Positions 1-52,392 of a stretch of 52,392 bases of DNA are shown piece after piece; position 1 is the stretch's first letter, and each line of letters opens with the position of its first letter. The stretch is from a virus, in IMG/VR virus record IMGVR_UViG_3300025131_005133, positions 1-52,392 of that record. The stretch is one strand, 5' to 3'. The translations under genes and the position numbers were made by a program. The notes under the pieces were generated by a model that was not told where the DNA came from, ran no database searches, and saw only the letters and a program-made list of their open reading frames with translations.

Positions 1-126
1 GTTGGATTCTGTGTATGGTGTTTATCAAGTGTAACTGATATGGTGATACAATTGAATGGATTTAATGATATAGAAACATTAAAAGAGAGAATAGTTGAAT
101 TAGAAGAGGATTCAATGAATGAATAA
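1..126 (+). CDS. 3' end of an unidentified gene, cut by the window edge
   Basis: Frame 1 is open from the first base to a TAA at 124-126, giving at least 41 residues with no start codon inside that must be the true one. The visible tail has a Cys-x2-Cys near the left edge and an acidic, helical C-terminus ending DSMNE. It overlaps the next gene's ATG by 8 bases, the tight spacing typical of this genome. No function can be assigned. Confidence 0.5.
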   Translation, partial: VGFCVWCLSSVTDMVIQLNGFNDIETLKERIVELEEDSMNE

Positions 127-913
127 TCTTACTATAAAAGAGATAGGTAAAGAATTAGCTATAGATTTGATACAAAGTACACACTACTCAAAAGTTATGC
201 CAAGGTTAACAAAACATTATCTTGGGTGTTTTTTAGAAAATAAATTAGTGGGTGTTGTCACATTAGGTTGGGGTACTCAACCTAAAGGTACTATAAATAA
301 GATGTTTCCTGGATTAGAGACTAAAGATTATTATGAAATTGGTAAAATGTGTATGTTAGATGAAATGCCTAAAAATTCAGAATCTCAAATGTTATCTAAG
401 GTTGTAAAATGGATGAAGATAAATACATCAGATAGATTATTTCTTTACACTTGGGCTGATGGTATAGTTGGTAAAGCTGGATATGTGTATCAATCATTTA
501 ATTTTTTGTATGGTGGTTTTATTTGGACAGATATATATGTTAGTGATAAGGGTGAAAAAATTCATCCTCGTTCAGCTAGAACCTTATGTGAGGAAAATGC
601 CAAAATGGTAGGCAAAGATAAGATTTTTTGGCTTACATATGATTTTATGAAAAAGAAAGGAATAAAGAGAATAAAGGGTAAACAATTTAGATATATTTTA
701 CCTTTAAGTAGAAAAGCTAAAAAAATGTTAAACGATTCAAATATGGAGTGGAGTATAAAATACCCTAAAGATATAGATTTAGAATGGAAAGAATTAGTTG
801 GTAAAGGAAAATATGAGATAATGAAAGAAGAACCAAAATTTAATTTAGATGTAGTAGAATATAATATAAAAAATGTAAACCCAAATAGAACAATTAAACA
901 TGATTTTTTTTAA
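119..913 (+). CDS. Mom-like DNA-modification protein (GNAT fold)
   Basis: A 264-residue protein resembling the phage Mu Mom family, GNAT-fold enzymes that modify adenine (methylcarbamoylation in Mu) and protect phage DNA from restriction. Landmarks are HY near residue 22, LVGVVTLGWG at about 43-52, EIGK followed by D-x2-P-x-NSES at about 73-89, and a WADG...G-x-VYQSFNFLYGG stretch at about 112-133 that matches the SYAD..GH.GTIYQA.N..Y.G pattern of the family. The classical His of the GH pair appears to be Lys here. No Com-like translational activator is seen beside it. It stands alone upstream of the ribonucleotide reductase. Family assignment comes from remembered motifs; the chemistry on this phage's DNA is unknown. 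Confidence 0.62.
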   Translation: MNNLTIKEIGKELAIDLIQSTHYSKVMPRLTKHYLGCFLENKLVGVVTLGWGTQPKGTINKMFPGLETKDYYEIGKMCMLDEMPKNSESQMLSKVVKWMKINTSDRLFLYTWADGIVGKAGYVYQSFNFLYGGFIWTDIYVSDKGEKIHPRSARTLCEENAKMVGKDKIFWLTYDFMKKKGIKRIKGKQFRYILPLSRKAKKMLNDSNMEWSIKYPKDIDLEWKELVGKGKYEIMKEEPKFNLDVVEYNIKNVNPNRTIKHDFF

Positions 914-926
914 TAGATGTAATAAT

Positions 927-956
927 TTGACAAAAGAATGATATTTATAAATGTTA
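927..956 (+). promoter_or_regulatory. Weak promoter candidate before the ribonucleotide reductase
   Basis: A perfect TTGACA box lies at 927-932 in the 91-base gap before the gene at 1005. No good TATAAT-like box sits 16-18 bases downstream; ATGTTA at 951-956 is the match at 18 bases. A TATTTATAAATG run at about 942-953 is vaguely like a T4 late promoter. The next gene has a clear AGGAG ribosome-binding site. Confidence 0.25.
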
Positions 957-1004
957 TTAGATAAAAAATTGATACAAATCACAAAAGAATTATAGGAGTT
1001 ATAT

Positions 1005-3023
1005 ATGACAGAATTTAAAAAATTCAGCCTGTCAGACAATTTCATAGACGGATATAAAAGAAAAAGAGCACCATTCGGTTTTAACGGATTGGGTGAACTT
1101 GTCTATATGAGAACATATTCTCGTCTAAAAGATGATGGAAAAAACGAAATGTGGTGGGAAACTGTTAAGCGTGTTGTAGAGGGAACTTACAACATGCAAA
1201 AGAAACATATTGAGAGATATGATTTAGGGTGGAACGCGTGGCAAGCACAAAGGTCAGCACAGGAGATGTATGACCGAATTTTCAATATGAAATTCTTACC
1301 ACCCGGCCGAGGACTTTGGGCTATGGGAACATCAATAACCGAAGAACGAGGTTTGTACGCCGCCCTCAACAATTGTGCATTCGTATCAACACAAAATCTG
1401 AAAGATGATTTATCTAAACCATTTACATTCTTAATGGATGCAAGTATGGTTGGTGTTGGTGTTGGTTTTGATACAAAGGGTGCAGAATCGTTTGTTATAA
1501 GAGGACCCAAAACTGATAGAGGTATAGAAACATATGTAGTACCAGATACTCGTGAAGGATGGGTTGAATCAGTACGAAGATTATTAGATTCATATTTTCT
1601 TGGTATAACTCCAGTTGAGTTTGATTACACACAGATTAGAGAAAAGGGAGCACCAATCAAAGGATTCGGTGGTGTGTCAAGTGGTTACGAACCATTAGAA
1701 GAAGTCCATAATACCGTTAGAGAAACATTAGATAAGAATGTAGGTGAACCAATTTCAATAACTACAATCGTTGACATTATGAATCTAATCGGTAAGTGTG
1801 TTGTAGCTGGTAATGTAAGACGAACTGCTGAAATAGTATTTGGTGATTCAACATCAGAAGAATACATCAATTTAAAGAATTATAAAAAGAACCCACATAG
1901 AGAAACATATGGTTGGACATCAAACAATTCTATATTTGCTGAGTTGGGTATGGATTATACAGAAACGGCTGAACGAATAAATGATAATGGTGAACCTGGT
2001 TTCGCGTGGTTAGATAATATGAGAGAATATTCTCGTATGAAAAATGGTGGGGATAATAAAGATCACAGAGTTGCTGGTGGTAATCCCTGTCTTGAACAAT
2101 CACTTGAATCTTATGAGTTGTGTTGCTTGGTAGAAACATTTCCAAACAATCACGAGAGTTTAGAAGATTATATCAAGACATTGAAATACGCATATCTATA
2201 TGCTAAAACAGTAACACTTGGAAAAACACATTGGTCTGAAACAAATAGAGTGATGTTACGAAATAGAAGAATTGGAACATCAGTAAGTGGTGTGGCTCAA
2301 TTCATTACAGACAAAGGATTACATCAATTAAGAGAATGGTTAGAAAGTGGATATGATGCAATTCAAGATTATGATAAAATGTATTCAGATTGGTTAGCAG
2401 TTCCTCGTTCAATCAAAACTACATCAGTTAAACCAAGTGGAACTGTATCTCTATTAGCAGGAGCAACACCAGGATTACACTATCCTGAATCACGTTTCTA
2501 TATCAGACGAATAAGATTATCAATTAATTCACCATTAATCAAACCATTACAAAAAGCAGGTTACAACATAGAACCAGCTTTCGGTAGTGAAGATTCAACA
2601 GTAGTCGTAGATGTACCGGTTGATGTGGGTGAAGGTGTAAGAACAATTAACGATGTATCAATGTGGGAACAAATGAGTTTAGCAGCATTCATGCAAAAGT
2701 ATTGGGCAGATAACCAAGTAAGTTGTACTGTAACATTTGACCCTGATACAGAAGGACATCAGATAGCATCAGCACTTAACTATTTCCAATATCAGATGAA
2801 AGGTATATCATTCTTACCTAAAATGGAATTGGGTGCATACAAACAAATGCCATACGAAGAAATCACAAATAAAAAATATGATAAGATGGTAAAAGAATTA
2901 AGTTTCTTATCATTCAGACAAGTCAAAGGGAACGAAGCAGAAGTTGAAAAGTTCTGTAACAATGACCATTGTGAAATTGATTTTGGTGAATTGGTAGAGG
3001 AAACACAGGAAGCGGGGGTTTAA
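1005..3023 (+). CDS. nrdJ: Adenosylcobalamin-dependent (class II) ribonucleoside-triphosphate reductase
   Basis: A 672-residue enzyme that reduces ribonucleotides to deoxyribonucleotides for phage DNA synthesis. It matches the monomeric Lactobacillus leichmannii RTPR type. The redox Cys is in NNCAF (C124). The thiyl-radical Cys is in NPCLE (C362), carrying the Asn-x-Cys-x-Glu catalytic trio, and its disulfide partner lies 11 residues on (C373), as C408/C419 in RTPR. A C-terminal Cys-x4-Cys swing-arm pair is at about 651/656, like RTPR C731/C736. KPSGTVSLLAGATPG at about 475-489 is the phosphate-binding loop. At 672 residues it is somewhat shorter than RTPR (739). It needs vitamin B12 from the host and no second subunit. 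The start follows AGGAG at good spacing. The stop overlaps the next ATG (TAATG). Confidence 0.93.
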   Translation: MTEFKKFSLSDNFIDGYKRKRAPFGFNGLGELVYMRTYSRLKDDGKNEMWWETVKRVVEGTYNMQKKHIERYDLGWNAWQAQRSAQEMYDRIFNMKFLPPGRGLWAMGTSITEERGLYAALNNCAFVSTQNLKDDLSKPFTFLMDASMVGVGVGFDTKGAESFVIRGPKTDRGIETYVVPDTREGWVESVRRLLDSYFLGITPVEFDYTQIREKGAPIKGFGGVSSGYEPLEEVHNTVRETLDKNVGEPISITTIVDIMNLIGKCVVAGNVRRTAEIVFGDSTSEEYINLKNYKKNPHRETYGWTSNNSIFAELGMDYTETAERINDNGEPGFAWLDNMREYSRMKNGGDNKDHRVAGGNPCLEQSLESYELCCLVETFPNNHESLEDYIKTLKYAYLYAKTVTLGKTHWSETNRVMLRNRRIGTSVSGVAQFITDKGLHQLREWLESGYDAIQDYDKMYSDWLAVPRSIKTTSVKPSGTVSLLAGATPGLHYPESRFYIRRIRLSINSPLIKPLQKAGYNIEPAFGSEDSTVVVDVPVDVGEGVRTINDVSMWEQMSLAAFMQKYWADNQVSCTVTFDPDTEGHQIASALNYFQYQMKGISFLPKMELGAYKQMPYEEITNKKYDKMVKELSFLSFRQVKGNEAEVEKFCNNDHCEIDFGELVEETQEAGV

Positions 3024-3532
3024 TGAAAAATACAACTTGGAATAAAGATTGGAGAAAATCTGTTATCATATTAAGTGGTGGATTTGATCCAGTTCATAAA
3101 GGACATTTAAGAATGTTCAGAGAAGCATCTTGGCTAGGACATCAAGTAGTAGTAGGATTAAATTCAGATGAATGGTTAACACGAAAAAAAGGTAAACCAT
3201 TTATGGAGTTTAAAGAGAGAAAAGAAATACTTGAAGGGTTTAAATATATAAATCAAGTACTAGCTTTTGATGATTCAGATGATACTGCTTGTGGTTTACT
3301 TAAACAAGTTAGAACTATTTATAGTGGTGATGGATTTAACTATGATTATTTAGATACAAATCCTACTGGTGAGAATGAATATAAATTATACTTTGCTAAT
3401 GGTGGCGATAGAACAAAAGAAAATATTCCAGAAATTCCTGTATGTAAAGAACTTGGTGTTGAAATGTTATGGGGAATCGGTGGTGGTAAAATTCAATCAT
3501 CATCCTGGCTAACAAATGGAGAAGAAAAATAA
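3023..3532 (+). CDS. HxGH-family nucleotidyltransferase (cytidylyltransferase-like)
   Basis: A 169-residue protein of the nucleotidylyltransferase superfamily, which transfers CMP or AMP from the NTP to a phosphorylated substrate. GGFDPVHKGHL at about 19-29 holds the HxGH nucleotide-binding motif. GGGKIQSSSWL near the C-terminus is the position of the family's ISSS/T motif. The substrate (sugar-phosphate, glycerol-phosphate or other) cannot be read. A second member of the superfamily lies on the other side of the protease (4674-5114). Its 3' end probably overlaps the protease start. Confidence 0.75.
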   Translation: MKNTTWNKDWRKSVIILSGGFDPVHKGHLRMFREASWLGHQVVVGLNSDEWLTRKKGKPFMEFKERKEILEGFKYINQVLAFDDSDDTACGLLKQVRTIYSGDGFNYDYLDTNPTGENEYKLYFANGGDRTKENIPEIPVCKELGVEMLWGIGGGKIQSSSWLTNGEEK

Positions 3533-4665
3533 TTAGATTATTATTTATATTATTATTTTTATTTTCTTGTACGGATAATACAAATCCAGTAAGTACAGAA
3601 AATAATTTAACAACAATATCATCAGAAGCACTAACAATAAATCCTGGTGATTTACCAGAACCATTTATAGTTGGTGGTGAAGAAGTAGACCCAGCATGTC
3701 CAAATTGTAAATATGAATTTATGGTTTCACTTCGATATAGTGGTGGTCATTGGTGTGGTGGTTCACTTGTTAGAGAAGATTGGGTAATCACAGCCGCTCA
3801 TTGTGTAGAAGGAGTTTCAGAAAATAATCTTCAAGTTAAGATTGGATTACATAATGTTAATTCAACAACAGGAGCTATAACAAGAAATGTAGATGACATT
3901 ATAGTTCATCCACAATATAGTGGTTGGTCATTAGATAATGATTATGCTATACTACACTTATCATCACCTGTTACAAACTTTGAACCAATACAATTAGTTA
4001 CAGATGATTCACACGATGAAGAACCTGTAATGTCAACAACAATGGGTTGGGGTGCGACATCATCTGGTGGTGGTAGTTCTAATGTATTACTTGAAGTAGA
4101 TGTTCCAATTGACGATGGTTGTGGTAACTATTCTAATTCAGATATAACAAACAATATGGTTTGCGCAGGTGATGGTAACGGTGGTGAAGATTCTTGTCAA
4201 GGAGATAGTGGTGGTCCATTGATTATGACAAATGGTGATGGGGAGTATGAACTTATTGGTATAGTTAGCTGGGGATATGGTTGAGCTGAAGCTCAGTACC
4301 CGGGCGTGTACTCTCGAATATATCCAAGATTATCTTGGTTCTTTGATTATATAGGTGAACCTGAAACAGAATTTATTCCAGATTTATATGGTGATTCTAA
4401 CTTTGATGGTGTGATAAATGTTCTTGATATTGTTGTCATTGTAGGTTTTATATTGGGTAATGAAGAACCAACTGAAGAACAATCAATAACATCAGATATG
4501 AATCAAGATGGTGTTATAAATATTTTAGATGTGATATTGGTAGTAAATGAAGTTCTTGGAACATCATTTACACAATCAGTTCAATGGTTGGAAAAAACCT
4601 TTCCAGAATTAAAGACAAAGGAAAGATTAAGCAAATTAAATAAATTACAATATTTTGCTAAATAG
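3532..4665 (+). CDS. Exported trypsin-like lipoprotein protease with in-frame UGA and dockerin-like repeats
   Basis: One continuous frame runs from about 3529-3538 to TAA at 4665, broken only by UGA at 4282-4284. No ATG begins it: after GGAGAAG at 3518-3524 the plausible starts are ATA 3529 or ATT 3532 (CTG 3505 also possible). The N-terminus is a lipoprotein signal, a hydrophobic stretch ending LFLFSC, then a linker and IVGG, the usual mature N-terminus of trypsins. The triad is His in AAHC (~90), Asp in DNDY (~137) and Ser in GDSGGP (~226). Asp precedes SCQGDSGG at the 189 position, predicting Lys/Arg specificity. UGA (residue ~251) sits where conserved Cys220 belongs; its partner Cys191 and two other disulfides are intact. 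After the UGA the fold resumes with PGVYSRIYP, then two EF-hand dockerin-type repeats (D-x-N-x-D-G-V-I-N). Residue before IVGG is Phe, not Lys/Arg, so self-activation is not obvious. It may be a recoded gene or a pseudogene. Confidence 0.8.
4282..4312 (+). promoter_or_regulatory. UGA codon plus SECIS-like hairpin inside the protease gene
   Basis: Directly after the in-frame UGA (4282-4284) lies a GC-rich patch in a strongly AT-rich gene. AGTAC at 4295-4299 can pair with GTACT at 4308-4312. A further C4300-G4306 pair would bulge U4307 and leave a CGGGC loop. The stem starts about 10 bases after the UGA and the loop about 16, close to bacterial SECIS geometry. An alternative 5-bp stem, TGAGC/GCTCA (4282-4286 with 4291-4295) around a TGAA loop, would bury the UGA itself. 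The Pro-Gly-Val codons here are CCG GGC GTG, rare in the neighbouring genes, suggesting selection on RNA structure. Function is inferred. Confidence 0.5.
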
Positions 4666-4673
4666 GAGATAAG

Positions 4674-5114
4674 ATGGGATATAAACGAATAGTAGGTTTC
4701 ACTTGTGGAGCATTTGATTTGGTTCATCCAGGACATATGGTTATGTTTGAAGATGCTAAACATCAATGTGGTTATCTCATAGTAGGATTACAATCGGATC
4801 CAACAATAGACAGACCAGATGTAAAACATCACCCAGTTCAATCAGTTCGTGAACGATTGGAAATGTTAAAGGCGATACGATATATAGATGAGGTGATTGT
4901 ATATGATACAGAAGATGATTTGTATGAATTACTTAAAGAAATTAAACCAAATATACGAATCATCGGAAGTGATTGGAAACAAAGTAATAGTGGTTTCACA
5001 GGAGATGACTTACCAATCACGATATACTGGCACCACAGAAGCCACGATTGGTCATCATCAGATTTAAGAGAACGAGTATTTGAATCAGAAAAATGGAGAT
5101 GTAAAGCAAGATAA
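4674..5114 (+). CDS. HxGH-family nucleotidyltransferase (TagD/glycerol-3-phosphate cytidylyltransferase-like)
   Basis: A 146-residue protein with GAFDLVHPGH at about 12-21 (HxGH motif) and a C-terminal WSSSDLRERV at about 125-134 in place of the ISTTxIxxRI motif. Length and motif spacing fit the TagD/GCT and RfaE-C class that makes CDP- or ADP-linked precursors. It follows the protease by 8 bases with its own AGGAG site. It is only distantly similar to the 3023-3532 protein, so the pair is not a recent duplication. Substrate unknown; it may feed the downstream glycan island. Confidence 0.78.
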   Translation: MGYKRIVGFTCGAFDLVHPGHMVMFEDAKHQCGYLIVGLQSDPTIDRPDVKHHPVQSVRERLEMLKAIRYIDEVIVYDTEDDLYELLKEIKPNIRIIGSDWKQSNSGFTGDDLPITIYWHHRSHDWSSSDLRERVFESEKWRCKAR

Positions 5115-5117
5115 TAC

Positions 5118-5147
5118 TTGTTTCATAACACAAAAAGGTTGTATATT
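5118..5147 (+). promoter_or_regulatory. Promoter (TTGTTT-18-TATATT), predicted leaderless
   Basis: TTGTTT at 5118-5123 and TATATT at 5142-5147 are separated by 18 bases, the architecture shared by six other sites in this window. The ATG of the next gene begins 5 bases after the -10 box, about where transcription should start, and no Shine-Dalgarno sequence is present. Confidence 0.65.
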
Positions 5148-5152
5148 ATCAT

Positions 5153-5410
5153 ATGAATAAAAAATATTGTAACACATGTAGTTGGGAGTTAAGTAAACAC
5201 GAAGTAAGATATCCATCTCTGCATAAAAAAAATAAAATAGACAGAGAACGCGCTAAAAAATATTGTGAAGATCACGAAAGAGTTTATGGAAGTTTATGCA
5301 CTCCAATTTGGTGTGAGGAATGTGGTCATCTCAAAATATACAAAATAATGATTACAGAAAAGTCAAGAAAGATGACTCCAAAGTTTGATAAACGGAAAAA
5401 CCGAAAATAA
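5153..5410 (+). CDS. Small zinc-ribbon-like protein
   Basis: An 85-residue basic protein with two Cys-x2-Cys pairs (CNTC near residue 6 and CEEC near residue 54) that could bind one zinc ion, and a Lys/Arg-rich tail. Not recognised beyond this. It has its own promoter at 5118-5147 and its stop abuts the polymerase ATG, so it is probably co-transcribed with the polymerase. Confidence 0.62.
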   Translation: MNKKYCNTCSWELSKHEVRYPSLHKKNKIDRERAKKYCEDHERVYGSLCTPIWCEECGHLKIYKIMITEKSRKMTPKFDKRKNRK

Positions 5411-7921
5411 ATGTACCAAAACATATATGTAAAAAGAACAAAGACAAATAGTGAAGTACATCTTTGGGATGACAAAACAGGTTATTCAAAATTTCAATAT
5501 AAACCATATGCATATTTAAAATCTCAAACTGGTCAACATCGTTCATTATATGGTGATAAGTTAAAAAAGGTAAACTTTTGGACAGGTGATGATATACAGA
5601 ATGGTAAAGTGTTTGAAAGTGATGTTCCAATTGAAACTCGTGTATTAGTAGATATGTATGGTGATTCTGATGAAATGTCAGAAAGTCATCGTGAAGTTTA
5701 TTTTGATATTGAAGTTGAGGTCACAAAAGGATTTCCAGACCCAAAAGAAGCTCGTAATAAGATAACTGCTATAGCATTATATGATAAGACAATAGATAAA
5801 TATCATTGTTTTGTTTTGGGTGATGTAAAGAATACAGATGTGATAGAATCATTTCGGTCAGAAGAAGAATTACTACAGAGATTTTATCAGAAATATCTTG
5901 AAATCAATCCTACAATATTGAGTGGTTGGAATATAGATGGATTTGATATTCCTTATTTATATAACAGAACTCGTAGAGTAATGGGTGAGAGTTTTGCTAA
6001 CGCACTTTCACCAATTGGAGAGGTGTTCTATTCAGAACATAAGAATAGATATAAGATAGCGGGTGTATCTTGTTTAGATTATTTAGCATTATATAAGAAG
6101 TTCACATACACACAACAATCATCATATAGGTTAGATTTCATAGGACAATTTGAGGTTGGACTTAGTAAGATTGAATATGAAGGAACACTTAATGATTTGT
6201 ATGAAACTGACATCAACAAGTTCATTGAATATAATTTGAATGATGTTAAGATAGTAAAAGCACTTGATGACAAGTTCGGTCTTATTAATTTAGCTATAGG
6301 CATCTCACATGTTGGACATACACCATACGAAGATGTATATTTCAGCAGTCGTTATCTTGAAGGAGCTCTATTAACTTATCTGAAAAAGATAAATGTAGTA
6401 GCACCTAATAAGAATTTAAGAGCTAAAGAACTGATGGATGGTGAGGAAAAGTTTACTGGTGCTTATGTAATGGAACCTGTTCCTGGTAGACACGCTTGGG
6501 TGTATGATTTAGATTTAACATCAATGTATCCGTCAATTATTATGACTTTGAACATATCACCTGAAATGAAAATAGGTAAATTGTTAGGATGGGATGTAAA
6601 AGAGTTTTTAAAGAGAACAAACAAAACATATTCGTTAGAAGTAGAAGGTAAGATAAAAGGTACTTTTAACGAGGCTGAGTTAGGCAGTATGTTAGCTTCA
6701 AACAAAGTTACACTCTCTACTAACGGAATCCTTTACAAAAATGATAGACCTGGATTGATACCATCTATCCTAGAAAAATGGTTTGATGAAAGAGTTGAGT
6801 TCAAAAAGTTAGCAAAAAAATATGCTGAAGATGGTGATAAACAGAAACATACATTTTTTGATAAACGACAGCATGTTCAAAAGATTATGTTGAATAGTTT
6901 GTACGGAGCATTAGGTCTTCCAGTATTCAGATTCTTTGATTTAGACAACGCCGCGGCAGTGACAACTTGTGGTCAAGAATTGATTAAATATACACAACAA
7001 ATGGCTAACTATTATTATAACAAAGAACTTAGTGATAAAGAAAAATATGTAATTTATACAGATACAGATAGTATATTCGTAAGTGCAGTTCCACTTGTAA
7101 AACATAGAAACCCCAACGCTGACACAGAAGATAATGAATATATGACGAAAGAGATATTATCAATAGCATCAGAGGTTCAAGAGTTTTTAAATGAAAGTTA
7201 TGATGTATTTGCAAAACGATTTCTAAATTGTGATGAACACAGATTTGATATTAAACAGGAAGTGATTTCAAAGTCAGCTTTTTGGGTGACAAAGAAAAGA
7301 TATGGTCAATGGATTATAAACGATGGTGGTGTTAAATGTGATAAGTTAGATGTCAAGGGATTAGATATTGTTAGGAGTAACTTTCCAGTAGCGTTTAAGA
7401 GTTTGATGACAGAGGTATTACAAGATATTCTTTCTGATGTAGATAAAGGTGAAATTGACACAAAGATATTAAATCTCAAATCATCAATGAAGGACATGAA
7501 ATTAACTGAAATTGCATTACCAACTGGTGTAAAGGGTATTCAAAAGTTTACTGATAAAAGTCGTAACAAATTTAATAGTATAGGTATGTTCACAAATATA
7601 AAAAAAGGTGCACCGGTTCATGTTAAGTCAGTAATAATCTACAACGATTTATTAAAACATTTTAGTTTAGATAAAGTAGAACCGATTAGAAATTCAGATA
7701 AAATCAAATGGGTGTATCTTAAATCAAATCCGTATGGTATAAAATCTATAGCGTTTAAGGATTATGAAGACCCAAAAGAGATAATGGATTTTATAGAACA
7801 ATATGTTGATTATGATAAACTGTTTGAACGAGCATTAAACAAGAAAATGAAAACTTGGTATGAAGCATTATCTTGGGAAGAACCAGTAGATAAACAATAT
7901 ACATTAGAGAGATTTTTTTAA
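5411..7921 (+). CDS. 43: Family B DNA polymerase, gp43-like
   Basis: An 836-residue replicative polymerase with a 3'-5' proofreading domain. Exo I is YFDIEVE (D99, E101), Exo II is WNIDGFDIPYLYNR and Exo III is YNLNDVKIV. Polymerase motif A is DLTSMYPSII (D368), motif B is KIMLNSLYGALG and motif C is YTDTDSIF (D551, D553). It is slightly shorter than T4 gp43 (898). No intein, intron or split is seen, although several T4-like phages split this gene. The ATG follows the preceding TAA directly with no clear Shine-Dalgarno sequence, so translation may be coupled. The clamp and clamp-loader genes follow, as in the T4 replisome block. Confidence 0.97.
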   Translation: MYQNIYVKRTKTNSEVHLWDDKTGYSKFQYKPYAYLKSQTGQHRSLYGDKLKKVNFWTGDDIQNGKVFESDVPIETRVLVDMYGDSDEMSESHREVYFDIEVEVTKGFPDPKEARNKITAIALYDKTIDKYHCFVLGDVKNTDVIESFRSEEELLQRFYQKYLEINPTILSGWNIDGFDIPYLYNRTRRVMGESFANALSPIGEVFYSEHKNRYKIAGVSCLDYLALYKKFTYTQQSSYRLDFIGQFEVGLSKIEYEGTLNDLYETDINKFIEYNLNDVKIVKALDDKFGLINLAIGISHVGHTPYEDVYFSSRYLEGALLTYLKKINVVAPNKNLRAKELMDGEEKFTGAYVMEPVPGRHAWVYDLDLTSMYPSIIMTLNISPEMKIGKLLGWDVKEFLKRTNKTYSLEVEGKIKGTFNEAELGSMLASNKVTLSTNGILYKNDRPGLIPSILEKWFDERVEFKKLAKKYAEDGDKQKHTFFDKRQHVQKIMLNSLYGALGLPVFRFFDLDNAAAVTTCGQELIKYTQQMANYYYNKELSDKEKYVIYTDTDSIFVSAVPLVKHRNPNADTEDNEYMTKEILSIASEVQEFLNESYDVFAKRFLNCDEHRFDIKQEVISKSAFWVTKKRYGQWIINDGGVKCDKLDVKGLDIVRSNFPVAFKSLMTEVLQDILSDVDKGEIDTKILNLKSSMKDMKLTEIALPTGVKGIQKFTDKSRNKFNSIGMFTNIKKGAPVHVKSVIIYNDLLKHFSLDKVEPIRNSDKIKWVYLKSNPYGIKSIAFKDYEDPKEIMDFIEQYVDYDKLFERALNKKMKTWYEALSWEEPVDKQYTLERFF

Positions 7922-7928
7922 AAAAAGG

Positions 7929-7958
7929 TTGTTTTGTATTACAATTTAGTAGTATATT
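7929..7958 (+). promoter_or_regulatory. Promoter (TTGTTT-18-TATATT) for the clamp gene
   Basis: TTGTTT at 7929-7934 and TATATT at 7953-7958, spacer 18 bases, in the 67-base gap before the sliding clamp. The clamp ATG at 7989 has a CAGGAG site upstream, so this mRNA has a normal leader of about 25 bases. Confidence 0.65.
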
Positions 7959-7988
7959 ATAACAATATTAAATACAGGAGAAGTAGGA

Positions 7989-8714
7989 ATGCAAAAAAGT
8001 AAGTTAGACAAGTTCATCCAAAAATACAACTTGGGTGGTAATGTAAATAGTGTTAAGTGGAAATCAGATGGAGATTCACTTTCAACATCATTTGTGACAC
8101 CAGACAAATCATTATTGGGTGAAGTAAGAGTAGATAAGTTCACATTTGAAGATGCTGAACTTGGTGTATATCAAACAGACCAACTAAAGAGTTTGATTGG
8201 TGTATTGGGTGATGATGTATCATTGACTTTATCAAGGTTCGGTGATAAAGCTGTATCATTAAAAGTAAAGAATGGTTCAGTATCAATTGATTATGTGTTA
8301 AGTGATTTATCAGTTATCGCAGACCCACCAGCACTTAAAAGATTACCTAATTTTGGAACACAGATTAAACTTGATACTAAGTTTATTGACACTTTCATCA
8401 AAGGTAAAGGTGCGTTAAGTGAAGTTGATACATTCACAGTTCTCAACAATGACAGAACAGGTAGAGTTGAGGTAATAATTGGTTATTCATCAATCAATAC
8501 AAATAGGGTAAACATTCCAGTAGAAACTACGACAAATGATTTGACAGACCCAGTTTCATTCAACGCCAATCTATTTAAAGAAGTGTTAGTTGCAAACAGA
8601 GAATGTACATCAGCAGTTCTTGAAGTTTCAAACGAAGGTTTAGCTCGTGTGAATTTCAAAGTTGATGATTATGATTCAACTTATTATGTAGTAGCAGTAC
8701 AGGATGTAGATTAA
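7989..8714 (+). CDS. 45: Sliding clamp, gp45-like
   Basis: A 241-residue protein of the size of T4 gp45 (228), the ring that tethers the polymerase to DNA and in T4 also activates late transcription. Support is the position right after gp43, the length, the alternating beta-strand pattern, and a C-terminus (YYVVAVQDVD) resembling the T4 end (NYVVALEAD). It lies upstream of gp44, a different order from T4 (62-44-45 upstream of the clamp). It has its own promoter, so it may be made in larger amounts than the polymerase. Confidence 0.82.
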   Translation: MQKSKLDKFIQKYNLGGNVNSVKWKSDGDSLSTSFVTPDKSLLGEVRVDKFTFEDAELGVYQTDQLKSLIGVLGDDVSLTLSRFGDKAVSLKVKNGSVSIDYVLSDLSVIADPPALKRLPNFGTQIKLDTKFIDTFIKGKGALSEVDTFTVLNNDRTGRVEVIIGYSSINTNRVNIPVETTTNDLTDPVSFNANLFKEVLVANRECTSAVLEVSNEGLARVNFKVDDYDSTYYVVAVQDVD

Positions 8715-8715
8715 T

Positions 8716-8865
8716 ATGAAAAAAGAGAAACGAGAATGGAAATATACATTGATGTTATCTGATGGTAATGGAGTATATTTTGCTAATTCATTGTGGGGAC
8801 TATTTACTGAAATATTATTACATAGATTATTTCATTTCAAGAGAGGTGATGGATGGCGGAATTAA
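8716..8865 (+). CDS. Small hypothetical protein between clamp and clamp loader
   Basis: A 49-residue frame beginning MKKEKREWKYTLML and ending GDGWRN, lying between the clamp stop and the clamp-loader ATG, which it overlaps by 13 bases. The basic start and a mixed hydrophobic middle give no clear domain. Its stop at 8863-8865 lies just after the gp44 start, suggesting translational coupling. Function unknown. Confidence 0.5.
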   Translation: MKKEKREWKYTLMLSDGNGVYFANSLWGLFTEILLHRLFHFKRGDGWRN

Positions 8866-9767
8866 GTCATTCTCTTTGGGTAGAGAAATACAGACCATCA
8901 GACTTAAATACATACATAGGTAACGAACATCTAAAAAGTAAGGTAAGTATTTATCTTGAATCAGAAGATGTTCCCCACTTATTGTTGTATGGAGTTGCTG
9001 GAACTGGTAAAACAACATTAGCTAAAATTATTACAAGTAATATTGATTGTGATTATCTTTACATCAACGCGTCAGATGAGAACAATGTAGATAATGTCAG
9101 AACAAAGATAAAGAACTTTGCTTCTACAATAGGATTTAGAGAATTAAAAATAGTCATACTTGATGAAGCTGATTTCCTTACACCGAACGCACAAGCAGCA
9201 CTTCGTAACTTGATGGAAACATTCTCAAAACATTGTCGGTTCATATTGACTTGTAATTATGTGGAGAGAATCATAGACCCAATTCAATCAAGATGTCAAC
9301 CATATAAGATTGTTCCACCTTCAAGAAAAGAAGTGGCTATTCAATTAAAGAGTATTTTTGAAGCTGAAAATGTTACATTCAAGCTTGATGATTTAGCTTT
9401 AATCGTAAACGCCGGTTATCCAGATATTCGTAGGGTAATCAATTCGGCACAACGACAAGTTGTAGATGGTGAGTTAAAGATTGATGTTAGTTCAGTAATT
9501 CAAAATAATTACAAAGTTCAATTATTAGAAATGTTGAGTGATGGTTCAAAGTTTAACGACTTACGAAAGCTGATAGCAGATAATTCAGTTAGTGATTATG
9601 CCGAACTATATCGTTTATTATATGATGAGGTAGATACCTATTCAAATGGTAAAGTGGCTGAATGTATATTAGCAATCGCTGAAGGTGAATTTAACGATGT
9701 AAATGTTGTGGATAAGGAAATATGTTTTATGTCCACATTAATTAAAATAATGAGGATAATTAAATGA
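8853..9767 (+). CDS. 44: Clamp-loader ATPase, gp44-like
   Basis: A 304-residue AAA+ protein that opens the sliding clamp and loads it on primed DNA using ATP. Walker A is GVAGTGKTT at about 47-55, Walker B is VILDEADF at about 101-108, and the sensor/arginine-finger motif SRC follows IDPIQ at about 145-150. SLWVEKYRP at the N-terminus is typical of RFC and gp44 small subunits. Its partner gp62-like subunit is encoded at 10370. The stop overlaps the next ATG (ATGA). Confidence 0.95.
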   Translation: MAELSHSLWVEKYRPSDLNTYIGNEHLKSKVSIYLESEDVPHLLLYGVAGTGKTTLAKIITSNIDCDYLYINASDENNVDNVRTKIKNFASTIGFRELKIVILDEADFLTPNAQAALRNLMETFSKHCRFILTCNYVERIIDPIQSRCQPYKIVPPSRKEVAIQLKSIFEAENVTFKLDDLALIVNAGYPDIRRVINSAQRQVVDGELKIDVSSVIQNNYKVQLLEMLSDGSKFNDLRKLIADNSVSDYAELYRLLYDEVDTYSNGKVAECILAIAEGEFNDVNVVDKEICFMSTLIKIMRIIK

Positions 9768-9931
9768 AGAAATTTTTAGTAGAACATAGAGATTTAAGTA
9801 TTCCACCAATTAGAGTATTATTATATAATCCACCATATGAGGATGAAAATATTTTACACAAAACTGGTTGGAAAAGTAAAGATGTAACAATAACAGATAT
9901 AACAATGGAGATAGAAGATGACAACAATTAA
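9764..9931 (+). CDS. Small hypothetical protein
   Basis: A 55-residue frame starting in an ATGA overlap with gp44 and overlapping the next ATG at 9918 by 14 bases. It begins MKKFLVEHRD and has a Pro/Tyr-rich centre (YNPPYED) and an acidic end. Not recognised. The overlaps on both sides support it as translated. Confidence 0.55.
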   Translation: MKKFLVEHRDLSIPPIRVLLYNPPYEDENILHKTGWKSKDVTITDITMEIEDDNN

Positions 9932-10166
9932 AGGTAATTTTGGTGGACCACAAGAACCACAACAGGAAATAGATTTTTCAAAAACAAGTGAAATAAAATG
10001 TGAAGTGTGTCTAAATGATACATTTGAACAAACTTTATTATTAAGAAAACTATCAGCATTAGTTTCACCTACAAATCAAGAAACTATTGTTCCAATGGCA
10101 GTGTTCGCTTGTCAAAAATGTGGTCATGTTAATAGTGAATTTAGACAGAGTGAATTAGATATATAA
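9918..10166 (+). CDS. Conserved zinc-ribbon phage protein
   Basis: An 82-residue protein with Cys-x2-Cys at about 28-31 (CEVC) and a second at about 65-68 (CQKCGH), spaced as in a zinc ribbon. The core (LRKLSALVSPTNQET.. and VFACQKCGHVN) resembles small proteins conserved beside the replication genes of T4-like cyanophages. Role unknown; it may bind nucleic acid or replisome proteins. Confidence 0.65.
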   Translation: MTTIKGNFGGPQEPQQEIDFSKTSEIKCEVCLNDTFEQTLLLRKLSALVSPTNQETIVPMAVFACQKCGHVNSEFRQSELDI

Positions 10167-10373
10167 ATGCCGTTCTACACTTTCAGATGTCTATCTTGTA
10201 ATCAAGAACAAGAAGTATTACAGAAAATAGATGAACCAGAACCAGTATGTGAAAGATGTGTTAATGCTAGTTGTGGTGTCCATATAGTAGAAATGGAAAG
10301 AGTGTTTAAAGTTAACGCTAAACCACATTCAAAAGATGGTTCGTGGGATTTTAAAAAGGATAAACCAAAATGA
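10167..10373 (+). CDS. FmdB-like zinc-ribbon protein
   Basis: A 68-residue protein starting MPFYTFRCLSC, the typical opening of FmdB-family zinc ribbons (MP.Y.Y.C..C), with a second pair CERC and another Cys at about 37. Its ATG abuts the previous stop. The stop overlaps the gp62 start. The family is common in bacteria and T4-like phages; its function is unproven. Confidence 0.68.
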   Translation: MPFYTFRCLSCNQEQEVLQKIDEPEPVCERCVNASCGVHIVEMERVFKVNAKPHSKDGSWDFKKDKPK

Positions 10374-10789
10374 CAATTATAGATTGGATGAACCAGTTGT
10401 TGGTTCACAAGAAATCGTGGGAAGAACATTCAGAAACAGACAGAAAGAAGTTCAGTCCATTTATACTAAACAGATGGTTGTCAATGGATATAGATTTCAT
10501 AGAGATAGTGAACTACTTTCAGAAATATTCTATTGGCCAATTAAAACCAAAAGAAGTATATAAGTGGTATTGTGATGTTTTACCAAAAGGTAAACGATAT
10601 AACAAATACATCAAAGGTAAGAAATCAAAAAAATATGACGAATGGTTAACAAAACTCTTGTGTAATCATTTTGAATGTAGTAAGTTACAAGTAATAGAAT
10701 ATCTTGAACTAATAAATAAACAAGAATTAAAAGACATCTTGGAGATGTATGGGATAGATAAAAAACAAATGAAGAAGGTATGCAAATGA
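10370..10789 (+). CDS. 62: Clamp-loader small subunit, gp62-like
   Basis: A 139-residue helical, basic protein. VLPKGKRYNKYIK at about 69-81 matches the VPRGKRYGKWAK element of T4 gp62, the non-ATPase subunit that completes the gp44/62 loader. It is shorter than T4 gp62 (187). The location three small genes after gp44 supports the call. The similarity is short, so the call rests on motif and position together. Confidence 0.7.
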   Translation: MTIIDWMNQLLVHKKSWEEHSETDRKKFSPFILNRWLSMDIDFIEIVNYFQKYSIGQLKPKEVYKWYCDVLPKGKRYNKYIKGKKSKKYDEWLTKLLCNHFECSKLQVIEYLELINKQELKDILEMYGIDKKQMKKVCK

Positions 10790-11220
10790 GTAAAACAATA
10801 AAAGATTCACCAGATTATAAAGAGTATAATAAAATATTCAATGATGAAAAGACAGAACTAAATTCATTTCTGACCAATGATGATGGAGATGCAATTACAT
10901 ATATAGAAACTACATATCCAGAAACAGCCAAAGAGTTCCAACGATTACAGTTTGAACAATGGGCTTTGTTTTGTAAGAAGCAAATGGATTATGGACCAAG
11001 TAATATAGCTATGGGAACTGAATTAAAAACAGATGAAGAAAAACGATTGAGTAAGATAGGTCTTATAGTTAGGATTAACGATAAGGTACAGAGATTAATC
11101 AATCTTGTGGTGAAGAATAATAGAGAAGCACAGAACGAACCGACAATGGACGCATTCAAAGACTTATCAGTATATGGTATAATTGCACAGATAGTTGAAG
11201 CTGGTAAGTGGGGTAAATAA
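10786..11220 (+). CDS. Nmad1/DUF1599-like protein
   Basis: A 144-residue protein. The core (FCKKQMDYGPSNIAMG, then RINDKVQRLINL, then DLSVYGIIA and GKWGK) fits the DUF1599 or nucleotide modification associated domain 1 pattern, which occurs in phages with modified DNA bases. I choose ATG 10786 (ATGA overlap with gp62) over ATG 10780. Together with the Mom-like gene it suggests that this phage modifies its DNA, but the domain is also found in phages without known modification. Confidence 0.55.
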   Translation: MSKTIKDSPDYKEYNKIFNDEKTELNSFLTNDDGDAITYIETTYPETAKEFQRLQFEQWALFCKKQMDYGPSNIAMGTELKTDEEKRLSKIGLIVRINDKVQRLINLVVKNNREAQNEPTMDAFKDLSVYGIIAQIVEAGKWGK

Positions 11221-12081
11221 TTGGGTAGAATTTCATATTCACAACTTTCAATGTTTTCAGAGTGTCCAAAACGATGGAAACTGAATTACATAGACGATAA
11301 AAGAATATCAGAACCGAGTATTTATTTGTTGTTCGGAACAGCAATGCACGAGGTGATACAAAAGTATCTCAATGTTATGTATGAGTTTACAGTTAAACGA
11401 GCAAATCAACTCAATTTAGAACGAATACTACAAGAGAAGATGGTTGAGGTATTTAATAGAGATAAAGAAGCATATGGAAAAGACCCTTGTACAAAAGAAC
11501 AATTAAAAGAGTTCTTTCAAGATGGTTGTAACATATTAGATTTCTTCAAAAAAAATAGAGGTGAGTATTTCAGTAAAAAGGGATATGAACTAATTGGTTG
11601 TGAAGTTCCAGTAGAGATGGACTTACAGAAAAATTTAACTTGGGTTGGTTATCTTGATATTGTGATGAAAGACACAATTGGAAATGTAATCAAAATATAC
11701 GACATTAAAACATCTACAAAGGGTTGGAACAAGTGGATGAAAGCTGATGAGAATAAAACACAACAATTATTATTATACAAACAATTCTATTCAAAACAAT
11801 ACAATCACCCAATAGAGAAGATTGAAGTTGAATACTTCATAGTAAAGAGAAAATTATATGAGAATGTAGATTGGCCACAAAGACGAGTTCAAAAGTTTTC
11901 ACCAGCAAGTGGAACTGTATCAATGAACAAGGTAGCAAAGAAACTTTCAAAGTTCATCAACGAAGGTTTCAATGAAGATGGTAGTCATACAGATGTAGAT
12001 TTACAAGCAACACCAAGTAAAAAGTCTTGTAGATGGTGTGAGTTTAACGGAAGTGAATATTGTAATGAAGGAGTTAGATGA
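11221..12081 (+). CDS. PD-(D/E)XK nuclease, RecB/Cas4-like, with probable Fe-S cluster
   Basis: A 286-residue exonuclease-type protein. SYSQLSMFSECPKRW at the N-terminus and FGTAMHEVIQ at about 38-47 are RecB-family signatures. GYLDIVM gives the metal-binding Asp, and IYDIKTSTKGW at about 159-169 is the catalytic D-x-K. One N-terminal Cys (in SECPKRW) and three C-terminal Cys (CRWCEFNGSEYC) are arranged like the iron-staple [4Fe-4S] cluster of AddB and Cas4. The start is TTG 11221, directly after the previous stop, because the conserved N-terminal motif starts there. It is likely to process DNA ends in recombination-dependent replication. It is not part of a CRISPR system here. Confidence 0.85.
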   Translation: MGRISYSQLSMFSECPKRWKLNYIDDKRISEPSIYLLFGTAMHEVIQKYLNVMYEFTVKRANQLNLERILQEKMVEVFNRDKEAYGKDPCTKEQLKEFFQDGCNILDFFKKNRGEYFSKKGYELIGCEVPVEMDLQKNLTWVGYLDIVMKDTIGNVIKIYDIKTSTKGWNKWMKADENKTQQLLLYKQFYSKQYNHPIEKIEVEYFIVKRKLYENVDWPQRRVQKFSPASGTVSMNKVAKKLSKFINEGFNEDGSHTDVDLQATPSKKSCRWCEFNGSEYCNEGVR

Positions 12082-12437
12082 AAATGAAATATTTCTCGTT
12101 AAGAATGAAATTGGATACAATAATAATAAATGAAGGTTTTGAAAAAAAAGTCTTGGAAAATATAAGATATTGTCGTAAATTAGTGGGTAAGCAATTTAGA
12201 GTAATATTCTGGAACGAAAGCTTAACAGATAAGCAATGTGAAGAGTTTGTTAAAAGAAATGAACATCTATTATTTGAAGTACATACAAAGATTACCAAAA
12301 GGAATGATATAGTATGGTATCTCATACAAAGTGATGGTGAAAAAAGTAGATGGAGATACAAATCAGAAGGTGATATTTTAGATGGGATAGCATCTTATAT
12401 CAAATTGGTAAAACATATGAATAAAGGATCAAAGTGA
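12078..12437 (+). CDS. Hypothetical protein
   Basis: A 119-residue basic protein in ATGA overlap with the nuclease gene and overlapping the next start by 4 bases. Alternating strands and helices, two isolated Cys, no recognised motif. Position suggests it belongs to the replication/recombination transcript. Function unknown. Confidence 0.6.
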   Translation: MKMKYFSLRMKLDTIIINEGFEKKVLENIRYCRKLVGKQFRVIFWNESLTDKQCEEFVKRNEHLLFEVHTKITKRNDIVWYLIQSDGEKSRWRYKSEGDILDGIASYIKLVKHMNKGSK

Positions 12438-12835
12438 GAATAGGATTAGTGGGAAGTCGATTATACGAGAACAAGAAAAAGATAAAAGACTTCATATTCA
12501 AACTCAAACAAGAACACGGAACAGATACAATTATCGTAAGTGGTGGCTGTAAAGATGGAGCTGATAAATATGCTAAGAAATATGCTCTTGAACTTGGATT
12601 ACAATATGAGGAGTATCCACCATTTCACGAAGTTCATAATTTGTATTGTAAATTACCAGAAAGTTGTTACGGAAAGAATTATCATGTTAAAAATTACTTT
12701 GCAAGAAACAAGTTAATAGCAAAACATAGTGATTATGTAGTAGCGTTTATTCCAGATGGTCACACATCAAGGGGAACATTATCCACAATAAAATATGCAG
12801 AAGATTTTGGTAAAAAAACAATAATAATTGATTGA
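12434..12835 (+). CDS. SLOG/DUF2493-like Rossmann protein
   Basis: A 133-residue Rossmann-like protein: IGLVGSR at the N-terminus, VSGGCKDGADKYAKKYA at about 35-51 and RNKLIAKHSDYVVAF at about 92-106, then GT..TI.YA. This matches the DUF2493 (YspA-like) branch of the SLOG superfamily, whose members bind nucleotides or nucleotide-derived signals. In phages it is common and uncharacterised. It ends shortly before a new weak promoter region. Confidence 0.68.
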   Translation: MRIGLVGSRLYENKKKIKDFIFKLKQEHGTDTIIVSGGCKDGADKYAKKYALELGLQYEEYPPFHEVHNLYCKLPESCYGKNYHVKNYFARNKLIAKHSDYVVAFIPDGHTSRGTLSTIKYAEDFGKKTIIID

Positions 12836-12862
12836 TTTCTTCACTTTGTATATACTTATTAT
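12832..12862 (+). promoter_or_regulatory. Weak promoter candidate before the GIY-YIG gene
   Basis: TTGATT at 12832-12837 and TATTAT at 12857-12862 with a 19-base spacer, in a very AT-rich 54-base gap. It does not match the 18-base family exactly. The gene downstream has AGGAG 7 bases before its ATG. Confidence 0.3.
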
Positions 12863-12889
12863 ATGTATATATGAATTAGGAGATATATT

Positions 12890-13357
12890 ATGAATATGAA
12901 TTATAAAGATGTAAAAGTATATGTGTATGGATTACTTGATGACGATGGAGAAACTGTAACATATATAGGTAAATCTACAAGTCCTAAACAAAGATTATCT
13001 GCACATTGTATAGATGGTCATTGTTCATCAAGAAAGATGATAATCATTGATATATTTTATGATACTGAATATAGGTGGATACATAAATATTTAAAAGATG
13101 GTCACCCATTGAAGAATAATGAGGTAACACCTCAGTCAGAAGATTGGAAGATTGGTGAAATTGTTGAACATAAACAATTGCGTGTGGTAAAATTTAAAGA
13201 TTTGAGAAATAACATTGTTTATAATAGTATAAAAGACGCAGCAGCTGCGACAGGTATGAGCAGATATATTGTTAGTCAATTATTATATAATAAAAATTAT
13301 AGAAAAATTCATAGTGATGAATATGAGTTTGAAATTTTAAGCACAACACGAGATTGA
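12890..13357 (+). CDS. GIY-YIG endonuclease-like protein with NUMOD1-type C-terminus
   Basis: A 155-residue protein. KVYVYGLLD...TYIGKSTSPKQRLSAH at about 9-39 matches the GIY-YIG fold with the conserved Gly-Lys-Ser/Thr and Arg. The C-terminal third (VVKFKDLRNNIVYNS, then IKDAAAATGMSRYIVSQLL) resembles the NUMOD1 DNA-binding helix-turn-helix of homing endonucleases. The catalytic Glu expected late in the domain cannot be placed with certainty. It stands between replication genes and is not inside an intron, as expected of a free-standing homing endonuclease. Confidence 0.72.
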   Translation: MNMNYKDVKVYVYGLLDDDGETVTYIGKSTSPKQRLSAHCIDGHCSSRKMIIIDIFYDTEYRWIHKYLKDGHPLKNNEVTPQSEDWKIGEIVEHKQLRVVKFKDLRNNIVYNSIKDAAAATGMSRYIVSQLLYNKNYRKIHSDEYEFEILSTTRD

Positions 13358-13371
13358 TAGGAGAAATAGTT

Positions 13372-13566
13372 ATGAAAGACACCAAACTTACTTCGGTTAA
13401 GATTTTAGAAGGGTTGTATAATAGATTTAAATTAGCAACCGTAAACACCAAAATGACATTACAAAAACTGACAAATAGGTCAATGGATATGTATCTTAAC
13501 GATGAAGATTTTAGAGAACAGATAGAAACAAATCAACACTTGATTGAGAGTGGAAGCAACTTTTAG
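13372..13566 (+). CDS. Ribbon-helix-helix-type small DNA-binding protein
   Basis: A 64-residue protein. A short strand (LTSVKIL) followed by two helices (EGLYNRFKLATVNTKM and TLQKLTNRSMDMYL) fits the Arc/MetJ ribbon-helix-helix fold, a typical phage repressor type. The start is ATG 13372, 8 bases after AGGAG, rather than ATG 13354. Its position just before the glycan island makes it a candidate regulator of that island, but that is only inference. Confidence 0.6.
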   Translation: MKDTKLTSVKILEGLYNRFKLATVNTKMTLQKLTNRSMDMYLNDEDFREQIETNQHLIESGSNF

Positions 13567-13584
13567 AATAAGGAAAACGGTTAT

Positions 13585-15003
13585 ATGAGTGAAATAAAAC
13601 TCCCGAAGTTACGAAAGATTGACCCAAACAAACCCAAAAATAAAAAGATATTACTATTATCAGATGATTTAAGAATGCATTCTGGTATAGCAACTCAATC
13701 TAAAGAGTTTGTTTTGGGAACGATTCATAAGTACGATTGGGTTCAAATTGGTGGAGCAGTAAATCATCCAGAAAATGGTAAGATTGTAGATATGTCAGAA
13801 TCCTTGAGGACTGAACTTGGAATAGAAAATGGATATCTCAAACTATACCCAATATCTGGTTATGGAAATCCAGATTTACTAAGACAGATTATAGAATTAG
13901 AAAAACCAGATGCCATTATACATTTCACAGACCCACGATTTTGGATTTGGTTATATCAAATGGAACACGAAATTAGACAAAATATTCCAATTCTATATTA
14001 TAACATTTGGGATGATTTACCAGACCCATTGTATAATACAAATTTCTATCGTAGTTCAGATACATTGTTATCAATATCAAAACAAACATATGGTATAAAC
14101 AAACGAATACTATCAAAGTTTGGATATGAAGATTGGCAAACTGTATATGCACCTCACGGTATCACAGACAAACGAATATTTAAAGTTGATAAGGATGATT
14201 ATAATTTAAAACAATTTCAACAAAAATATGGTCTTGATAAATATAAATATAGGATTCTATACTTGAATAGAAATATCAGACGAAAGAATCCAGGTGATGT
14301 AGCTATGGCATACAAACACTTTATGGATGGACTTACAGAAGAACAAAGAAAAGAATGTGTATTTGTTTGGCACTCATCACCTTCTGATGAAAATGGAACT
14401 GACATGAGAGCAGTTTGTCAAACACTTTTACCAGATTATCCTGTTATATTTACTTACGATAATGGTGGTACTATGAATGATGAACAGATGAATTTCCTTT
14501 ATAATTCAGTTGATGTCTATATCAATCTAGCGTCAAACGAAGGATTTGGTTTGGGTTCACTTGAAGCTCTCACAGCAGGAACACCAATCATAGTAAATGT
14601 AACTGGTGGAATGCAAGACCAATGTGGATTTAAAAAAGATGGTAAGTATCTAACAGCAGATGACTATGTTGAGTTAGGTTCTAATCACAGAGGAACTCAT
14701 AAAGAACATGGTGAGTGGGTTAAACCAGTATTTCCGTCTAACATATCATTGTGTGGTTCACCACTCACACCATATATCTTTGATGACAGATGTCAATACG
14801 AAGATGCAGGAGAAGCTTTGAAATACTGGTATGACAAGGGACCTGAAGAAAGAGAACGATGTGGTGAAACAGGCCGTCAATGGGTGTTAGGTGATACAGC
14901 TCGTATGACCGGAAAACATCTATCAGAAACATTCATTGATACAATAGAAACTACATTTGAAAAGTGGAAACCAAAAGAACGATACACATTGGAGACTGTT
15001 TAG
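13585..15003 (+). CDS. GT-B glycosyltransferase, family 4-like
   Basis: A 472-residue glycosyltransferase that probably adds a sugar from a nucleotide-sugar donor. NEGFGLGSLEALTAGTPII at about 316-334 is the donor-binding E-x7-E motif of GT4/GT1 enzymes, and YLNRNIRRKNP at about 222-232 starts the second Rossmann half. The N-terminus carries KLPKLRK, a motif repeated at the C-terminus of the next gene. It is the first gene of the glycan island and has an AAGGAA site. Donor and acceptor unknown. Confidence 0.85.
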   Translation: MSEIKLPKLRKIDPNKPKNKKILLLSDDLRMHSGIATQSKEFVLGTIHKYDWVQIGGAVNHPENGKIVDMSESLRTELGIENGYLKLYPISGYGNPDLLRQIIELEKPDAIIHFTDPRFWIWLYQMEHEIRQNIPILYYNIWDDLPDPLYNTNFYRSSDTLLSISKQTYGINKRILSKFGYEDWQTVYAPHGITDKRIFKVDKDDYNLKQFQQKYGLDKYKYRILYLNRNIRRKNPGDVAMAYKHFMDGLTEEQRKECVFVWHSSPSDENGTDMRAVCQTLLPDYPVIFTYDNGGTMNDEQMNFLYNSVDVYINLASNEGFGLGSLEALTAGTPIIVNVTGGMQDQCGFKKDGKYLTADDYVELGSNHRGTHKEHGEWVKPVFPSNISLCGSPLTPYIFDDRCQYEDAGEALKYWYDKGPEERERCGETGRQWVLGDTARMTGKHLSETFIDTIETTFEKWKPKERYTLETV

Positions 15004-15004
15004 T

Positions 15005-16378
15005 ATGAAAAAATTAATGTTGATATGTGCACCAGTAACATCAAGAAGTGGTTATGGAGCTCACGCGAGAGATTTAGTATGGTCATTTTTACAACACGAT
15101 AAGTATGATGTGAAAATATTTGATGTTCGTTGGGGTGATTGTCCAAGAAACGCTTTAAACAAAGATAATACAAATGACAAACAAATTTTAGATTGTATTT
15201 TACCACAACCACAATTAGACAGACAACCCGACATTTATGTAGATATTCGTATTCCAAATGAATTTGAAACACATGGTAAATTTAATATCGGTATAACAGC
15301 TGGTGTAGAAACAAATGCTGTGTCTGGAAAGTGGATTGAATGTTGTAACAAAATGGATTTAGTCATAGTTCCATCAGAACACTCAAAGGTAGGATTCGTC
15401 AATTCAGTATATGATGCCGTTCAACAAGCTCCAGATGGTTCACAACAGAAAGTCGGTGAGTTAAGACTTGAAAAACCAATGGAAGTTTTGTTTGAAGGAG
15501 CAGATGAAGAAATATATAAATCATTGGAGAAGGATGAATTAGACATAGACATATATGACTTGATAGAAAATATAGTACCTGAAAAGTTTGCATTTTTATT
15601 TGTTGGACAATGGACTAAGGGTAGTTATGGTGAAGATAGAAAAGATATAGCAAAGTTGATAAAAGTATTTTATGAAGCATTTGCTAACCAAAAGAAACAA
15701 CCGGCGCTCATATTAAAAACACACGGTGCTACATTTAGTATTTTAGACAAAGAGGATACACTACAAAAGATAAATTCAGTAAAACAGATGTTCCCTAAAG
15801 ATGTAAAATTACCAAATGTATATTTACTACATGGTGATTTTACAGACGAAGAAATGAACTCACTCTATAATCACCCAAAAATTAAATCAATGGTTTCATT
15901 AACTCATGGTGAAGGATTTGGAAGACCATTATTAGAAGCAACAATGACAGGACTTCCAGTTATGACAACTGCTTGGAGTGGTCAACTTGATTTTCTCAAT
16001 CAAGATAAGTCAATGTTGATTGGTGGTGAATTACAACAAGTTCCCAGTTCAATGGTATGGGAAAATATAATTATACCAGAAAGTAAATGGTTTGTTGTAG
16101 ATGAAAATTCAGCAAGAGGAGCATTAAAATACATCATTGACAACCGATATGAAGTTAAAAATAGAGCTAAAAGTTTGATGTACGAAAACAGAGAGAAGTT
16201 TACATTAAACAAGATGGTTGAAAAACTTGATGAGATAACGAAAAAATATACAGGTAACATGCCATCACAAGTCCAATTGAAACTTCCAAAGTTAAAGAAA
16301 GCCGGAAGTTCAGAACTACCAAAAATAAAATTACCAAAATTAAAAAAAGTAACGGAGACAACTCATGCAGATGGTTAG
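15005..16378 (+). CDS. GT-B glycosyltransferase with LPKLKK tail
   Basis: A 457-residue glycosyltransferase. SGYGAHARDL at the N-terminus is the acceptor-side loop typical of GT4. HGEGFGRPLLEATMTGLPV at about 306-324 is the donor-binding motif. The last ~35 residues are a basic tail with two copies of K-L/I-x-LPKLKK. ATG 15005 (one base after the previous stop) is preferred to ATG 14957, which would overlap the upstream gene by 47 bases. It probably works with the preceding enzyme. Confidence 0.83.
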   Translation: MKKLMLICAPVTSRSGYGAHARDLVWSFLQHDKYDVKIFDVRWGDCPRNALNKDNTNDKQILDCILPQPQLDRQPDIYVDIRIPNEFETHGKFNIGITAGVETNAVSGKWIECCNKMDLVIVPSEHSKVGFVNSVYDAVQQAPDGSQQKVGELRLEKPMEVLFEGADEEIYKSLEKDELDIDIYDLIENIVPEKFAFLFVGQWTKGSYGEDRKDIAKLIKVFYEAFANQKKQPALILKTHGATFSILDKEDTLQKINSVKQMFPKDVKLPNVYLLHGDFTDEEMNSLYNHPKIKSMVSLTHGEGFGRPLLEATMTGLPVMTTAWSGQLDFLNQDKSMLIGGELQQVPSSMVWENIIIPESKWFVVDENSARGALKYIIDNRYEVKNRAKSLMYENREKFTLNKMVEKLDEITKKYTGNMPSQVQLKLPKLKKAGSSELPKIKLPKLKKVTETTHADG

Positions 16379-16841
16379 TAATTGTCCATTGTGTGAAGAA
16401 CATTCACTTCATATTTTAGGACAAGAAGAATCACAGATGATGCAATGTTTAAATTGTGGTTACACAAGTACATCTAAATTTATTGGTGATAAAAAAACAA
16501 ATGAAGAATATCAAAAACTTACAGAAGACATGCAAAACTGGTCAACGGAATTTAATGGTAGAATTTGGATTCCAACAATGATGACATTACCAATTGGTAT
16601 GTTATATCCAACTAATATAGAAGAAGTTGTTGGTGATGGTACAAGAACTGTTATGAAATGGTCGTTTGCTGAAATGGTTGATATTCCAGAAGAAGAAAGA
16701 ACGAATTATCCTGTTCCTGGTGATACAGAACAATACTATGAACGAATGTATGACATTGATAACGCTAATATTTATGATGAGTTCTTTGAAGGTATGGTAG
16801 AATTAAATAACAGAATGAAAGAAGAATCTGATAATGCCTAA
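16365..16841 (+). CDS. Hypothetical protein with N-terminal zinc ribbon
   Basis: A 158-residue acidic protein. CPLC at about 7-10 and CLNCGY at about 29-34 form a zinc ribbon; the rest is a soluble alpha/beta region (FNGRIWIPTMMTLPIGMLYP). Resembles uncharacterised proteins of T4-like phages. It overlaps the glycosyltransferase upstream by 14 bases but its core is unrelated to sugar metabolism. GGAG sits 7 bases before the ATG. Confidence 0.6.
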   Translation: MQMVSNCPLCEEHSLHILGQEESQMMQCLNCGYTSTSKFIGDKKTNEEYQKLTEDMQNWSTEFNGRIWIPTMMTLPIGMLYPTNIEEVVGDGTRTVMKWSFAEMVDIPEEERTNYPVPGDTEQYYERMYDIDNANIYDEFFEGMVELNNRMKEESDNA

Positions 16842-17298
16842 GTTAGGTAAAGTAGCACATTACTCAAAACGACTTCTAATTCAAAAAGTACCAGAAGCTA
16901 AAATCTTACCTGGTATGTTATTAACTTTTGAATATAGTGAATCTAACATTTATGACAGACGGCCATTGATATTAGTGTTGGGAGTAATAGGTGACAGACT
17001 TGAAGGTGTTAATTTCAATTATCTAAAAGAGAGTGAAATAACTCGTTTCTTTAAAGAATGTGAAAAATTTGGAGTTGAACCATTATATGAAAATTATTTA
17101 AAATTACCTGATGATTACATTAGAGTTCCATTGAATACTAAATTTAGTCCAAGTAGATGGGATGGTAAAACAGTTTACACAAGAATATTTAAAAGATATA
17201 AGAGATACAGAGAAGCGTACAGAAGCTACAAATTGAAAAGTGTAACAGCAGCAAAAGTTGTTAATTATAAAATAAAAGGGTTAGAACAAGGTGAATGA
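16834..17298 (+). CDS. Conserved phage hypothetical protein
   Basis: A 154-residue basic protein. The centre (GMLLTFEYSES, then DRRPLILVLGVIGDRLEGVNFNYL) has the pattern P-L-x-hydrophobic...G-x-N-x2-YL that I associate with a widespread T4-like phage family of unknown role. The C-terminus is rich in Tyr, Arg and Lys. It overlaps its neighbours by 8 bases on both sides, so it is embedded in the island transcript although it is not an obvious sugar enzyme. Confidence 0.55.
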   Translation: MPKLGKVAHYSKRLLIQKVPEAKILPGMLLTFEYSESNIYDRRPLILVLGVIGDRLEGVNFNYLKESEITRFFKECEKFGVEPLYENYLKLPDDYIRVPLNTKFSPSRWDGKTVYTRIFKRYKRYREAYRSYKLKSVTAAKVVNYKIKGLEQGE

Positions 17299-17920
17299 CA
17301 TATCCATCTCATATGCAATCCTGACACACAACGAGGATAAATCATTACAAAAACTACTTGACTTTCTTGTTGAACATAAAGATGAGAATGATGAAATAGT
17401 CATACTTGACGATTTTTCAGATAATCCAAAGACAATAGAGATACTTGATTTCTATGTATCAGCTCACGACATTGTATATGAACAAAGAGAACTACTAAAA
17501 GATTTCGCAAATCAAAAAAACTACTTGAATCGTATGTGTTCAGGTGATTACATTTTTAACATAGATGCAGATGAGATGTTAACAAAGTTCTTCATGGAAA
17601 ATGTCAAGAGTGTGTTAGAAGCAAACCCAACAATTGATTTGTTTTGGTTACCGAGAGTTAATACAGTTAAAGGATTAACACAAGAACATATCAACAAGTG
17701 GAGTTGGAATGTGAACGAAAAAGGTTGGGTAAATTGGCCGGATATACAAGGTAGACTTTATAAGAAACGACCAAACATCTTATGGGAAAAACCAGTTCAC
17801 GAAAGAATTATAGGTTACAGAGAACATACATTTTTTCCACAAGAAAAGAATTGGGCTATTATTCATAAGAAAGAGATAGACAAGCAAGAAAAACAAAATG
17901 AGTTTTATAGTACAATATGA
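17291..17920 (+). CDS. Family 2 glycosyltransferase (GT-A)
   Basis: A 209-residue GT2-type enzyme: SYAILTHNEDKSLQKLLDF at the N-terminus, EIVILDDFSDN at about 35-45, and the metal-binding DxD as NIDADEM at about 94-100. It is short for GT2, lacking extra C-terminal or membrane segments, so it probably acts in the cytoplasm. The start is the GTG at 17291, in a GGTGAATGA overlap; ATG 17294 is not in this frame. Sugar specificity unknown. Confidence 0.8.
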   Translation: MNDISISYAILTHNEDKSLQKLLDFLVEHKDENDEIVILDDFSDNPKTIEILDFYVSAHDIVYEQRELLKDFANQKNYLNRMCSGDYIFNIDADEMLTKFFMENVKSVLEANPTIDLFWLPRVNTVKGLTQEHINKWSWNVNEKGWVNWPDIQGRLYKKRPNILWEKPVHERIIGYREHTFFPQEKNWAIIHKKEIDKQEKQNEFYSTI

Positions 17921-19587
17921 TAAAAATAAGATTATTAGAACCAGACAAACATCGTAATGAATGTGTTTTTAGACCATACCTTTGGGCTCAAAATAGTTTA
18001 AGAGAAATAGGTATAGAGTTTACGACAGGTGATTCATATGATTACACTTGGGTAGGTCAAGCAAGTGTTATTGACAAAAAGGTTTCGTTACAAGAATCTG
18101 TTGACAAGGGATTAGAATTTCTATCTAACATAGATGGTGAATACATGATATTAGATGGACAAGATTCAACTTCATTGATTGGAACATACGAGGTTTTCAA
18201 ACAATCTAACGCGTTACTCCTATTGAAGAACAGTATGCTCAAAGACAGAAGTTTGTACAAAAAAGGTTGGGTATTAGGGAGATATTATTGGGGAGTTGGT
18301 GATTACAAACTTGATGATTTTGATGAATATTCAGATAGAATTGTATTGAGTGGAACTAATTGGTTAAGTACACATTTTACTGGTGTTAATATTCAATGGT
18401 ATGATTATAAGACTCCTAAAACATATGATATATCAGCTATGTTTCAGTATCCTCAAGGAACAGAAGTTTTTGAACACGAACAATTACAAAGTTATCATTA
18501 TGATAAACACAGAACACCTATGATGAATGTGTTAGACAAATTAAGTTATAACATTGCTAAATTAGAAAATGGAGTAAGAGTTCCAATAGAAGAGTATTAT
18601 CAAAAAATATCAGACGCTAAAATATTGTTAGCACCTTTTGGTTATGGTGAAATGGCACCAAGAGATTTAGACACAGCTCAATTTGGAGCAGTATTGATAA
18701 AACCAGATATGAGTTACATTGATACCAAACCTAATTTGTTTGAAGACAATAAAACATATATCGCATGTAAACATGATTATTCAGATTTAGAAGAAAAAAT
18801 TGATTTTGTAATGTCAAATTATGATGAGGTACAAGAAAAGATTGTCTTGAATATGAGAGACAAAATTAAAAATGAGATACATCCCAATAACATAGCATTA
18901 CATATATATGATATTTTTAGAAAAATGCCATCTATATCTACCGAAACTAATATACAAAATATGAGTGACTTGTCAATTGACGAAATACATAAAATTCAAT
19001 CAGTTGTTAATGTGTGTAATGGTATGAGTTTTGATCAATATAAATCTATTTATAATTGTATCAAATTAAAAAAAGATTCTAATGTTTTAGTTTTTGGTGT
19101 TGGTAGTGATTCTAATTTGTGGTATGAAACAAATAAGAATGGTAAAACTGTTTTTTTAGAAGATAACGAGGAGTGGTTTAACCAAGTTAAAATTCAATCA
19201 CCTCATTTAGAAATATGTAAAATAAAATATACAGATACAGGATATGAAGCCGATAGTTTAATTGAAGAATATAAATCTGGAAATGAAAATTGTCTTTCTT
19301 TAGATTTACCTGATTATATCAGAAATACAGATTGGGATGTAATTGTAGTAGACGCCCCAGCTGGTTGGGGTGATAAATATCCATGTAGAATGAAAAGTAT
19401 TTATGAAACTTATAATTTAACCAAAAATTTAATTGAGGTTGATATATTTGTACATGACAGTCAAAGAGAAATAGAAACTAAATATTGTAATTATTTTTTA
19501 AAACCAAATTATAAATTGATAGATGAAGTTTTAGATCCTGAAGGTACAGAATTTGCAGGTCGTAAACTTTCTCATTTTAAGAGATGA
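17917..19587 (+). CDS. Two-domain protein: glycosyltransferase-like N-terminus, DUF579/GXM-like methyltransferase C-terminus
   Basis: A 556-residue fusion. Residues ~1-310 resemble a GT-B enzyme, with APFGYGEMAPRDLDTAQFGA at about 241-260 as a donor-site motif. Residues ~385-556 match DUF579, the family of plant glucuronoxylan 4-O-methyltransferases: VLVFGVGSDSNLW (SAM-binding loop, ~390-402), KTVFLEDNEEW, WDVIVVDAPAGW at about 473-484, and VHDSQREIE near the end. These motifs follow in the same order and spacing as in the plant enzymes. The likely job is to add a sugar and O-methylate it, or a neighbouring uronic acid. A UDP-glucose dehydrogenase-like gene in the island could supply uronic acid. 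DUF579 assignment is from memory of the motif set. Confidence 0.78.
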   Translation: MIKIRLLEPDKHRNECVFRPYLWAQNSLREIGIEFTTGDSYDYTWVGQASVIDKKVSLQESVDKGLEFLSNIDGEYMILDGQDSTSLIGTYEVFKQSNALLLLKNSMLKDRSLYKKGWVLGRYYWGVGDYKLDDFDEYSDRIVLSGTNWLSTHFTGVNIQWYDYKTPKTYDISAMFQYPQGTEVFEHEQLQSYHYDKHRTPMMNVLDKLSYNIAKLENGVRVPIEEYYQKISDAKILLAPFGYGEMAPRDLDTAQFGAVLIKPDMSYIDTKPNLFEDNKTYIACKHDYSDLEEKIDFVMSNYDEVQEKIVLNMRDKIKNEIHPNNIALHIYDIFRKMPSISTETNIQNMSDLSIDEIHKIQSVVNVCNGMSFDQYKSIYNCIKLKKDSNVLVFGVGSDSNLWYETNKNGKTVFLEDNEEWFNQVKIQSPHLEICKIKYTDTGYEADSLIEEYKSGNENCLSLDLPDYIRNTDWDVIVVDAPAGWGDKYPCRMKSIYETYNLTKNLIEVDIFVHDSQREIETKYCNYFLKPNYKLIDEVLDPEGTEFAGRKLSHFKR

Positions 19588-20591
19588 ATTTTGCTTTAAT
19601 AGTAGATGCACTTGATCCGGTCAGTTCATATTATGTTGACAATAATACTGTATATGATTTTAAAAATAATAAAGAATATTTTATTCCAACTATTGGTATA
19701 AATAAAGATTGTTTTCTTACTATATACAATTATCCTTTGTTATTTGAGAATGGTTACTTATTCAATTGGCATGAATTTGAATATGATTTACCAGATTTGG
19801 ATTTAGATTTGATTTTTTTAGTAGTAGAGAGGACATTGGGTAGAGAAGAATTTACACCTTGGGTTGACATTCAAAATTTGAGAAAAAAATATCCAAATAC
19901 AAGAATAGTTGGTTATATAAAAGAGCCAGAAGCTGTAATTAATAGTTATAATGATCATAACCAATACTCACTCAAAGTTAATTTTTTGAATAAGTGTGAT
20001 GCTGTCGTAGTTAACAGACCAGAACTCAAGGAATTTCAAAAATTGGCTGACGGTGTTGACAAACCATTTAATTTTGTAGCTCTACCTCATAATGTGAATT
20101 ATTATTATGATAATTTTTTTAAAGATAAAGATCTAGCTATATGGGCTTATACACCACATAGTGGAAACCGTAGATATTCTACACTTGATTTTTCTAAATA
20201 CATAAGTGACAAGTATGATATACCGTTGAGACATAAACAATTAAATTTAATGAGAAATTTTCATATACCAATTGAAGAATTTATAGATAAGTGGTCGTCA
20301 TGTCTTTTTCATTTTAATTTAGATCCTATACCTTACTTTCCTGGAAACCAAGCAGTGCAGGTAGCTAGTACAGGTACAATTAATGTTGGTGGGGTCAATG
20401 ATTATCATCATATCTTATATCCAGAAATTGCTACATGTGATTTAAAAAAATTAGAAGAAAAGTTTGTTCAGTTATTGGAAGATGAAAATAAAAGAAATGA
20501 GGTTGTTGAACGAGCCTGGAATAAATTGAATGAGATATTTAGTTTCAAAGCAGTTCGTAAACAAATAGAAAATATAAGGTATATTAGTTAG
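19584..20591 (+). CDS. Probable GT-B glycosyltransferase
   Basis: A 335-residue protein with the two-Rossmann layout of GT-B enzymes. Middle region: RIVGYIKEPEAVINSYND and CDAVVVNRPE. C-terminal half: FHFNLDPIPYFPGNQAVQVASTG, where a GNQ and small-residue turn stand in for the donor site. No strict E-x7-E motif is seen. Overlaps both neighbours in the island and is preceded by a glycosyltransferase fusion. Assigned by fold pattern and context. Confidence 0.6.
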   Translation: MNFALIVDALDPVSSYYVDNNTVYDFKNNKEYFIPTIGINKDCFLTIYNYPLLFENGYLFNWHEFEYDLPDLDLDLIFLVVERTLGREEFTPWVDIQNLRKKYPNTRIVGYIKEPEAVINSYNDHNQYSLKVNFLNKCDAVVVNRPELKEFQKLADGVDKPFNFVALPHNVNYYYDNFFKDKDLAIWAYTPHSGNRRYSTLDFSKYISDKYDIPLRHKQLNLMRNFHIPIEEFIDKWSSCLFHFNLDPIPYFPGNQAVQVASTGTINVGGVNDYHHILYPEIATCDLKKLEEKFVQLLEDENKRNEVVERAWNKLNEIFSFKAVRKQIENIRYIS

Positions 20592-21494
20592 ATGACAAAA
20601 ATATTGGTTACTGGTGGAAGTGGTTTAGTTGGTAAACACTTACAAGATATTTTACCTGATGCTATTTACATATCATCAAAAGATTATGATTTAACAGATT
20701 TACAACAAGTTAGAGATATGATGAATGAGTATAAACCAAATAATGTTATACATTTAGCAGCTAGGGTTGGTGGTATTGTAGATAACATAAACTATCCTGT
20801 AGATTATCTTGAAGAAAATGTTTTGATGAATACAAATGTACTAAAGGCTTGTCATGAATTTGATGTTAAAAGAGTTATAGCTATCCTAAGTACTTGTGTT
20901 TATCCTGATGTAGTAGAAACATATCCGATGAAAGAAGAAGACTTATTTAATGGTCCTCCAACTCCTACTAATTTCTCATATGGATTTGCTAAACGATGTA
21001 TGGCAGCTCATATTGATTCTTATAGAAAACAATACGATAAGAAATGGTCTTATCTAATTCCTTGTAATTTATATGGTGAGTATGATAAGTATGAAGAACA
21101 TCATAGTCATTTTGTATCAGCTCTCATCAGAAAGATATATGAAGCTGAAGATTCTATAGAACTATGGGGAACAGGAAAACCATTAAGACAATTTATGTAT
21201 GGTGGTGATTTAGCTAGAGTGATTAAACATATGATTGACAATACTATTGTTGGTAGTTTTAATGTAGCACCGGAATGGGTACATTCAATAAATGATTTAG
21301 CGGAAATTGGAAAAAAGGCTTGTTTAAAAGATGAAATAGTTGTAAATTATGATAACGATAAACCAGATGGTCAATATAGAAAAGATGTAGATTCATCTAA
21401 ATTATTGTCTGTATTAAAAGATTTTGAATTTACAACTTTAGAAGAAGGAATAAAAAAGGTTTATGATAACTTTAGTAAAAGATACGATAGATAA
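20592..21494 (+). CDS. GDP-L-fucose synthase / GDP-L-colitose synthase-like epimerase-reductase
   Basis: A 300-residue short-chain dehydrogenase of the WcaG/Fcl type, using NADPH. The NAD-binding loop is VTGGSGLVGKHL, then HLAARVGGI at about 55-63. The catalytic Ser is in STCVYP, and Tyr and Lys in YGFAKR (Y130, K134). Fcl converts GDP-4-keto-6-deoxymannose to GDP-fucose. Its homologue ColC makes GDP-L-colitose from the 3-deoxy intermediate. The adjacent ColD-like dehydratase favours the colitose role. Fcl and ColC are hard to separate by sequence alone. Confidence 0.83.
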   Translation: MTKILVTGGSGLVGKHLQDILPDAIYISSKDYDLTDLQQVRDMMNEYKPNNVIHLAARVGGIVDNINYPVDYLEENVLMNTNVLKACHEFDVKRVIAILSTCVYPDVVETYPMKEEDLFNGPPTPTNFSYGFAKRCMAAHIDSYRKQYDKKWSYLIPCNLYGEYDKYEEHHSHFVSALIRKIYEAEDSIELWGTGKPLRQFMYGGDLARVIKHMIDNTIVGSFNVAPEWVHSINDLAEIGKKACLKDEIVVNYDNDKPDGQYRKDVDSSKLLSVLKDFEFTTLEEGIKKVYDNFSKRYDR

Positions 21495-22617
21495 TAAAGA
21501 CATTGACCAGTTAATTGATTGGTTGAAAACATATCCAAGATTGACAAAAGGTCCATTAACTTTAGAATTAGAAGAGAAGTGGTCTAAATGGTTGGGTGTT
21601 AAATATTCTGTTTTTTGTAATTCAGGTTCATCTGCTAATTTGTTGATGTTATCAGCATTAAATGAAAGTGGTTATATGGATAACAACAAAGTTGTAGTTC
21701 CATCAGTTGCATGGTCTACAGATTTAGCTCCTGTGATACAATTAGGTTTTGAACCAATATTATGTGATTCTAATATGGAAGACTTGTCAGTAGATTTAGA
21801 ACACTTAGAAAAAATATTTAAAGAAGAAAGACCGTCAGCACTTATATTCGTATCTGTTTTGGGATTAGTTCCTGATATGGATAAATTATTTGATTTATGC
21901 ATGAGATATGAGGTATCTCTTTTAGAAGATACTTGTGAATCAATGGGTTGTGAATATAAAGGAAAAAAACTTGGAACATTTGGACAGATGTCAAGTTTCT
22001 CTACATTTTTCGGTCATCACATATCAACGATTGAAGGTGGTTTTGTTTCAACAGATAATTTTGAATTATATGAATTATTGGTATCTTTACGAAGCCATGG
22101 TTGGGATAGAGATTTAAGCAAGGAAACACAAAAAGAGTTACAAGAAGAATGGAATGTATCAGAGTTTGCTGCTATGTACACTTTTTATTATCCAGGTTTT
22201 AATCTGAGGTCTACAGATTTACAAGCATTTATAGGATTGGGTCAGATTGATAAATTAAATGGTTGGGGAAAACAAAGAGTAAGGAATTTTAATCTGTATC
22301 AAAAATTAATCAAGAATGATTATTGGAAACCAAAACCACAATCTGATTCGTTTATATCCAATTTTGCTTATCCTGTAATTCATCCTAATAGAGATGAAAT
22401 AATTACAGAATTACAAAATAATGATGTTGAAGTTAGACCAATGATTTGTGGTTCGATGGGAACACAACCATTTTATGTTAAGGAGTATGGTATGTTAGAA
22501 CTGCCTAATGTATCTGTAGTAGATAAGTATGGATTTTATGTTCCAAATCATCCTAAACTAACATCTGATGAAATTTTATTTATATCAGAAATAATTAATA
22601 TGGAGATATCTAAATGA
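21463..22617 (+). CDS. ColD-like GDP-4-keto-6-deoxymannose 3-dehydratase (DegT fold)
   Basis: A 384-residue PLP-fold enzyme of the DegT/DnrJ/EryC1 superfamily. Where aminotransferases carry the PLP-binding Lys, it has His: FFGHHISTIEGGFVST at about 182-197, with His at 185 and 186. This matches ColD (His188) and RfbH/DdhC, which remove the C3 hydroxyl to give 3-deoxy sugars instead of transferring an amino group. LRSHGW at about 210-215 is also typical of ColD. With the gmd and fcl/colC neighbours it completes a predicted route GDP-mannose to GDP-colitose. Overlaps the gene before it by 32 bases and gmd by 4. Confidence 0.82.
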   Translation: MITLVKDTIDNKDIDQLIDWLKTYPRLTKGPLTLELEEKWSKWLGVKYSVFCNSGSSANLLMLSALNESGYMDNNKVVVPSVAWSTDLAPVIQLGFEPILCDSNMEDLSVDLEHLEKIFKEERPSALIFVSVLGLVPDMDKLFDLCMRYEVSLLEDTCESMGCEYKGKKLGTFGQMSSFSTFFGHHISTIEGGFVSTDNFELYELLVSLRSHGWDRDLSKETQKELQEEWNVSEFAAMYTFYYPGFNLRSTDLQAFIGLGQIDKLNGWGKQRVRNFNLYQKLIKNDYWKPKPQSDSFISNFAYPVIHPNRDEIITELQNNDVEVRPMICGSMGTQPFYVKEYGMLELPNVSVVDKYGFYVPNHPKLTSDEILFISEIINMEISK

Positions 22618-23588
22618 AAAAGGCTTTAATTACAGGTATTAATGGACAAGATGGTTCTTATTTAGCTGAACTATTATTAGAAAAAGGTTATGAAGTTCAT
22701 GGAATCCTAAAACGAAATTCAGTTACTGAAAATCAGACTGCTAGATTAGTTAATATATTTTCACAATTAAATCTTGAATATGCTGATATGACAGACATGG
22801 CTTCTTTAATTAAAGTGTTACAAGATGTCCAACCTGATGAAATATACAATTTAGCCGCTCAATCACATGTAAGAATATCATTTGACCAGCCAATTTATAC
22901 TGCTCAAACAGTTGCTATTGGAGTTATGAATTTATTAGAATCTATACGATTGATTTGTCCCAAAGCTAAGATGTACCAAGCATCATCATCAGAAATGTTT
23001 GGTAATAGTATAGATGAAGATGGTTATCAGAGAGAAACAACACCAATGAATCCTGTTTCACCTTATGGTTGTTCTAAAGTATTTGCGTACAATTTAGTAA
23101 GAAACTATAGAAATTCATATGGATTATTTTTAAGTAATGGTATTCTATTTAATCACGAATCACCAAGAAGAGGAATAAACTTTGTAACTAACAAAGTTGT
23201 AAAAGAAGCTTGTAAGATTAGAGTTGGTATGTCAAATCAATTTAAGTTGGGTAATTTAGAAGCATCTAGAGATTGGGGTCACGCTAAAGATTATGTTAAG
23301 GCTATGTGGTTAATATTACAACATGACACTCCAGATGATTTTGTATGTTCTACTGGAATATCTCATACGGTTAGAGATTTAGTAGATTATGTTTTTAAAA
23401 AAATAGAATTACCAAATTGGGAAACATTTGTTGGTCAAGATGAGAAGTATTTAAGACCAGAGGAATTAAATGTGTTGAAGGGTGATTGTTCAAAAGCTAA
23501 AAGAGTGTTAGGATGGAAACATGAGTATACATTTGAAACCATGCTAGATGAAATGATTGAACATTGGTTTAAAATTTTTAAGGAATGA
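22614..23588 (+). CDS. gmd: GDP-mannose 4,6-dehydratase
   Basis: A 324-residue SDR enzyme converting GDP-D-mannose to GDP-4-keto-6-deoxy-D-mannose. TGINGQDGSYLAELLL at about 7-22 is the Gmd signature, then NLAAQSHVRISFDQP, SSSEMFGN and YGCSKVF (Tyr ~151, Lys ~155). NHESPRRG follows, also diagnostic. Length is at the short end for Gmd. It supplies the intermediate for the two preceding genes. No mannose-1-phosphate guanylyltransferase is seen in the window, so GDP-mannose presumably comes from the host. Confidence 0.92.
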   Translation: MKKALITGINGQDGSYLAELLLEKGYEVHGILKRNSVTENQTARLVNIFSQLNLEYADMTDMASLIKVLQDVQPDEIYNLAAQSHVRISFDQPIYTAQTVAIGVMNLLESIRLICPKAKMYQASSSEMFGNSIDEDGYQRETTPMNPVSPYGCSKVFAYNLVRNYRNSYGLFLSNGILFNHESPRRGINFVTNKVVKEACKIRVGMSNQFKLGNLEASRDWGHAKDYVKAMWLILQHDTPDDFVCSTGISHTVRDLVDYVFKKIELPNWETFVGQDEKYLRPEELNVLKGDCSKAKRVLGWKHEYTFETMLDEMIEHWFKIFKE

Positions 23589-23594
23589 TGAGAA

Positions 23595-24326
23595 ATGTTT
23601 AGTTATAATGAATATAGAAATTTGATTAAAATTATATCAGGAAACTTACCAATACTTGATTTTAAAGAAGTAAAAAAAGATACAGAAAAATTTTGTGTGT
23701 TGAGACATGATATTGAGTTTTCAATTGATAGAGCACATAAGATAGCCAAAATTGAAAATCAATTGGGAGTGTCGTCTACTTATACTGTTCAAGTTAGAAA
23801 TAATACATATAATGCACTTTCTGAAAAAAATATAGAATTGATTCATAAGATAAAAGAATTAGGACATTATATAGGTTTGCATCAAAATCCACCGATAATG
23901 CCATTACCAGAATTAAATAATTATATATTAAGAGATATTAAAACACTTGAAGATTCTTATGGTTTTCCAATTGATAGATTTGCATTTCATAGACCTAAAT
24001 CTGAATATTTAAGTAAGTATATAGAATTAAAAGGTAAAATAAATTGTTATGGTACTAAGTTTTTTAATTATTTTGAAAATGAACCAGGTAAGTTAGATGT
24101 ATTATACTTAGCTGATTCTAATCATAAGTGGAAGTATGGTTATCCACTAGATTTTGATTTTTCTAAGATTAATAAATTACAATTATTAACACACCCATTT
24201 TCTTGGTCGGAAAATGGTGGAGACAATTATGGTAATTTTGTAAGTTTAATCAGAGAAAGAAATGATGAATTAGTAAATTCAATGAATACAGAAACTACTA
24301 CTTTTCCACAGGAACTTTTATCTTGA
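23595..24326 (+). CDS. Polysaccharide deacetylase-like protein
   Basis: A 243-residue protein resembling NodB/CE4 deacetylases. LRHDIEFSIDRAHKIAKIE at about 36-54 holds the HD metal site; GLHQNPP at about 94-100 and THPFSWS at about 196-202 are later active-site strands. These enzymes remove N- or O-acetyl groups from sugars. No signal peptide is seen, so it probably acts on a cytoplasmic sugar intermediate. The next gene is a formyltransferase, which would re-acylate a freed amine. Confidence 0.7.
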   Translation: MFSYNEYRNLIKIISGNLPILDFKEVKKDTEKFCVLRHDIEFSIDRAHKIAKIENQLGVSSTYTVQVRNNTYNALSEKNIELIHKIKELGHYIGLHQNPPIMPLPELNNYILRDIKTLEDSYGFPIDRFAFHRPKSEYLSKYIELKGKINCYGTKFFNYFENEPGKLDVLYLADSNHKWKYGYPLDFDFSKINKLQLLTHPFSWSENGGDNYGNFVSLIRERNDELVNSMNTETTTFPQELLS

Positions 24327-25231
24327 AATATAAAATAGTATTTTTTGGAACAAAACAATCAACTATCTCCTTGTTAAAAAGATTTAAAGATGGTGTTGAC
24401 TTGGTGGTTACCGTAAGTGATGAAGTCAAGAATAATAACCACATTTCGGCCACAGGTGATGTTTTTGGTTATGCATCTAAAAATAATATAAAATGTTATT
24501 CTACTGATGATTATACATTAAAATCTTGTAGAGATTTTTTTGAAAGTAATGAATTTGATATAGGAATTTGTTATGGTTGGCAGAGATTGATACCAAAATA
24601 TATTTTAGAGAGATTCAAGTACGGAGTTTTTGGAACACACGCAAGTCCATTGGGATTACCATATGGTAAGGGAAGATCTCCACTTAACTGGTCTATTATC
24701 AGAGGTTTTGATCAGGTGTATTTTAATTTATTTAAGTATGAAACCACAGCTGATAGTGGAATGATATATTCAACAATCAAGTTTGAAATAAATAAATGGG
24801 ATACCATAGATTCTATTAAGATGAAAGATTTAATTGTCACAAGAAATCAGGTTTCTAATTTACTTGAGGATTATGAGAATAACAATATAAATTTATATAA
24901 TCAACGAGATGATATCGAGGAAACATTTTTTCTTAAAAGATCACCTAAAGATGGAAAAATAGATTTGAACCATAGTAGTAGAGAAATATATAATTTAATT
25001 AGAGGTGTTACCAATCCATTTCCTGGAGCTTTTTTAATGTATGGAGATTCTAAACTTATAATATGGGATGCTGTACCATTTGACGGTCAGTTAGATTTTA
25101 GTGATTATGTGTTGGGTGAAATAATAGAATTTATTGACAGTAAATTTATATTGAAATTGGTGGATGGAACACTTTTAGTTAAAAATTTTGAATGTGATAG
25201 AAAACTTAAACATGGAATTATTTTAAAATGA
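24323..25231 (+). CDS. Sugar N-formyltransferase-like (methionyl-tRNA formyltransferase fold)
   Basis: A 302-residue formyltransferase using N10-formyl-tetrahydrofolate. GTHASPLGLPYGKGRSPLNW at about 104-123 carries the catalytic His (H106); TADSGMIY carries Asp (D144). The usual Asn two residues before the His is Gly here. The C-terminal half (KDGKIDLN, then LIRGVTNPFPGAF) resembles the second domain of ArnA- and Fmt-type enzymes. Inside a sugar island the substrate is more likely an amino-sugar nucleotide than Met-tRNA. Overlaps the deacetylase by 4 bases. Confidence 0.78.
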   Translation: MKYKIVFFGTKQSTISLLKRFKDGVDLVVTVSDEVKNNNHISATGDVFGYASKNNIKCYSTDDYTLKSCRDFFESNEFDIGICYGWQRLIPKYILERFKYGVFGTHASPLGLPYGKGRSPLNWSIIRGFDQVYFNLFKYETTADSGMIYSTIKFEINKWDTIDSIKMKDLIVTRNQVSNLLEDYENNNINLYNQRDDIEETFFLKRSPKDGKIDLNHSSREIYNLIRGVTNPFPGAFLMYGDSKLIIWDAVPFDGQLDFSDYVLGEIIEFIDSKFILKLVDGTLLVKNFECDRKLKHGIILK

Positions 25232-26586
25232 AAAAAAATGTAATTTGGTGGCCTGCTGTAAAAAGTGAAATACACAGCGAAAAATATGGAAATTTTGATT
25301 ATTTTGAATATTCACGAAAAACTTGGGAATATTGGTGTAAGAAAAATGATGTCTTATTTGTACCATTTGAAGAATCAGTAGAAAAAGATCTATCTGAATA
25401 TAGGATAAACTGGCAGAAAGCTATTTTTGTTTTTGATGAATTAGAACGGAGAGATATAGAATATGATCAGATAGCCTTGGTTGATAGTACTGTGATGGTT
25501 AAGTGGGACTGCCCTAATTTTTTTGAACTAACTGATAGAAAATTTACAGTTACGAGAGAAATGGATAATCTCAGGTGGGTATATGAAAGTGTACAGGGAT
25601 ATGAAGATTTTTTTAAAGGATTTGAATTAGATTTATCTAAATATTTTAGGTCTGGTTTTATGATATTTAATGAAATACACAGAGATTTTTTTAAAAGTTT
25701 TAAAAATATGTATCTAGAGAATAAAAAAAGTCTTATTGAATTACAAGACAAAATAGTTCGTAAAGGTAATGACCAAACTCCAATTAATTATTGGATACAA
25801 AAGAACAACATAGAACTAAATATGTTACCACATGCTCTTTGGATGTGTTCACACCTACATAGAAAAGAAATGTTAGGACACAACTGGCAGTTAGATGAGG
25901 ACAAAATTCCTTTTTTTATAAAATATGCTAACAACTGGATGTTTAATGGTATACCAAAAGACAAAAGAACAGAATTTATGAAACAGACATGGGAAATTGT
26001 CAAGCATCATTATACTTTTGATGAAGATGAAATATTATTAAATTCTGTTAGACATAAAGATACTTTTAAAAATGCAACTTCAAGAAAATTTAAAGAAGAT
26101 TTGATAGAATTTTTTGGTGATGGTAAATATAAAGATATGTCGGTAGTTGAGTTGGGAGCCTGTCAAGGTGATACAACTAAAATATTCAGTAAATTATTTA
26201 AAAATGTGTATGCAGTTGACCGAGCAGAAGATAATATTAAAGTAATTGCAGAAAAATGTAAAGGTATTGATAATGTTACCTACGAGGTAATGGATGTTAC
26301 TGATGACGAGTGGAAATTTCCAAAAGCAGATGTAGTTTTTGTAGACGCTAGCCATGATTATCCACAAGTTGCATATGATATAGAAAAAGCTATAAATTAC
26401 TTTAAAAATCCAATTATCATATTAGATGATTATGGTAATCCCAATAATACAAATATTAGAAGATCTATAGATGATAAAATAAGAGAAGGAAAAGTAAAAA
26501 TACATAAAAAAATTGGAGAATATCCTGGATTTAAGACCAAATCCGGATGGGAAATGAATGATAGAGAGGGGGTAATTTTAGTTTGA
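25228..26586 (+). CDS. Glycosyltransferase-like domain fused to class I SAM methyltransferase
   Basis: A 452-residue fusion. Residues ~1-260 are a GT-A-like domain paralogous to the protein at 34167: the segments YDQIALVD, PNFFELTDRKF and GNDQTPINYW match YDQIAMVD, PNFFEMTDRKL and GTDQTPVNML. The paralogue has VDADT (DxD) where this protein has VDSTV, so the metal-binding second Asp is missing and the domain may be inactive or use a different mechanism. Residues ~290-452 are a methyltransferase: VVELGACQGDTTKIF (SAM loop), YAVDRAEDN, and VVFVDASHDYPQ. Probably methylates a glycan component. Confidence 0.72.
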   Translation: MKKNVIWWPAVKSEIHSEKYGNFDYFEYSRKTWEYWCKKNDVLFVPFEESVEKDLSEYRINWQKAIFVFDELERRDIEYDQIALVDSTVMVKWDCPNFFELTDRKFTVTREMDNLRWVYESVQGYEDFFKGFELDLSKYFRSGFMIFNEIHRDFFKSFKNMYLENKKSLIELQDKIVRKGNDQTPINYWIQKNNIELNMLPHALWMCSHLHRKEMLGHNWQLDEDKIPFFIKYANNWMFNGIPKDKRTEFMKQTWEIVKHHYTFDEDEILLNSVRHKDTFKNATSRKFKEDLIEFFGDGKYKDMSVVELGACQGDTTKIFSKLFKNVYAVDRAEDNIKVIAEKCKGIDNVTYEVMDVTDDEWKFPKADVVFVDASHDYPQVAYDIEKAINYFKNPIIILDDYGNPNNTNIRRSIDDKIREGKVKIHKKIGEYPGFKTKSGWEMNDREGVILV

Positions 26587-27311
26587 AAGCTATTTTCATA
26601 ACAGTTAGAACTGGTTCTACAAGATTACCTAATAAATCTATACTGAAAATTAAAGATAAATTTACGATTGAATATGTGATAGATAATGTTAAGAAATCAA
26701 AATATGCTGACATGGTTGTATTATGTACAACAGAGTTAAAAGAGGATAAAATTTTATGTAGTATAGCAGAGAAAAATGGTATAAATTTTTATTGTGGAAG
26801 TGAATTAAATAAGTTTGAGAGGTGGCAGGAAGCATGTGAGAGATTTGATATAGACTTTTTTGTCACAGCTGACGGTGATGATTTGTTTTATGATGCTGGA
26901 TTGGCAGACCTTTGTTTTGAACAAATTAAAGATAATGATTTTATAGATGGACAGGGTTTATATAATGATGTTTACGGTATGAAATCTTCCATATTAAAGA
27001 CTATTTTAGATATACCAACCGAGACAAATGTAGAACCTCATGAAATAGTAGAGTTTTTAAAAAATACAAAGTTAAGGGTAAAAAAGTTAATCGATGTTCC
27101 TGATATATATAAAAAGAAAAATATTAGAATGACATTAGATTATGAAGATGATTTTAAGTTTTTTTCTACAGTTATTGAAAATTTAAAGCTTGACTTTAGT
27201 ATAAAAAATGTCTTAAATTATATAGATGATAATCCACACATAAGGGATATCAATTATGGAAGAGAAATAGATTGGAAAAATAATCAACTTGGAGGGGATA
27301 AACATGAATGA
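26583..27311 (+). CDS. SpsF/NeuA-like cytidylyltransferase
   Basis: A 242-residue enzyme of the CMP-sugar synthetase superfamily. FITVRTGSTRLPNKSIL at about 5-21 is the nucleotide-binding loop (R-x-GS-x-R-L-P-x-K). TADGDDLFYD at about 96-105 supplies the metal-binding Asp residues. Such enzymes activate nonulosonic acids (sialic, legionaminic, pseudaminic) as CMP-sugars; the NeuB-like synthase two genes on fits. It starts at TTG 26583, overlapping the previous stop, and ends inside the ribosome-binding site of the next gene. Confidence 0.78.
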   Translation: MKAIFITVRTGSTRLPNKSILKIKDKFTIEYVIDNVKKSKYADMVVLCTTELKEDKILCSIAEKNGINFYCGSELNKFERWQEACERFDIDFFVTADGDDLFYDAGLADLCFEQIKDNDFIDGQGLYNDVYGMKSSILKTILDIPTETNVEPHEIVEFLKNTKLRVKKLIDVPDIYKKKNIRMTLDYEDDFKFFSTVIENLKLDFSIKNVLNYIDDNPHIRDINYGREIDWKNNQLGGDKHE

Positions 27312-28482
27312 TCATTTTAAAATAGATGAAATAAAGGAAAATCTTAAAGGCAAATATATTGGTAATGAGATAGAATATATTTTAGAAGTTTTAGATTCTG
27401 AAAGTGTAGAAAGAAAGAAGAATCCATTTGTAAATAGATTAGAAAAAAAATATTCAGAAGTCTTTCAAAGTAAATATGCTATAGCACACAATTCTTGTAC
27501 ATCAGCGTTACACACCTGTTTGTTAGCAGCTGGAGTTAAAAGTGGTGATGAAGTTATATCTCCAGGTCATACTGTCATTATGAACTCATTTGTTACTTTA
27601 TATATGAAAGCAATTCCTGTTTATGTTGATATAAATCCAGATACATTCAATATGGACCCGGAAGATTTGGAAAGAAAAATTACTGACCAAACAAAAGCCA
27701 TTCAAGTTGTACATATGCATGGTAATCCAGCAGATATGATTCCAATAATGAAAATAGCCAAAAAATATAATATACCAGTAATTGAAGATTGTGCACAATG
27801 TGTGTTGGGATATGTTGATGGTAAATTAATAGGAACATTTGGTGATATGGCTTGTTGGAGTTTCGAAACAAAGAAACATTTATCAACAGGTGAAGGTGGG
27901 ATGGTGACCACTAACAATGAGGAGTACGGAACTATAATCAGAAAGACTGGTGGTTTAGGTTATAAGACTCTTGAAGCTGGACAAAGTTTGAGACAATTAT
28001 TACCATCTGATTTTCAAAATCCTCATTATAAAAGACACGATACATTGGGTTGGAATTACAGAATGAATGAGTTATCAGCCGCAGTTGGTTTAGCACAATT
28101 AGAAAGAGTAGAAGAATTAGTAAACAGAAGACAGAAAATTGCAAAAATGTATGATGAAGTTTTTGAACAATATGATTTCACAACACCACAAAAAGTTTTG
28201 GATGGACATATAAATACTTATTGGACTTATACAATCAAGTATGAAAAAGATTGGTTTGAACTTTATAATAAAGTGAAGAATGCTGGTGGTGATGGTTTTT
28301 ATGGGGGATTATCAGTTCCTTATCAGGAACCTGTTATGTCTTCATATACATATATAGGTGGTTGTCCAATAGCAGAAAAAACTCAACCAAAGATGATACA
28401 ATTCAAAACTAATTATAGAAGTATCGAGGATGCAAAAATAAATATAAAAATTTTAAATAACACACTTAGGAGAATTAAATGA
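27304..28482 (+). CDS. PLP-dependent sugar aminotransferase (DegT/DnrJ/EryC1)
   Basis: A 392-residue aminotransferase. NSCTSALHTCLLAAGV at about 61-76 and EDCAQCVLG at about 158-166 are PLP-pocket motifs. SFETKKHLSTGEGGM carries the PLP Lys, unlike the ColD-like gene in this cluster. It would put an amino group on a keto-sugar nucleotide, for example a legionaminic/pseudaminic or bacillosamine-type intermediate. ATG 27304 is 6 bases after GGAGGGG, the strongest Shine-Dalgarno in the island; an upstream in-frame TTG is rejected. Confidence 0.87.
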   Translation: MNDHFKIDEIKENLKGKYIGNEIEYILEVLDSESVERKKNPFVNRLEKKYSEVFQSKYAIAHNSCTSALHTCLLAAGVKSGDEVISPGHTVIMNSFVTLYMKAIPVYVDINPDTFNMDPEDLERKITDQTKAIQVVHMHGNPADMIPIMKIAKKYNIPVIEDCAQCVLGYVDGKLIGTFGDMACWSFETKKHLSTGEGGMVTTNNEEYGTIIRKTGGLGYKTLEAGQSLRQLLPSDFQNPHYKRHDTLGWNYRMNELSAAVGLAQLERVEELVNRRQKIAKMYDEVFEQYDFTTPQKVLDGHINTYWTYTIKYEKDWFELYNKVKNAGGDGFYGGLSVPYQEPVMSSYTYIGGCPIAEKTQPKMIQFKTNYRSIEDAKINIKILNNTLRRIK

Positions 28483-29303
28483 CATATATAATAGCAGAAA
28501 TAGGAATAAATCACAATGGTGATATTGATTTGGCGAAACAACTGATAGATAAGGCACAGAATGCTGGTTGTGATGCAGTAAAATTTCAAAAAAGAACTGT
28601 CGATGTTGTTTATCCAAAAGATGAATTAGACACACCAAGAAAATCACCTTTTGGAACAACAACCCGAGAACAAAAATACGGTATTGAATTAGAACTTGAT
28701 GAATATAAAGAGCTTGAATCTTATAGTAGAAATAAAGGTTTAGATTTTATTGTATCCTGTTGGGATTTAGATAGTCTTGCTGATATAGAAGAAACTTGTG
28801 ATGTTAAGTATCACAAAGTAGCTTCAGCTATGTTAACGGATAAACAGTTTTTAGAAAGACTTAATGATACAGGTAAACCTATTATAGTTTCAGTTGGCAT
28901 GGCTACTGAAGAAGAGATAGGTAAAGCTTTAAATATTCTTAACAATGTTGAATATGTTTTAGCTTGTACAAGTACATATCCAACCAAAGCAGAAGAAGTA
29001 AATTTAAAATATATAAGCACACTAAAAGATAATTATCCAAACTTAAAAGTAGGATTTTCTAATCACTATAATGGTTTAGATGCTTGTGTTGGTGCATCTA
29101 CATTAGGTGCTGAGTGTATAGAGTTTCACATAACAATCGATAGAGTTATGTATGGTTCAGACCAACCAGCCTCGATTGAGAATGTAGATGATTTAGTAAA
29201 AGCTATTCGTCAAATGGAGTTAATGGTAGGTGATGGTGTTAAAAAAGTTTACGAAAGTGAAAAACCAATAGTAGCTAAATTAAGAAAAGTAAATGACATT
29301 TAG
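28479..29303 (+). CDS. NeuB-family nonulosonic acid synthase, without SAF domain
   Basis: A 274-residue enzyme condensing a hexosamine-type sugar with phosphoenolpyruvate to a nine-carbon acid. IAEIGINHNGDIDLAKQLID at about 4-23, VKFQKR at about 35-40, and EFHITIDRVMYGSDQ at about 222-236 are NeuB motifs. Typical NeuB proteins are ~345 residues and end in an antifreeze-like SAF domain; here the protein ends just after the barrel, so SAF is missing. SAF-less relatives exist, and the barrel residues look intact. Adjacent to CMP-transferase, aminotransferase and SDR genes. Confidence 0.85.
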   Translation: MTYIIAEIGINHNGDIDLAKQLIDKAQNAGCDAVKFQKRTVDVVYPKDELDTPRKSPFGTTTREQKYGIELELDEYKELESYSRNKGLDFIVSCWDLDSLADIEETCDVKYHKVASAMLTDKQFLERLNDTGKPIIVSVGMATEEEIGKALNILNNVEYVLACTSTYPTKAEEVNLKYISTLKDNYPNLKVGFSNHYNGLDACVGASTLGAECIEFHITIDRVMYGSDQPASIENVDDLVKAIRQMELMVGDGVKKVYESEKPIVAKLRKVNDI

Positions 29304-30021
29304 TTTAAAAGATAAAATAGTTGTTATTACGGGTGGTGCTGGTTTATTAGGTAAAATGCACGCAGAAGCCGTACAGGAAGCTGGAGGTACAGCCATATTA
29401 ACGGATGTTGTTGATGATTCTAATTGTCAATATATGGACATAACTAATAAAAAAAGTATTGAGGATTTTGTTGATAGTTTGGATAAGATAGATGTATTAA
29501 TTAATAATGCAGCTCTGAATCCTAAAATGTCAACAAAAGATGAAACCAACAGATTTGAAGATTTTAGTTTAGATAAATGGAATAAAAGTTTACAAGTCAA
29601 TTTAACAGGTGCATTTTTATGTAGTCAAGTTTTTATAAATAAAATGATAAAAGATAAAACAAAAGGTGTAGTAATTAATGTAGCTTCAGATTTAGGTGTC
29701 ATAGCACCAAATCAAACAATATATGAAGATGATGTTAAACCTGTAGATTATTCTGTTACTAAGCATGGTATTATAGGTTTGACAAAATATTTATCTACTT
29801 ATTTTGCTGACAAAGGTATACGAGCTAATAGCATCAGTCCGGGAGGAGTTTACACAAATCAATCAAAAGACTTTGTAGAAAGACTTTCGGAACTGATACC
29901 AATGGGTCGTATGGCTAATAAGGATGAATATAAAGGAGCAATAGTATTTATGTGTTCGGATGCTAGTTCTTATATGACTGGTCATAATTTAGTTATAGAT
30001 GGAGGTAGAACTATATGGTAA
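29293..30021 (+). CDS. Short-chain dehydrogenase (PtmA-like)
   Basis: A 242-residue SDR: TGGAGLLGKMHA (NAD loop), NNAALNP at about 71-77, NVASDLG (Ser region) and YSVTKHGI (Tyr-x3-Lys), then SPGGV. Very similar in layout to PtmA, an oxidoreductase in Campylobacter legionaminic-acid loci. This strengthens a legionaminic-type reading of the module, though SDR substrates cannot be told from sequence. Overlaps NeuB-like by 11 bases and the next gene by 7. Confidence 0.82.
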   Translation: MTFSLKDKIVVITGGAGLLGKMHAEAVQEAGGTAILTDVVDDSNCQYMDITNKKSIEDFVDSLDKIDVLINNAALNPKMSTKDETNRFEDFSLDKWNKSLQVNLTGAFLCSQVFINKMIKDKTKGVVINVASDLGVIAPNQTIYEDDVKPVDYSVTKHGIIGLTKYLSTYFADKGIRANSISPGGVYTNQSKDFVERLSELIPMGRMANKDEYKGAIVFMCSDASSYMTGHNLVIDGGRTIW

Positions 30022-30953
30022 ATGTTTGTCTGATAGGATGTGGTAGTGTCGGTAGGAGACATCTAGAAGCCATATCAAAAGTAAAACATGATATAAATGT
30101 TGAAGTTGTTGAACTCAATATTGAAAGTATCGAATCTACAAAAGAATTACTACCAGATTTTAATAACTATTTTAATAAAATAGATGATGTTTCTGATAAT
30201 ATTGATATCTGTCTAATAGCTACAACAGCTAATGTTAGAAAAAAAGTTATATTAGAACTTGTGAGTAAGAAAACTGTTAAATTTATGATACTTGAAAAAG
30301 TAGTATTTCAGAATGAAGATGATTTTGATGAAATAATAAAGTTATTTAAAGAAAAAAATATCAAGAGTTGGGTAAATTGTCATCTTAGAACTCAACCAAT
30401 TTATAAAGAAGTTAAAAGATGTTCTATTGTATCCGAAGATACTTTTTTTAAGTATGAATATTCTGATGATTTTACCTTGTCAACCAGTGCTATTCACATA
30501 TTAGATCTATTTTCTTATTTATGTGATGATTATGATTTAGAGATAAAAAGTATCAGTACAGACACAGAGTTAAAGAAAAGTAGACATGGTGGATGTGTAG
30601 ACTTTAATGGTGAGATGGTTGTCAAAAGTACCAGTGGTCATAAATTAGTTGTTAAAAAGAGAGATGCGGTTTTCGGAGAACACTTAACAATAAGTCGTGT
30701 AGATTTGGTAATCAGGTCAAGTGAGGGTGATGATCCTGATAACAGGATTGGGTATGTTCAAGGTAAAGCCATACCATACATTTGGCAGAGTTCATTAACT
30801 AATTCTTACATTGATGATATTATTGAAAAATATGATTGTGATTTATCTACATTAGAAAATTCAGCTAAGTTACATAAAATGATGTTAAAAAGTTTTAGAA
30901 ATTTATTAAAAGAAAATTATAATCGTGAGGTAGTTGATTGTCCGATAACTTAA
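30015..30953 (+). CDS. Gfo/Idh/MocA-family oxidoreductase (first copy)
   Basis: A 312-residue NAD(P)-dependent enzyme. CLIGCGSVGRRHLEAI at the N-terminus is the dinucleotide loop; ICLIATTANVRKK and ILEKVVF follow, where EK is the family's catalytic-site Glu-Lys. The C-terminal half has the mixed sheet expected for substrate binding. Members oxidise or reduce sugars. A second, divergent member follows at once (30938), so the pair may do sequential steps or form a heteromer. Confidence 0.75.
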   Translation: MVNVCLIGCGSVGRRHLEAISKVKHDINVEVVELNIESIESTKELLPDFNNYFNKIDDVSDNIDICLIATTANVRKKVILELVSKKTVKFMILEKVVFQNEDDFDEIIKLFKEKNIKSWVNCHLRTQPIYKEVKRCSIVSEDTFFKYEYSDDFTLSTSAIHILDLFSYLCDDYDLEIKSISTDTELKKSRHGGCVDFNGEMVVKSTSGHKLVVKKRDAVFGEHLTISRVDLVIRSSEGDDPDNRIGYVQGKAIPYIWQSSLTNSYIDDIIEKYDCDLSTLENSAKLHKMMLKSFRNLLKENYNREVVDCPIT

Positions 30954-31903
30954 AAGATAAAGTCTTATTGATAGGACCCGGTAATATAGGATATGATTAC
31001 ATTAAAGTTTTAAATAGTTTTGATGTAGATATTGATATTGTTGGTAGGTCGAGTAAATCAAGTGAAGAATTTAGTAGAAAAACTCAATGGTCTGTTCACA
31101 GTGGTGGTGTAGATTCTTATATAAATAAAAATTCTAAATTACCAAAATATGCTATAGTTGCGGTAAATGAAAATCAATTAAGTAGTGTGACATTATCTTT
31201 GATAGAATATGGTGTGAAAAATATTTTGTTAGAAAAACCAGGTGGATTAAGTTTTTCAGAATTAACCGAAATTAGAAATAAAAGTATTTTGAATTATTCT
31301 AACATTTACATTGGGTACAATAGAAGATTTTATCAATCGGTTCAAAAATGTAAAGAATTATTGGCAGATAATGATGACCCATTAAGTGTAAATTTTGAAT
31401 TTACTGAATGGACACATAAAATTGACTATAATCATTATACTAAATTTGAATTAGAAAGATTTTTTATATGTAATTCTTCTCATGTATCTGATTTAGTATT
31501 TCATTTATTTGGTAAACCTAAATTATTACACTCACACACCAGTGGAAATTTAAGATGGCACCCATCGGCTTCTATCTTTGTGGGAAGTGGGAAAACAATT
31601 GATGATGTTTTATTTTCTTATAATTCTAATTGGTCGTCATCTGGTAGATGGGGAGTAGAGATAAATTTAAGTGATTATAAATTAATATTGAAACCGTTGG
31701 AAAAGTTATTTATACAAAAAAGAGGTTCACTGGATGTAGAAGAAGTTGAGATTGATAGTAATTTAGATAAGTTATATAAACCAGGATTATATAATGAAGT
31801 AAAATGTTTTTTGGAAGGTGGTGGTGGATTTTTATGTACATTGGAAGAACAGATAAATAATTTTGAATGGTATTATAAGATAGCTAATTATAAGGATAAT
31901 TGA
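30938..31903 (+). CDS. Gfo/Idh/MocA-family oxidoreductase (second copy)
   Basis: A 321-residue relative of the preceding protein. LLIGPGNIGYDYIKVL is the NAD loop and LLEKPGGLS at about 97-105 the conserved EKP motif, which is more canonical than in the first copy. The start is TTG 30938, overlapping the upstream stop by 16 bases; no nearby ATG fits the NAD loop. Probably acts on the same sugar pathway. Substrate unknown. Confidence 0.77.
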   Translation: MSDNLKDKVLLIGPGNIGYDYIKVLNSFDVDIDIVGRSSKSSEEFSRKTQWSVHSGGVDSYINKNSKLPKYAIVAVNENQLSSVTLSLIEYGVKNILLEKPGGLSFSELTEIRNKSILNYSNIYIGYNRRFYQSVQKCKELLADNDDPLSVNFEFTEWTHKIDYNHYTKFELERFFICNSSHVSDLVFHLFGKPKLLHSHTSGNLRWHPSASIFVGSGKTIDDVLFSYNSNWSSSGRWGVEINLSDYKLILKPLEKLFIQKRGSLDVEEVEIDSNLDKLYKPGLYNEVKCFLEGGGGFLCTLEEQINNFEWYYKIANYKDN

Positions 31904-32280
31904 TGGGACACAAAATAAAACCAGAAGTATGTGAAGGATGTAAAGTTCCAAAAGGATGGGGTGAAGAACTCATCATAGAAAATAATGAAATGTATTGTGG
32001 TAAACTTTTAATCTTTAAAGAAGGTTGTAAGTTTTCAATGCATTACCATTTAATTAAAGATGAAACTTGGTATGTAAACAAAGGTGAATTTATTTATAGA
32101 TGGATAGATACAGAATCAGCTGAAACTATCGAACAGAAATTAAAAGTAGGTGATGTAGTTAGACAACGAGTTGGACAACCACACCAACTGATAGCATTAA
32201 CTGCTGGAGAAGTATTTGAAGTATCAACACAACATTTTGATGAAGATAGTTACAGAGTTCGGAGGGGTGATAGCCAATGA
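31903..32280 (+). CDS. Cupin-domain protein (phosphomannose-isomerase-like fold)
   Basis: A 125-residue single-domain cupin. VPKGWGEELII at about 16-26, then MHYHLIKDETWYVNKGEF at about 45-62 carrying the H-x-H...E metal motif, then QRVGQPHQLIAL at about 87-98 with the last His. Similar to the cupin half of mannose-6-phosphate isomerase/guanylyltransferase. It may be a sugar isomerase or epimerase in this island. ATG 31903 overlaps the previous TGA. Confidence 0.72.
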   Translation: MGHKIKPEVCEGCKVPKGWGEELIIENNEMYCGKLLIFKEGCKFSMHYHLIKDETWYVNKGEFIYRWIDTESAETIEQKLKVGDVVRQRVGQPHQLIALTAGEVFEVSTQHFDEDSYRVRRGDSQ

Positions 32281-32588
32281 TAGTATATGTAGATATAGAT
32301 GAAACAATTTGCACATTGGGTGATCATTCTGAAACAAAAGATACAAGAGATTATAATTATGCTGAACCAAGACCAGAACAAATAGCTAAGATAAATAAAC
32401 TATATGATGAAGGTAATGAAATAGTTTACTGGACAGCTCGTGGTGGAACTACTGGTGTTGATTGGACTGAATTAACCAAATCACAACTTAAAAAGTGGGG
32501 TTGTAGATATACAAGAATAGAAACACAAAAGAAACCACATTATAATTTATTTATATGTGATAAATCAAAAAGAATAGAGGAATTATAA
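32277..32588 (+). CDS. Small HAD-like phosphatase
   Basis: A 103-residue HAD-fold protein: VDIDETIC at about 4-11 is motif I (D-x-D-x-T), WTARGG at about 55-60 is motif II, and FICDKSKR near the end is motif III/IV. No cap domain. Such proteins occur in capsule and sugar loci and may dephosphorylate a sugar-phosphate intermediate. Overlaps the cupin gene by 4 bases. Confidence 0.77.
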   Translation: MIVYVDIDETICTLGDHSETKDTRDYNYAEPRPEQIAKINKLYDEGNEIVYWTARGGTTGVDWTELTKSQLKKWGCRYTRIETQKKPHYNLFICDKSKRIEEL

Positions 32589-32590
32589 TT

Positions 32591-33259
32591 ATGAAAAATA
32601 TTAATTTGTTATGCAAAGGTCCTAGTTTAAAATATTTTAACGAACTCACGGACTCGGAATTTGTTATCTTGGCTAATGATTTTGACGGAGAAATATCTCA
32701 AATAAAAGAATTTTCTGATTATTTAGAAAAACAAACTATACACCTTGTTTTTAATATGGTTTTAGGTGGAGCCAATGCATATCATTCTATAGATTTTTTT
32801 AATAGATTTAATGTTGTTAAGTTAATTAGGCCATATCTAGAAGGAATTAGAGAACCAGGAAGTTCTGGTCAGAACATTCCATTAGAAGAGAATTTTTTAG
32901 GTAAACATCATATGGATTTTATGCATAAAAAGGATGACCGTGGGAAATATCCTTATGATTATGCTGGAACTGGGATAGCTGCTTTTGCGTATACTATGTT
33001 AGATTGTTCGGCTGATATAGTTAATGTCATTGGTTTAGATTTTTATGATAACTTAAACTATGGAGTACCAAATTATCTGGTACCAGATAAAGAAGGAAGA
33101 GATAATGTAAGAGATTTTTGGACACCTGAAGAAATGCAAGAACATTTTTGTAAATTAGTTAGAGGAAACCCTGAAATACAAGTTAACTTAACTACAATTT
33201 GTAAAAATTTTATAGATGGTATGGAAGATATAGAAAATTTAAATATAAATAAGGTTTGA
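32591..33259 (+). CDS. GT42-like (sialyltransferase-like) protein
   Basis: A 222-residue protein resembling Campylobacter CstII. NLLCKGPSLKYF at about 4-15 parallels the N-G-P-S-L-K loop of GT42. VILANDF at about 25-31 parallels the donor-contacting Asn region. AGTGIAAFAYTMLDCSADIVNVIGLDFYDN parallels SGVYMC..A...GYKEIYLSGIDFY of CstII (positions ~124-153 here). With NeuB- and NeuA-like genes upstream, it is the best candidate for transferring the CMP-nonulosonic acid. DUF115/MptE-like proteins share part of the pattern, so the call is moderate. Confidence 0.6.
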   Translation: MKNINLLCKGPSLKYFNELTDSEFVILANDFDGEISQIKEFSDYLEKQTIHLVFNMVLGGANAYHSIDFFNRFNVVKLIRPYLEGIREPGSSGQNIPLEENFLGKHHMDFMHKKDDRGKYPYDYAGTGIAAFAYTMLDCSADIVNVIGLDFYDNLNYGVPNYLVPDKEGRDNVRDFWTPEEMQEHFCKLVRGNPEIQVNLTTICKNFIDGMEDIENLNINKV

Positions 33260-33307
33260 AAATTTTATATATATTTATATATAAATAATTAATTAATGAG
33301 GTTACAT

Positions 33308-34180
33308 ATGCACAAGACGAAAAAATTAGCAATAGTATTGGGTGGTTGGCATTATCCATATGCCTATTATAATCAAATAAAAAAACAAAAAGTTCCAGAT
33401 AATTGGGATATAGATTATTTTGTGGTATCCCACCGTGATCCAGAATTACCAATCGTATTTGAAGAAAAACAACCTTTATTGAAAAACATGGGAGATGGCT
33501 TATTACAGTCATTTGATAAAGAACTTTATGGAAGAATAATTACGAAAAAAGAATTATCAGATATGGGATTTACCTATAATGTAGAAGAAAGTTCTATTGG
33601 TGATTTATATCAATTGAATCAATGGACTAAACGACATTATAATGGACAATATGACAAAGTTTTATTTACTCACGATGATAATTACCTGTTAAGTGATAGC
33701 CTGTTTGTAGATATATTAGAACATAAAACAGAGTTATTTTTCAATACTGAGAAAAACAAAGTAAGTCAGGCCCCACTAGATTTTGATTGGAGACATTTAT
33801 CATCGGGTGTTTTAGAAAATACAATAACTCCCAGGACATCATTTACTTTTCTTGACAAGGAATTGTTAGATAAACTGGTGTTAGATTTAGAAGAAATTAC
33901 AACCAAAGGAGTTGACTTGGATAGAACTGGAGAAAATAGTTCACTTTATTATTTAGAAGATAAACAGGTTAGTCGAGTACCTTTAAGTTCATGGAATTGT
34001 CCATCGCGTAATTTTGTTAATTGGATGATACAAAATGATTATGCTAGTAAATCTGTTAGATTATCTCCTGTGTACAGAGCGAATAGATACATCATTGAAG
34101 GTGAACGAGGATTCATCTGGACTCAAATGGATGAACATCGAATTTTAAATAATTTATCTCAATATTATGATATCAGTTAA
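33308..34180 (+). CDS. Probable GT-A-type glycosyltransferase
   Basis: A 290-residue protein. LAIVLGGWHYPYAYYNQI at the N-terminus and YDKVLFTHDDN at about 116-126 (DDN in place of DxD) resemble GT-A enzymes that use a metal ion, and later WNCPSRNFVNWM is unassigned. ATG 33308 follows GAGG at 6 bases; ATG 33296 lies inside that site and is rejected. A 48-base very AT-rich gap precedes it, one of the few gaps in the island. Function inferred from fold hints and context. Confidence 0.5.
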   Translation: MHKTKKLAIVLGGWHYPYAYYNQIKKQKVPDNWDIDYFVVSHRDPELPIVFEEKQPLLKNMGDGLLQSFDKELYGRIITKKELSDMGFTYNVEESSIGDLYQLNQWTKRHYNGQYDKVLFTHDDNYLLSDSLFVDILEHKTELFFNTEKNKVSQAPLDFDWRHLSSGVLENTITPRTSFTFLDKELLDKLVLDLEEITTKGVDLDRTGENSSLYYLEDKQVSRVPLSSWNCPSRNFVNWMIQNDYASKSVRLSPVYRANRYIIEGERGFIWTQMDEHRILNNLSQYYDIS

Positions 34181-34952
34181 GAAAAATATTGTCTTCATGA
34201 TGGATGTTGACATTAAAGGTGATGGTAGATATTCGTCTAATCGTAGATTATCATATAAATATTCCATAGATAGTTGGAAAAAGTGGTGTAAGAAAAATGA
34301 TTGTGAATTATTTGTATTAAATGATTTGATATTAGAAAATGATAGAATGGGAATATGTTGGCAGAGATATTATCTGTTTGACATATTGGATTCCAATAAT
34401 ATTAAATATGACCAAATAGCGATGGTAGATGCCGATACTATTATTCATCCAGATACACCTAACTTTTTTGAAATGACTGATAGAAAATTATGTGGTGCTC
34501 AATTTGATGGAAGTTGGGATTGGGTATTGAGAAGTCTTGAAAATTATTCTAAATATATATTTGATGGTTACATGATGTCTTGGTGGAATTACTTTGATTG
34601 TGGATTTATAATTGTAAACAAAACTCATAAACAATTTTTTCAAGATATTATAAGTTTTTATTTTACAAACCAAGATAATTTAATTAGAGTACAGGAAACC
34701 TTTTATGGAGGAACAGATCAAACTCCTGTCAATATGTTGGTTCATAAGCGAGAAATAGATTTAAAGTTATTACCATATGAATTTAACATGAATGATATGG
34801 CTCGTAAAGAAATATTGAGTGAAGATTTATTATTCACGAAAGTTGGTTGGATATATCAATATAATGCTATACCAAATAATAAAGACAATCAACTTACAAA
34901 TTATTTTATGGAGAAGACTTATAAATATTTTTATGGAGAATTGAATGAATAG
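34167..34952 (+). CDS. GT-A glycosyltransferase, paralogue of the 25228 N-terminal domain
   Basis: A 261-residue protein. YDQIAMVDADTIIHPDTPNF at about 87-106 contains the DxD metal motif. PNFFEMTDRKL and GTDQTPVNML recur in the N-terminal half of the fusion protein at 25228, so the two arose by duplication. Unlike that copy, this one keeps DxD and is likely to be active. Overlaps neighbouring genes by 14 and 8 bases. Confidence 0.68.
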   Translation: MISVKKNIVFMMDVDIKGDGRYSSNRRLSYKYSIDSWKKWCKKNDCELFVLNDLILENDRMGICWQRYYLFDILDSNNIKYDQIAMVDADTIIHPDTPNFFEMTDRKLCGAQFDGSWDWVLRSLENYSKYIFDGYMMSWWNYFDCGFIIVNKTHKQFFQDIISFYFTNQDNLIRVQETFYGGTDQTPVNMLVHKREIDLKLLPYEFNMNDMARKEILSEDLLFTKVGWIYQYNAIPNNKDNQLTNYFMEKTYKYFYGELNE

Positions 34953-35913
34953 ATTAAAAAATACTTTTGCAATAGGATGTTTGGTTCAATGGTACGAAAT
35001 TGAATTAGTAGATGAATATGTAGAAAGTCTAAGAGAATCTATTAATCAGTTTGATAATAAGGATAATATATTTGTTGATTTTACTTTAACTACCAATCAA
35101 GATTTAGAAAAAATTGATAGTAATATCACAATGACAGAAATCAAAGACAGATTTTCTAATATGATGAAAGATTTAACTATAAATTATAGAGTAACAGATG
35201 AATTAGTTACTATAGCTGACTATCGTAGAAAATTTAATGATGACTATTGTGAAATGGTAGATGTTTTAATGTGGGGTGAAACAGATTCTTTAATACCCAC
35301 ACAAACATTTCAAATTTTAGATGGTTTACATGAACAAGTAAAAGAAAATACCCCAAAGTATATTTCTTTTTTCGCCACTTGTAAGATGTGGGATGATAGC
35401 TGGAAACCATTAGAGCATCCTGATTTTACAGATAAACCATTTGTAGATGGAGATACTGATAATTGGTGGAGTTTGAGATATAATATGACTCTAGATGAAA
35501 TGAATAAAATAAATAATAAAGTTGAGGAGTTAGATATAAGAGTTACAGATTCTTATAAATTTAATGGGTGTGGTTTAGTTATATCTTCTGATTTAATAAA
35601 AAGTGGAATTAATATACCTCGCTCAGTATTTTTTATTCATGAAGATACTGCTTTTTTAAATAGTATGACTAAAATGTTTGGTAATTCTATACCACAATAT
35701 ATAATAAAAAATATATTACTTGTGCATAATAGAAAACACCCACAAAAGAGAAATTACATTGAGGGTGAGGGTGGTATAGAAGGTAGAGATGTTGGTGCCA
35801 AAAGATTAACTCATGATTGGTACATGAAGGCTAACAAGATGTGTGAGCATAATGCTTATAATATGTTTAATCAATCTAAAACTTACACTTGGAAGGATGT
35901 GTTTGATGTATGA
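34945..35913 (+). CDS. Hypothetical protein, possibly glycosyltransferase-like
   Basis: A 322-residue soluble protein. MLMWGETDSLIP at about 110-121 (E-x-D) and HEDTAFLNSM near residue 232 look like the acidic motifs of GT-A enzymes. No strict family match is recalled. It sits between a GT-A gene and a hexapeptide acyltransferase, both overlapping. Confidence 0.45.
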   Translation: MNRLKNTFAIGCLVQWYEIELVDEYVESLRESINQFDNKDNIFVDFTLTTNQDLEKIDSNITMTEIKDRFSNMMKDLTINYRVTDELVTIADYRRKFNDDYCEMVDVLMWGETDSLIPTQTFQILDGLHEQVKENTPKYISFFATCKMWDDSWKPLEHPDFTDKPFVDGDTDNWWSLRYNMTLDEMNKINNKVEELDIRVTDSYKFNGCGLVISSDLIKSGINIPRSVFFIHEDTAFLNSMTKMFGNSIPQYIIKNILLVHNRKHPQKRNYIEGEGGIEGRDVGAKRLTHDWYMKANKMCEHNAYNMFNQSKTYTWKDVFDV

Positions 35914-36784
35914 GATAGGTAAAAATAGTAAAATAATTGCAAACAACATAGATATTCATGAATCTGTAGAGATTGGTGACGATGTTCAAATTCACTGTGA
36001 TACAATAAAGATAGGTGAGTTTTCAAAGATAGGTGATGGTGTCAAAATCACTTGTAAAAGTTTTGAAGCTGGTAGTTGGTTATTTATGTGGGATAGAGTT
36101 GAAGTTGGAAGAGGCGGTTGCACGGGTCCAAATTCAACCGTGAGGATTGGAAATCATGTGGGTATATTTGAAAATACAATAATAAATCCATCTGAATCTG
36201 TTGAAATTGGTGATGATGTTGGTATTGGTGGTGAAGTTATGATTTGGACACACGGAGCTTGGTTAGATATAACACAAGGATTCCCATCAGATTTTGGTCC
36301 TGTCAAGATAGGTAACAATGTATGGTTACCGGCAAGATGTATAGTTTTACCTAATGTCACGATAGGAGATGATTCAGTTATAGGTATTGGTTCTATTATC
36401 AATAGAGATTTACCGAGTGGTTGTTTAGCTGCCGGATCTCCATGTAAGGTCATAAGAGAGAATTTTTATCCAAGAGAATTAAATGATGAAGAAATACAAA
36501 AAAAATGCTTAGAAATCTTAAATAATTGGTGTAAATTACATAAGGATAAAAATATAACCGATGTGTCTGTTGATTGTGATATCAATGGTATCATTACTTT
36601 AAAGCAATTGGGTCAGGATGGTATAACAATAAAAGAATTTACACATTACGATGTTAATAAAAAAGAAATGATTGGTTGTAGTGATGAGGTGTCAGAAGAT
36701 TTACGAGATTATTTAAGAAGAGAAGGTATAAAAATTTATACAGATAAACCATTTAAGTCAATAAGATCGGATTGGATTCAATGA
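35906..36784 (+). CDS. Left-handed beta-helix acyltransferase with C-terminal extension
   Basis: A 292-residue protein. Repeated hexapeptides (I-G-x2-x-x) run from about residue 5 to 190, including SVEIGDDVGIGGEVMIWTHG, where the late His is the usual catalytic base, and the closing P-L/NVTIGDDSVIGIGSI and GSPCKVIR. The fold is that of sugar O- or N-acetyltransferases and serine acetyltransferase. About 95 residues beyond the helix (from ~198) have no assigned domain. ATG 35906 sits 8 bases after AAGGA and overlaps the previous stop. An upstream in-frame ATG at 35843 is rejected. Confidence 0.82.
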   Translation: MYEIGKNSKIIANNIDIHESVEIGDDVQIHCDTIKIGEFSKIGDGVKITCKSFEAGSWLFMWDRVEVGRGGCTGPNSTVRIGNHVGIFENTIINPSESVEIGDDVGIGGEVMIWTHGAWLDITQGFPSDFGPVKIGNNVWLPARCIVLPNVTIGDDSVIGIGSIINRDLPSGCLAAGSPCKVIRENFYPRELNDEEIQKKCLEILNNWCKLHKDKNITDVSVDCDINGIITLKQLGQDGITIKEFTHYDVNKKEMIGCSDEVSEDLRDYLRREGIKIYTDKPFKSIRSDWIQ

Positions 36785-37470
36785 AGTTTTTAAATTATGA
36801 CAGAGTGTTATGTTTGTCACCACATCCAGATGATGTCGAATATGGAATGTTGGGAACTATCATGAAATGTAAAGACACTAAATTTGATGTTGTTGTCTTG
36901 TCATACGGAGGAGATTTTGATAAGTCAACAAGTATAAAAAGACAACTTGAGTGTGAAAAAGTTTGGGAACACATTGACAATATCAGTGGATGTTTTATTG
37001 AGGACAGTAAATTTATAAAAGACAAAGATGAAGATGAGTGGGTGAATCTACTTGAGAACCAATTTAATATTTCTGATTATGATTGTGTGTTATCACCTTC
37101 TATTAATGATTCACATTTTGAACATAAGATTGTAGGTAACTTACCAGATGCTCTGGTCAGAAGAAGTAGATGTGGTATCACACATTACAGATCACCCAGT
37201 ACTTTGGACAGTTGGACACCTAATTTTTTTGTTAATCTGAATTATTTAGTAGATAGAAAAGTGGAAGATGGTCACAGTAGAGAAACCCAAAAATTGTTTT
37301 CAGCTGTGGTGTGGTATCTAAAATTAAATAAATTAAAGTTATTTAAGTCACAACAAGATAAATCATATTTTAAAGATGAATCTATTAAAAGTTTTCACAG
37401 CGAATATCATTGTACTTCAAGGGGTTTGAATAATGTCGAATCATTTAAAATAATTAGAGGTTACAATTAA
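36781..37470 (+). CDS. PIG-L/LmbE-family deacetylase
   Basis: A 229-residue zinc hydrolase. LCLSPHPDDVEYGMLGT at about 10-26 has the family's HPDD zinc motif and VVLSYGG at about 39-45 the next strand. The second His motif is less clear: HFEHKIVGN at about 111-119. Members de-N-acetylate GlcNAc-linked substrates. Paired with the acyltransferase gene upstream, which it overlaps, it may exchange acyl groups on one amino sugar. I prefer ATG 36781 (ATGA) to 36772. Confidence 0.75.
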   Translation: MKFLNYDRVLCLSPHPDDVEYGMLGTIMKCKDTKFDVVVLSYGGDFDKSTSIKRQLECEKVWEHIDNISGCFIEDSKFIKDKDEDEWVNLLENQFNISDYDCVLSPSINDSHFEHKIVGNLPDALVRRSRCGITHYRSPSTLDSWTPNFFVNLNYLVDRKVEDGHSRETQKLFSAVVWYLKLNKLKLFKSQQDKSYFKDESIKSFHSEYHCTSRGLNNVESFKIIRGYN

Positions 37471-38402
37471 TGAAAATTGGTGCGTTTACTGAGGGTGGAT
37501 ATACTGGTAAGATATCAGCAAATCATCCAAATATGAGAACAGATATAGCATGGTGGCATGCTTTGGATGCAACACACCATCCAATACATACCTTACATGA
37601 ATTACCAGATAATTTATATGATTTTGGTATTTTAATAATACCAAAAAAGAGACATCATCTCTTGGAGTATCCACTCGTAAATCAGCTGAGAAGAGTTTGT
37701 AAAAAAATAGCTACAATGCAAGAAAGTACATTTTGGTATTGGCAAGATGATCCAATTCATGAACAGATATGGTATTATAATGTCCTCATGGAAATGGATA
37801 TTATATTATGTCATAACGATGATGATTTAAAATATTATAGGGGTATAACAGGTAAAAGATGTGAATTGATGCCTACCTTGATGATAGAAGACAATATAAA
37901 AATTTCAAATACTAAAACGGAAAGTGTGATGATCGGAGGAAATTTTGTCAGTGCTTATGGTGGATTTGATTCTTATCTGGTAGCCAAGGAAATATCAGAA
38001 GACATATGGGCACCGACTACTGGTAGGATGAAGGAGGAAGAACGACAGATGGATATCAATCATTTACCATGGGTACTTTGGAGTGAATGGATTTACGAAT
38101 TATCTAAACATAAGTATGGAGTACAACTCGGTTCGGCAGCTGCCGGAACATTTAATTTAAATTGTGCATATTTGGGTATACCGTGTATAGGTTATAGAAA
38201 TGTAAATACACAAAAAAAATGTCATCCAAAGTTGAGTGTAGATATTGGTGATATTGAAACTGCTAAACAATTAGCAAACAAACTAAAATTTGATAAAGAT
38301 TTTTATCAAAAATGTTCTGACGAAGCTCAAAAAAAATACAAAGATTGTTTCAGTAAAAATATATATATTTATGATATGAAAAGGGTTATGACATATGATT
38401 AA
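37470..38402 (+). CDS. Probable GT-B glycosyltransferase
   Basis: A 310-residue protein. IATMQESTFWYWQD at about 79-92, an interdomain region, and a C-terminal Rossmann half with LGSAAAGTFNLNCAYLGIPCIGY at about 222-244 (small-residue loop instead of E-x7-E) suggest GT-B fold. Same general type as the protein at 19584. Its ATG overlaps the previous stop by one base (TAATG). Assigned mostly from pattern and context. Confidence 0.55.
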   Translation: MKIGAFTEGGYTGKISANHPNMRTDIAWWHALDATHHPIHTLHELPDNLYDFGILIIPKKRHHLLEYPLVNQLRRVCKKIATMQESTFWYWQDDPIHEQIWYYNVLMEMDIILCHNDDDLKYYRGITGKRCELMPTLMIEDNIKISNTKTESVMIGGNFVSAYGGFDSYLVAKEISEDIWAPTTGRMKEEERQMDINHLPWVLWSEWIYELSKHKYGVQLGSAAAGTFNLNCAYLGIPCIGYRNVNTQKKCHPKLSVDIGDIETAKQLANKLKFDKDFYQKCSDEAQKKYKDCFSKNIYIYDMKRVMTYD

Positions 38403-39342
38403 AGACAAAAAAATACTTATAATTGGTGGAACTGGTGCTTTGGGTAAAACACTGGTCAAAAGATATCATAAACATAATGAAATAATTGTGTTGTCGAGAG
38501 ATGAACATAAACATTATTTTTTAAAAAAAGATTATCCAGATATACATTCTATAATTGGTGATGTCAAAGATAAAGATTCTATAAAAAATTCACTATTAAG
38601 ATTCAAACCTCATATTGTCATCAACGCTGCAGCGTTAAAGCATGTACCAATCTGTGAAGATGACCCATTTGAAAGTGTAAAAACTAACATAATCGGACAT
38701 CAGAATATAATAGAGTCCGTAAATGAAGTTGGTGATGTTGAAACATTGATATTTGTGTCCACTGACAAGGCATGTAACCCTATAAATGTTTATGGTATGT
38801 GTAAGTCTATCTCTGAAAGATTATATGTTGAATATGCTAAACAACGAGATACACCTAAAGTTGTACTAGTTAGGTATGGGAATGTTCTTGAATCTACCGG
38901 TTCTGTAATTCCATTCTTTAAGAGTTTGTTAAAAAATGATTGTAATCATTTACCTATAACTCACTTTGGTATGACTAGATTTTTGTTAACTTTAGAACAA
39001 GCAACAGAATTAATTGATTGGGCTTATAAGTTTGAGGGTTCACATGGTAAAATTGCAGTACCAAAAGTAAAGTCATTAAAGGTAACTGATGTCGCAAATG
39101 TGTTAAAAGAATTTTATGGCAAAGTGAAAGATGTTGATTTAAAAGAAATTGGTATAAGACCTGGTGAAAAACTACACGAAGAGATGATTTCAAAGGAAGA
39201 ATGGATGAGAACCGAAGAACACGAGAATTTTTTAATTGGTACTGAACATTTACGAGATGAACAGAAGTCTTATAATTCATTTGACTCACTAATGAGTAGT
39301 TCAGAAGCTTATAAATTTTTAGAAAAATCAGGAGTTGTATGA
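38395..39342 (+). CDS. CapD/PseB-like UDP-sugar 4,6-dehydratase
   Basis: A 315-residue SDR of the FlaA1/PseB/CapD type. IIGGTGALGKTLVKRY is the NAD loop. NAAALKHVPICEDDPFE at about 77-93 is diagnostic. Catalytic Thr-Asp-Lys in STDKACNPINVYGMCK (~121-136) and VRYGNVLESTGSVIP close the active site. It would make a UDP-4-keto-6-deoxy-HexNAc, the first step toward pseudaminic, legionaminic or bacillosamine-type sugars. Unlike membrane-bound CapD it has no transmembrane segments. A divergent relative is at 40580. Confidence 0.87.
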   Translation: MIKDKKILIIGGTGALGKTLVKRYHKHNEIIVLSRDEHKHYFLKKDYPDIHSIIGDVKDKDSIKNSLLRFKPHIVINAAALKHVPICEDDPFESVKTNIIGHQNIIESVNEVGDVETLIFVSTDKACNPINVYGMCKSISERLYVEYAKQRDTPKVVLVRYGNVLESTGSVIPFFKSLLKNDCNHLPITHFGMTRFLLTLEQATELIDWAYKFEGSHGKIAVPKVKSLKVTDVANVLKEFYGKVKDVDLKEIGIRPGEKLHEEMISKEEWMRTEEHENFLIGTEHLRDEQKSYNSFDSLMSSSEAYKFLEKSGVV

Positions 39343-40583
39343 TGTTTGATTACCGAAAGAGATATGAATGTGCTGTATGTAATCACACTATTTTACATGA
39401 AGTACTTGATTTGGATGAAGTTCCATTGGCAGGTTATTTTCCTACAGTAAATCAACTAAACGATGAAAGTGCATATCCACTAAAGTTGTTATTTTGTGAT
39501 GATTGTAAATTGGTTCAGACAGATTCTGTCATAGACCCAGACATCCTATTTAAAGATTACAGATATCTATCATCCGTGGGATTGGCAAATCATTTTAATG
39601 AACTTGCTCAAATTTTAGATGACAAATTTCAAATAAAAGACAAAAAAATATTAGAGATAGGCTGTAATGATGGTGTTCTTTTAGAACCATTGACTAAACT
39701 TGATGCTGATGTGATTGGTGTTGACCCCGCATCAAATATTGTTAAGTTGGCTCGTGACAGAGGGTTAAATGTTATTGAAGATTATTTCAATTATGAGAAT
39801 TTTAAAGGTGATGAGCATAAAAATAGATATGATTTGGTGTTGGCTAATAATTCATTTGCTCACATAACTGATATCAAAAGTGTTGTAAAGGGTGTCAATC
39901 ATATTCTAAAACCCAATGGCCATTTTGTGTTTGAAGTACATTATTTAAATAGTTTAGTAAGTGAGAATCAATGGGACAATATATATCACGAACACATTTA
40001 TTATTATTCAATATCAGCATTGAATAACTTTTTTACAAGATATGGAATGACTATAGTTGATTTTGAAGAGATACCAATTCATGCCGGCTCTATAAGGGTT
40101 ACCGTATTGAACGACAACATTAGTACTCCACAAAAAATTATAGATAGGTTAATTGGTGAATCTGATACCATAGGTGATTCTAATTATATGTCAGGCTTTA
40201 CAGAGAAAGTCAAAAATCACATCAACGATTTTAACAAGGAAATCAAAAAATTAAGTAAGGATTATAAGATTGCTGGTTATGGTGCATCTGGTAGAGCAAA
40301 TATGTTTTGTAACCTCACCGGTTTAGATGAGAATGTAGTTCAATTTATAGTTGATGAATCTCCTGAAAGATGTGGTAGATACATTGCTAACACCAAAATA
40401 CCAATTGTAGATGTAGATACATTGAAGAATAGTGATGTTGATTTGTTGATAATATTTGCTTGGAATTATTCAAAGATGATAATTGAAAAAACTCAATTTA
40501 AAAAATATTCTTATTTAGTTGCATTTCCTGAGGTCCAATTAGTTGATTCATATGATGATTTAGAAGGTTTTGAGTCAATATGA
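39339..40583 (+). CDS. TylC/NovU-type sugar C-methyltransferase
   Basis: A 414-residue three-part protein. A zinc-binding N-terminus with CAVC at about 10-13 and CDDC at about 52-55; a central SAM domain with LEIGCNDGVLLEPL at about 104-117; and a C-terminal Rossmann domain with IAGYGASGRANM at about 307-318. This is the layout of deoxysugar C3-methyltransferases such as TylC3. It acts on a keto-sugar nucleotide, so it fits after the CapD-like dehydratase directly upstream. It starts at an ATGATG; ATG 39339 gives the ATGA overlap. Confidence 0.86.
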   Translation: MMFDYRKRYECAVCNHTILHEVLDLDEVPLAGYFPTVNQLNDESAYPLKLLFCDDCKLVQTDSVIDPDILFKDYRYLSSVGLANHFNELAQILDDKFQIKDKKILEIGCNDGVLLEPLTKLDADVIGVDPASNIVKLARDRGLNVIEDYFNYENFKGDEHKNRYDLVLANNSFAHITDIKSVVKGVNHILKPNGHFVFEVHYLNSLVSENQWDNIYHEHIYYYSISALNNFFTRYGMTIVDFEEIPIHAGSIRVTVLNDNISTPQKIIDRLIGESDTIGDSNYMSGFTEKVKNHINDFNKEIKKLSKDYKIAGYGASGRANMFCNLTGLDENVVQFIVDESPERCGRYIANTKIPIVDVDTLKNSDVDLLIIFAWNYSKMIIEKTQFKKYSYLVAFPEVQLVDSYDDLEGFESI

Positions 40584-41425
40584 TAATAAAAGGTGAAAAA
40601 TATTTGGTAACTGGTGGAACTGGTGTTGTAGGTTATGAGTTATGTAATAGAATACTTAAAATGGACGGTGAAGTATTAGTCTTATCTCGTACTGAAGAAA
40701 AGTTAAAAAAGTTACAAGAAAAATATAAAGAAATAGAAATATTAGTTGGTGACATACTTGATAAAGAATGTGTCAAAAAAGCTATGAAAGATGTCAGAGG
40801 AGTATTCCATCTCGCCGCATTCACACAAGGCATGCAATCAGGTAAACCAACTGAATCTATCAATACAAACATTCTTGGTTCTATGAATGTTCTAGATAAG
40901 TCCTCAGGAAAAGATTTTGTGTTGGGAGTTAGTTCTGATAAAGTAGTACAAGTTTCAGGTAATTATGGAGCTACAAAATTTTTGATGGAGAGATTATTTA
41001 CTGAGTTTGAAGAAATTAATTCAGACACAAAATATAGAGTTGTTAGATTAGGAAATGTAATTTATTCTGTAGATTCTGTTTTAGAAAAATGGAAAAGTAG
41101 AATCGAGAATGATGAAGAGATTATTATCACAGACCCTAAAGCTACAAGATTTTTTATGACAAAAGAACAATCTGTTGATATGATTTTTAATTGTTTAGAA
41201 AATTCAACTGATTCAACACCATATTTTGAAAATATAAAATCAACATCTATGAGAAGTTTATTGGAAGCTATGTCTAATAAGTATTTACCAGTGGGCAGTG
41301 AACTGTCGGTAAAAGAAATAGGATTACAGCCAAATGAGAATTTACACGAAAGGATTGTCGAAGATGGTCCGTACACAAATGAAATAGAACAATATACTGT
41401 TGAGGAATTAGAGGAGATGATATGA
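40580..41425 (+). CDS. NAD-dependent sugar epimerase/dehydratase (divergent CapD-like)
   Basis: A 281-residue SDR with LVTGGTGVVGYELCNRI (NAD loop), HLAAFTQGMQSGKPTESINT and VSSDKVVQVSGNYGATKFLMER, where the active-site Thr-Asp-Lys is Ser-Asp-Lys and Tyr-x3-Lys is kept. VRLGNV and IGLQPNENLHERI parallel the C-terminal motifs of the CapD-like protein at 38395 (VRYGNV, IGIRPGEKLHEEM), so the two are paralogues, one more divergent. Role in the same sugar pathway is inferred. Confidence 0.75.
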   Translation: MIIKGEKYLVTGGTGVVGYELCNRILKMDGEVLVLSRTEEKLKKLQEKYKEIEILVGDILDKECVKKAMKDVRGVFHLAAFTQGMQSGKPTESINTNILGSMNVLDKSSGKDFVLGVSSDKVVQVSGNYGATKFLMERLFTEFEEINSDTKYRVVRLGNVIYSVDSVLEKWKSRIENDEEIIITDPKATRFFMTKEQSVDMIFNCLENSTDSTPYFENIKSTSMRSLLEAMSNKYLPVGSELSVKEIGLQPNENLHERIVEDGPYTNEIEQYTVEELEEMI

Positions 41426-42402
41426 TTGTAGATTGTAATCCTGAATTTGGTATAGAACTGGCTCTCGCTGTACCATATGCTTACTGGCTCTATGAAAATG
41501 GAATGTTAGAAAAGGTGATGACAAGTAAAGGTATGAAACCTTTTTATTACTTTTGTGATGATGTAGAAGAAAAATATGATTATAGAACAATTGACAATGA
41601 AGCAGCTGGATTAAATTCTTTACCAAATAGTTGGATTTATGGTATGAAGGAAAATGCAGAATTATATAAAGATGAATGGGAACACTGGAAATCATTCAGA
41701 GATGTCGATAGGGGGTGTGGAATATTAGATTATAGAGAATGGAAAATGCCAAACTATAGAAAACATTTTAAAAACGATAAATTTATTTTCGAAAAACCAT
41801 TTGTTGTTATTGCTAACAGATATAATTGGGAACATGGTGGACCCCCTGTTGGTCATTTCAACATTAAATGTTTATATGAAATGTTTAATTATTTAACAGA
41901 AAGTGGTTATACTGTCATTTATAAAAGACCTAAAAATACAGAATTTCCATTAGACCAAAACGAGATGAATACATTACAAAATCAAGAAAACATTACAGAT
42001 AGTGTTGAAGGTGTAGGTTTAATTTCAGATTATGATTTAACAAAATACTATGATGATGTCATACTATTTGATGATATTTTGTCAGATACAGATAGTTACA
42101 CTTACAATGAACTTCAGTTGAGTTTGTTTGCAAACTCACAAGGATTTATAGGGATAAGTGGTGGTTCAACATTGTTGTTAAATTTATTCCAATTACCAAC
42201 TGTAACATATCTTTACAATTCTTCAGATTTGAGAGATAAGTTTTGGGAGAATGAAGATAGAATTAAAAACATAAAAAATTATTATTATATGATGAATCCA
42301 AATACAATTCCATTTATAGATGAAGGTTGCAAAAAAATGAAAAATAACAATCACAAAGAATTTTTAAATAAAATCAAGGAGATTTTTAATGAAACCAATT
42401 AG
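41422..42402 (+). CDS. Possible glycosyltransferase (GT-B-like)
   Basis: A 326-residue protein. LSLFANSQGFIGISGGSTLLL at about 233-253, with a Gly/Ser-rich loop after an aliphatic strand, resembles donor-binding loops in fucosyltransferase-like or heptosyltransferase-like GT-B enzymes. VVIANRYNWEHGGPP at about 130-144 is unusual and unassigned. No signal peptide. Overlaps neighbours by 4 and 14 bases within the island. Confidence 0.5.
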   Translation: MIVDCNPEFGIELALAVPYAYWLYENGMLEKVMTSKGMKPFYYFCDDVEEKYDYRTIDNEAAGLNSLPNSWIYGMKENAELYKDEWEHWKSFRDVDRGCGILDYREWKMPNYRKHFKNDKFIFEKPFVVIANRYNWEHGGPPVGHFNIKCLYEMFNYLTESGYTVIYKRPKNTEFPLDQNEMNTLQNQENITDSVEGVGLISDYDLTKYYDDVILFDDILSDTDSYTYNELQLSLFANSQGFIGISGGSTLLLNLFQLPTVTYLYNSSDLRDKFWENEDRIKNIKNYYYMMNPNTIPFIDEGCKKMKNNNHKEFLNKIKEIFNETN

Positions 42403-43588
42403 TTTTATACAACCAAGTAGAAACAATCTAAAATACCTACAATGGTCTTACAATTCTATCAGAAAGAATCTTGGATATTTTCACGAAATATGTATGGCTG
42501 ATGATTTCTCAAACGATGGAACTTGGGAGTGGTTACAAGAGATTAGTAAGACAGACCCAAATGTTAAGATACACAGAAACGAAGGTCCAACAAGATTAGG
42601 ACATACAATCCTATATGATACATTAATTAATGATTATGCTACCAATGATATTGTTATGATATATCACGCTGATATGTATGCACTACCAGGACTTGATACG
42701 GAAGTAGACAAATACATCAAACCAGGTGTAGTAGTTAGTGGCACAAGAATAGAACCACCACTACATCCAGATGGACCAGAAAAGATATTAGCTGACTATG
42801 GGATAGAACCTGAAGAATTTGATGAACGACAACTGTTGAGAGATTTAGATAAGTTTAGAGATTTCAATAAAACAACAGAAGGTATCTTTGCTCCTTGGGC
42901 TATATATAAATCAGACTTCCAAAAGATTGGTGGACACGACCCATTATACGCTCCACAATCAAAAGAAGATTCAGATATATTTAATAGGTTTGTATTAGCT
43001 GGATATAAGTTAGTTCAGACTTGGAGTGGTTTTGTATATCATATGACTTGTCGTGGTAGTAGATTCGCTGATGGTGCTAAACGGAATCCAACTGGTGAAG
43101 TATTTATGAAGAATAGAGAGACAGATGAGTGGTTAAAACAAAATGAAAGAAGTACTCGTAACTTTATTCGTAAGTGGAGACATTTTGTTAAACACGATAC
43201 TTTAATGAAACCAATTATACCACCAAAATATGATATAGGATTTGTTGTTAAGAACTGTTCATATGAAATGTTATATGAATTAGAACCTTGGTGTTCTACA
43301 ATCTATGTGAGTCCAGAACATATAGCTGGTTATATTGGTATGGAACAAGACAATACTTTATTCAACCTAAAGGATAGAGTGAAGTATAATAGCGACGAAG
43401 TAACCAATGATATAGTGGTTGAGTTTGATAATAGAGAGTTTACACCAGAACAATTTAATTATATCGCCCAACTATCAGAAATACTGAAAGATAGTGGTGT
43501 GGTGGGTGAGATGGAATTGGGAGTATTTAAAATAACAATAAATAGTTTAGAAACTTATGAAAAGGACTTGATTAGATGTACGCATTAG
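42389..43588 (+). CDS. Family 2 glycosyltransferase with C-terminal extension
   Basis: A 399-residue GT-A enzyme. SFIQPSRNNLKYLQWSYNSI at the N-terminus, CMADDFSNDGTWEW at about 31-44 and IYHADMYALPG at about 87-97 (H-A-D in place of D-x-D) are GT2 landmarks; GIFAPWAIYK and GGHDPLYAPQSKEDSD follow. About 130 residues beyond (from ~270) form an extra domain. Similar proteins are familiar in T4-like marine phages. Preceded by AAGGAG at 42376-42381. Confidence 0.8.
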   Translation: MKPISFIQPSRNNLKYLQWSYNSIRKNLGYFHEICMADDFSNDGTWEWLQEISKTDPNVKIHRNEGPTRLGHTILYDTLINDYATNDIVMIYHADMYALPGLDTEVDKYIKPGVVVSGTRIEPPLHPDGPEKILADYGIEPEEFDERQLLRDLDKFRDFNKTTEGIFAPWAIYKSDFQKIGGHDPLYAPQSKEDSDIFNRFVLAGYKLVQTWSGFVYHMTCRGSRFADGAKRNPTGEVFMKNRETDEWLKQNERSTRNFIRKWRHFVKHDTLMKPIIPPKYDIGFVVKNCSYEMLYELEPWCSTIYVSPEHIAGYIGMEQDNTLFNLKDRVKYNSDEVTNDIVVEFDNREFTPEQFNYIAQLSEILKDSGVVGEMELGVFKITINSLETYEKDLIRCTH

Positions 43589-44499
43589 TAACTGGCGGAG
43601 CTGGATTTATAGGTAGTAATCTTATAGATAGATTAATTAAAGATGGTCACGATGTAGTTTCAATAGACGACTACAGTAGTGGTAAAAGAAGTAATGAGTT
43701 AGATGGGTGTTTATATATAAGTGCTGATATACAAGATATAGAATTTTGGGGAAGAAGATTAGAAAAAATGGATAAGATACCAGATGTGATATTTCACTTA
43801 GCAGCTAAAGCAAGGGTTCAACCATCAATAGAAAATCCGATTGAATTTCATAACACCAATGTGAATGGTACATTAAATCTATTAAATGCGTGTGTAAAAT
43901 ATGGAGTGAAACGATTTGTATTTAGTTCATCATCATCGGTTTATGGTAATGTAGAAACAACACCTACACCAGAAGAACATATACTAAATCCACTTAGTCC
44001 ATATGCATTGCAAAAATTAATTGGAGAACAATATTGTAAATTATATTCAGAACTATATGGTTTAGAAACTGTGTGTTTAAGATATTTTAATGTATATGGT
44101 AAAAGACAATTACTTGAAGGTGCTTATTGTTTGGTGATGGGTGTATTTGCACAACAATTATTGGAAGGTAAACCAATGACAATTAATGGTGATGGGGAAC
44201 AAAGAAGAGATTTTACCTATGTTGGTGATGTTGTTGATGCAAATATAAAAGCTGGATTCAATGTAAAAATACCAATTTTCAAGTGTAGTGGTGATATTTT
44301 TAATATTGGAAATGGTGACAATAGGTCAGTTAATCAGATAGCTGATTTGATGGGTGAAGATAGAGTTAATGTAAGTCCTGTTATAGAACCAAAAGAAACA
44401 TTAGCTGACAATGACAAAGCATATAGAGTGTTGGGTTGGAAACCGACAATGAAAATAGAAGATTGGATGACAAAATATAAAGAGGAACTTGGTTTATGA
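43576..44499 (+). CDS. NAD-dependent sugar-nucleotide epimerase, GalE/WbpP-like
   Basis: A 307-residue SDR. LVTGGAGFIGSNLIDRLI is the NAD loop, FHLAAKARVQPSIENP at about 74-89, SSSSSVYGN at about 116-124, YALQK (Tyr-x3-Lys), and RYFNVYGKRQ. The motif set fits UDP-glucose or UDP-GlcNAc 4-epimerases. It could convert UDP-Glc(NAc) to UDP-Gal(NAc) for the island's transferases. Overlaps neighbours by 13 and 4 bases. Confidence 0.86.
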   Translation: MYALVTGGAGFIGSNLIDRLIKDGHDVVSIDDYSSGKRSNELDGCLYISADIQDIEFWGRRLEKMDKIPDVIFHLAAKARVQPSIENPIEFHNTNVNGTLNLLNACVKYGVKRFVFSSSSSVYGNVETTPTPEEHILNPLSPYALQKLIGEQYCKLYSELYGLETVCLRYFNVYGKRQLLEGAYCLVMGVFAQQLLEGKPMTINGDGEQRRDFTYVGDVVDANIKAGFNVKIPIFKCSGDIFNIGNGDNRSVNQIADLMGEDRVNVSPVIEPKETLADNDKAYRVLGWKPTMKIEDWMTKYKEELGL

Positions 44500-45347
44500 A
44501 AATAGGAATAGTAGGAAATGGATTTGTAGGTTCATCAGTAGCCTTTGGATTTTCACCACAAACTGGTTGTGATGCTACAGTAAAAATATATGATAAAGAT
44601 GAACTAAAATCTACACATTCATTATCAGATGTGTTAAATACAAGTGATTACATATTTGTATCAGTACCAACACCATCTAATCCAGATGGTTCAATAAGTT
44701 TAAATATTATATATGATATATTTGATGAGATTGATTTTTTAAATAATAGAACAGATAATGTTATATTATTAAGGTCTACTGTTGTTCCAGGAACGACACG
44801 AAAGTTAAAGACACGGTATCCAAAACTTAACATTGTATTTAATCCAGAGTTTTTAACTGAACGGTCTGCTAAGTTTGACTTCATAAATCAATCAAGATTT
44901 ATATTAGGAGGAAATAAACGAAATACTGATAAAGTAGCTCTTTTATTTAAAGAACGATTTGGAGAAAGTATTCCGGTAATTCAAACAAATTATGAAACGG
45001 CTGAAATGATAAAATATATGAATAATTGTTTCTTTGCGACAAAAGTATCATTTCTTAATGAAATGTACCAAATAGCAAATGAATGTGGAGTAGATTGGGA
45101 TACAGCAATCGAAGGTTTTGTTCGTGATGGTAGAGTGGGCCATACACATCTATCAGTACCTGGTCCAGACGGTAAGTTTGGTTTTGGGGGTAGTTGTTTT
45201 CCAAAGGATATGAGAGCTATGATTTCATTCGCTAAACAATTAGATGTTGAACCGGATGTATTAAATGGTGTGTGGGAAACTAACTTAAAGGTAAGACCAG
45301 AACAAGATTGGAAAGAGTTAATGGGTAGAGCAGTAACAGATGAATAA
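44496..45347 (+). CDS. UDP-glucose/GDP-mannose dehydrogenase family protein, short form
   Basis: A 283-residue NAD-dependent enzyme oxidising a nucleotide-sugar to the uronic acid. IGIVGNGFVGSSVAFGF (NAD loop), SVPTPSNPDGS at about 56-66, RSTVVPGTT, NPEFLTERSA and the catalytic Cys in FGGSCFPKD (C234). Usual members are ~390-440 residues and end in a UDP-binding domain; that C-terminal domain is absent, as in other phage versions. It would supply the uronic acid that the DUF579-like methyltransferase at 17917 might modify. Last gene of the glycan island. Confidence 0.86.
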   Translation: MKIGIVGNGFVGSSVAFGFSPQTGCDATVKIYDKDELKSTHSLSDVLNTSDYIFVSVPTPSNPDGSISLNIIYDIFDEIDFLNNRTDNVILLRSTVVPGTTRKLKTRYPKLNIVFNPEFLTERSAKFDFINQSRFILGGNKRNTDKVALLFKERFGESIPVIQTNYETAEMIKYMNNCFFATKVSFLNEMYQIANECGVDWDTAIEGFVRDGRVGHTHLSVPGPDGKFGFGGSCFPKDMRAMISFAKQLDVEPDVLNGVWETNLKVRPEQDWKELMGRAVTDE

Positions 45348-45355
45348 AAAAACAC

Positions 45356-45385
45356 TTGACTTATATAGTAAAATAGTTGTATATT
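45356..45385 (+). promoter_or_regulatory. Promoter (TTGACT-18-TATATT)
   Basis: TTGACT at 45356-45361 and TATATT at 45380-45385. The extended -35 (TTGACTTAT) and G before the -10 box match four other copies. It separates the glycan island from the small-gene block; GGAGATAG precedes the ATG at 45410. Confidence 0.8.
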
Positions 45386-45409
45386 ATAGTAATATGGAGA
45401 TAGTAAAAA

Positions 45410-45538
45410 ATGCCTAATATAAATCCTAACGATTGGGATAAATATGGTGAGCGTGACGACAAAAAGCGAGACAAACGACAAAAGAAACGTAAACGAAATA
45501 AAGAAAACAAGAAACGACAAAGGAAAGAAAAATGGTAA
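45410..45538 (+). CDS. Very basic small protein
   Basis: A 42-residue protein whose last ~25 residues are nearly all Lys, Arg, Gln and Asn (KKRKRNKENKKRQRKEKW). It starts MPNINPNDWDKYGERDD. Such charge suggests nucleic-acid or phosphate binding, or a fragment of an intrinsically disordered tail. It begins 24 bases after the -10 box and overlaps the next gene by 7 bases. Function unknown. Confidence 0.55.
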   Translation: MPNINPNDWDKYGERDDKKRDKRQKKRKRNKENKKRQRKEKW

Positions 45539-45972
45539 GAAACATCATTTTATGTATATTTATATATATACTATGTGTTGGTTGTGAAACATCTAATACA
45601 ATGTTAATGTCATGTGAAGATTGTTATTTAGATATTTCAGCACCGAGTTTAGAACAAGATAACAATGGTTATTATCATATGGAGTGGTTAGATGGTTATG
45701 TTCAGACATTTTCAACATTGGACGCTGAAACAGGCCTTGACTATCAAAAGGTTTATTGGACAACCAACAGAGAGGTAAACATCCAACATTATGGTCAAGA
45801 CAATTGGATAGATTTAGTAAATTCAAGTAGTTACACAGATGATGAAGGTGTAGCACATACGGTACTTGCAGTTTGGGAAGAGTTTATAGGAGATACAATA
45901 AAAGTTTATAGTGGATACACAAACAATTGTGATATCTTATATGTAGATTCATTGGGGGTTATAATAGAATGA
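45532..45972 (+). CDS. Predicted exported lipoprotein
   Basis: A 146-residue protein. The N-terminus is a lipoprotein signal: MVRN, a hydrophobic core, then the lipobox LCVGC (Cys ~18). Two further Cys follow (CEDC ~28-31). The remainder has many aromatic and acidic residues and no known domain. Phage lipoproteins often act at the host envelope, for example in superinfection exclusion. No homologue recalled. It is the second lipoprotein in the window besides the protease. Confidence 0.7.
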   Translation: MVRNIILCIFIYILCVGCETSNTMLMSCEDCYLDISAPSLEQDNNGYYHMEWLDGYVQTFSTLDAETGLDYQKVYWTTNREVNIQHYGQDNWIDLVNSSSYTDDEGVAHTVLAVWEEFIGDTIKVYSGYTNNCDILYVDSLGVIIE

Positions 45973-46148
45973 AATATAGAAACAAAAATGGAATTGAATT
46001 GAATTACATAGGTGATGATGTTCAGACTAAATTGGTAAAAGAAGTTATATCAGAAGCTTTAACATTGTTAGATAACAGATTCTATCCTGATTGTAAAGAA
46101 TTTCTAAGAGAAAATTTTGATATAGGAGATGAATACAATGACAGATAA
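45969..46148 (+). CDS. Small hypothetical protein
   Basis: A 59-residue protein in ATGA overlap with the lipoprotein gene and overlapping the next start. It begins MKYRNKNGIELNYIGDD; a helical centre (KEVISEALTLLDNR) and one Cys. No recognised motif. Spacing supports translation. Confidence 0.5.
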   Translation: MKYRNKNGIELNYIGDDVQTKLVKEVISEALTLLDNRFYPDCKEFLRENFDIGDEYNDR

Positions 46149-46338
46149 ATTGGGAACATATATAACTAGACTTATGACAACGATTCTTGATTTTAAAGAA
46201 GACGAGTTTGTTAGAGATTTGGCTATGAGTGAATTGAAAAGATTAAATGTTGATATTGAAGAATTTATAAGAAAACAATATCAAGAAGATGAAGAAGAAA
46301 CAAAAACAGAAAAAACCTTATTACAGGAGGACAAATAA
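46138..46338 (+). CDS. Small acidic hypothetical protein
   Basis: A 66-residue protein, helical and ending in an acidic/Lys-rich tail (QEDEEETKTEK). ATG 46138, nine bases after AGGAG, is preferred to ATG 46129, which lies almost on the site. No function assigned. Its stop touches the start of the next gene. Confidence 0.5.
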   Translation: MTDKLGTYITRLMTTILDFKEDEFVRDLAMSELKRLNVDIEEFIRKQYQEDEEETKTEKTLLQEDK

Positions 46339-46505
46339 TGTCACAAATAAGTAAAGAAGGTTATGAGCAAATACTCGTAATCAAAAACGCATTAGATTCA
46401 ATGTATGATAAGTTAGAAGCAAGTGGTGAATTTTCAAATGTTCAAGATGAATTTGAAGCAATCGCGGGTATTGTAGAACTCGCGGGAACTTGGGCGGAGG
46501 TGTAA
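46338..46505 (+). CDS. Small hypothetical protein
   Basis: A 55-residue helical acidic protein (MSQISKEGYEQILVIKNALD... GTWAEV), preceded by a strong AGGAGG site. Unknown. The cluster of short genes on one promoter is typical of early host-takeover regions. Confidence 0.5.
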   Translation: MSQISKEGYEQILVIKNALDSMYDKLEASGEFSNVQDEFEAIAGIVELAGTWAEV

Positions 46506-46506
46506 G

Positions 46507-46737
46507 ATGCCTATAAATGACCAAGTAAATGATAGATATAATCCACCGGGAAATTTAAGTGATGATTTTGAAGAGTTTAAATTTTCAGAACTTGAAGTAG
46601 ATGAATTGTTTTGGCAATCAAATCAACCGGGTGATAACATACCTTGGCGTAAAATAAATCAGACACAAGCACTGAATATCAAAGCACAAACGACTCACAA
46701 TTTTAACATCCGTACTGTAGTTTGGCAAAAGACATAA
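46507..46737 (+). CDS. Small hypothetical protein
   Basis: A 76-residue polar protein beginning MPINDQVNDRYNPPG. Two Trp near the middle (LFWQSN, PWRKIN) and one near the end (VVWQKT). No recognised domain. It overlaps neither neighbour and has GGAGG upstream. Confidence 0.5.
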   Translation: MPINDQVNDRYNPPGNLSDDFEEFKFSELEVDELFWQSNQPGDNIPWRKINQTQALNIKAQTTHNFNIRTVVWQKT

Positions 46738-46740
46738 CTT

Positions 46741-47274
46741 GTGGAAGATGACAACAAACCATTAGAACGAGCTTCTGAAAAACCATTACATATTCCTGGA
46801 AGGAGAAAGGTACTTACCAAGAATATGATATTAGATGCACAGAAGAACACATTGTCAAATATGGAAGCGGCTCGTTGGTTAGAAGTCAATTATCAGACTT
46901 ACAAGAAATGGGCTAAACAATATGGTGTGTTTGAACAACACCTAAATCCAACAGGAGTGGGAATCAAGTCAAAAGGATGGGGTTCTTACAGAGTAAATGT
47001 TGAGGACATTGTGTTAGGAAAACGACAACCGCCAAAGAGATGGTCACATACAGTTGTAAAACAACAATTGGTTGAGAAAGGTTATTGGTTAGACGAATGT
47101 TCTGTGTGTGGATACAATGAGGTTAATATGAAAACAGATAAAGTTTGTCTTGGTATTGATTTCATTGATGACAATCATCAGAACTTTTTGTTAGAGAACA
47201 TACGATTGTTGTGTGCGAATTGTTATTTGTCATTTAATGGTATGTTTGAAAAGTCAAGAAGATTTTGTAAATAG
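46741..47274 (+). CDS. HTH protein with degenerate HNH domain
   Basis: A 177-residue protein starting at GTG 46741. N-terminal helix-turn-helix-like region (SNMEAARWLEVNYQTYKKWA at about 39-58). C-terminal HNH zinc fold: CSVCGYN at about 120-126 and LLCANCY at about 157-163. The catalytic HH dipeptide is replaced by Asp-Phe (GIDFID) and the last metal-binding His of CxxCH by Tyr. The zinc knuckle is kept but catalysis is probably lost, so it may be a DNA-binding regulator. HNH parts are common in phages; such complete loss is unusual. Confidence 0.62.
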   Translation: MEDDNKPLERASEKPLHIPGRRKVLTKNMILDAQKNTLSNMEAARWLEVNYQTYKKWAKQYGVFEQHLNPTGVGIKSKGWGSYRVNVEDIVLGKRQPPKRWSHTVVKQQLVEKGYWLDECSVCGYNEVNMKTDKVCLGIDFIDDNHQNFLLENIRLLCANCYLSFNGMFEKSRRFCK

Positions 47275-47284
47275 GAGAAGATAA

Positions 47285-47500
47285 ATGGCTACATTAGTAG
47301 ACTACAAACGAAGAAAACTAGAAGTAGGACAGAAGGTAAAAGTAGTAGAAAATATACCATCAGTTGATGGTATGTTATACGAAAATACCATTGTCAAGAT
47401 TAGTGAATACGATGAAACCAAAGAAACCATACGAGTTACAGATGGTCTTGGTAAGATATGGTGGATTAATCCATCAGCAGTAAGTGCGAGCTTCATATAA
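47285..47500 (+). CDS. Small beta-rich hypothetical protein
   Basis: A 71-residue basic protein with short strands (KVKVVENI, TIVKISEYD, TIRVTDGLG) reminiscent of a small beta-barrel. AGGAG precedes the ATG. Its stop overlaps the next ATG by one base (TAATG). Unknown function. Confidence 0.5.
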   Translation: MATLVDYKRRKLEVGQKVKVVENIPSVDGMLYENTIVKISEYDETKETIRVTDGLGKIWWINPSAVSASFI

Positions 47501-47712
47501 TGAGTGAACTAACAAAAGAACAACAAGAATTACTAAAACGACTTACAGATGAAATGATGAACTTAGCTACATCAGTTATTGATGACTATGAAATGAATCC
47601 ATCAGAAATGAGTGGGTCAATTACACAAGTTCATATAAATAGTCCTGTGTTGAATGACGAAGAACCCACAGAAGACCAAGCAACAAAAGACAGAAAAAGA
47701 TGGGCTGGATAA
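47500..47712 (+). CDS. Small acidic hypothetical protein
   Basis: A 70-residue protein with a helical N-terminus (KEQQELLKRLTDEMMNLA) and an acidic, disordered C-terminus ending RKRWAG. Start overlaps the preceding stop. No function assigned. Confidence 0.48.
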   Translation: MSELTKEQQELLKRLTDEMMNLATSVIDDYEMNPSEMSGSITQVHINSPVLNDEEPTEDQATKDRKRWAG

Positions 47713-47721
47713 AGAAAATAC

Positions 47722-47751
47722 TTGACTTATATACCTAAAGTTTCGTATATT
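47722..47751 (+). promoter_or_regulatory. Promoter (TTGACT-18-TATATT), predicted leaderless
   Basis: TTGACT at 47722-47727 and TATATT at 47746-47751. The downstream ATG begins at 47759, where transcription itself should start, and no Shine-Dalgarno sequence is present between. Confidence 0.8.
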
Positions 47752-47758
47752 TATATGT

Positions 47759-48169
47759 ATGTTAGTTAAAGAATTTATATCAGAAACCAATAAGAAGTTG
47801 ATGATTACCACTTTACTAAAACATTACAAAGTTGGTAGTGTTAAGGTAAAAGAGAAATCAATGAAAGACCACGCTCATTTCAATGTAGATACTGGTACAC
47901 TAGAGTTATCTACAAAATACAAGACAATCAAGCCAAGTCAGACTAAACAATTTCTCATAACGATAATCCACGAAATAAGACACGCGATGGATGCTAAAAA
48001 ACTAGGTTGGAAAAAGTTCAAGTTAGACTACGAGTGGGAAATGAATTATCAGGTTGGACAAGGTAAAGATAGATATGATGATAATAAGTATGAGATAGAA
48101 GCCGAAGAATTTGGAAGAAATAATTGGAAGAAGTGGCACACAAAATTCAAAAAAGAAGGGTTGATATAA
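47759..48169 (+). CDS. HExxH metalloprotease-like protein
   Basis: A 136-residue protein. IIHEIRHAMDAKK at about 69-81 holds HEIRH, the zinc motif of gluzincin/SprT-like peptidases. EIEAEEFGRNNW at about 112-123 could supply the third ligand. Length and motif resemble small phage zinc peptidases, for example of the ImmA/SprT kind. Substrate unknown. Its mRNA is predicted to be leaderless from the promoter at 47722. Confidence 0.68.
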   Translation: MLVKEFISETNKKLMITTLLKHYKVGSVKVKEKSMKDHAHFNVDTGTLELSTKYKTIKPSQTKQFLITIIHEIRHAMDAKKLGWKKFKLDYEWEMNYQVGQGKDRYDDNKYEIEAEEFGRNNWKKWHTKFKKEGLI

Positions 48170-48186
48170 AGTATAACTTTAACTCT

Positions 48187-48204
48187 TGTTACAAACTGTT
48201 ACAA
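48187..48204 (+). repeat. Two direct repeats of TGTTACAA upstream of a promoter
   Basis: TGTTACAA at 48187-48194 (a T precedes it) recurs at 48197-48204, one helical turn (10 bases) apart, 8 bases before the -35 box at 48213. Such spacing suggests a regulator-binding site, but the sequence is short and AT-rich. Confidence 0.35.
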
Positions 48205-48212
48205 TTAAAAAC

Positions 48213-48242
48213 TTGACTTATGTCAGGTTTTTGTCGTATATT
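48213..48242 (+). promoter_or_regulatory. Promoter (TTGACT-18-TATATT)
   Basis: TTGACT at 48213-48218, spacer of 18 and TATATT at 48237-48242 in the 109-base gap before 48279. TTGACTTATGT and TCGTATATTATAG match the 49600 copy almost perfectly. A normal leader with AAGGAA precedes the gene. Confidence 0.82.
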
Positions 48243-48278
48243 ATAGAAGATGATGAGAGAGAGAAATAAAGGAATTAA

Positions 48279-48500
48279 ATGGCAATAGTAAGTAAAGATC
48301 CAAACAAAAAACAAGTAATAGATTTAACAGGTCCTCAAGGTAATGCATTTTATCTATTGGGTTTGGCTAGTAAGTTGAGTAAACAAGTAGGAATAGAACA
48401 CGAAGGGTTTATATTAGATGATATGAAATCAGGTGATTATGAACATTTAATTAAAACATTTGATCACTATTTTGGTGATGTAATAGATTTGGAGAGATAA
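48279..48500 (+). CDS. Conserved phage hypothetical protein
   Basis: A 73-residue protein. VIDLTGPQGNAFYLLGLASKL at about 14-34 is a stretch I associate with a family widespread in T4-like marine phages. The rest is helical and acidic. No enzymatic motif. First gene after the 48213 promoter. Confidence 0.62.
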   Translation: MAIVSKDPNKKQVIDLTGPQGNAFYLLGLASKLSKQVGIEHEGFILDDMKSGDYEHLIKTFDHYFGDVIDLER

Positions 48501-48502
48501 GA

Positions 48503-48889
48503 ATGATTAACGGAATAAAACCCATAGTATCAAACACAACACCAACTGAAAAGAAACCTACAACGAATGGTTTATCATTTGATGAAGCTATGGATAACTT
48601 ACTTGCTACAATACAAGTATCGTATAATAAATGGGGTAGTAGAACTGGTATAGATAAAGTATTAGATTTAAAACTACAACCTGGTAGAAAGTTTATTAAG
48701 GTTGTAGAAGGTAATAGAGTATGGGGATTCGTTGCTAAAGTAGATGGAACTCATAAAGGGTTGCCAATGGCTAAAGGTGATATTATGAAAGCCGCAGGTT
48801 GGGCAGCAGCTGCTAAACATAGTAGAGGTTCTATCTTCGATTCGGAGATGCATAAGAGTTTTAGTTGGACTGGTCCAAATTACTTATAA
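48503..48889 (+). CDS. Hypothetical protein
   Basis: A 128-residue protein. The C-terminal half (KFIKVVEGNRVWGFVAKVDG, then KGDIMKAAGWAAAAKHSRG) is more ordered and looks conserved among marine phages; the N-terminus is polar. No function recognised. Starts 2 bases after the previous stop. Confidence 0.58.
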   Translation: MINGIKPIVSNTTPTEKKPTTNGLSFDEAMDNLLATIQVSYNKWGSRTGIDKVLDLKLQPGRKFIKVVEGNRVWGFVAKVDGTHKGLPMAKGDIMKAAGWAAAAKHSRGSIFDSEMHKSFSWTGPNYL

Positions 48890-48912
48890 AATAAAAAAAG
48901 GATAAAATAAGA

Positions 48913-49071
48913 ATGAATGAATTAGTATGTAGAGATTGTGGAACAATGACAAATTGTAGTGAAACAGCTGTGGCTGTTACTTGTTCCAGTTGTGTTAATA
49001 GTAGAATATCAGGTGTATTTACTACAACACCTGAGGAAATTACAGTAATTATGAGTGATTTATGTTATTAG
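48913..49071 (+). CDS. Small zinc-ribbon-like protein
   Basis: A 52-residue protein with CRDCG at about 6-10 and CSSC at about 24-27, spaced as one zinc ribbon, then a hydrophilic tail ending LCY. AAGGAT precedes the ATG. Overlaps the next start. Function unknown. Confidence 0.52.
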   Translation: MNELVCRDCGTMTNCSETAVAVTCSSCVNSRISGVFTTTPEEITVIMSDLCY

Positions 49072-49187
49072 ACGGATTTGTATTATTTATAGAAGCCACT
49101 ATAACAACGCTGTTAGTGTTGGCGTTACCAGTTGTAGTGTTGGGATTGTTTTACGATAAAATAAAGGAAATGTTAAATGACAATTAA
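49062..49187 (+). CDS. Tiny single-pass membrane protein
   Basis: A 41-residue protein with one long hydrophobic stretch (IEATITTLLVLALPVVVLGL, about 10-29) flanked by short charged ends. It overlaps the genes on both sides by about 10 bases. Could sit in the host inner membrane. Function unknown. Confidence 0.5.
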   Translation: MLLDGFVLFIEATITTLLVLALPVVVLGLFYDKIKEMLNDN

Positions 49188-49341
49188 AGAATTGTTGGAA
49201 AGATTAGAAACAATTAAAGATTCTCTATCGGATGTAGATAACCGATATGGAGTAGAAGGAACAATGGATGACCTAGCTATCTTGATAGATGATATAGATA
49301 GTTTTGGTGTAGAAGAAGATATGGAAAGTGAGGATTGGTAA
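49177..49341 (+). CDS. Small acidic hypothetical protein
   Basis: A 54-residue acidic helical protein starting MTIKELLERLETIKD and ending ESEDW. Start lies inside the preceding gene and its TAA directly touches the next ATG, supporting translation. No function assigned. Confidence 0.5.
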   Translation: MTIKELLERLETIKDSLSDVDNRYGVEGTMDDLAILIDDIDSFGVEEDMESEDW

Positions 49342-49581
49342 ATGGTTGAAGGGATAAATAAATATTTAGCCGAAGAATTTGTGATGGTTCGGATTGGTTC
49401 AAATTGGTTCGTACTTGATTCAGTTGAACTTTTAGATGGTGAAATGCCAATTATGGTGTCAGATGATAAAGGTGAAGAATACGAATTTGATATGGCCGAT
49501 GTTGAAGAATTTGAATCAGAATCAGAGGGTGTTGAAGCTCTTGTAATGATGGGTAATTGTAATTTAGTAGGAATTACTTAA
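49342..49581 (+). CDS. Small acidic hypothetical protein
   Basis: A 79-residue acidic protein with strand-rich centre (FVMVRIGSNWFVLDSVELLDG) and Glu/Asp stretch. It abuts the previous stop. No recognised motif. Confidence 0.5.
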   Translation: MVEGINKYLAEEFVMVRIGSNWFVLDSVELLDGEMPIMVSDDKGEEYEFDMADVEEFESESEGVEALVMMGNCNLVGIT

Positions 49582-49599
49582 AATAATTAAAAAAAAGAC

Positions 49600-49629
49600 T
49601 TGACTTATGTTAGGTTTTATTCGTATATT
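49600..49629 (+). promoter_or_regulatory. Promoter (TTGACT-18-TATATT)
   Basis: TTGACT at 49600-49605 and TATATT at 49624-49629, 18 bases apart, within a 74-base gap. Sequence between and around the boxes closely matches the 48213 promoter. Confidence 0.82.
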
Positions 49630-49655
49630 ATAGGGTAATGAGAAAGGGTAATTAA

Positions 49656-49955
49656 ATGAGTTTAGAAGTATTAGTATTAGATAGTGTTGGTTCTTGTATA
49701 GATACCGATGGTGTTGTTTATCCGTTGAATGTGGATGACACTCCAGATACATATAGTGGTGTTGATTGGTTAGATACATCTGATGAATGGAGTGAATCTT
49801 TATCAGAAGAAGATGCTGGATTATTAAATGATTGGTTGTTAGAGAATAATTATTCTGTTGATGTTGATTATTCAGATGAAGAACTTATGGAATTAGAATT
49901 TTTAAGTAGATATGAAAGTGGTGAAATTACGGATTTAGATGCCTCCCTTTTATAG
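49656..49955 (+). CDS. Very acidic hypothetical protein
   Basis: A 99-residue protein rich in Asp, Glu and Ser (DTSDEWSESLSEEDAG at about 40-55), with almost no basic residues. Such phage proteins can mimic DNA, but nothing specific points to that here. Ends inside the start of the next gene. Confidence 0.5.
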   Translation: MSLEVLVLDSVGSCIDTDGVVYPLNVDDTPDTYSGVDWLDTSDEWSESLSEEDAGLLNDWLLENNYSVDVDYSDEELMELEFLSRYESGEITDLDASLL

Positions 49956-50415
49956 AAACCCAAAACCAGAAACTATAGAAAAGCGTAAATTAGAATATGC
50001 TGAAAAGTATGAAACTGAAATTAAGTGGTTATCTTCTAATGAGTTAGCACTCAAAGAGAGTTTCTTATCAGATATGTTACGAGTATTAAAAACAGGTAAC
50101 AGACTATTTTCGGAGAAGATGCACAATGCTGTATTGAAATCAATGAAGAATCCGAGATATGATATGGTAAAGATGATTGAACGAAAAGATAAGATGAAAC
50201 CCATCCTTGAAAAAATCAATCGTGTTTGGGAATTGGTTGCTGAAGTTGATGAAGGTAAGAATGATTGGTATTTAGCTAACTATTCAGCACTACCATTTGT
50301 GAACTCTCTCAAAGAACAATTTGAAAGAAATGCTATGTTATCAGAAAAACAGATGAGTGCGTTGAATAAAGTTTATAAGAAATATATGAAACGATGGGAA
50401 AATAAAGAGAAATGA
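49939..50415 (+). CDS. Helical hypothetical protein
   Basis: A 158-residue basic helical protein. A C-terminal segment (LPFVNSLKEQFERNAMLSEK, then QMSALNKVYKKYMKRW) has the form of a short helical pair (FV-x-SL-x3-F...LS-x2-Q), similar to segments in other phage proteins and weakly like the repeat units encoded next. Function unknown. Overlaps both neighbours. Confidence 0.52.
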   Translation: MPPFYRNPKPETIEKRKLEYAEKYETEIKWLSSNELALKESFLSDMLRVLKTGNRLFSEKMHNAVLKSMKNPRYDMVKMIERKDKMKPILEKINRVWELVAEVDEGKNDWYLANYSALPFVNSLKEQFERNAMLSEKQMSALNKVYKKYMKRWENKEK

Positions 50416-50795
50416 ACCACGAGTTTATAAATCAAAAGTTTATAGATAAATTTACTAAACTTAGATTTAGGATTTCATTTAAAGCTAGAGAATCACATAG
50501 TCTTGGAGAACTCGAAGTAATCAATGATATGGACTGGGTTAAACGAAAGATTGAAGATTTGAGTGGTGGTATTGTTATAGATATAACTGAATTTGGTAAA
50601 GCTAATCAATTGTGGAAACAATATTCCGATACCGGAATAACAGAAGATTCTATGTGGGGTTATATTGATACTTGTTTAACAGCTAAAATGAAGATTGAAG
50701 CGATTAAGACATACAGAAAATTTACAGGTAGTGGTTTAAGAGAAGCTAAGAATGTAATTGATGCACGAGAAATGAAAAATAAAGGATTGATATAG
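50412..50795 (+). CDS. Protein with L7/L12 C-terminal-like segment
   Basis: A 127-residue protein in two parts. Residues ~1-75 carry a helical unit (WVKRKIEDLSGGI...KANQLWKQY) also seen in the proteins at 50796 and 51007. Residues ~92-122 (KIEAIKTYRKFTG, then SGLREAKNVIDA) match the ribosomal protein L7/L12 C-terminal domain, KI-x-VIK-x-VRE-ITGLGLKEAK, the site where translation factors bind. Phage-encoded L12-like pieces have been reported in the literature, but this fragment is short, so the call is tentative. Confidence 0.6.
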   Translation: MNHEFINQKFIDKFTKLRFRISFKARESHSLGELEVINDMDWVKRKIEDLSGGIVIDITEFGKANQLWKQYSDTGITEDSMWGYIDTCLTAKMKIEAIKTYRKFTGSGLREAKNVIDAREMKNKGLI

Positions 50796-51017
50796 ATGAA
50801 AGATGAAGATTATATACACGATAGTAATCCTATTGTTGGTAAACTATTAAAGTTAAAGTATCGTATCAATGATGCTTATAGAGCTGGTCGCGTTACACCA
50901 AAATCAGATAAGGATTTCGTTATAGGATTGATTAACAATATCAGAAAAAGGGAACAAAACCCATCAAAGATTCAGTTAGAAGAATGTAACAAAATATGGA
51001 ATAAATATGCCAACTAA
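50796..51017 (+). CDS. Small helical repeat-family protein
   Basis: A 73-residue basic protein. FVIGLINNIRKREQNPS and the ending CNKIWNKYAN match the W/F-V-x3-I-x-DL...KAN-x-WK-x-Y unit of the genes before and after, so the three form a tandem paralogue group. The next gene starts inside its 3' end. Function unknown. Confidence 0.5.
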   Translation: MKDEDYIHDSNPIVGKLLKLKYRINDAYRAGRVTPKSDKDFVIGLINNIRKREQNPSKIQLEECNKIWNKYAN

Positions 51018-51264
51018 AGGAAAACCTACAAGATTAAAAGATGTACTTGGTGTTGGTTACAATGAAAACGATTGGATTTACGATAAATTTATTGCATTAT
51101 TGAAAAGAATTGAAGGTGTCAATCCATCTATGGATAACCCTGAATTGAGATGGGTTGAGGATAGGATAGACGATTTGGAGAGAGGTATCTTTTTAAATAC
51201 AAACGACATTTTAAAAGCTAATGAATATTGGAAAAAATACAAACAACAGACAGGAGAAAAATGA
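51007..51264 (+). CDS. Small helical repeat-family protein
   Basis: An 85-residue protein with the same unit (RWVEDRIDDLERGI...ILKANEYWKKYKQQ) as the 50412 and 50796 proteins. A basic N-terminus (MPTKGKPTRLKD) is unique to it. Possibly the best preserved copy with the 50412 N-terminus. Function unknown. Confidence 0.52.
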   Translation: MPTKGKPTRLKDVLGVGYNENDWIYDKFIALLKRIEGVNPSMDNPELRWVEDRIDDLERGIFLNTNDILKANEYWKKYKQQTGEK

Positions 51265-51509
51265 AAAGGATATTGATAATATCAACATTACTTATTTCAT
51301 CAATTTTATCAAACGATGTCTTGGACAAAGAAGAAATGAAATTGTGGGATGAACACAAAAAGTGGAATGAGAAGTGGAGTGTAGCTGTGATAGACAGAAA
51401 CAAAGAACTGACTAAAAAGTATGGTAAAAATTGGTATGAATACAAGATATGTGTTACCATACCAAAAGAAGAACTGATGACTAAAGAAATGAAAAAACTT
51501 ACAAAATAG
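51261..51509 (+). CDS. Small exported protein
   Basis: An 82-residue protein with a signal peptide: MKR, a hydrophobic core (ILIISTLLISSIL), then S-N. No lipobox Cys, so it is probably secreted to the periplasm. The mature part is charged and Trp/Lys-rich. ATG 51261 follows AGGAG and overlaps the preceding stop; the upstream ATG at 51228 would spoil the signal peptide. Function unknown. Confidence 0.6.
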   Translation: MKRILIISTLLISSILSNDVLDKEEMKLWDEHKKWNEKWSVAVIDRNKELTKKYGKNWYEYKICVTIPKEELMTKEMKKLTK

Positions 51510-51521
51510 GATAAGGTAAAA

Positions 51522-51725
51522 ATGACAATACAACAGATGATAGAAGAGCTAGAAAACATCAACGAACAAGCAATAGAAGATGATGAAATAACAAAAGGTG
51601 CAGTAATAGAAGCACTAACAGATTTAATTAGAGATGCCAAAGGTAATGATTTTGATTTAATCTTTGATGACGCTGATGATTTCACTTCGTATGAAGAAAC
51701 AGATTTTACAGATTTAGATTATTAA
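51522..51725 (+). CDS. Acidic hypothetical protein
   Basis: A 67-residue very acidic protein: helical N-terminus (MTIQQMIEELENINEQ), then DFDLIFDDADDF and an Asp-rich end. Unknown; another candidate acidic inhibitor-type protein, without further support. Confidence 0.5.
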   Translation: MTIQQMIEELENINEQAIEDDEITKGAVIEALTDLIRDAKGNDFDLIFDDADDFTSYEETDFTDLDY

Positions 51726-51743
51726 AATAATTTAAAAAAAGAC

Positions 51744-51773
51744 TTGACTTATATACTCAATCTTTCGTATATT
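51744..51773 (+). promoter_or_regulatory. Promoter (TTGACT-18-TATATT)
   Basis: TTGACT at 51744-51749 and TATATT at 51768-51773, spacer 18. It drives the last gene in the window. A possible 6-codon frame (51782-51802, MINDKL) lies just after it, next to the predicted transcript start. Confidence 0.82.
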
Positions 51774-51809
51774 GTAATTATATGATAAACGATAAACTTT
51801 AAGGATATT

Positions 51810-52392
51810 ATGAACTATACAACAACAACAAACGGAGCAGTAACGAACACAACATCAGGAACAGAATGTCTTGATTTGTTCACTCGTATCGGTAATATGC
51901 GACATGCTGATAGGTTGTTTATCCTTGAGAATTTCGATAGAGCATATAAAGATGACCCTAAATTAGCAACACAAGTTTTATTTTGGGCGAGAGCAGCACG
52001 AATAGGTTCTGGTGAACGGAATACTTTCTATACAGTATTAGATGAAATAGCAAAGTGTTCACCTGATTTCATTGTTGATAATGCAAGAACCTTAGCTGAA
52101 TTAGGTTATTATAAAGACTTGGTTAGATACTTTCACATTCCAGGTGTAGTTTCAACTTTCGCCCAAGCAATTCGTGAAAAGGATAGGTTAGCCTGTAAAT
52201 GGGCTCCTCGTAAATGTTCTGATTTAAGAGATGAACTGGGTTTCACCAATCGAGAATATAGAAAATGGTTGAAGAGATATTCTGAAACTGTTGAACAAAA
52301 GATGTCTGATAAAGAGTGGTCTGAAATAGAATATTCTTCAGTTCCTGGCTCTGCTATGAGGAGATATGGCAAAGCATTTGATAAACAGGATA
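51810..52392 (+). CDS. DUF2828/TROVE-like protein, cut by the window edge
   Basis: The first 194 residues of a larger protein. TECLDLFTRIGNMRHA, then FDRAYKDDP, LATQVLFWARAARIGSGERN and ELGYYKDLVRYF fit the DUF2828/TROVE N-terminal helical region, related to Ro60, which binds RNA; a von Willebrand A domain would be expected downstream. Phages carry such proteins, with unknown role. AAGGA lies 4 bases before the ATG. The 3' end lies outside the window. Confidence 0.65.
   Translation, partial: MNYTTTTNGAVTNTTSGTECLDLFTRIGNMRHADRLFILENFDRAYKDDPKLATQVLFWARAARIGSGERNTFYTVLDEIAKCSPDFIVDNARTLAELGYYKDLVRYFHIPGVVSTFAQAIREKDRLACKWAPRKCSDLRDELGFTNREYRKWLKRYSETVEQKMSDKEWSEIEYSSVPGSAMRRYGKAFDKQD

What the first reader, a model, noticed from the sequence alone, without database searches (positions are those of the whole stretch)
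3532..4665. Trypsin-like lipoprotein with a UGA exactly at the conserved Cys220: candidate phage selenoprotein or programmed readthrough
Seen: one frame, lipoprotein signal, complete His/Asp/Ser triad, UGA at 4282-4284 replacing Cys in the SWGYG(C)A motif, then PGVYSRIYP and two dockerin-type repeats in the same frame. Cys191, the normal disulfide partner of Cys220, is intact. Many genes here stop at UGA, so UGA is not generally reassigned. Known: UGA to selenocysteine often replaces Cys in homologues. Inference: a selenocysteine-cysteine bridge, or readthrough that adds the C-terminal part. Rare codons and a hairpin after the UGA argue against simple decay, as does the intact rest of the frame.
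Basis: partly seen in the sequence, partly recalled or inferred. Interest (0 to 1): 0.95.

Follow-up and report, generated by a model that had tools for sequence, protein, structure and literature searches.

The report
Bacteriophage gene encoding a selenocysteine-containing protease
A T4-like virus of bacteria, known only from environmental DNA, carries a trypsin-type protease gene in which one cysteine codon has become UGA followed by a small conserved RNA hairpin, so the virus very probably makes a selenium-containing protein; its relatives also carry a selenium-type thioredoxin and, in one case, their own selenocysteine tRNA, which I did not find reported for any bacteriophage.

Summary
The frame is open except for TGA at 4282-4284, at trypsin Cys220. 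Across about 32 viral contigs this codon is only TGA (16 distinct sequences) or TGT (13). No other stop occurs, and the part after the TGA is under purifying selection. TGA copies, unlike Cys copies, share a hairpin at 4294-4313 with the spacing of a bacterial SECIS; two of its pairs covary through synonymous changes. About half of the window's genes stop at TGA, so UGA is not generally reassigned. Relatives add a UGPC thioredoxin (TGA in 14 of 14 contigs) and, in one 113-kb T4-like relative, a canonical tRNA-Sec beside phage polynucleotide kinase. No viral contig tested has selA, selB or selD. An FCB-group clade rich in the same dockerin repeat has tRNA-Sec, SelA and SelB; one member has a 69%-identical Cys trypsin. 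A trypsin-like selenoprotein family was predicted from ocean reads in 2008 without an organism; this phage group is probably its source. Not shown: selenium in the protein, the host, or the role of the Se-S bridge.

The parts
3529..4665 (+). selenoprotein gene: lipoprotein-type trypsin with C-terminal dockerin repeat; probable ATA start 3529-3531, UGA read as Sec, stop TAA 4663-4665
   Evidence: translation and Pfam; start by alignment with relatives' ATG
4282..4284 (+). UGA codon for selenocysteine at trypsin position 220
   Evidence: TGA or TGT only in about 32 viral contigs; aligned with trypsin Cys220
4294..4313 (+). SECIS-type hairpin in the coding sequence; apical loop GGGC 4302-4305
   Evidence: two compensatory pairs, synonymous; 0 of 500 shuffles reach the covariation score; not kept in Cys copies
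4195..4197 (+). Cys191, expected partner of Sec220
   Evidence: position; invariant in the alignment
3799..4209 (+). catalytic triad: His57 3799-3801, Asp102 3940-3942, Ser195 4207-4209
4387..4557 (+). dockerin type I repeat region behind the UGA
   Evidence: PF00404, 1.5e-11
5411..10789 (+). T4-like replication genes that mark the contig as phage: polymerase 5411-7921, clamp 7989-8714, clamp loader 8853-9767 and 10370-10789
   Evidence: PHROGs

Best explanation
This is a phage selenoprotein. In the infected cell the host selenocysteine machinery (SelA, SelB, SelD, with host or phage tRNA-Sec) reads UGA 4282-4284 as selenocysteine, directed by a SECIS hairpin in the coding sequence at 4294-4313. 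The product is a lipid-anchored, exported trypsin-type zymogen with a C-terminal dockerin repeat; Sec220 replaces the usual Cys220 and is expected to form a selenosulfide with Cys191 beside the S1 pocket. Without the machinery, translation would end at the UGA and give a protein lacking the end of the protease domain and the dockerin. Shown by sequence: codon conservation, Cys exchange, hairpin covariation, selection downstream, phage identity, a second viral selenoprotein gene, a phage tRNA-Sec in a relative. Inferred: actual Se insertion, the bridge, the host, the surface location, and the biological role (perhaps trimming proteins on the host surface).
For: TGA or TGT only, 16 and 13 distinct sequences; hairpin with two synonymous compensatory pairs in TGA copies and not kept in Cys copies; raised third-position GC just there; 7 TGA/Cys changes, at least 4 supported, with the hairpin going along; pN < pS downstream in 120 of 120 pairs; UGPC thioredoxin with TGA in 14 of 14 viral contigs; tRNA-Sec in T4-like relative G002; tRNA-Sec, SelA and SelB in the dockerin-rich FCB-group clade.
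Against: No protein or selenium measurement. The window itself has no tRNA and no Sec machinery gene was found on any tested viral contig except one tRNA-Sec. The hairpin is weak and its energy is ordinary. The window copy has a probable ATA start, so this copy could be poorly expressed. The phage with the tRNA-Sec has the Cys form of this protease. Host not proven.
Confidence: 0.93

Rival explanations
1. Programmed stop-codon readthrough: a near-cognate tRNA decodes the UGA at low frequency and makes a minor extended product carrying the dockerin.
For: One stop in an otherwise open, conserved frame; hairpin behind it.
Against: The stop falls inside the protease domain exactly at a Cys and swaps only with Cys, never with TAA or TAG; the same is seen at the active-site Cys of a thioredoxin; a tRNA-Sec occurs in a relative phage.
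Confidence: 0.04
2. Pseudogene or sequencing error: the gene is broken at the TGA.
For: One in-frame stop, and a non-ATG start in this copy.
Against: Same TGA in 16 distinct sequences from many metagenomes, no second stop, purifying selection after it.
Confidence: 0.01
3. General reassignment of UGA in the phage (for example to Trp, Gly or Cys).
For: UGA in a coding frame.
Against: 26 of 51 listed window genes end in TGA, 25 of these 26 with another in-frame stop within 13 codons; no tRNA in the window; the only UCA-anticodon tRNA found among relatives is a canonical tRNA-Sec.
Confidence: 0.01
4. Two separate proteins: termination at the UGA and restart downstream (for example GTG 4306) for a dockerin protein.
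For: A GTG-started ORF 4306-4665 is listed.
Against: Cys copies are continuous; the trypsin domain continues past the UGA (PGVYSRIYPRLSWFF); no conserved start or ribosome site was seen.
Confidence: 0.01

Closest known systems
Trypsin-like serine protease selenoprotein family of the Global Ocean Sampling data (Zhang and Gladyshev 2008, PMC2398784)
   Same: Trypsin-like domain, predicted Sec at a conserved Cys, Cys homologues, bacterial-type SECIS, marine reads.
   Different: Known only as nine reads without an organism (no accession in PMC9312934); here it lies in T4-like phages, with Cys partner, covariation and host clade. Sequence identity with the reads could not be checked.
Bacterial SECIS-directed selenoproteins such as E. 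coli formate dehydrogenase H (from general knowledge)
   Same: Short hairpin inside the coding sequence just after the UGA, small G-rich apical loop; one viral thioredoxin hairpin has the loop GGUC (L251).
   Different: Different enzyme, short weak stem, phage-borne, Sec at a structural disulfide instead of a redox active site.
Poxvirus glutathione peroxidase selenoproteins (reviewed in PMC8310308)
   Same: Virus-encoded selenoproteins that use the host Sec machinery.
   Different: Eukaryotic viruses and eukaryotic SECIS type; no viral tRNA-Sec is mentioned.
S1A serine proteases (trypsin, Pfam PF00089)
   Same: Triad, Asp189, IVGG activation site, Cys191 and the Cys220 position.
   Different: Sec in place of Cys220, lipoprotein signal, C-terminal dockerin repeat.

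Membership tests
Bacterial-type selenoprotein | In-frame UGA aligned with Cys of homologues, frame conserved on both sides | tested here: met
Bacterial-type selenoprotein | SECIS hairpin just downstream, G-rich apical loop about 16-37 nt after the UGA | tested here: met
   covariation and placement met; folding energy alone not distinctive; bSECISearch not available
Bacterial-type selenoprotein | UGA is otherwise a stop codon in this genome | tested here: met
   26 of 51 listed genes end in TGA
Bacterial-type selenoprotein | Sec machinery available to this phage | tested here: inconclusive
   tRNA-Sec in one relative phage; selA, selB, tRNA-Sec in the candidate host clade; host not proven, contig incomplete
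Bacterial-type selenoprotein | Selenium present in the protein | not testable with these tools
   needs expression or mass spectrometry
S1A trypsin family | His/Asp/Ser triad, Asp189, Cys191, IVGG activation site | tested here: met
S1A trypsin family | Proteolytic activity | not testable with these tools
   no assay
GOS trypsin-like selenoprotein family (2008) | Predicted Sec at a conserved Cys of a trypsin-like domain | tested here: met
   description in PMC2398784 matches
GOS trypsin-like selenoprotein family (2008) | Sequence identity with the published reads | not testable with these tools
   reads and supplement not held
T4-like phage | T4-type replication, capsid and tail genes | tested here: met
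   replication genes in the window; head, tail sheath, gp32, UvsX in relative G002

The most novel reading that the evidence does not exclude
A lineage of T4-like phages has its own selenoproteome: at least two selenoproteins (a lipoprotein trypsin with Sec at the S1-pocket disulfide and a UGPC thioredoxin) and, in at least one member, its own tRNA-Sec for UGA decoding during infection. These would be the first bacteriophage selenoproteins and the source of the unassigned ocean trypsin selenoprotein family.
Probability: 0.85. Interest if true: 0.9.

Novelty: new variant of a known kind. Interest (0 to 1): 0.87.

Why it matters
The viral selenoproteins described in the papers I could read are those of poxviruses; I found no paper on a bacteriophage selenoprotein. 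Phages with SECIS-dependent genes and a tRNA-Sec would mean that selenocysteine is worth keeping during infection, would give phages a role in moving selenoprotein genes between bacteria, and would assign an organism to a family open since 2008. Sec at a structural disulfide of a serine protease, rather than in a redox active site, is unusual and directly testable. Gene callers cut such genes at the UGA, so others in viral data are probably missed.

Tried and rejected
tRNA-Sec in the window: none. selB, selD and selA on viral contigs: none. INPHARED phages: no relative of the protease. A mechanical screen of 693 kb of viral sequence for other UGA genes gave mostly antisense frames and gene ends; only trypsin and thioredoxin were convincing. 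AlphaFold2 model of the trypsin: mean pLDDT 58.5, the stretch around the Sec below 50; not used. Single-sequence folding of the hairpin: not distinguishable from shuffles. The phage tRNA-Sec matched none of 247 Bacteroidota genomes; that phylum mostly lacks Sec (general knowledge), so this is weak. The first attempt to read the SelD frames of two MAGs picked wrong frames and was repeated. Rejected readings: pseudogene, base error, general UGA reassignment, restart downstream, plain readthrough (see rivals).

Full report
Observation. The stretch 3532-4665 is as described: one frame, lipoprotein-like signal, trypsin domain with the triad, one TGA at 4282-4284, then the end of the protease domain and a dockerin repeat. 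The TGA is at trypsin Cys220 (alignment to 1utj). The start codon is probably ATA 3529-3531, where relatives have ATG. The window is a whole IMG/VR record of 52,392 bases, probably a genome fragment. It carries T4-like DNA polymerase, sliding clamp and clamp loader genes; its polymerase is 47% identical to that of Microcystis phage Mel-JY01.

Relatives. Two scans of IMG/VR gave about 32 contigs with this gene in which the codon is covered. At the codon there are 16 distinct TGA sequences and 13 distinct TGT sequences, and nothing else; no gene has a second stop. Of 90 cellular matches, 89 have TGC or TGT and one has GGA. L001, from another metagenome, is identical to the window over the gene. 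Decay or error would not give this pattern; Sec/Cys exchange does.

Hairpin. Just after the TGA, TGA copies carry CAGTAC, GGATAC or GGGTAC, then a CCGGGCGT-like loop, then GTACTC or GTATTC; L135 and L141 carry GGGTAT, CCGGGAGT, ATACTC. Thus pair 15-30 is GC or AU and pair 18-27 is CG or UA, always matched, through third codon positions. The outermost pair is open in 7 of 16 sequences, the window included. In the 16 TGA sequences the covariation score is reached by 0 of 500 shuffles; in the 13 Cys sequences the same positions behave like shuffles. Third-position GC in the twelve codons after the TGA is 0.42-0.75, against 0-0.33 in Cys copies and 0.07-0.20 elsewhere in the gene. The apical loop begins 17 nt after the UGA, in the range that I know for bacterial SECIS elements. 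Limits: the energies are ordinary, and the sequences are related, so the Fisher value (2.5e-7) overstates the case. On a tree built with the hairpin columns masked, the TGA/Cys state changes 7 times, at least 4 of them on supported branches. Among the 4 independent pairs on supported branches the hairpin goes with the TGA in 3.7 on average and never the other way; 4 pairs are too few for a significant sign test.

Translation past the UGA. From codon +13 to the stop, pN is below pS in all 120 pairs of TGA copies (median pN/pS 0.45; 0.31 upstream). UGA is not generally reassigned: 26 of 51 listed window genes end in TGA.

Second viral selenoprotein and a phage tRNA-Sec. The 113-kb relative G002, whose protease has Cys, has major head protein, tail sheath, gp32, UvsX and other T4-type genes. 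It has a tRNA-Sec (69.4 bits, gathering score 47; anticodon UCA; encoded CCA) starting just after a polynucleotide kinase gene. It also has a thioredoxin whose first active-site Cys is TGA (WUGPC), beside gp32. In the 14 viral contigs where the thioredoxin codon is covered it is TGA in all 14, with a hairpin about 22 nt downstream. L251 changes QV to RS in the protein while keeping the GAGC/GCUC stem, and its loop becomes GGUC. G003 carries both the TGA protease and the TGA thioredoxin, and so does the contig of L122 and L242. No tRNA-Sec over the cut-off was found on the other, mostly short, contigs.

Host. The phage tRNA-Sec matched 25 of 245 genomes in the phylum of an FCB-group MAG (best 79% over 84 nt, G200); all 12 fetched matches are tRNA-Sec. 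Many genomes among G183-G211 of that phylum hold dozens of dockerin repeats like the phage one. G207 has a 69%-identical trypsin with no stop, among neighbours that read like chromosomal genes (an MsrA-like and a nitroreductase-like protein, recognised by eye, not by a search). In that group tRNA-Sec is over the cut-off in 20 of 28 genomes, SelB in 14 of 18 (split into two frames in G207) and SelA in 5 of 5 tested. The related MAG G026 has SelB and a SelD that itself reads GSGUACK. It is a candidate host, not a proven one.

Mechanism. Shown by sequence: conserved UGA, Cys exchange, hairpin covariation, selection beyond the UGA, phage context. Inferred: host SelB, with Sec-tRNA from host or phage, inserts Sec at 220; the exported zymogen is cut before IVGG; Sec220 pairs with Cys191. 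Why Sec is kept there is unknown; options are faster or more robust closing of the bridge outside the cell, or a redox-sensitive S1 pocket. The repeated switching suggests that Sec is useful but dispensable.

Comparison. A trypsin-like serine protease selenoprotein family was predicted in 2008 from nine ocean sequences (PMC2398784); a 2022 review still gives it no accession (PMC9312934). Searches of the open-access library found no phage selenoprotein. The viral ones described there are poxvirus glutathione peroxidases (PMC8310308). The tRNA-Sec survey PMC5330540 does not mention phages or viruses. Only open-access papers were searched, so earlier reports elsewhere are possible.

Noticed in passing
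L146:15079-15423 (G002) and 13 further viral contigs (L242-L254 and L244): Viral thioredoxin with UGA at the first active-site Cys (WUGPC) and its own hairpin; TGA in all 14 contigs with the codon covered.
   Followed up: yes
L142:1501-1595 (G002:C1:103633-103727): tRNA-Sec gene in a T4-like phage contig, directly behind polynucleotide kinase.
   Followed up: yes
L149:11967-12387 (G002): The same phage contig carries a tRNA-Arg and a tmRNA (tag GNEYQYMAVA).
   Followed up: no
window 3529-3531: Probable ATA start codon where relatives have ATG, overlapping the stop of the upstream gene; shared by L001.
   Followed up: partly
window 119-913: Mom-type DNA modification protein (PF25680, 1.8e-52), next to a B12-dependent ribonucleotide reductase gene at 1005-3023.
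   Followed up: no
window 13585-45347: Long run of similar-sized forward genes; the first one scanned is a glycosyltransferase, the rest were not examined.
   Followed up: no
G207:C63:22870-24725: SelB split into two adjacent frames behind selA in the genome with the closest cellular trypsin; real frameshift or assembly error unknown.
   Followed up: no
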